A stretch of 37,120 nt of DNA from Hydrogenophilaceae bacterium (GTDB lineage: Bacteria; Pseudomonadota; Gammaproteobacteria; Burkholderiales; Thiobacillaceae): the NCBI GenBank assembly GCA_013389025.1, contig JACAED010000025.1:1-37120 (forward strand), given 5' to 3'. The stretch's first letter is position 1; each line of letters opens with the position of its first letter. Made by a program: the position numbers and the translations under genes. The notes beneath the pieces were generated by a model that was not told the DNA's origin, searched no databases, and saw only the letters and a program-made list of their open reading frames with translations. Below, piece by piece: positions 1 to 37,120 of this stretch.

Positions 1-522
<522 letters not shown>

Positions 523-574
523 GCGCAGCGAAGGTTTTCCGCGCTGTGTGTTACGGAGCAGCTCGCTGTTCCCT

Positions 575-651
575 GGGCCTGTAGCTCAGTTGGTCAGAGC
601 AGAGGACTCATAATCCTTTGGTCGTCGGTTCAAGTCCGACCGGGCCCACCA
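575..651 (+). tRNA. tRNA with CAU anticodon (Ile2/lysidine type or elongator Met)
   Basis: 77 nt cloverleaf including CCA; acceptor GGGCCTG/CGGGCCC, anticodon loop CTCATAA, T-loop GGTTCAAGTCC, encoded CCA at 649-651. Confidence 0.93.
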
Positions 652-667
652 TAACAAACCTGAGGCA

Positions 668-1297
668 ATGAGGGAAATGGGAGGAGAAACCAGAAAATCC
701 GGAGAAAAGCGTTTGCTGATCCTGCAAACGCTGGCTGCCATGCTGGAAGAACCCAGCCCGGAAAAAATCACCACGGCTGCGCTCGCCAGACGACTTGACG
801 TCTCGGAAGCGGCGCTTTACCGTCATTTCGCCAGCAAGGCGCAAATGTATGAAGGCCTGATTGCCTTTATAGAAGACACCCTGTTCGGCCTGATAGCTCG
901 AATTACCACTGATATTCCAGAATCCGCCAATCAGGTCGAAGGCATTGTTTCGATGCTGCTGAGCTTTGCCAAGAAGAATCGCGGCATGACGCGCGTGCTG
1001 ATTGGCGAAGTTCTGGTGAATGAAGATCCGCGTCTGCAAAAACGGATCAACCAGCTACATGACCGGCTGGAAGCCCAGATCAGACAATGCCTGCGTTTTC
1101 TGGACACCGGTCATACAGGCAAGGATCCCAAAATTGTAGCCAATCTCGCCATGGCATTTGTCGTTGGGCGGTGGCACCAGTTTGCCAAGAGTGGATTTAC
1201 ACGAGACCCTTCGGCTGACTGGCCTCTGGTATGGAGGGAATTCGGGTTATTGCTGGGTACGAGACCTGCCGTATCAGGCGTCGTGCCCCTGCCCTGA
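668..1297 (+). CDS. slmA: Nucleoid occlusion factor SlmA (TetR family)
   Basis: TetR-type HTH TTAALARRLDVSEAALYRHFASKAQMYEGLIAFIEDTLF; length and C-terminus like SlmA. Confidence 0.9.
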   Translation: MREMGGETRKSGEKRLLILQTLAAMLEEPSPEKITTAALARRLDVSEAALYRHFASKAQMYEGLIAFIEDTLFGLIARITTDIPESANQVEGIVSMLLSFAKKNRGMTRVLIGEVLVNEDPRLQKRINQLHDRLEAQIRQCLRFLDTGHTGKDPKIVANLAMAFVVGRWHQFAKSGFTRDPSADWPLVWREFGLLLGTRPAVSGVVPLP

Positions 1298-2035
1298 ACC
1301 GCAAACAACACAATACTTATCTCGCGGCACTCGAATCTGGCGGAAGGAACCGTCAAGTGCATCGATTAGCGTAAGCGTCCCGATTGAAGGTTTGCCCGCT
1401 CCTGTCAAGAGTTTGACGACTTCCACGGCCTGCAGGCAGCCTACCACGCCCACCAGGGGTGACAACACTCCTGCCTCGCTGCATCTCAAACCTTCCTCGA
1501 TCGTTTCCGGAAACAGACACTGATAACACGGGGACACCGCAACACGCGAATCAAAAACGGCAAGCTGCCCACTGAACCCTATGGCGGCGCCGCTGACCAA
1601 GGGGCGGGTATTTGCCACACAGGCCCGATTGACCGCATGGCGCGTTTTGAAATTGTCGGAGCAATCCACGATGACATCGGATTGCGCAACCGCTTGCTGT
1701 AGCGATTCTCCTTCTAGCCGCTGTTCGATGGCCCGTATGCTGACTCCAGGGTTAATGGCCAACACGCTGTCGCGAAGTGATATCGCCTTGTTTACGTCAA
1801 CTGACTTTGTCTGATGGCCGATCTGGCGTTGCAAGTTGGTAAGGTCAACCGAATCGGCATCGGCGATTACAAGTTTTCCGACCCCCGCGGCACCGATATA
1901 CAGAGCAACGGGACACCCCAATCCACCGGCACCGACAATCAAAACAGATGCGTTATTGAGTTTCTCCTGGCCCTCGATACCGATTTGAGGCAAAAGAATA
2001 TTCCGGCTATAGCGGAGCAGCTCCTGATCATTCAT
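1274..2035 (-). CDS. moeB: Molybdopterin-synthase adenylyltransferase MoeB / ThiF-HesA family E1-like protein
   Basis: RYSRNILLPQIGIEGQEKL, GAGGLGCPVALYIGAAGVG, DSVDLTNLQRQIGH, DCSDNFKTRHAVNRAC; paired Cys near the C-terminus. Confidence 0.92.
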   Translation of the reverse strand: MNDQELLRYSRNILLPQIGIEGQEKLNNASVLIVGAGGLGCPVALYIGAAGVGKLVIADADSVDLTNLQRQIGHQTKSVDVNKAISLRDSVLAINPGVSIRAIEQRLEGESLQQAVAQSDVIVDCSDNFKTRHAVNRACVANTRPLVSGAAIGFSGQLAVFDSRVAVSPCYQCLFPETIEEGLRCSEAGVLSPLVGVVGCLQAVEVVKLLTGAGKPSIGTLTLIDALDGSFRQIRVPRDKYCVVCGSGQGHDA

Positions 2036-2074
2036 TGGGTGCTTGCGGCCAGAATCTGTGGATAATCGTTGAGA

Positions 2075-2524
2075 TTATTTGTATTCACGCCATTCTTCCG
2101 GCGTTTCATCCTTGTCACCATGAAGTTGCTGCTCGTACACGCGAGCAAAGACTTTCTGTGATTTGACCTCAGGGGCATTGATACTGACGTTTTCACGTTG
2201 CACGGACTCGCAGAAACGGGCAAGTGCGCGTTTAAGTTTTTGCATGAGGCTATTGTCGAGATGGAAGCCCTGCTCGACCAGGGCTGATTCAAGCCCATCA
2301 AGCGTGTAATGCATGACGTTGTATCGAACGATGAGGACCGTTTCCGTCATGCCCAGGTTTGCCTCCATGCCATCCAGCCCGTGCAGCAGCTCTCGTGCGC
2401 GCGCTGCCTGTCCAGGCGGCAAGGCATGGAACACGATTTCCCGGGTTTTGTCCAGATCACAGGGCAGCATGGCTATCAGGGTAAACGGCTTTTTCAGTAT
2501 CGCGCTTGAACAGCCATTAAGCAA
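2075..2524 (-). CDS. Hypothetical protein, possible HMA-like ferredoxin fold (TTG start, or ATG at 2470)
   Basis: ORF between ctp and moeB in same orientation; ETVLIVRYNVMHYTLDGLESALVEQGFHLD resembles the HMA strand-helix pattern but lacks CxxC. Confidence 0.6.
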   Translation of the reverse strand: MLNGCSSAILKKPFTLIAMLPCDLDKTREIVFHALPPGQAARARELLHGLDGMEANLGMTETVLIVRYNVMHYTLDGLESALVEQGFHLDNSLMQKLKRALARFCESVQRENVSINAPEVKSQKVFARVYEQQLHGDKDETPEEWREYK

Positions 2525-2552
2525 GCACCCGTTTACTTCTACCCGTAAACAA

Positions 2553-3980
2553 CTAATTTCGCTGAATGATATGCAACCCCTTGAGCAAGTTCAGCGCCTG
2601 ATTGACTTGATAATCGTCCTTGGACACGACCTCGCCAGGTTCGAGGGGTTTTCTTTCGCCCGGTTTTGCATCTTTCCCGGACTTGGAATCCTTATCCTGT
2701 TTAGGGGGGGCCTGCCTGGCTGGCGCTTCTTCCTCCTGCCCATTGGATAAATGCTTCACCAGGTCTGCCTCTTTGACATTCATGGACTCATCGCTCGGAT
2801 TAAGCGGGTCTTCGACAACAATGTCCGGCTCGATGCCCTTGGCCTGAATCGAGCGGCCTGAAGGCGTGTAGTAGCGCGCAGTAGTCAACTTGATTGCAGT
2901 ATTATTGCCAAGTGGAAGTATGGTTTGTACTGATCCTTTGCCAAAAGTTTGCGTGCCCATGATCACCGTACGCTTGTGATCCTGGAGCGCGCCAGCGACA
3001 ATTTCCGAGGCCGAAGCAGAACCACCATTGACCAGCACAACCATGGGCACTGTTTTGACACCCTCGGGCAGATTCTTCAGGTAGTCGGGTTGCATCGGGC
3101 GTAAATAATTTTCCCTGCTAGCGGTCAGGCGCATCTTGGCATCCTCGGTGCGACCCTCTGTGTATACCACTAGCGCATCCGGCTTGATGAAGGCGGCACT
3201 AACCGCGACCGCCCCGTTCAGCAGCCCGCCCGGATCATTCCGCAGATCCAGGATGAGACCTTTCAACGGTTCCTTGTTTTCCTTGTAAAGCTTCTGCAAG
3301 GCCTCCACCAGCAAGTCGCCGGTATGTTCCTGGAATTGTGTCACCCGCACATATCCATAACCCGGGTCCAACAGCTTGGATTTGACGCTGCGAATCTTGA
3401 TCACTGCGCGGGTCAGCTTGACGGTAATCGGCTTCTGTTCTCCCTTGCGCAACAGTGTCAGTCCGATTTGCGTGCCAGGTTTGCCGCGCATGCGCTTTAC
3501 TGCGTCATTGAGCGTCATGCCCTTGACCGGCGTATCATCAAGCTTGATGATGAGATCACCCGTTTTCAGGCCGGCGCGGTAAGCAGGGGTGTCCTCGATG
3601 GGTGATACAACCTTGACGAATCCATCCTCCATGCCGACCTCAATGCCGAGCCCGCCAAATTCACCTTGCGTTCCCACTTGCAAGTCCTTGAAACCTTCCG
3701 CATCAAGATAGGCAGAATGCGGATCCAGCCCAGACAACATGCCATTGATGGCTTCGTTGATCAGTTTCTTGTCATCGACTTCCTCGACGTAATCGCTCTT
3801 GATGCGGGCGAAAACATCCGTAAATGCCCGAAGTTCCTCGACAGGCAAAGGTGCAGCCGATTCCTTGTTGGCCATCGCCGAATAATTCAAGGTTAGGACC
3901 GCGCCAGTCAGCACGCCCGCAAAACCAACCAAAGCCAACTTGCCAATATACCCAGCCATCTTGTTCCTCACTTGATCCAT
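2553..3980 (-). CDS. ctpA: C-terminal processing serine peptidase, S41 family (Ctp/Prc), with PDZ domain
   Basis: N-terminal signal anchor, PDZ (GGLGIEVGMEDGFVKVVSPIEDTPAYRAGLKTGDLI), S41 core LVNGGSASASEIVAGALQDHKRTVIMGTQTFGKGSVQ. Confidence 0.95.
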   Translation of the reverse strand: MDQVRNKMAGYIGKLALVGFAGVLTGAVLTLNYSAMANKESAAPLPVEELRAFTDVFARIKSDYVEEVDDKKLINEAINGMLSGLDPHSAYLDAEGFKDLQVGTQGEFGGLGIEVGMEDGFVKVVSPIEDTPAYRAGLKTGDLIIKLDDTPVKGMTLNDAVKRMRGKPGTQIGLTLLRKGEQKPITVKLTRAVIKIRSVKSKLLDPGYGYVRVTQFQEHTGDLLVEALQKLYKENKEPLKGLILDLRNDPGGLLNGAVAVSAAFIKPDALVVYTEGRTEDAKMRLTASRENYLRPMQPDYLKNLPEGVKTVPMVVLVNGGSASASEIVAGALQDHKRTVIMGTQTFGKGSVQTILPLGNNTAIKLTTARYYTPSGRSIQAKGIEPDIVVEDPLNPSDESMNVKEADLVKHLSNGQEEEAPARQAPPKQDKDSKSGKDAKPGERKPLEPGEVVSKDDYQVNQALNLLKGLHIIQRN

Positions 3981-5179
3981 GCCATCGGATTGATGGGGCG
4001 GCCCTGATGCCGCAATTCAAAATATACGCCCGACTCTTCCTGACCACCGCTGTTGCCGGCAGTTGCAATGGTGTCACCGGCTTTGACGCTTTCTCCCGGC
4101 TGCTTATACAGGCTTTCGTTGTTGCTGTATAGACTCATGTATCCTTCACCATGATCAACAATCAACAAATTGCCAAAGCCCCTTAGCCACTCGGCAAAAA
4201 CCACCCTTCCCGAAGCGATCGCCCTGACTTCCGCGCCTTCCAGTGCCCTGATAAACAAACCCTTCCATGACATTCCGCCGTCATCTCTGGGAGCCCCGAA
4301 CCGGTTCATGAGTTCCCCTTTGACCGGGAGCCGCAACAAACCTTTCAAACGCGTAAAGGATAAATTGCCAATGGCAGTATCTGGCAACTCAGTATTGATG
4401 CCAACAGGTCCTGATGGCCTTGCCTGGCTATTTTTATTGGCTGCAATTTTCCTGGTCTTGTCATTACGCTGCCTTGCCATCCTGGCAAGTCTTGTGACCA
4501 GATCACTTAGCCGTTTTTCGTCCTGCCTGAGTGCATCGATTTCCCTTCTTTGCGATTTGATGCGGCCAGTAAGCTTGTTCAGCAGCATTTGTCTCGACTG
4601 CTTTTCCTTCAGCAACGTCTCCTGCTCGGTCTGTTTGGATAGCCTGATATCTGTAAGTTTTCGATCCTTTTCCGATGCGGTTTGCTTGAGACGCGCCAGG
4701 TGCTCGACCTCTTTGCGCAATGATTCGATCACATTCAGCTGCTCACGGGAAAGGTAATTCAGATAGACCAGTTCGCGGGAAATCTGATTTGGATCCTTGC
4801 CCCCAAGCAGCAGTTTCAGTGAATCCGAGCCACCCCGCATATAGGACTGCTTCAGCATTTCAGCCAGACGTTTCTGACCGTCAACGATGTTTGCATTGAT
4901 CCGGTTCAGCTGGTTGTTCACATCGTTAAGCTCGCTGCGGGTTCTTTGCTGCTCGCTTTCGAGATTCTGCAACTTTCGCTTGGCATCACTGATTGCCCGC
5001 TCAGATTGTCTGAGCAAGTCGGCAGCGTCAGCTCGAGACTCTCGTGTAATCTGATACTCGCGTTGGAGATCCTCCAGCCGTTTGCGTAATTCCCTGAGCT
5101 CGGCACCGTTGTCGGCGCTCGCATTCTGGCTTGACCACGCCAGCAGTATCAGAAGCAAACAATGGATAAGTCGTGTCAC
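3968..5179 (-). CDS. envC: Murein hydrolase activator EnvC family (coiled coil + M23 domain)
   Basis: Signal peptide, long coiled coil, C-terminal LytM/M23-like domain GRVVFAEWLRGFGNLLIVDHGEGYMSLYSNNESLYKQPGESVKAGDTIATAGNSGG. Confidence 0.93.
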   Translation of the reverse strand: MTRLIHCLLLILLAWSSQNASADNGAELRELRKRLEDLQREYQITRESRADAADLLRQSERAISDAKRKLQNLESEQQRTRSELNDVNNQLNRINANIVDGQKRLAEMLKQSYMRGGSDSLKLLLGGKDPNQISRELVYLNYLSREQLNVIESLRKEVEHLARLKQTASEKDRKLTDIRLSKQTEQETLLKEKQSRQMLLNKLTGRIKSQRREIDALRQDEKRLSDLVTRLARMARQRNDKTRKIAANKNSQARPSGPVGINTELPDTAIGNLSFTRLKGLLRLPVKGELMNRFGAPRDDGGMSWKGLFIRALEGAEVRAIASGRVVFAEWLRGFGNLLIVDHGEGYMSLYSNNESLYKQPGESVKAGDTIATAGNSGGQEESGVYFELRHQGRPINPMAWIK

Positions 5180-6717
5180 TCGAAACTGATCAGGGGCTCG
5201 CCGCGCATTTCAGGAGGCTGTGGCAAGCCCATCATTTTCAGCAAAGTCGGACTGATATCTTCCAGCGCACCAGTCTCGGCAAGCTGCGCTCGGCGCTTGC
5301 CGATATAAACCAGGGGCACGAGGTTGATGGTATGTGCGGTATGAGGTTGCCCCTTTTCCAGGTCCATCATGAACTCGGCATTGCCGTGGTCCGCGGTGAT
5401 GAGCACCTCGCCTCCCCGTGCCAGTTGTGCTTCAACGACCTTGCCCAGACATTCATCGATCACCTCGATGGCCCTGCGCGCAGCATCGATATCGCCCGTG
5501 TGGCCCACCATGTCGGCATTGGCATAGTTGCATATGATGGCATCATACTGTGCGCTGTTGATGGCTGCGACAAGTTTGCTGGTTACTTCATAGGCGCTCA
5601 TTTCAGGTTTGAGGTCATAGGTAGCAACATCGGGAGAAGGTACTAGAATCCGGTCTTCGCCCGGATAGGAAACTTCTTCGCCACCATTGAAAAAAAACGT
5701 CACATGCGGATATTTTTCGGTTTCGGCAATACGCAACTGATGCAGCCCGAGGTTGGCTATATACTCGCCAAAGCCATTGCGTATTCTTTCGGGTGGAAAG
5801 GCCACGCTGACATCGAACTCATCGCTATAGCCGGTCAACGTGCAATAGCTTGACAGTCTGGGGACGACTTCGCGATCGAATTCATTGAAATCCGATTCAA
5901 TGAATGTACGCGACAACTGACGTGCACGGTCCGAGCGAAAATTCATGAAGACAATGGCATCTCCATCCCGCATGCGAACGGGCTTTTCACCCTGAGGCAC
6001 GATGGCAGTCGATTTGACGAACTCATCGGTTTCGCCACGGGCATATGCCATCTCCAATCCCTCGATTGAGGATTTTGCCATGTACTCTGCCTTGCCTTGC
6101 GTGAGCAGGTCATATGCCTCCTTGACTCGAAGCCAGCGCCGATCCCGATCCATGGCGTAGTATCGGCCAATGATGCTGGCAATTCGGCCCCGTCCAAGTT
6201 CGCCGATTTTCTCTTCCATGCGCCTGAGGTTGACTTCAGCACTTTTTGGCGGCGTGTCCCGGCCATCGAGAAAGGCGTGGATGTATATCCTGTCCATTCC
6301 CTCATCGATGGCCATTTTCAGCATGGCATGTATATGGCTTTCATGACTATGCACCCCCCCATCCGACAACAGGCCAAGTATGTGCAGCGCACCACTCGCA
6401 TCTTTGGCGCTTTTTATCGTGGCCTTAAGCATCGGATTGGCAAAGAAGGCACCGGATTCAATCGCATGTCCCACACGCGTAAATTCCTGGTAGACCACAC
6501 GCCCCGCGCCGATGTTGAGATGACCGACTTCGGAATTGCCCATTTGCCCCTTGGGAAGGCCAACCTCGGACTCGGATGCATGAATCAAGGTATGTGGATA
6601 ACGACTCCAGAAAACGGACCAGTTGGGTTTGTTTGCCAGCGCTATGGCATTGTGAGCGCGCTCGGACCTGCATCCAAAACCATCAAGGATGATGAGCAGT
6701 ACGGGATTAACTTTCAT
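5176..6717 (-). CDS. gpmI: 2,3-bisphosphoglycerate-independent phosphoglycerate mutase
   Basis: LLIILDGFG, LPKGQMGNSEVGHLNIGAGRVVYQ, FLDGRDTPP, TADHGNAEFM; 513 aa. Confidence 0.97.
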   Translation of the reverse strand: MKVNPVLLIILDGFGCRSERAHNAIALANKPNWSVFWSRYPHTLIHASESEVGLPKGQMGNSEVGHLNIGAGRVVYQEFTRVGHAIESGAFFANPMLKATIKSAKDASGALHILGLLSDGGVHSHESHIHAMLKMAIDEGMDRIYIHAFLDGRDTPPKSAEVNLRRMEEKIGELGRGRIASIIGRYYAMDRDRRWLRVKEAYDLLTQGKAEYMAKSSIEGLEMAYARGETDEFVKSTAIVPQGEKPVRMRDGDAIVFMNFRSDRARQLSRTFIESDFNEFDREVVPRLSSYCTLTGYSDEFDVSVAFPPERIRNGFGEYIANLGLHQLRIAETEKYPHVTFFFNGGEEVSYPGEDRILVPSPDVATYDLKPEMSAYEVTSKLVAAINSAQYDAIICNYANADMVGHTGDIDAARRAIEVIDECLGKVVEAQLARGGEVLITADHGNAEFMMDLEKGQPHTAHTINLVPLVYIGKRRAQLAETGALEDISPTLLKMMGLPQPPEMRGEPLISFE

Positions 6718-6794
6718 TCAAAATTACATTTCACAAATTTCTTTTCTTTGCTAACTTTATATTCATGGTTTAGTATATGCCGATATTCCTTATC

Positions 6795-6807
6795 TAGACT
6801 GATTCTA
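6795..6807. promoter_or_regulatory. Candidate operator upstream of the ArsR-family gene
   Basis: Inverted repeat TAGA-CTGAT-TCTA; shares ATTCTAA with the palindrome at 7242-7257. Confidence 0.35.
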
Positions 6808-6829
6808 AAATTTTACACGAGGCGAGGAC

Positions 6830-7156
6830 ATGGCGCGAGCTTATGATGATGAAGTGGAGTTGCTTGACAAGGAAGAACATATAGAACAGGCATCGCGCGC
6901 AATGAAGGCCATGTCTCATCCTCTGCGACTCAAGATTTTGTGCGTGCTGGGAGACAAGGAAGTCAGCGTTCAGGACATCGTTGACAACGTTGGCACGTCC
7001 CAGAGCAACATTTCACAACATCTGGCCATTTTGCGAGACAAAGGTGTGCTTAAGACCCGCAAGGATGCCAACCGAGTGTATTACCGCGTCGGCGACACAC
7101 GCACGTTAAAGCTCATCGGCATGATGCGTGACGTGTTTTGCGGATTTGCCAAGTAG
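6830..7156 (+). CDS. ArsR/SmtB-family winged-helix regulator, possibly persulfide-sensing (SqrR/BigR/YgaV-like)
   Basis: HPLRLKILCVLGDKEVSVQDIVDNVGTSQSNISQHLAILRDKGVLKTRKDANRVYYRV; no ELCVCDL metal site; Cys38 and Cys104 are 66 residues apart. Confidence 0.88.
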   Translation: MARAYDDEVELLDKEEHIEQASRAMKAMSHPLRLKILCVLGDKEVSVQDIVDNVGTSQSNISQHLAILRDKGVLKTRKDANRVYYRVGDTRTLKLIGMMRDVFCGFAK

Positions 7157-7176
7157 TTTCCATTCACAGCCATAAC

Positions 7177-7206
7177 AAAGCCCGGCAGCGACCGGGCTTT
7201 TTTGTC
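7177..7206 (+). terminator. Rho-independent terminator after the ArsR-family gene
   Basis: AAAGCCCGG-CAGCGA-CCGGGCTTTTTT, 20 nt after the stop codon. Confidence 0.88.
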
Positions 7207-7225
7207 GTACAGCCTTCATAACAAC

Positions 7226-7257
7226 TTGAAAAATAAAGTCTATTAGTTTATTCTAAT
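7226..7257 (+). promoter_or_regulatory. Promoter of RND operon with overlapping palindromic operator
   Basis: TTGAAA (7226-7231), 17 nt, TATTCT (7249-7254); perfect inverted repeat ATTAG-TTTATT-CTAAT (7242-7257) over the -10; SD AGGAGG before ATG 7279. Confidence 0.6.
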
Positions 7258-7278
7258 GGATTATTCAGGAGGTTTATC

Positions 7279-8310
7279 ATGCGCTTTACCGCCCTGCCCA
7301 TCATTATGTTGCTGGTTTCCCTGCCGGCCTGGTCCGGCTTGCCATTCCCCACGGCCAAGGTGGCTTACCAGAACACGGACCAATCCTATTTCACCGAAGC
7401 AACGGTCGAGGCGGTCCGTCAGTCCACCGTATCCGCACAGGTGGCGGGCCGGATCACCGCAGTCAATTTTGACGTGGGTGATGATGTCAAGGCCGGACAA
7501 GTGATCGTGCGCATCGATCCTTCCGAATTGTCCCAGGCTGTAGCCGGCAGTCGTGCGCAAGTGGCACAGGCCGAGGCACAGCTCGCCAACGCAAAAGCCA
7601 ATTATGACCGCCAGGTGCAGTTGTTCCAGCAGAAGTTCATTTCCCAGGCCGCGCTGGATCGCGCAACTGCCGAATATCGCGCGGCACAGGCTGCAGCTGC
7701 GGCGGCGCGCGCAGGCGCAGGCCAAACATCTACCGTTCGGTCCTACACCACGCTGACTGCACCGTTTTCCGGTGTGGTCATGGCGCGGCATGTTGAAGTG
7801 GGCGAGATGGCCTCGCCCGGCAAACCGCTGATGACCGGCTTTGACCCCTCAGACCTGCGGGTGGTGGCGAACATCCCCCAATACAAGCTGGCAGATGTGC
7901 AGAAAGCGGCCAAGGTGTCGGTGGAAATTCCGTCCCTCAACAAGTGGATTGAAGCCAAAGGCATTACCGTTCTGCCTTCTGCTGATACGGCAACGCACAC
8001 CGTAAAAGTACGGATCGACCTGCCGGAAAATTTGTCAGGCGTCATACCCGGCATTTATGCACGGGCCTATTTCGCCACCGGCGAGGCGCGCAAGCTGGTG
8101 ATTCCCGCATCCGCCGTGGTCAAGCGTTCCGAAGTAACGGGTGTGTACGTGATCGATGCAAAAAATCGCGCCTCCCTGCGGCAGGTGCGGCTGGGTGAGC
8201 CCACCGCGCGCGGCGAAGTGGAAGTTCTCGCAGGTCTGAACCCCGGTGAAGTCATTGCCCTCGATCCGGTCAAGGCGGGCATCTACGCCAAAAGCCCGGC
8301 CAAAAAATAA
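7279..8310 (+). CDS. RND efflux periplasmic adaptor (membrane fusion protein)
   Basis: Signal peptide; biotinyl-lipoyl-like VSAQVAGRITAVNFDVGDDVKAGQVIVRIDPSEL; helical hairpin; TLTAPFSGVVMARHVEVGEMASPGKPLM. Confidence 0.94.
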   Translation: MRFTALPIIMLLVSLPAWSGLPFPTAKVAYQNTDQSYFTEATVEAVRQSTVSAQVAGRITAVNFDVGDDVKAGQVIVRIDPSELSQAVAGSRAQVAQAEAQLANAKANYDRQVQLFQQKFISQAALDRATAEYRAAQAAAAAARAGAGQTSTVRSYTTLTAPFSGVVMARHVEVGEMASPGKPLMTGFDPSDLRVVANIPQYKLADVQKAAKVSVEIPSLNKWIEAKGITVLPSADTATHTVKVRIDLPENLSGVIPGIYARAYFATGEARKLVIPASAVVKRSEVTGVYVIDAKNRASLRQVRLGEPTARGEVEVLAGLNPGEVIALDPVKAGIYAKSPAKK

Positions 8311-8333
8311 ACCACTGCAGGGGGAGCACCTAC

Positions 8334-11300
8334 ATGGGCATTTCCGGACGCATTGCCAGATTCTTTCTGACTTCGCAGTTGACGCCACTGATCGCGCTGA
8401 TGGCGGCAATCCTGGGCATCTTTGCGATCGCGGTCACGCCACGCGAGGAAGAACCGCAGATCAACGTCACCATGGCGAACGTGTTCATTCCGTTTCCGGG
8501 TGCGTCGGCCAAGGATGTTGAACAGCTGGTGGCCACGCCGGCCGAACAGGTCCTCTCGCAAATCTCCGGTATCGACCATGTGTATTCGGTATCGAGGCCC
8601 GGCATGGCCATTCTCACCGTCCAATACAAGGTGGGCGAAGACCGCACCCAGGCGCTTGTGCGTCTTTACGACGCCATCCAGGCCAACCGTGATTGGGTTT
8701 CGCCCAACCTGGGTGTTGGCGAGCCCATCATCAAACCCACCGGCATCGATGATGTGCCGATCGTTACCCTGACGTTGTGGACACGCGATGACACGCGCGG
8801 CGCATACGAGCTCGAACAGGTGGCGCACGCGGCCGAAGTCGAAATCAAGCGCATCAAGGGCACCCGCGAGGTCTATACCATAGGCGGGCCGGGCAATGTC
8901 GTCCGCGTGCTGATGGATCCAGAACGCATGGCGGCATTCAGGATTTCCGCCAACGACATTCGTGATGCGCTCCAGGTGTCCAATGCATCGCAGCCTTCCG
9001 GCACCCTCACGTCCGGCAATCAGGAAATTCTCGTGCAGACCGGCACCTTCCTGACGGGGCCGGGCGACGTGAAGCAACTGATCGTCGGCGTTTTCCAGGG
9101 CAGGCCGGTTTACCTGAGCGATATCGCCTCAGTGACGGCCGGCCCCAATCAGCCCGACAACTATGTGTGGTTCGGCCCCGGAAAAGGCGGCGAGCACGGC
9201 AAGCTCATCGGCCAGGAGTTTCCCGCGGTCACGCTTGCCGTATCAAAAAAGCCGGGCGAGAACGCGGTCGATGTCGCCAACAAGGTGATCGAGCGCGTGG
9301 AAAGCCTGCGCGGCGCCATCATTCCGGATGGTGTTGAAGTAAGCGTGACGCGCAACTATGGCGCCACGGCAGACGAGAAAGCCAAGAAACTCATCCAGAA
9401 ACTGATTTTCGCCACGGCATCGGTCGTATTGCTGGTGCTCTGGGCCCTGGGCAAACGTGAAGCCGTCATCGTCGGCACGGCCGTCATCCTGACACTGGCC
9501 GCGACATTGTTCGCCTCCTGGGCCTGGGGCTTCACGTTGAATCGCGTTTCCCTGTTCGCTTTGATTTTCTCCATTGGCATTCTGGTGGATGACGCCATCG
9601 TCGTCGTCGAGAATATCCACCGGCGCACCGCTCTCGACAGCGATGGCATGGAGGCCATAATTCCACGCGCGGTGGATGAAGTCGGCGGCCCCACCATACT
9701 CGCCACCTTTACCGTGATCGCCGCGCTGCTGCCGATGGCCTTCGTCACCGGACTCATGGGGCCGTACATGAGCCCCATCCCGATCAACGCCAGCATCGGC
9801 ATGCTGATTTCGCTGGCCATTGCCTTCATCGTCACCCCCTGGCTGGCATTCAAGCTGCTGAAGAATGTCCATCCCCATGAAGAGGGAAATGACAAACTCC
9901 TGAAGCTGTTCCGTTCACGACTGACACCCTTTCTGGGCGGAGATGCAGGCAAGACCATGCGCAACAAGCTCTGGCTGGGTATTGGCGCGGCGATTCTGCT
10001 TTCCGTATCGCTTGCTGTCGTCAAGCTGGTCATTCTGAAAATGCTGCCTTTCGACAACAAATCCGAATTCCAGGTCGTGGTGGACATGCCGGTTGGTACG
10101 CCGCTGGAAAAGACCAGCCAGGTGCTGCAGGAAATGGCCGATGTGATCGCCGAGGTTGAAGAAGTGGCCGATTACCAGGCCTATGCGGGTACCGCCTCGC
10201 CGATCAATTTCAATGGCCTCGTACGCCAGTATTACCTCAGAAGCGGCCCGGAAGTGGGCGATATTCAGGTCAATCTGGTAGACAAACATCATCGGGATCG
10301 CAAGAGCCATGAAATCGCCCAGGCCGTGCGTCCGGCCATCGAAGCCGTGGCGAAAAAACATGGCGCGGACGTGAAAGTGGTGGAAGTGCCGCCCGGTCCG
10401 CCGGTCATGTCGCCCATCGTTGCTGAAGTCTACGGGCCGGATTATGACGCGCAGATGCGCGTAGCCAAGGAAGTGCGCAAGACCTTCGAAAAAACCGAAG
10501 GCATCGTCGCCATCGACGCCACCATCGAGAATGACTCGCAGCGATTCGTATTGCGGGTATTGCAAAACAAGGCCGCTGTCGCGGGCGTGGCGCAGAAGGA
10601 CATCGTCACCACCATGAAGATGGGGCTGTCTGGCGAGAATGTCACGCCGATCCATGGCGGAACATCCAAATATGAAATCCCGGTGCGCATTACCCTGCCA
10701 CCCGAGCGCCAGAGCAGTATCGAAGAATTGCTGAAGCTCACGGTACGTGGTGCCAATGGCAATCTGGTGCCCTTGTCAGAGCTCATCGAAGTGGTGCCCA
10801 GCGCGCGCGAGAAAACCATCTACCACAAGGATCTTCTGCCAGTTGTATTCGTGGTGGGTGACATGGGCGGCAAGCTGGATTCGCCGCTTTACGGCTTGTT
10901 CGGCATACGCGGTGAACTCACGGGCCGCGAACTGAAGGAAGGCGGCGCCCTGTCGGAATATTTCATCAAGCAGCCAGACGACCCCTATGCAGGATTCAGT
11001 ATCAAATGGGATGGTGAATGGCAGGTCACCTACGAAACCTTCCGCGACATGGGCATTGCCTATGCCGTGGGCCTGGTGCTGATCTACCTGCTGGTGGTGG
11101 CGCAGTTCGGTTCCTACATCACGCCGCTCATCATCATGGCGCCGATCCCGCTCACCATCATCGGCGTCATGCCTGGCCATGCCCTGCTTGGCGCGCAGTT
11201 CACCGCCACTTCCATGATCGGCATGATCGCACTCGCCGGCATCATCGTGCGCAACTCCATCCTGCTGGTGGACTTCATCAATCAGCAGGTGGCCGAGGGC

Positions 11301-11540
11301 ATGGCCTTCGAGGAAGCCGTCATCCAGGCCGGCGCTACACGCGCCAAGCCGATTGTCCTGACGGGGGTTGCCGCCATGATGGGGGCCTTCTTCATCCTCG
11401 ATGACCCCATCTTCTCGGGCCTCGCCGTGTCCTTGATTTTCGGCATTTTCGTCTCCACCTTGCTGACGCTGGTGGTAATCCCTGTTCTTTACTATGCAGC
11501 CAACTACCGCAAGATCATCTCTCAAACCCAAGGAGCCTGA
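8334..11540 (+). CDS. RND efflux transporter permease (AcrB/HAE1-like)
   Basis: 1068 aa; FPGASAKDVEQLVATPAEQVLSQISGIDHVYSVSRPG; FALIFSIGILVDDAIVVVENIHR; GMIALAGIIVRNSILLVDFI. Confidence 0.96.
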   Translation: MGISGRIARFFLTSQLTPLIALMAAILGIFAIAVTPREEEPQINVTMANVFIPFPGASAKDVEQLVATPAEQVLSQISGIDHVYSVSRPGMAILTVQYKVGEDRTQALVRLYDAIQANRDWVSPNLGVGEPIIKPTGIDDVPIVTLTLWTRDDTRGAYELEQVAHAAEVEIKRIKGTREVYTIGGPGNVVRVLMDPERMAAFRISANDIRDALQVSNASQPSGTLTSGNQEILVQTGTFLTGPGDVKQLIVGVFQGRPVYLSDIASVTAGPNQPDNYVWFGPGKGGEHGKLIGQEFPAVTLAVSKKPGENAVDVANKVIERVESLRGAIIPDGVEVSVTRNYGATADEKAKKLIQKLIFATASVVLLVLWALGKREAVIVGTAVILTLAATLFASWAWGFTLNRVSLFALIFSIGILVDDAIVVVENIHRRTALDSDGMEAIIPRAVDEVGGPTILATFTVIAALLPMAFVTGLMGPYMSPIPINASIGMLISLAIAFIVTPWLAFKLLKNVHPHEEGNDKLLKLFRSRLTPFLGGDAGKTMRNKLWLGIGAAILLSVSLAVVKLVILKMLPFDNKSEFQVVVDMPVGTPLEKTSQVLQEMADVIAEVEEVADYQAYAGTASPINFNGLVRQYYLRSGPEVGDIQVNLVDKHHRDRKSHEIAQAVRPAIEAVAKKHGADVKVVEVPPGPPVMSPIVAEVYGPDYDAQMRVAKEVRKTFEKTEGIVAIDATIENDSQRFVLRVLQNKAAVAGVAQKDIVTTMKMGLSGENVTPIHGGTSKYEIPVRITLPPERQSSIEELLKLTVRGANGNLVPLSELIEVVPSAREKTIYHKDLLPVVFVVGDMGGKLDSPLYGLFGIRGELTGRELKEGGALSEYFIKQPDDPYAGFSIKWDGEWQVTYETFRDMGIAYAVGLVLIYLLVVAQFGSYITPLIIMAPIPLTIIGVMPGHALLGAQFTATSMIGMIALAGIIVRNSILLVDFINQQVAEGMAFEEAVIQAGATRAKPIVLTGVAAMMGAFFILDDPIFSGLAVSLIFGIFVSTLLTLVVIPVLYYAANYRKIISQTQGA

Positions 11541-11541
11541 A

Positions 11542-11760
11542 ATGACTGTTGAACGCATCGTCCGCATCGTCGCGGGGTTTTTCATCATGCTGTCTCTGGC
11601 ACTGGCGCATTTCGCCGGGACAGTCGACATGAGCCAGTTGTCCTGGCTGTGGTTCACCGCATTTGTCGGCGCCAACCTGTTCCAATCGGGATTCACCCGC
11701 TTTTGTCCCATGGACTCGATCTTGAAAAAACTGGGCGTGCCTACAGGCTGCGGCCTTTGA
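11542..11760 (+). CDS. DUF2892 (YgaP-like transmembrane) protein
   Basis: 72 aa, MTVERIVRIVAGFFIMLSLALAHF...WLWFTAFVGANLFQSGFTRFCPMDSILKKLGVPTGCGL; two TM segments, conserved-type CP; follows the RND stop by 1 nt with SD AAGGAG. Confidence 0.85.
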   Translation: MTVERIVRIVAGFFIMLSLALAHFAGTVDMSQLSWLWFTAFVGANLFQSGFTRFCPMDSILKKLGVPTGCGL

Positions 11761-11829
11761 TGTGCATAGCCGAGCTTGCAACCCTTTTGGGCTGGTAAAA
11801 TTCAGTCGGGCTTTTGGATTGGCCAAACC

Positions 11830-12240
11830 ATGGAATTCATTCAAGACAACCTGTTGTTGGTCATCGCTGCGGTCGCCAGCGGCTTGATGCTGTTGTGGTC
11901 GTTCGTAAGTGATCGTGTCAGCGGCATCAGCCAGCTTGGCACGCTGGAGGCCACGCGCCTTATCAATGAGGATGCGCTGGTGCTGGATGTGCGCGAAGAC
12001 AAGGAATGGGCTGCAGGGCACATTCCCAATGCCAGGCACATTCCGCTGGGTGCCCTGTCCTCACGGCTTGGCGAACTGGAGAAATTCAAGCGTAGGGCCA
12101 TTGTGATTAACTGCCGGTCAGGACATCGCTCGGCACGTGCATGCGCAATTCTGAAAAAATCCGGTTTCGAAAATGTCCACAATCTGGCTGGTGGCATCAT
12201 TGCCTGGGAAAAGGCCAATCTACCCATTACAACGAAGTAA
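11830..12240 (+). CDS. Membrane-anchored rhodanese-like protein (YibN type)
   Basis: N-terminal TM; DALVLDVREDKEWAAGHIPNARHIPLG...VINCRSGHRSARACAILKKSGFENVHNLAGGIIAWEKANLP; immediately upstream of grxC. Confidence 0.92.
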   Translation: MEFIQDNLLLVIAAVASGLMLLWSFVSDRVSGISQLGTLEATRLINEDALVLDVREDKEWAAGHIPNARHIPLGALSSRLGELEKFKRRAIVINCRSGHRSARACAILKKSGFENVHNLAGGIIAWEKANLPITTK

Positions 12241-12244
12241 ACCC

Positions 12245-12505
12245 ATGAATAAAGTCACCATGTATTGCACCGCAGTCTGCCCCTACTGCGTCGCGGCAGA
12301 ACGCCTGCTCAAGTCCAGGGGCGTGGAACACATCGACAAGATCCGTGTCGATGAACAACCCCGTCTGCGTGAGGAAATGATGTCCAGAACAGGCCGCCGC
12401 ACCGTTCCGCAAATCTACATTGGCGAAACGCATGTCGGTGGTTTCGACGACATCTCTGCGCTGGACAAGGCTGACGGTTTGATGAAGCTGCTAAATGGCG
12501 GCTGA
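12245..12505 (+). CDS. grxC: Glutaredoxin 3 (dithiol CPYC)
   Basis: MNKVTMYCTAVCPYCVAAERLLKSRGV...GRRTVPQIYIGETHVGGFDDISALDKADGL. Confidence 0.94.
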   Translation: MNKVTMYCTAVCPYCVAAERLLKSRGVEHIDKIRVDEQPRLREEMMSRTGRRTVPQIYIGETHVGGFDDISALDKADGLMKLLNGG

Positions 12506-12554
12506 TGTGGCTCAAGGGTAAAATAGTTTTTTTGAACAATCAGGGAGTACCGTC

Positions 12555-13025
12555 ATGGCCGAAGAGCAGCAACAAGCACCGCAGATGGGTTTCAACATTG
12601 AAAAGATATACGTCAAGGACCTCTCCGTCGAAGTCCCCAATGCCCCTGGCATATTTCTGGAACGCGAAGCGCCACAAATTGACGTCCAGCTTGGCACGCA
12701 AAGCAATGCCATCAGCCAGGACGTGTACGAGAACACCATCAAGGTGACCGTGACCGCCAGGGCCGGAGACAAGACCATGTTCCTGGTCGAGTGCATTCAG
12801 GCGGGCATTTTCCGCATATCCGGCGTGCCACAGGAACAACTGCCACTGGTGCTTGGGATTGGCTGCCCCAACATCGTCTTTCCCTACTTGCGAGAAACCG
12901 TGTCCGATGTCGTGATACGCGCTGGCTTTCCGCCGCTGCTGCTCAATCCGTTCAATTTTGAAGCCGAGTTCATGCGACAGCAGCAAACAGCAGCCCAGGG
13001 GCAGCCGGCGGGCACAACCCACTGA
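12555..13025 (+). CDS. secB: Protein-export chaperone SecB
   Basis: FNIEKIYVKDLSVEVPNAPGIFLE...CPNIVFPYLRETVSDVVIRAGFPPLLLNPFNFEAEF. Confidence 0.97.
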   Translation: MAEEQQQAPQMGFNIEKIYVKDLSVEVPNAPGIFLEREAPQIDVQLGTQSNAISQDVYENTIKVTVTARAGDKTMFLVECIQAGIFRISGVPQEQLPLVLGIGCPNIVFPYLRETVSDVVIRAGFPPLLLNPFNFEAEFMRQQQTAAQGQPAGTTH

Positions 13026-13465
13026 TGAAAACGACAACGGCAGGTTTGCTGGTCGGCTTGTCAACTCTGGCATCACCCGCCCTGCCCCTGGATTTCATTA
13101 CAACATCTCGGCCAGCCGTACTTTTCGATGCGCCCTCCCAGGCAGCGAAAAAAGTATCAGTAGTCAGTTCCGGCTATCCACTTGAGCGCATCGTTTCAGC
13201 GGAAGGGTGGGTCAAGGTCAGGGATGATTCCGGTAGTCTGTCTTGGATCGAGGAATCCGCCATCAGTAACCGACGAAGCGCAAGAATCAGTGTACCCATC
13301 GCCCTGATTCTGCAAAAGCCCGTGGACAATGCCGTAGTTCTTTTCAGGGCCGCACAGGGCGTGACACTCGATATACTGGCAATCGATGCCGTTGGCTGGG
13401 CCAGGGTTCGACTTCCGGAAGGCAAGGAGGGTTATCTGCGTAGCCGAGATGCCTGGGGGCTATGA
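13025..13465 (+). CDS. Secreted SH3-domain protein
   Basis: Signal peptide; two SH3-like repeats (PLERIVSAEGWVKVRDDSGSLSWIEE; GVTLDILAIDAVGWARVRLPEGKEGYLRSRDAWGL). Confidence 0.78.
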   Translation: MKTTTAGLLVGLSTLASPALPLDFITTSRPAVLFDAPSQAAKKVSVVSSGYPLERIVSAEGWVKVRDDSGSLSWIEESAISNRRSARISVPIALILQKPVDNAVVLFRAAQGVTLDILAIDAVGWARVRLPEGKEGYLRSRDAWGL

Positions 13466-14481
13466 GCGGCAGCATTAAACCTTCAATGCATATCACCATT
13501 CTGGGGGCGGGTGCCTGGGGAACGGCACTTGCCAGGCATTTCTCGGCCCGACATGAAGTCATATTGTGGACGCGCAATATCGACAACGCAGAGGCCATGC
13601 GCCAGCTGCGACAGAATGCACGCTACCTTCCCGGCATTCCACTTCCATCGAAATTGGGCATTTCACATGATCTTGGCTCAGCGATCACCAACGCCGACCT
13701 GCTCCTGATTGCCGTTCCCACAGGTGGCCTGCGTTCACTGCTGTCGAACCTGGCGACTCTTGCTTGGAGCAAGCCGCTTATCTGGGTATGCAAGGGCTTT
13801 GAAGAAGGGAGCGGCAAACTGCCTCATCAGATCATCGAGGAAGTCCTGCCGGGGATTCCCTGTGGTGCCTTGTCGGGTCCCAGTTTCGCGCTGGAAGTTG
13901 CCAAAGGGCTTCCCACTGCCCTTACCCTTGCCTCACACGATTCGCTCCTCACGGGCAAAATCGCTTCCTCGTTGCACGGGGACAATCTGCGCATCTACAC
14001 ATCAACAGACGTTATCGGTGTCGAACTCGGCGGGGCAATCAAAAACGTCATTGCAATCGCAGCAGGTATCTCTGACGGACTGGGGTTTGGCTTCAATGCA
14101 CGTGCCGCGCTCATCACACGCAGCGCTGCGGAAATCACGCGACTTGGCATGACCATGGGCGGACACCTTGAGACGTTCATGGGTCTCACCGGCATGGGCG
14201 ACCTGATTCTGACCTGCACCGGTGAACTTTCCAGAAACAGGCAGGTTGGCTTGCGGCTGGCTCGAGGGGAACCCCTCAATGCCATACTTGCCACAATCGG
14301 ACATGTTGCCGAAGGCGTGACATCGGCGCGGGAGGTTGTTCGTCTTGCGCGAGAGCATGACGTGGACATGCCCATCTCACGTGCCGTTTATTCCATCCTG
14401 TACGAGAACCTTGCTCCCCGTCAGGCTGTGGAAGGGCTGTTGCACCGCGACCAGAAGGCAGAGGACCCCAGAATACAGTGA
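13462..14481 (+). CDS. gpsA: NAD(P)-dependent glycerol-3-phosphate dehydrogenase (start could be ATG 13486)
   Basis: ITILGAGAWGTALARHFS, SGPSFALEVAKGLPTA, GVELGGAIKNVIAIAAGISDGLGFGFNARAALITRS. Confidence 0.96.
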   Translation: MSGSIKPSMHITILGAGAWGTALARHFSARHEVILWTRNIDNAEAMRQLRQNARYLPGIPLPSKLGISHDLGSAITNADLLLIAVPTGGLRSLLSNLATLAWSKPLIWVCKGFEEGSGKLPHQIIEEVLPGIPCGALSGPSFALEVAKGLPTALTLASHDSLLTGKIASSLHGDNLRIYTSTDVIGVELGGAIKNVIAIAAGISDGLGFGFNARAALITRSAAEITRLGMTMGGHLETFMGLTGMGDLILTCTGELSRNRQVGLRLARGEPLNAILATIGHVAEGVTSAREVVRLAREHDVDMPISRAVYSILYENLAPRQAVEGLLHRDQKAEDPRIQ

Positions 14482-15065
14482 CCGCCTGGATCATTGACAA
14501 CCTCGCCGGGCAGGGCTGGGCGGTCATGCCTGATTTCCTTCCCCCCACGCTTGTCAACCAGTTGTCCCTGGAAATCGAAACGCTTCATCTCTCCGGCAAA
14601 CTGGTTGCTGCCGGGACAGGCCAAGGGCAAGGGAGAGAAATCCGAAAGGAGATACGCGGAGACGGCATATGCTGGATCGATGCCTCGCACGCGACGGCGG
14701 CCCAGCTTGACTATCTATGCATAATGGAAAGCTTGCGGCTGGATATCAACCGTCAGTTGCAACTTGGTCTGTTTGACCTTGAAGCCCACTTTGCCCGTTA
14801 CCCTGCCGGGGCATTCTATAAAAAACATCTGGACACATTTCATTCGGATACCCGTCGCACCCTCAGCGTCATCTGCTACCTGAATGAAGACTGGCGTGCC
14901 GAGGATGGAGGCCAGTTGAGGCTGTATCCCGACAACCAGCCCGCGGTTGACATCCTTCCCGAGGGGGGGACGCTGGCATGCTTCATCAGTTCGATCATGC
15001 CGCATGAGGTATTGCCCGCCACACGCACGCGACTCAGCCTGACTGGCTGGTTCAGACAACGTTAG
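14478..15065 (+). CDS. 2OG-Fe(II) oxygenase (prolyl-4-hydroxylase-like)
   Basis: GTG start overlapping the gpsA stop; HLDTFHSDTRRTLSVICYLNEDW...GGQLRLYP...MPHEVLPATRTRLSLTGWF (HxD...H...R). Confidence 0.88.
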   Translation: MTAWIIDNLAGQGWAVMPDFLPPTLVNQLSLEIETLHLSGKLVAAGTGQGQGREIRKEIRGDGICWIDASHATAAQLDYLCIMESLRLDINRQLQLGLFDLEAHFARYPAGAFYKKHLDTFHSDTRRTLSVICYLNEDWRAEDGGQLRLYPDNQPAVDILPEGGTLACFISSIMPHEVLPATRTRLSLTGWFRQR

Positions 15066-15655
15066 TTGCCACGACCCAACAGCGCATCGCGCAGATCTTT
15101 CTGTGCAGGCTGTTCCCCCAGCCAGATCCTGAGCAGGCTGCGGTAAAAATTTTCACCAGGAATTGCCTGACCTCGCATGACACCATTGATGCGAATCACC
15201 GTTCCACGAGAAGGCACCCAGTCAAGCGTGATCAGGTCGCCTTTTCTGCCCTCTCCCGCGGTGCGAAAAATTGCCGACATCCGGGCAATCTGATCTTGCA
15301 TCAATGCCAGTTCTTCCGGGCTGGAATTCCTGTTGAGGCCTTCATGCATGGCATCGAGCAGCTTTTCGCCGCTCACATCGCGCAACAGTGTCAAGGCCAT
15401 GCGTTTGGCGCCTGGATGTTCTATCAGCCTTTGGGGATTTTCAGAAAGCCCGGTCACATACAGGGCCGCCACATAGACCTTGATCATGAATCGCGAGCGT
15501 ATGCCGGCACCATTCAATGCCAGCTCCTGACCTTCTACACGAGTCCCAGGTTCAACTTTTACCCCGGCCAGCTCGATGGTCTGGGCCATGCTTGGCAATG
15601 CCAAACACAAAAGGAAAATTGCAGTCTTCCGCCGTGACAAAACAAAGCGTTTCAT
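15062..15655 (-). CDS. Periplasmic chalcone isomerase-like protein
   Basis: Signal peptide; GIRSRFMIKVYVAALYVTGLSENPQRLIEHPGAKRMALTLLRDVSGEKLLDAMHEGL...LGEQPAQKDLRDALLG. Confidence 0.85.
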   Translation of the reverse strand: MKRFVLSRRKTAIFLLCLALPSMAQTIELAGVKVEPGTRVEGQELALNGAGIRSRFMIKVYVAALYVTGLSENPQRLIEHPGAKRMALTLLRDVSGEKLLDAMHEGLNRNSSPEELALMQDQIARMSAIFRTAGEGRKGDLITLDWVPSRGTVIRINGVMRGQAIPGENFYRSLLRIWLGEQPAQKDLRDALLGRGN

Positions 15656-15688
15656 GGAAACGATACGAAATTCACTCCGGATGCTTTC

Positions 15689-18600
15689 TCAGGCTGCCAG
15701 CTTGTCAATTGGCATGGGCATTCCTGTGAAATATCCTTGGGCATAATCTACGCCAATATTCTTCAATATGTCCAGCGTTTCCTGATTTTCAACCGACTCG
15801 GCGACTGTCTTGATGCCAAGAAAGCGGCTGGTTTCGTTCATTGATGATACCAGCGCAACATCGACCTCGCTTCGTGACATGTCCTTGACGAAAGAACCAT
15901 CGATCTTGAGAAAATCCACTTTGAGGTTCTTGAGATAGCTGAAAGACGAGAAGCCGATGCCGAAATCGTCCAGGGCGAACTTGCAGCCATAGCGCCTGAC
16001 TTGCCGGATGAACTGCTCGGCATGGGTGAAGCTGTCGATGGCGGCGCTTTCCGTGATTTCGAAAATCAGCTTGTGGCCGGGAACGTCTCCACGGCCAAGC
16101 TGGGCAGTGAGGAAATTGAGGAATCCCTTGCTGTTCACCGACTGGCCTGACAGATTTATCGAAAACCCGCCTATCTGCTCGACTTTTTCCGGGTTATCGC
16201 GCATCCACTGGAAAACCGTGCTGATGACCCATTGGTCTACCTCGCTCACCCTCCTGAGCCTCTCTACTGAAGCGACCATCTCACCGATATTGACCGGCTC
16301 CTCCGTATCGAGATTGGCACCGAGCAGGACTTCGTAATGAGATGGCTGTGCAGAGTCAATCGTCACGGGAACAATAGGCTGGCATCTCAGGAACAACCTT
16401 CCATCGTGCAGAACCTCACTCAGCTTGCTGGCCCAATAAACCAGTCCGAGATGTTGCTTCCTCTCGGCGTCTTCATCACGATAAATCACGATCTGGTTGC
16501 GGCCTTGATGCTTGGATTCCAGGCAGGCTTCATCCGCACGGTTATAGAGCTCCTCGGGATCTGATGAAATGTCGGAACAGGCAAGTCCCAGATTGCCATT
16601 CAGTGAATATTTTGTTCCCTGCCAGTTGAATCTGAACTGACTCACCTGAGCCATGATGTTCTCGGCCATTTCCTCAATCTGTTCACGATGCGGCACAGGC
16701 ATCATGAACGCGAAAGTCCTTTCGGAGCTGCGCGTAAGCAATTCCAGATCAGGGAGACTGTCTTTCAGGTAGTCCGCAAGCGCCTTGAGCAACTGCGGAT
16801 GAGCGTCCGGGCTGGTCCTTGCCTCGATCAGTCTCATGTCGTCGAAATCCATGACACCCATCACATGCTTGGATACGGCCTCGCCCACTTCGTTTCTGCC
16901 GACGTTCAGCAGGGCGCGCCGGCCGCGGCGCATGAATTCCCTTCGGTCTATCAAGCCAGTCGTCTCATCCGCAGAAGCCTGCTTCAGCAGGTTTCGGTGC
17001 ATGTGCTGGATCATGGAACTGAACGAGCGATCCATCAATGGCAAGTCCAGGTTGTCCGTGTGCCTCGCTTCACCCGACCTTACCATTTGAGCAAACTCAT
17101 CCTCCTTGAGCTCAAGCTTTTTTACGCCTTTGTAGTTGCAAAACACATAAAGCGCCGGATCATCGCCAACCCAGATCAGGTTCAGCGGAACGGCCACCTT
17201 GGGAAAACTGATCCAGTCACCCACCCTGAACGAATCAAGTGGATTGAGCATCTGCTTTTCATTGTCATCAACCAAAGCCTGTTCATCCTTGCCCTGCCAA
17301 ACCGAAGCAACCGTCTTGAAATCGATCTGCGCCGGTTTCAACAAAGCATCAGACAGCCGATCAACAAGACGGTCCTGGGCATCCTTGTCGGCACTGACCA
17401 GCCTCAGACGAGAATCGACAAACTGCAGAAGTTGCTGGATTTCCTGATAGGCAGGCTTGACGCCTTTTTCGGAATCCAGCCATAGTAGAAGGTTGTCGAT
17501 GACCTGCCAGGCTTCTTTCTCCTCCTTGCAGTCCGGGCCATGTCTGAGGATGACGCGAATCAGATAATTCCGCCATCCGGGCGCGAACAGATCCAGCACC
17601 ACAGCCGGAATGCGCTTTCCGGCAATCCGTTCGTCAAGCTTCTGCAGGACCATCCTGTTCGCCTGACCGGTTTTCTGCCAGCCTTCGAGCGCTGCCTGCA
17701 GCTTGGCAATCCGTATGGCACGCTTCTTCATCAGGGGAAGCAGGATTTTTTCCAGTTGCTGGCGGGCCTCTTCAAAAACATTCGGGTTCTTGTCGGCCTC
17801 ATTATGAATTCGCTCAACCCAGCGATTGATGTGTTTCAGAATCTGTTCATCATTGACCTTGCCATCATCGCTTGACACCATGGACAACCTGTCCACGGCG
17901 TTGACCGCCCGATGCGCCGGGTGGCTGGGATTGTTGAGGTAGGTAGGATCCAGGACCGCTATTCTCAGCAGTGAATCTTCCAGCTTCCTCACCTGCGATT
18001 TGACTTCGACAGGAACGATCCTTTCCGTATTCATTGCCTCTATCAGCGCGCCAAACACGTCGGCCGAGATTCGTGCCTCTTCCTGGCGTGCCGCCGGAAT
18101 CCGGCCGGATGTTACAAGCTCCTGGAATGCCTTGACTGAGGACTCTGAAAGTCCGGGATGGAATGACATCGCGCCGCCATAAACACCCTCTTCCCTTCTG
18201 ACTCGTGTTTGCCCCAGGGGATCGAAACTACCGGCTGATGCCGCGCTGCCCTCCCGGGCAGGATGACCTGCCTGGCTGGAGGCGCCAGATCTGTGTTGCA
18301 CGGCCTGATTGCGGCGAAACATGCTCATCAACGAACTGGCCATCCTGCCCAGCGACATCGGCATGCCCTGACCTGATGCTGAAGATGACATGCCAGGTTC
18401 GGTGCTGGCTGCGGCCTGGTTTTCAATATCCGCAAGCTCATCCAGGGATTGCGACAACTCGCTGTCCGCACTCCGATTGTTGCTCGAACGCTTGATGGCA
18501 CTGGCTTGTTTCTTGTCTGCTTCGGGCAATACATCCAGCAATGACTGGTAAAGCGGCTTCAACGATGCGGCAAATGCATCGCGCATCACCGCATAAACAA

Positions 18601-19510
18601 CCTGCCGGGTTGCCGAAGAAAGACTGATGTCGGCAAAAGACTGCTTGATGCCTTGTCCAATCACAGCCGGGCCAAAAGGATTGGTCTTGGGGGTGATTGG
18701 CACGCCATAAAGCTTTTCCAGCCGCGGGATGAGATTCATCAGCTGTTCGGCGTAAAGCTCCTCCAGGCGGCTGCTCTCGGCAGCAAGCGTAAGCCAGTCT
18801 TCAAAATCGTCCTTTTCGACAATGGAAAGTCCGCTGCTCCCGGTTTCTTCTTCCACGACCGAACTTCCCAGGGAATCCAGTGATCTGAAAACGCTGTTCA
18901 GGCAGCGGTATTGCGTGTCCTCAAGGGTATGCTGGATCAGTCTTGGCGCATCCAGAAACTCCTGGTGTTCGGCGATGCTTTTGGCTGACACGGCGGCGCC
19001 TTCAAGTTTGGTCCCTATCTGCTCGCCAAACAGCTTGAAGGCATTGTCGATGGCCTGTTTCAGATATGCCTTGCACGCATTCTTCAGTTCCGGGATGTCG
19101 ACACCGCCATACAGCTTGATGGAAGCCTTCTGGCTACGCAACGCGGCGGCCACCTTGTTGAGTGCTCGCGTCGCCTCGACAGGTGTTTCATCGAAAGCCA
19201 CTCCAACGCCCGTTGCAGTGCGCCTCACCAGTTTCGCCCGCATTTCGTGGACCTGGCTACCCAGTGCGGGGGGCATCGTGAAATTGATTGTGACATACTG
19301 ACCATCAAGGCCCTTGACCTTGTCGAAATCATTTTCAGGAATGGCAAATTTCAGGAACAGCCCACCCAGGCAAAAATCAGCAATGTCGCAAATGATCTCT
19401 CGTCCGGTATCCAACACCATTCTGGCCGGCTGTGAGACTGAAAACCGCATTTGTCTGCGCTGTTCAGCTCCGCTTTTCTGTGCGTCGGTCGACATCATTC
19501 GTTCTTTCAT
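15689..19510 (-). CDS. Large multidomain protein: PilZ-like + DUF1631 + degenerate GGDEF + EAL
   Basis: [14 protein letters not shown] (PilZ-like); DUF1631-type helical region; SSERT at the GGDEF position; EAL domain with [31 protein letters not shown], YAQGY. Start at ATG 19510 preferred over 19618, which lies inside trmL. Confidence 0.88.
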   Translation of the reverse strand: [1273 protein letters not shown]

Positions 19511-19528
19511 GGGGTTTTGACTGGGATA

Positions 19529-19547
19529 TACCCGTATATTACGGGTA
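19529..19547. repeat. Perfect inverted repeat in the 5' region of the EAL-protein gene
   Basis: TACCCGTA-TAT-TACGGGTA, 18 nt upstream of ATG 19510. Confidence 0.7.
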
Positions 19548-19566
19548 CCTTGTCCATATATTAAGT

Positions 19567-20049
19567 TCAACAATCCTCGAACAGGACGGGCATTTGTAAA
19601 AATCGATTCTGTCGCCATCCCTCATATACCGCAACACTGACCGCGTTGGAAAGATTCAGACTGCGGCTGGCTGGCTGCATGGGCAACCTGAGCCTCCTAT
19701 CCGGTTCGATTTCGTCCAGAATCCCCTTGGGCAGTCCCCGTGTCTCGGGTCCGAAAAGCAGGACATCCCCAGGCTTGAAGCAGGCTTCACTGTAAGTCTT
19801 TGACGCCTTGGTCGAAAAGGCATACCAGCTTTTACCCGCGAGCGCCTGTCGTGCAGCCTCCCAACCTTCATGCAAAACCAGATCGGCCAGTTCGTGATAA
19901 TCAAGACCCGATCGGCGAACCGCCTTTTCGTCCAGGCTGAAGCCCAGCGGCTTGACCAGATGCAGGCAGCAGCCGGTATTGGCGGCAAGCCGGATCACGT
20001 TGCCTGTATTGCCCGGTATTTCCGGTTCAAATAAAACTATATGAAACAT
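19567..20049 (-). CDS. trmL: tRNA (cytidine(34)-2'-O)-methyltransferase
   Basis: MFHIVLFEPEIPGNTGNVIRLAANTG, LLFGPETRGLP, RSLNLSNAVSVAVYEGWRQ (SPOUT family). Confidence 0.95.
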   Translation of the reverse strand: MFHIVLFEPEIPGNTGNVIRLAANTGCCLHLVKPLGFSLDEKAVRRSGLDYHELADLVLHEGWEAARQALAGKSWYAFSTKASKTYSEACFKPGDVLLFGPETRGLPKGILDEIEPDRRLRLPMQPASRSLNLSNAVSVAVYEGWRQNRFLQMPVLFEDC

Positions 20050-20090
20050 GCTGGTATTATCAGGCAAGTCATTCCGAGTTGTTCCCGCCA

Positions 20091-21371
20091 ATGGTTCCTC
20101 ATCTCACTACCGCGCTCACCGGCCCGCTGCTCGAACTGGAAAAGCGCATCATCGATGCACAACCGGCAATCGAGTTCTGGTTCCGCCAGCAATGGCAGGA
20201 GCAGGCCGCGCCGTTCTATACCTCGGTCGACTTGCGCAACGCCGGTTTCAAACTGGCCCCGGTCGATACCAATCTTTTCCCCGGCGGATTCAACAACCTC
20301 AATCTCGATTTCTTGGCGCTGTGCGTACATGCGGCAATGGGCGCGGTGGAAAAAATCTGCTCCAACGCGCAAAGATTGCTGCTGATCCCGGAAAACCATA
20401 CGCGCAACACCTTTTACCTGCAAAACGTGGCCGTGCTGGCCAATATCCTGAGACAAACCGGCCTGATCGTACGCATCGGCACATTGATTCCCGAGATCAC
20501 TCAGCCCACCACGCTGGAATTGCCCGGCGGCGCCCGCATGACGCTGGAACCCATCATCCGCAACGGAAACCGGATCGGACTGAAAGACTTCGACCCTTGC
20601 GCCGTGTTGTTGAACAATGACCTGTCTGCGGGTATTCCAGATGTGCTCAAAGACATCGAGCAGATCATCATGCCGCCGCTGCACGCGGGCTGGGCCACCC
20701 GCCGCAAATCACGCCACTTTGCCGCATACCGGCATCTGGCCAGCGAGTTTTCCAGGCTGATCGGAATCGATCCCTGGTTCATCGACCCGCTGTTCGACCG
20801 TTGCGGGAAAATCGATTTTCAGGCCCGTCTCGGTGAGGAATGCCTGACTTCGAAAGTCTCCGACCTGCTGGATCGCATTCGCGAAAAATACCGTGAATAC
20901 AACATTCATCACGAACCCTTTGTCATCGTCAAGGCGGATGCCGGCACGTATGGCATGGGCATCATGACGGTGAAAAGGCCGGACGAGGTCAAGGACCTCA
21001 ACCGCAAGGCGCGCAACAAGATGTCCGTCATCAAGGAGGGGCAGGCCGTCACCGAGGTGCTTATCCAGGAAGGCGTCTACACGTTTGAAAGCATCAACGA
21101 TGCCGTGGCCGAACCTGTGGTGTACATGATTGATCATTTTGTCGTGGGCGGTTTTTATCGTGTGCATACCGGCCGCGGCACGGACGAAAATCTCAACTCG
21201 CCAGGCATGCATTTCGTGCCGCTGGCGTTTGATTCCGCCTGCCAGTTGCCCGATCAACGGCTCAACCCCGATGCCACCCCCAATCGCTTCTACGCCTATG
21301 GTGTCATCGCGCGGCTGGCCATGCTGGCCGCCAGCATTGAACTTGATAACGCACTGAATGAGGATTCCTGA
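20091..21371 (+). CDS. gshA: Glutamate-cysteine ligase, proteobacterial GshA family first described in Acidithiobacillus ferrooxidans (alternative start 20079)
   Basis: FYTSVDLRNAGFKLAPVDTNLFPGGFNNL; VKADAGTYGMGIMTV; next to gshB. Confidence 0.9.
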   Translation: MVPHLTTALTGPLLELEKRIIDAQPAIEFWFRQQWQEQAAPFYTSVDLRNAGFKLAPVDTNLFPGGFNNLNLDFLALCVHAAMGAVEKICSNAQRLLLIPENHTRNTFYLQNVAVLANILRQTGLIVRIGTLIPEITQPTTLELPGGARMTLEPIIRNGNRIGLKDFDPCAVLLNNDLSAGIPDVLKDIEQIIMPPLHAGWATRRKSRHFAAYRHLASEFSRLIGIDPWFIDPLFDRCGKIDFQARLGEECLTSKVSDLLDRIREKYREYNIHHEPFVIVKADAGTYGMGIMTVKRPDEVKDLNRKARNKMSVIKEGQAVTEVLIQEGVYTFESINDAVAEPVVYMIDHFVVGGFYRVHTGRGTDENLNSPGMHFVPLAFDSACQLPDQRLNPDATPNRFYAYGVIARLAMLAASIELDNALNEDS

Positions 21372-22311
21372 ATTGGAAACGCTCTTCATCGTCGATCCGC
21401 TCGAAACACTCAAGGAGTACAAGGATTCGTCCATTGCCATGATGCGCGCTTTGCAGGCCCGCGGGCATGCTGTCTGGATCGGCCGGATGCACGACCTGCA
21501 CCTTTGGGAAGGCCGTGTCGTGGTACTGGCGGCCCGGATCAATATTCAAGCCGGCCCGGACTGGTTCACGGAAACCAGCAGCCGCACCCGCCTGCTTGCC
21601 GATTTTTCTGCCGTGCTGATGCGCAAGGACCCGCCGGTGGATCAGGATTATCTGGCCGCGACCCATTTGCTGAGCGTGGCGGAGGAACATGGCGCGCGAG
21701 TATTCAACCGGGCTTCTTCCTTGAGGGACTACAACGAAAAGCTGGCCATTTTCCGCTTTCCGCAGTTTGTCGCGCCAACGCTGGTCAGCTCGAGCCGTGA
21801 TCTGATCGACGGATTCCTTGAGGAACATGGCGACATCATCGTCAAGCCGCTGCATGCCATGGGAGGAGAAGGCGTTTTCCGCCTCAGGCCAGAAGACCCG
21901 AACCGTTCCGCCATTCTGGAAACGCTGACGCGACACGGCGAACATGCCATCATGGCCCAGCGCTTTCTGCCGGAAATATCAGCCGGGGACAAGCGCATTA
22001 TTCTGATCGATGGCGAGCCAGTACCCCACGCGCTGGCCCGTATTCCCGCACCGGGCGAGACCCGTGGCAATCTCGCAGCGGGCGGTACTGGTCACGTGCA
22101 AGCACTGACCGAACGCGACGAGGAAATTGCCCGCACCGTCGGACGCGTCGTGCGCGAAGCCGGCATCTTTCTGGCCGGACTGGATGTGATTGGCGAGTAC
22201 CTGACCGAAATCAACGTGACCAGCCCGACCGGATTCGTCGAAATCACCACGCAAAGCGGTTTCGATGTGGCCGATGCCTTTGTCAGTGCGCTGGAAGCCA
22301 CCCTGGGCTGA
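21358..22311 (+). CDS. gshB: Glutathione synthetase
   Basis: VLMRKDPPVDQDYLAATHLLSVAEEHGARVFNRASSLRDYNEKLAIFRFPQFVAPTLV; IVKPLHAMGGEGVFRL; LDVIGEYLTEINVTSPTGFVEI. Confidence 0.96.
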   Translation: MRIPELETLFIVDPLETLKEYKDSSIAMMRALQARGHAVWIGRMHDLHLWEGRVVVLAARINIQAGPDWFTETSSRTRLLADFSAVLMRKDPPVDQDYLAATHLLSVAEEHGARVFNRASSLRDYNEKLAIFRFPQFVAPTLVSSSRDLIDGFLEEHGDIIVKPLHAMGGEGVFRLRPEDPNRSAILETLTRHGEHAIMAQRFLPEISAGDKRIILIDGEPVPHALARIPAPGETRGNLAAGGTGHVQALTERDEEIARTVGRVVREAGIFLAGLDVIGEYLTEINVTSPTGFVEITTQSGFDVADAFVSALEATLG

Positions 22312-22331
22312 CGCAACAACAGCGAAAAAAC

Positions 22332-23441
22332 TTGAACCACGAAGGACGCAAAGGACACAAGGTTTCGCAATGGTTTTCTTCGTGGCCTTTGTGGCTGCGC
22401 TTGTCATGCTTTTGCCTGTCGGGGCTGCTTCTTCATGCCTGCACAAAAAATGAGGCGATTTATCGCCAGGAAAGTTTCGTGTTCGGCACGCGGGTCGAAA
22501 TCAGTATCCACGGTGAAAACCGTTCCAGGTCGGAAATCGCTGCAAACAGCGTGCTGCAGCGATTCGACGCACTGCATCGCAAGCTGCATGCCTGGCAGCC
22601 TTCCGAACTTGAACGTCTCAATGCCGCTTTCGCAAACGGCTCCAAAGAAGCGGCAGTCGACCCCGAATTGCTTCGAATCCTTGAAGAAACAAAATCCTTA
22701 TCGTTGCAAAGCAGCGAGCTGTTCAACCCGGCAATCGGCAACCTCATCCGGCTTTGGGGATTCCATGGAGACGGAGCGCCGGGCACGGTTCCGGACAAGG
22801 CCGAAATTGATCGACTGGTTGCAGCCAGGCCATCGATGCAAGACATTCATATCGAGCATGCCCGGGTCTGGAGCGACAACCCGGCCGTGCGCATCGATCT
22901 GGGCGGTTATGCCAAGGGTTATGCGCTGGATCTGGCGGTTCTCATCCTCAGGCAGCATGGCATCCGCAACGCGTTGGTCAACATTGGCGGCAATGTCATC
23001 GCGCTGGGCAAACACGGCGACCGAGCATGGAAAGTCGGCATTCAGCATCCCAGAAGGGCGGGCGTCATTGCCACGCTGGATTTGCGGGATGGCGAAGCCA
23101 TCGGCACTTCCGGGGATTATCAGCGCTATTTCGAAGCGGACGGAAAGCGTTACTGCCATCTGATCGATCCACGCACGGGCTGGCCGGCACGCGGCATGCA
23201 ATCCGTCACCCTTCTGGTTTCGGGCCATGGCGCCGGTGTGAAATCCGATGTGCTGACCAAGCCACTTTTCTTGGGCGATACCAGCAAGCTTACTGGCCTG
23301 ATGAAACACTTGCGCCTGAATGAACTGCTCGTCATCGACGCCAATGGCAAGGTGCTGACCAGCGACGCAATGCTCAAACGGCTGCAATGGCGGGAAGCAG
23401 GGCAAAGCTATCACCTTTTGCAGCATCCGGCTGTAAGATAG
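22332..23441 (+). CDS. apbE: FAD:protein FMN transferase (ApbE), lipoprotein; start uncertain (TTG 22332 or TTG 22389)
   Basis: LLLHAC lipobox; VRIDLGGYAKGYALD, NIGGNVIALG, ALVNIGG, HLIDPRTGWPARG. Confidence 0.92.
   Translation: MNHEGRKGHKVSQWFSSWPLWLRLSCFCLSGLLLHACTKNEAIYRQESFVFGTRVEISIHGENRSRSEIAANSVLQRFDALHRKLHAWQPSELERLNAAFANGSKEAAVDPELLRILEETKSLSLQSSELFNPAIGNLIRLWGFHGDGAPGTVPDKAEIDRLVAARPSMQDIHIEHARVWSDNPAVRIDLGGYAKGYALDLAVLILRQHGIRNALVNIGGNVIALGKHGDRAWKVGIQHPRRAGVIATLDLRDGEAIGTSGDYQRYFEADGKRYCHLIDPRTGWPARGMQSVTLLVSGHGAGVKSDVLTKPLFLGDTSKLTGLMKHLRLNELLVIDANGKVLTSDAMLKRLQWREAGQSYHLLQHPAVR
22333..22399. repeat. Dispersed-repeat-like imperfect palindrome of the 'AACCACGAAGGACAC...GTGGCCTTTGTGG' type
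   Basis: Left arm AACCACGAAGGACGCAAAGGACACAAGG, right arm TTTTCTTCGTGGCCTTTGTGGCTGCG (imperfect reverse complement); yields low-complexity peptides such as NHEGRKGHK and FFVAFVAALV. Confidence 0.7.
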
Positions 23442-23473
23442 CAATTCGACATTACCTTTGAATCATTGAAAAT

Positions 23474-23887
23474 ATGATAGGCGTATTAATCGTGACCCAT
23501 GGGCCTCTGGGTGAAAATCTCATTGATGCGGTCGCCCATGTTCTTGGTTCCAAACCGAAGTCGATCGAGGCTCTGGATGTTTCATCCAAGGCCGAACCCG
23601 GCGATGTCGAGTCAGCAATCATCAACAGGATGAAAGCTCTTGACAATGGTAAGGGCGTACTCGTCCTCACGGACATTTATGGCGCCACGCCCAGCAATTG
23701 CGTCTGCCGTTCTCTCGAACCGGGACATGCAGCAGGTGTAACAGGAGTCAACCTGCCCATGCTGCTGAAGATCATGACGTACCGAAAGCTGCCCCTTGGC
23801 CAGTTGGCGGCCATGGCCGCGGCAGGCGGACAAGAGGGCATTTCCATCATTTCCCAGGACATGTGCAATGCCACAACAGGACATTGA
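23474..23887 (+). CDS. PTS EIIA, mannose family
   Basis: GVLIVTHGPLGENLIDAVAHVLG; VLVLTDIYGATPSN; VTGVNLPMLLKIM. Confidence 0.93.
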   Translation: MIGVLIVTHGPLGENLIDAVAHVLGSKPKSIEALDVSSKAEPGDVESAIINRMKALDNGKGVLVLTDIYGATPSNCVCRSLEPGHAAGVTGVNLPMLLKIMTYRKLPLGQLAAMAAAGGQEGISIISQDMCNATTGH

Positions 23888-24137
23888 AGTCATCAACAAG
23901 CTGGGATTGCATGCACGCGCGTCAGCCAAACTCACTCAGCTCGCTTCCAGCTTCCAGAGCGAGGTATTCCTTTCACGCAACGGCCGTCGCGTCAATGCAA
24001 AAAGCATCATGGGCGTCATGATGCTCGCTGCGGCGAAGGGCGCGACCGTCACCCTGGAGACCAGCGGGCCTGATGAAGCCCAGGCCATATCAGCCATCTC
24101 TGCCCTGTTTGCCGACAAGTTTGGGGAAGGCGAGTAG
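23868..24137 (+). CDS. ptsH: Phosphocarrier protein HPr
   Basis: INKLGLHARASAKLTQLAS (His15 site) and NAKSIMGVMMLAA (Ser46 site). Confidence 0.95.
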   Translation: MPQQDIEVINKLGLHARASAKLTQLASSFQSEVFLSRNGRRVNAKSIMGVMMLAAAKGATVTLETSGPDEAQAISAISALFADKFGEGE

Positions 24138-24142
24138 TGCCA

Positions 24143-24301
24143 ATGGATATAGAGATGTCCTCAGAAATCGTCGCGCGCAGTATGGCAGCATGGTACCCAA
24201 GGCGCCCAGAATGCGGCGTGTACAAGGACATGCATGATCGTTCCGGATACGTTACTGATTCTGTTCACGTGCGCGCAGCTGATTCATGGAGGCATCGGTG
24301 A
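24143..24301 (+). CDS. Candidate small ORF (52 aa) between ptsH and ptsI
   Basis: ATG 24143 to TGA 24299-24301: MDIEMSSEIVARSMAAWYPRRPECGVYKDMHDRSGYVTDSVHVRAADSWRHR; its stop overlaps a GTG start of ptsI (GTGA). Confidence 0.35.
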   Translation: MDIEMSSEIVARSMAAWYPRRPECGVYKDMHDRSGYVTDSVHVRAADSWRHR

Positions 24302-26025
24302 GTTTCACCCTGCATGGCATCGGCGCCTCCGGCGGTATCGCCATTGGTCGTGCCCATCTTGCTTCGCCTTCGCGGGTAGAGGTTGCGCATTACTCCCTGC
24401 CGAATGACCAGATAGATTCCGAACTCAAGCGGTTTGACGAGGCTGTCGAACAGACCCGCACCGAGCTCCGCAACCTGCGATCACAAATACCCGCGAACGC
24501 ACCTGCCGAATTGCCGGCATTCCTTGACATGCATCTTTTGATACTCGACGACAACATGATCGACGAGGAGCCAAAGCGATTGATTCGTGAACAGCGATGC
24601 AATGCGGAATGGGCACTGACCCAGCAGATGGATGCGCTGGTCGCACGCTTCGAGGAAATCGAGGATCCCTACTTGCGTTCCAGACAGGAAGACGTCGTGC
24701 AGGTTGTACAGCGCGTGATCAAGGTACTGGTAGGACACCCCGGCCAGCTTCCCGCCGGTGTGGAGGGCGAGGAATGCGTTCTGGTCTCGCACGAACTGTC
24801 CCCGGCGGACATGATCCAGTTCAAGAACACGCGTTTTGCCGCTTTCATCACCGATCTTGGAGGCGCCACCTCACACACCGCCATCATGGCAAGAAGTCTG
24901 GGCATTCCTTCGGTCATGGCGCTGCATCAGGCCAGAAGCCTGATCAGGGATCACGAGTGGATCATTGTCGACGGACGTGAAGGTGTTGTCATCGTCGATC
25001 CCGACGAAAAAATTCTCGATGAGTACCGGCTTCGACAAGCCGCCTGGATCAAGGCCACTGAAAAATTAAAGAAACTCAAAACCAGCCGAGCCAAGACACT
25101 GGATGGAACCGATGTCGAGCTGTTTGCCAACATAGAACTGCCACAGGACCTGCCTGCAGTGCTCGAAACCGGCGCTCAGGGCATCGGGTTGTTCCGTAGC
25201 GAGTTCCTGTTCCTGAACCGTGATGACCTGCCCTCCGAGGAAGAGCAGTTCGAGGCATATAAATCGGTGGCTCAGGGCATGAAAGACAAGCCTGTCACCA
25301 TCCGCACACTTGATCTGGGTGCCGACAAACAGGCGCCCTGGGGACATACGGTTGCTGACAACCCGGCATTGGGCTTGCGCGCGATCAGGCTTTGCCTGGC
25401 CGAGCCACGTCTTTTTGAAACCCAGTTGCGAGCGATTCTCAGAGCCTCCGCTTTCGGCAAGGTGCGCATCCTGATACCCATGCTGGGGAATTTTTCCGAA
25501 TTGAAAGCCACCTTGCAGTTGATTGCCTCGACCAAGCAGGGGCTGCGCGAGGAGGGAATCAAATTCGACGAGCGCATTCCGGTCGGTGGCATGATCGAAA
25601 TTCCTGCGGCCGCATTGCTTGCCGAACAGTTCGCACGCCAGCTTGATTTCCTGTCCATCGGCACCAATGACCTGATCCAGTACACCCTGGCCATCGATCG
25701 TGCAGATGACTCCGTTGCCCATTTGTACGACCCGCTTCATCCAGCGGTGTTGGGCCTGATCCAGCACACCATTCGCAGTGGCCAGAAGGCCGGAAGACAC
25801 GTATCGATTTGCGGCGAAATGGCGGGTGACCCCCAACTCACACGGCTTCTGCTGGGTCTCGGCCTGCGGCATTTCTCCATGCAGCCTGCGAACATATTGG
25901 CCGTGAAACATCAGATTCTCGGCAGTCTTGTAGATGAAGTCACTGATCTCTCGTTGCCGCTGATCAGGAATACCGATCCCGAAAAGACTCCCGCCCTGCT
26001 GGCGAAACTGAACGGCAGATCATGA
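24298..26025 (+). CDS. ptsI: PTS Enzyme I (phosphoenolpyruvate-protein phosphotransferase)
   Basis: GTG 24298 preceded by GGAGG at 24288-24292; FTLHGIGASGGIAIGRAHL; GGATSHTAIMARSLGIPSVM (active-site His); IGTNDLIQYTLAIDR. Confidence 0.95.
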   Translation: MSFTLHGIGASGGIAIGRAHLASPSRVEVAHYSLPNDQIDSELKRFDEAVEQTRTELRNLRSQIPANAPAELPAFLDMHLLILDDNMIDEEPKRLIREQRCNAEWALTQQMDALVARFEEIEDPYLRSRQEDVVQVVQRVIKVLVGHPGQLPAGVEGEECVLVSHELSPADMIQFKNTRFAAFITDLGGATSHTAIMARSLGIPSVMALHQARSLIRDHEWIIVDGREGVVIVDPDEKILDEYRLRQAAWIKATEKLKKLKTSRAKTLDGTDVELFANIELPQDLPAVLETGAQGIGLFRSEFLFLNRDDLPSEEEQFEAYKSVAQGMKDKPVTIRTLDLGADKQAPWGHTVADNPALGLRAIRLCLAEPRLFETQLRAILRASAFGKVRILIPMLGNFSELKATLQLIASTKQGLREEGIKFDERIPVGGMIEIPAAALLAEQFARQLDFLSIGTNDLIQYTLAIDRADDSVAHLYDPLHPAVLGLIQHTIRSGQKAGRHVSICGEMAGDPQLTRLLLGLGLRHFSMQPANILAVKHQILGSLVDEVTDLSLPLIRNTDPEKTPALLAKLNGRS

Positions 26026-26639
26026 ATCGCCCCCATTACTGGGCGGCCGCCTGCAAAGACTTGTCGCGTTCCGATCCGGTCATGGCCCGGCTGATTTTGG
26101 ATTATCCGGAAGCAGGTTTGCGAAGCCGAGGCAATGCGTTCGAAACGCTGCTTCGCGCCATTGTCGGACAACAGATCTCCGTCAAGGCTGCCGACGCAGT
26201 CTGGGCCAGAATTTGTTCAGCCACGCCGGTTCAGCCGGAGAACATCGCATCCATGCCGGTCGAAGGCTTGCGTGCTTGCGGCCTGTCGCGCATGAAAGCC
26301 GAGTATGCAACGGATCTGGCTGCGCATTTTGTGGAAAACCGCATCAGGCCGAGAAGATGGGCTCGGATGGATGATGAGGCCATCATTGCAGAATTGATCG
26401 ACGTACGCGGCATCGGGCGCTGGACCGCGGAGATGTTTCTTATTTTTCACCTGTTACGGCCGAATGTCTGGCCGGTCGATGATCTTGGCCTGTTGAAAGC
26501 AATCGGCCTGCATTATGCAGGCGGGGAAAAAATCACCGGCAGTCTGGCAAAAACCCTGGGCGAACGATGGCAACCCTGGCGCACCGTTGCCACGTGGTAT
26601 TTGTGGCGCAGCCTAGACCCCGTGACTGTTGAATATTGA
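26022..26639 (+). CDS. DNA-3-methyladenine glycosylase II family (AlkA-like)
   Basis: FETLLRAIVGQQISVKAADAVWARI; HhH-GPD DVRGIGRWTAEMFLIFHLLRPNVWPVDDLGL. Confidence 0.92.
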   Translation: MNRPHYWAAACKDLSRSDPVMARLILDYPEAGLRSRGNAFETLLRAIVGQQISVKAADAVWARICSATPVQPENIASMPVEGLRACGLSRMKAEYATDLAAHFVENRIRPRRWARMDDEAIIAELIDVRGIGRWTAEMFLIFHLLRPNVWPVDDLGLLKAIGLHYAGGEKITGSLAKTLGERWQPWRTVATWYLWRSLDPVTVEY

Positions 26640-26682
26640 AGCCTGAATCACCGGGCACCCAGCTGCCTTGCGGAAAAATTCT

Positions 26683-27003
26683 TCAGGCTGCCCGAGCATC
26701 CGCCAGCAGCTCCTGCAGTTCACCCTTCTGATACATCTCGGTCATGATATCCGAGCCGCCGATAAACTGCCCGTTGATGTAAAGCTGAGGAATGGTCGGC
26801 CAACTGGAAAATTCCTTGATGCCCTGGCGGATTTCCGGATCGGCCAGCACGTTGACTGCCAGATAGTTGCCGACGCCGCAGGCCTTGAGAATTCCGGCCG
26901 CGTTGGCCGAGAAACCGCATTGAGGAAACTGTGGTGTGCCTTTCATGTAAAGCACGACCTTGTTACTGGCGACCTGGTCACGAATGGTTTCTTGTGCGTT
27001 CAT
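26683..27003 (-). CDS. grxD: Monothiol glutaredoxin Grx4/GrxD (Fe-S carrier)
   Basis: [59 protein letters not shown]. Confidence 0.97.
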
Positions 27004-27018
27004 GGCATTGCTCCTGCA

Positions 27019-27069
27019 TATCTTGAGTAATTTACTCGGGAATTATAAGGCTTCACTAATGTTCGTCAA
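27019..27069 (-). promoter_or_regulatory. grxD promoter with IscR type-1-like operator
   Basis: Minus strand: TTGACG (27064-27069), 16 nt, TATAAT (27042-27047), then palindrome GAGTAAATTACTC (27025-27037) within ATTCCCGAGTAAATTACTCAAGATA. Confidence 0.55.
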
Positions 27070-28139
27070 GTTGGGGCTTCCCTGCGCGAGATCAATGCCT
27101 TGTGCAACAAATGCCGCGCCAGCATGAGCGGCGGCATGCGCAACCAGTGCGCGCGAACATACGCTGCAAGGCGTGCGGGGCGCATCAGCAGATCGCGACA
27201 GCTGTCATGATCGGGCCCCAATACCCTGTGAAAGACGGCATCCATCAATTTCAGAAGCGGCGGCTCGGCGCTCACAAGATCTGCATCGACCGTGGCAGGA
27301 ACCGGCGTCTTGAGAAAATGCCTTGCGTAACGCAAGGCATAAAACAATGGACGCGCGAGTTCCAGTTCAAGCGCGCGCCTCGGCAACATGTCCCAGAAAT
27401 TTCCATCCCGGCCAAAATACCTCAGCAACAGGTCCAAGTCAGACAAATCCCTCAAACCGTGCGGCAACTCCCCGTCGTGAAACAAGTGACACGCCGCATG
27501 CAGGACCATGTCCACGGGCTGAAGGACAAACAGTCCCGGTTCTCCCTTGACTGGTACCGCTTCACCCCTGAGTTTTACCGGATCGGGATGGTATCGGGCA
27601 GTGCGCGGCAGGATTGCATGATGCATGTCCACCACGCTGCCTCGTTTGAGATGCACCATGGGTGGAATCTCGTGCATCCATTGCCGATAGTAGCGTTCGT
27701 CATAGGCATCACCGGACTGGGCATGCCATCCTGCAAGCATCAATGCAGCTTCGGCCTGATTGATCGACTCGAAGGGCACCATGATGTCCACATCGCTGAA
27801 CATCCTTCCTCTGGAAGCCGGAAGTTCTGCCATCACATAAGCCGCCCCCTTCAGCAGGATGACAGGAATGTTCAACCCGGCAAGTGCCTCCCTGATCTGA
27901 CCGACTTCCCATCGTACGGCAATCTTCTGGCGATCCGACAGCACCTGCTCGGCTTTCAGATGCCAACGCACGGCTTGCGGGATGTCAGCTTCACCTTCCA
28001 ACCCGACCAGTGTTTCAGCCAGCCTGGCCAGCAGGCCGGCTCTCCGCGCCTGCCTGACCAGTAAATCCCAGTCAGCCAGTTTCAGCTGCACCACAACGTC
28101 CGGGTTGCTCAACACCTCGCTGGTCAGTGGAAGATTCAT
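27066..28139 (-). CDS. Nucleotidyltransferase-family protein (NTP_transf_5 / PF14907-like)
   Basis: IPVILLKGAAYVMAELPASRGRMFSDVDIMVPFESINQAEAALMLAGW...VDMHHAIL; ATGA overlap with the kinase gene. Confidence 0.85.
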   Translation of the reverse strand: MNLPLTSEVLSNPDVVVQLKLADWDLLVRQARRAGLLARLAETLVGLEGEADIPQAVRWHLKAEQVLSDRQKIAVRWEVGQIREALAGLNIPVILLKGAAYVMAELPASRGRMFSDVDIMVPFESINQAEAALMLAGWHAQSGDAYDERYYRQWMHEIPPMVHLKRGSVVDMHHAILPRTARYHPDPVKLRGEAVPVKGEPGLFVLQPVDMVLHAACHLFHDGELPHGLRDLSDLDLLLRYFGRDGNFWDMLPRRALELELARPLFYALRYARHFLKTPVPATVDADLVSAEPPLLKLMDAVFHRVLGPDHDSCRDLLMRPARLAAYVRAHWLRMPPLMLARHLLHKALISRREAPT

Positions 28140-29059
28140 GTGGTGGCTTTTTTTTCGTCAGCCAGCGAATTGAATATATGAACGGCATCAGGCAATGCGT
28201 GATACGTGAAATCGTAACACCGACATTGCCGGACCAGTTCGGTCCCTGCCAGGAACCCCCGCTCACCCAATTGGCTGTAGTTGAATGCGTTCTGGGCGAG
28301 ATAAATAAAGGTCTGAGCCTGCGACCTTGGCGTAAGCATTGCTTCGGCATCCTTTTGCCATTTTGGGAAAATGATCCAGCCAGGAGATGCGGGTTCCCGT
28401 TGTCGCCAAACGCTGTCTGCAGGCGGACGCAGATGGGCAACCATCCCCTTGGCGGTATCATGCGCCGCCACGCCTATGCGAGCCTCCCCGGAAAACTCGG
28501 CGATCACGGATATGGACTGGTTCTTGAGACTGACCGGCCGAGCCAGTGGATAGATCAAACCCGTGTCAGGATCGATCAGGGTCAATTCATCAGACAACAG
28601 GCGCCATCCCGACAAAACCAGTCCGGCACACAAGGTGCTTTTCCCCGAACCCGGTGGAGCCGGCAGGATGGCGACAAACCCGTTCCGCTCGACAACCGCA
28701 GCATGAATGATCAGCAAATGATTTGCATGGGTCGAGACACACCAGTTCATACCCCATTCGAGCATGGGGAATGCCTGGTCGACCGGCAAAGGGAGAAATG
28801 GCCTGAATCCATCGAAGGCAAAATTGGCCTGTCGAGAAACCCAGCGCCGGATGCCCTGTGAGCGCCCCACGCTGACATGAAAATCATGGAAATCCGACTC
28901 CCACAATTCAAATTGCCCATAGTGGAAAACCAGACCGTCCGCGACAGAGGGTATGTCGGATTGCACTCGAACCGTAAAGGGTCCTGTCCTGATGCCCAGC
29001 CCCCTGCCTTCCAGACGGGACTCAAGATCTTGCCGATCAACTTCAACCAGCCTCAACAA
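28136..29059 (-). CDS. HprK-related kinase A family protein (TTG start)
   Basis: Walker A LPAPPGSGKSTLCAGLVLSGWRLLSDELTLIDPDTGLIYPLARPVSLKNQSISV; 307 aa; overlaps PqqD-like stop by 17 bp. Confidence 0.87.
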   Translation of the reverse strand: MLRLVEVDRQDLESRLEGRGLGIRTGPFTVRVQSDIPSVADGLVFHYGQFELWESDFHDFHVSVGRSQGIRRWVSRQANFAFDGFRPFLPLPVDQAFPMLEWGMNWCVSTHANHLLIIHAAVVERNGFVAILPAPPGSGKSTLCAGLVLSGWRLLSDELTLIDPDTGLIYPLARPVSLKNQSISVIAEFSGEARIGVAAHDTAKGMVAHLRPPADSVWRQREPASPGWIIFPKWQKDAEAMLTPRSQAQTFIYLAQNAFNYSQLGERGFLAGTELVRQCRCYDFTYHALPDAVHIFNSLADEKKATT

Positions 29060-29285
29060 TCATTCCCCACTCTAGAAACTGTGCATCAACGGCACTGATC
29101 ATTTGAGCCAATTCCTCCTTGTCAATTTCAGGGAAACTCTCGGCCAGTTGTGCATGCGTACGGCCCTCCAAACGGGCATTGGCAACCGGATTGAGGTAAT
29201 GCGTATTACCGGACAGGCAGTCAAATACAACCGCTTCCTCTCCATATCGCTGAACAAGAAAACGCCTGCTTTCAATGTCACTCAT
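29043..29285 (-). CDS. PqqD-like protein (HPr-rel-A type; RiPP recognition element fold expected)
   Basis: MSDIESRRFLVQRYGEEAVVFDCLSGNTHYLNPVANARLEGRTHAQLAESFPEIDKEELAQMISAVDAQFLEWGMIVEAG; 80 aa; adjacent to the HprK-like kinase. Confidence 0.82.
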   Translation of the reverse strand: MSDIESRRFLVQRYGEEAVVFDCLSGNTHYLNPVANARLEGRTHAQLAESFPEIDKEELAQMISAVDAQFLEWGMIVEAG

Positions 29286-29359
29286 GCTACTCAACTCCGG
29301 CTTACCGCTTCGGCTCTTGCAGGGAAGGATAGCAGGGAAACACCTGCATCCAGAAACAG

Positions 29360-29382
29360 AAAACCCGCCTGAGGCGGGTTTT
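29360..29382 (-). terminator. Rho-independent terminator between the Cys-rich gene and the PqqD-like gene
   Basis: Perfect 10-bp stem AAAACCCGCC-TGA-GGCGGGTTTT followed on the minus strand by TTTTCTGTTTC. Confidence 0.85.
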
Positions 29383-29414
29383 GGCTTTCTTGCCTGGTTT
29401 GATATGCGACCCAA

Positions 29415-30032
29415 TCAGCCCTGCATTGATTGGCACCACTTGACGATATCCGCCGCATACCACTTGACTCCGGCCATGGGTGAACAATATCCCTGATTGG
29501 TGAACTCGTTCCATAAAGTCAGAAGTTTCGTCTCCGTACAAACCGAGCTGGGAATATGACCATACTTGATGTTCAACAAGGTAGCCGCACACTCCCTGCC
29601 AACCGGATCGGGCTTGGCCGTCCCGTTGGACCAGAACTGTCCGTTCATGACATCCTTGCAGGTCGGCCCGTTCTGGCCATAGTAACTGGTCTTGGTGCCG
29701 TAATTGCAATACGTGCCACGCTTGAATTTGTCGTGATAACAGACTTTGAGTTCTGGGCATTCCCAATCCGATTTGGTACACCAATGACTGGGCGGTTTGC
29801 CGGAGCAATAAGTCGGGGTACCGTGATGACTGGCAAAACCCAAACTATGAAATCCAGAAGGTGATTTGCAGATTTTCGTAGCCAGGACGGGCTGGCTCGC
29901 AAGTGTAAAAATTGCCGACACCCCCAGACTTGCACCGGTAAATTTCCGGCGGGAGGTGTCTACCATCTCCTGACGGTCAGCACCTGCAATGTCAGGATTA
30001 TCCTGATTTGTTTCCTTGTTTTCCATAATCAT
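29415..30032 (-). CDS. Exported Cys-rich protein with twin-arginine-like signal, candidate substrate of the adjacent cassette
   Basis: MIMENKETNQDNPDIAGADRQEMVDTSRRKFTGASLGVSAIFTLASQPVLA-TKICKSPSG...; 11 Cys after the predicted cleavage site; ATG 30032 or 30026. Confidence 0.75.
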   Translation of the reverse strand: MIMENKETNQDNPDIAGADRQEMVDTSRRKFTGASLGVSAIFTLASQPVLATKICKSPSGFHSLGFASHHGTPTYCSGKPPSHWCTKSDWECPELKVCYHDKFKRGTYCNYGTKTSYYGQNGPTCKDVMNGQFWSNGTAKPDPVGRECAATLLNIKYGHIPSSVCTETKLLTLWNEFTNQGYCSPMAGVKWYAADIVKWCQSMQG

Positions 30033-30110
30033 GCTCAATACTTTGCAACCGGTATGGGTGTTGATCAAAATGGAGCAAATTCTACGCCAGTTCAACAAAG
30101 CCCATGAAAT

Positions 30111-30149
30111 TTCAGGTCTATGCAGGTCATTGGTGTTGAACGACCTGAA
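30111..30149. promoter_or_regulatory. Three-half-site repeat upstream of the Cys-rich gene
   Basis: TTCAGGTC (30111-30118), CAGGTC (30123-30128, 10 bp in phase) and inverted GACCTGAA (30142-30149). Confidence 0.45.
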
Positions 30150-30169
30150 TAAATGTGTCTTTTTGTAAG

Positions 30170-31021
30170 TTATTCCGACATTTTTGCCAAGGTCACACGT
30201 TCAATGTCACTTAGGTCCCTACGGGACTCGACTTCAGCATATCCGGACTTTTTCATCAAGGCCCTGACCTGTGCAGATTGGTCATAACCATGTTCCAGAA
30301 CGAGCAGCCCCTCCGATTTGAGGTGACTTTTTGCCTGCTCCACGATGCTCCTGATATGCGCCAGACCGAACTCCCTCGCAACCAGGGCGTTTCGGGGTTC
30401 GAATCTCACATCTCCCTGACGCAAATGGGGATCCATCGGAGAAATATAAGGCGGGTTGGCAACGATCATGTCGAATTTGCGCCCCGTTAAGGGTTCGAAC
30501 CAATTTCCATGAATAAACTCGACGACAGCATCCAGCTGTTGTGCGTTTTTCCTGGCCATTTCCAATGCCTTCAAGGAATTGTCGACAGCTGCCACTTTTG
30601 CCGTGGGACAGTTCAGTGCCAGAGTGATTGCAATACATCCACTGCCTGTTCCAAGATCGAGCAGATCGAGGGTATTGCGGCCCCGGCATTTTTCAAGCAC
30701 CAGTTCAACCAGCAGTTCGGTTTCCGGGCGCGGAATCAGCACGTCAGGTGTGATGGAGAACACCCTGCCAAAAAACTCCCTGTGCCCGAGAATGTATGCA
30801 ATCGGTTCTCCCGAAAGCCGGCGTTTCAACATGTCCTGAAAACCATTCTCCTCATGCGGTGCAAGGACATCCTGTTCGTGAGCCATCACCCAACTGGGAC
30901 TTTTGTTTGCAAGGGTGGCGAGCAACAGCCTGACTTCCATGCGTGCCGACTGCCTGTCAAGGCCCAGCACATCCATCAGTCGTGTTGCATCATGTTCAAC
31001 GTGCTCGCGAAACGTTTTCAA
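30170..31021 (-). CDS. prmC: Peptide chain release factor N5-glutamine methyltransferase
   Basis: [63 protein letters not shown]. Confidence 0.97.
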
Positions 31022-32097
31022 GTTTCTCCCAGTTCGGCCAGTTGCTCTGCGCGGTATTCCGAAGCCAGCGCATCCAGCAATTCGTCGAGATCACCCTGCA
31101 TGATGAAATCGATCTTGTAGAGTGTGAGGTTGATGCGGTGGTCCGTGACCCGGCCCTGTGGAAAATTGTAGGTGCGGATGCGTTCGGAGCGGTCGCCGCT
31201 GCCGATGAGCGACTTGCGTGTACTGGCAATGCCGGCCTGCTGTTCACGAAACTGCGCATCCTTGATACGCGCCGCCAGCACGGCCATGGCCTGGGCCTTG
31301 TTGCGGTGCTGCGAGCGGTCATCCTGGCATTCGACCACGATGCCGGTTGGCAGATGGGTAATGCGCACGGCGGAATCAGTCTTGTTGATATGCTGACCGC
31401 CCGCGCCGCTGGCGCGAAAGGTGTCGACGCGAATGTCCGCCGGGCTGATTTCGACCTCGCCAATTTCATCCACTTCCGGCATGACGGCAACTGTACAGGC
31501 GGAAGTATGAATGCGTCCCTGGGTTTCAGTCGCAGGAATACGCTGCACGCGATGGCCGCCAGATTCGAACTTCAGTCGCGAATACGCCCCAACGCCGACA
31601 ATGCGGGAAATGATTTCCCGATATCCGCCCAGTTCGGATTCATTCGCGGAAACGACCTCCACTTTCCAGCCTTGACGCTCGGCATAGCGCGAATACATGC
31701 GAAACAGGTCGCCTGCGAAAAGCGCTGATTCATCACCACCGGTTCCCGCACGGATTTCCAGGAAGACGTTCTTCTCGTCATTGGGGTCCTTTGGCAGCAG
31801 CGCCTTTTGCAGTTCAGACTCCAGGTGCGCCTGTAACTCGCGTGAAGCATCGATTTCTGACTGGGCGAAAGCCTTCATTTCCGGATCTTCCAGCAGCGCC
31901 TGGGCAGTGGACGCGTCCGCCTCCGACTGCCGATAAGCGTGATACAGCGCGACCACAGGCGTGAGTTCGGCATGCTCGCGGGACAGCTTCTTGTACTTTT
32001 CGATATCGGCAGTCGCGTCCTCGCGTGCAAGCAGATGATTGATTTCCTCCAGTCGTTCGGCAAGCTGGGACAGTTTGGTGGCAAGAGATGCTTTCAT
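31018..32097 (-). CDS. prfA: Peptide chain release factor 1
   Basis: [66 protein letters not shown]. Confidence 0.98.
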
Positions 32098-32119
32098 GGG
32101 AAATCAGGCAAGAAACCGG

Positions 32120-32137
32120 GCCTGGCTGCGGCCAGGC
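32120..32137 (-). other. Hairpin in the hemA-prfA intergenic region
   Basis: GCCTGGC-TGCG-GCCAGGC inverted repeat; no strong U-tract follows. Confidence 0.45.
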
Positions 32138-32138
32138 T

Positions 32139-33389
32139 CTATTCCTTGGGCAGACCGTAGATTCGGTGTATCAGCTTGGCAAGCGACTCACGTTCCTCGT
32201 CGGACACGTGATGCAATGCATGGGTCGGCGCATGCAGCAGCTTGTTGGTCAGTGCGCGGGAGACCTGTTCCAGCACCTCTTCGGGAGTCACGCCGCGCTC
32301 CAGGAGCTTCCTGGCATGTTCGAGCTCATGACGCCGGTGTCGCTCGGCATGATCGCGAAGGCTGCGGATGGTCGGCACGAATTCGCGTGTGCCCATCCAG
32401 TGCAGGAAATCCTGCACACTGTTTTCGATGATGGCTTCAGCCTGGATCACCTGCCCCTGGCGCTGATCCTGGCCTTCGCGCACTAAAGCCCCCAGGTCGT
32501 CGACACTGTAAAGAAACACGTCGTCCAGTTCGCCCACCTCTTCCTCCACGTCTCGCGGTACGGCAAGGTCTACCATGAAGATGGGTTTGTGACGTCGGCT
32601 CTTGAGCGCGCGTTCGACCAGCCCCTTGCCCAGTATCGGCAGTGGGCTCGCAGTCGATGTGATGACGATATCGTAAAGCGGCAGATGCTCCGGCAGATCA
32701 TTGAGTGCGATCACGCCGGCATTGAAGCGTTCGGCCAGCGGCCGGGCGCGTTCGGCCGTGCGGTTGGCAACCAGAATGCGTCGGGGGTGCCGCGAAGCAA
32801 AATGCGCCATGCACAATTCGATCATTTCGCCTGCGCCGATGAACAACACCTTCTGTTCGCTGACGCTGGGAAAGATTCGCTCCGCCAGTCGAACCGCGGC
32901 AGCGGCCATGGAAACCGATGAGGCGCCGATATCCGTCGCGGTTCGGACTTCCTTGGCGACGGAAAATGTGCGCTGAAACAGCTTGTGCAGCAAAAGGCCC
33001 AGCGTGCCGGCTTTTTCCGCGGTTTTTACGGCATTTTTGATCTGTCCGAGGATTTGCGTCTCGCCCAGCACCATCGAATCCAGCCCCGAGGCCACGCGGA
33101 AGGCATGGCGGGCCGCTTCGCCCTGAGGCAACCGGTACAAATAGGGCTCTACTTCGGATTGGGGCAGCTTGTGGAATCCGGAAAGCCACGCGACAGGCGC
33201 CTCCGGATCGGTTGTATGGCAATACACTTCGGTACGGTTGCACGTCGACAATATGGCGGCCTCCCGAATGGGCGGACAGGCAACCAGATCACGCAGTGCA
33301 TCATCCATGCGCTCGGCGGCAAACGCCACCTGCTCGCGGATGGATACCGGCGCAGTATGGTGGTTGATGCCAAACGCAAAAAGCTGCAT
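32139..33389 (-). CDS. hemA: Glutamyl-tRNA reductase
   Basis: [69 protein letters not shown]. Confidence 0.98.
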
Positions 33390-33434
33390 GAAATGTATTA
33401 CGCAGAAAATTTGGCGATTATTCTAACGTAAAGC

Positions 33435-37120
<3,686 letters not shown>

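Follow-up and report, generated by a model that had tools for sequence, protein, structure and literature searches.

The linear polyphosphorylated peptide (LPP) RiPPs of Bacillota, described in 2026, involve a RiPP recognition element (RRE), an HprK-like kinase and an NTP transferase, with no cyclase; LppK phosphorylates Ser3 only, accepting neither Thr nor Tyr, and deletion of lppN had no visible effect (PMC13381572). A related chemistry, the tailoring of the paeninodin/pseudomycoidin lasso peptides (PsmK/PsmN, PadeK/ThcoK), uses an HprK-like kinase acting on a C-terminal Ser and a nucleotidyltransferase-like enzyme which adds hexoses to the phosphate (reviewed in PMC9266682). The “HPr-rel-A system” of NCBIfam (TIGR04352, TIGR04353) also belongs here; no described function or substrate for it was found in the literature searched, mostly without subscription papers.

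The window analysed in this work (the whole stretch of 37,120 nucleotides) contained a cassette of four minus-strand ORFs located directly between a glutaredoxin-like (grxD-like) gene (26683-27003) and prmC (30170-31021): an exported protein, the candidate substrate (29415-30032, 203 or 205 aa, ATG at 30032 or 30026), a PqqD-like protein (29043-29285), an HprK-related kinase A (28136-29059, TTG start) and an NTP_transf_5 protein (27066-28139). The kinase ORF overlapped the PqqD-like ORF by 17 bp and shared an ATGA overlap with the NTP_transf_5 ORF; an ORF check thus agreed with the first-pass annotation, a reading of the sequence alone, on the four genes, their order and both overlaps. The annotation was also right in describing the trio as free of protease and cyclase: among the window ORFs, none in the cassette encoded a protease, a cyclase or a transporter.

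The gene set of the LPP RiPPs (discrete RRE, HprK-like kinase and NTP transferase, cyclase-free) was present in the window, in Pseudomonadota instead of Bacillota, but the dedicated archaeal-type signal peptidase and the MsbA-like transporter were both absent between the grxD-like gene and prmC. The HprK-like kinase, the nucleotidyltransferase-like enzyme and the B1 RRE were shared with paeninodin/pseudomycoidin tailoring; unlike in those systems, there was no lasso precursor, and the B2 leader peptidase and the macrolactam (lasso) cyclase C were missing, as the cassette had no further gene.

The first-pass annotation had named the two enzymes and the HPr-rel-A families, and profile searches upheld the identities of the two enzymes. 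The kinase matched TIGR04352 (HprK_rel_A) with 396.9 bits (cut-off 200), and the third gene matched PF14907 (NTP_transf_5) with 202 bits (cut-off 31). His119, the P-loop Lys140 and Asp157-Glu158 were intact in the window kinase and invariant in the alignment of 92 kinases, whose active-site stretch aligned with solved HprK structures; the KG, D116/D118 and D171 nucleotidyltransferase residues were likewise intact, and invariant in the alignment of 54 NTP_transf_5 sequences. By sequence, both are unambiguous members of their families. The PqqD-like protein scored 32.3 bits against TIGR04353, just below the cut-off of 35. A substrate model for the HPr-rel-A system was found in neither NCBIfam nor Pfam; the substrate families and their signal are added to it here.

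ptsH (23868-24137, encoding HPr with the SIMGVM serine motif) and ptsI (24286-26025) were located 2-4 kb from the HprK-related kinase in the window. This proximity and the relationship of the kinase to HprK might indicate a regulatory kinase for HPr or some other PTS protein, with the exported gene as a passenger. Such a role is highly improbable: the HprK model itself (TIGR00679) gave only 11.2 bits on the window kinase (E=0.16), far under its cut-off of 240, and the constant neighbour of the trio was a signal-bearing protein, whereas none of 171 other loci had ptsI near the trio. The proximity in the window thus looks coincidental, and HPr was rejected as the substrate.

A PqqD-like ORF was found in 167 of 172 loci. 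The model of the window protein (pLDDT 92) had a three-stranded sheet with helices in a winged-helix fold, and the best PDB match was TbiB1 (5v1u; probability 1.00, TM 0.67, E 0.005); the top matches were lasso B1 proteins with bound leader, followed by other RRE domains. The protein thus models as a lasso-type RRE, in line with the RRE role assigned to it in the first-pass annotation. Compared with its relatives, it lacked about 10 residues in the region of the first helix, with a predicted fold that was still good.

In evenly drawn genome samples that overlapped slightly, a kinase over the cut-off was present in 32 of 199 for the order, 40 of 369 for the class and 61 of 399 for the phylum. 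The surroundings of 92 kinases, the window included, from beta-, gamma- and alphaproteobacteria were compared as a locus set. A gene with the same signal as the window's exported protein adjoined the trio in 88 of the 92 loci (85 detected with a signal HMM, and L046, L055 and L139 by inspection), an arrangement recurring far beyond chance. The exported gene was usually on the same strand, ending mostly 180-430 bases before the kinase, and was placed after the third enzyme in four loci (L041, L048, L050, L062). No recognisable substrate was found near the kinase in L165, L166, L169 and L177, whose kinases may act on a substrate encoded elsewhere. Two loci (L209, 2541-4040; L225, 3242-4545) each had two signal-bearing substrates in tandem.

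When the signal HMM was trained on half of the loci and searched in the other half, all matches better than E=0.02 were on the trio strand and adjacent to it, nearly one per locus. In a set of 80 named loci (Thiobacillus, Gallionella, Sulfuricella, Nitrosomonas, Massilia, Methylomonas, Thioalkalivibrio and others; partially overlapping with the 92-locus set), the exported gene was found in 75, and three of the five misses were less than 800 bases from a contig end. In the 199 whole genomes of the order, all 27 signal matches at E<=3.4e-5 were at trio loci, and the next matches were weak and mostly partial; the cross-validated half/half search is the cleaner of the two, because the profile used in the genome scan had been trained in part on signals from the order itself. 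A generic Tat signal was rejected as the cause of these matches, as the profile did not pick up ordinary Tat signals genome-wide. The full substrate profile, signal included, matched in 28 of 32 kinase-positive vs. 0 of 167 kinase-negative genomes (Fisher 3e-30). The first-pass annotation had staked its proposal on finding the exported family together with the trio in other genomes, and this expectation was borne out by the locus and genome counts, as well as by the kinase phylogeny described below.

The window's exported protein had no family match in Pfam or NCBIfam. In the proteins encoded beside the kinases, RR and a hydrophobic stretch were accompanied by a conserved end similar to PVIMTLASRPVLG, and the twin Arg, the hydrophobic stretch and the A-x-A/G end are features of a Tat substrate. 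In the window, this Tat-like signal, common to all substrates, was in the SRRKFTGASLGVSAIFTLASQPVLATK region (29877-29957, RR codons 29946-29951). RR was kept in 114 of 116 and 116 of 116 type-1 rows and in 40 of 40 type-2 rows, and the signal was conserved more than most of the body. Unlike the leaders read by known lasso/LPP RREs, it had no [Y/W]xxP motif: the 48-residue leader of the window protein contained neither Tyr nor Trp, and YxxPxV was absent.

The substrate bodies were of two types, neither of them found in Pfam or NCBIfam, and the signal was the only part common to both. In type 1, the type of the window, C-x-x-S-G-x-x-S-G-N-x-S directly followed the signal and preceded a domain with SPGYWK and AALLNA. 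Ser61 (29844-29846, counted from the ATG at 30026), the prime candidate for phosphorylation, was conserved in 115 of 116 rows, the exception being a low-complexity protein (L052); the second candidate, Ser57 of the C-x-x-(x)-S-G motif (29856-29858), was conserved in 113 of 116. Type-2 bodies were short and otherwise mutually dissimilar, with a Ser 2-15 residues before the C terminus in 40 of 40 rows, in a motif like SCWxS[FL]. This position was Ser and never Thr, which fits LppK. Conserved N termini followed by variable C termini are also found in LPP precursors, and the strict preference of the LPP kinase for one Ser is consistent with the near-invariant Ser57/Ser61; the location near the C terminus in type 2 parallels the paeninodin/pseudomycoidin peptides. 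The substrates differed from those of the LPP RiPPs in having a Tat-like signal without YxxP as the leader, in being mostly full-size exported proteins and in forming two families with the Ser at opposite ends.

The exported protein had been described as Cys-rich in the first-pass annotation. This holds for the window protein (11 Cys in the mature part) but not for its relatives (type-1 median 4; 10 or more in 9 of 116 rows), and Cys-richness was rejected as a common feature; the Tat-like signal and a near-invariant Ser are what the substrates share. The annotation had further proposed a full-length exported protein rather than a small RiPP, which fits most products but not every one. In L139 (G255:C33), a 74-aa ORF of the size of a classic RiPP precursor ended 426 bases before the kinase start, with the same signal followed by a product of about 12 residues and the end ...SACISCNASLI. 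Together with the trio itself (an RRE, a kinase and an NTP transferase being lasso/LPP tailoring enzymes), this precursor might suggest that the trio converts some short, unannotated precursor into a small RiPP of the conventional kind, the exported protein serving as an accessory or immunity-like partner. We consider this quite unlikely, given the lack of protease, cyclase and transporter in the cassette; no recurrent precursor candidate of another kind was seen, and the L139 precursor, having the same signal and Ser motif, seems to be the substrate in miniature.

The type-1 body domain (29418-29810 in the window; CxG.SPGYWK...AALLNA in relatives) was for the most part confidently modelled, beginning at about residue 71, and more weakly around residues 101-120, and a structure search of the model gave no fold match in the PDB. 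By sequence it had no family either, a steryl-sulfatase match at E=0.04 being judged chance. The domain was also found, without the signal, inside ORFs of 1,046-2,888 aa in genomes with or without the trio, and the type-1 body alone was consequently rejected as a marker of the system. The match in these giant ORFs started past the signal and the serine motif, which points to a link of the motif with the modification and of the domain with surface function. In L263, L264, L265 and L266, the giant ORFs with a G.SPGYWKNH...AALLN domain resembled repetitive surface or secreted proteins.

In the tree of the 92 kinases, type 1 and type 2 were separated by a single branch (support 100/99), and substrate type required 1 change vs. 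25.5 with shuffled labels. Membership of the window's order required 10 changes, the split between types crossing taxonomy, and the tree of the third enzyme required 2 changes for substrate type. Loci unlabelled beforehand fell in the clade predicted by their substrate (L046 in type 1; L055 and L139 in type 2). On these trees, enzyme and substrate evolve together. The NTP_transf_5 gene was absent beside eight kinases, all on the type-2 side, so the RRE, the kinase and the substrate are the core, to which the third enzyme is not essential; L141, L148, L150, L151, L152 and L167 had an RRE, a kinase and a type-2 substrate with no NTP_transf_5 gene nearby.

The RRE-like protein is called a “peptide chaperone” in NCBIfam, and this name, like the conservation of the signal above most of the body, would also suit a trio working as a quality-control step or export chaperone through transient phosphorylation, the signal being read by a dedicated export step and the modification not lasting. 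This is an unlikely explanation, as the invariant Ser belongs to the mature protein and is near its N terminus in type 1 but near its C terminus in type 2, a difference that the kinase phylogeny follows.

Of the 32 kinase-positive genomes of the order, 31 had an exosortase (one of them by a weak match), vs. 45 of 167 other genomes (p=2e-14). Kinase and exosortase were 12-57 kb apart in five of seven essentially single-contig genomes, and far apart in G015 and G107. This association, and it is an association only, points to exopolysaccharide biology. A polysaccharide-locus location and a signal-peptidase-like leader peptidase are further points of likeness with the LPP RiPPs. TatC was present in 31 of 31 other kinase-positive genomes; a search of the genome that the window comes from, 75% complete, did not find it.

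The reading we consider probable is that the four genes are a module for modification and export, in which a single enzyme set serves a single dedicated substrate; its binding, phosphorylation, second modification, order of steps and role are what we infer from the above. In the cytoplasm, the PqqD-like RRE would bind the conserved signal-peptide segment (RR...PVIMTLASRPVLG), suggested by this being the only part common to both types, and would present the protein to the kinase; conservation of the signal could also serve something other than RRE binding. By analogy with PadeK, PsmK/PsmN and LppK, the kinase should phosphorylate one invariant Ser in the RRE-presented precursor. In type 1 this would be Ser61 (or Ser57), close to the N terminus of the mature protein, and in type 2 the serine of the C-terminal SCWxS[FL] motif. 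By homology with PsmN-type tailoring, the NTP_transf_5 enzyme should then act on the Ser phosphate, the likeliest addition being a hexose or a nucleotide, in line with the proposal for PsmN. Tat transports folded proteins, and export by this route would allow a cytoplasmic ATP-dependent modification to come first. The modified protein would be exported by Tat, an ordinary signal peptidase would remove the signal, which had doubled as leader, and the product would probably work at the cell surface or in the exopolysaccharide of exosortase-type species. Since the trio lies beside a same-signal protein with an essentially unchanging Ser in 88 of 92 loci, it probably phosphorylates and decorates this protein before export. 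A more specific version is put forward tentatively: in a widespread protein-modification system, the RRE may read the Tat signal as a leader. Each cell would thereby have one dedicated exported protein that receives, on a single Ser, first a phosphate and then a sugar or a nucleotide, all before the folded protein is exported, and the adduct may tie the protein to exosortase-associated exopolysaccharide.

The trio and its cyclase-free use were known before; what is new here is the substrate with its dedicated signal, and the application of the chemistry at the scale of proteins, and no earlier account of the pairing of trio and exported protein was found in the literature searched, mostly without subscription papers. 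Between about one in ten and one in six of the sampled Pseudomonadota genomes have the HPr-rel-A kinase, and naming a substrate, a recognition signal and one candidate Ser turns an anonymous cassette into one that can be tested in E. coli. The system parallels the 2026 LPP family, likewise in polysaccharide loci. If the proposal is true, RRE-guided, RiPP-style chemistry would be applied to whole Tat-exported proteins, and the boundary between a RiPP leader and an export signal would be blurred.
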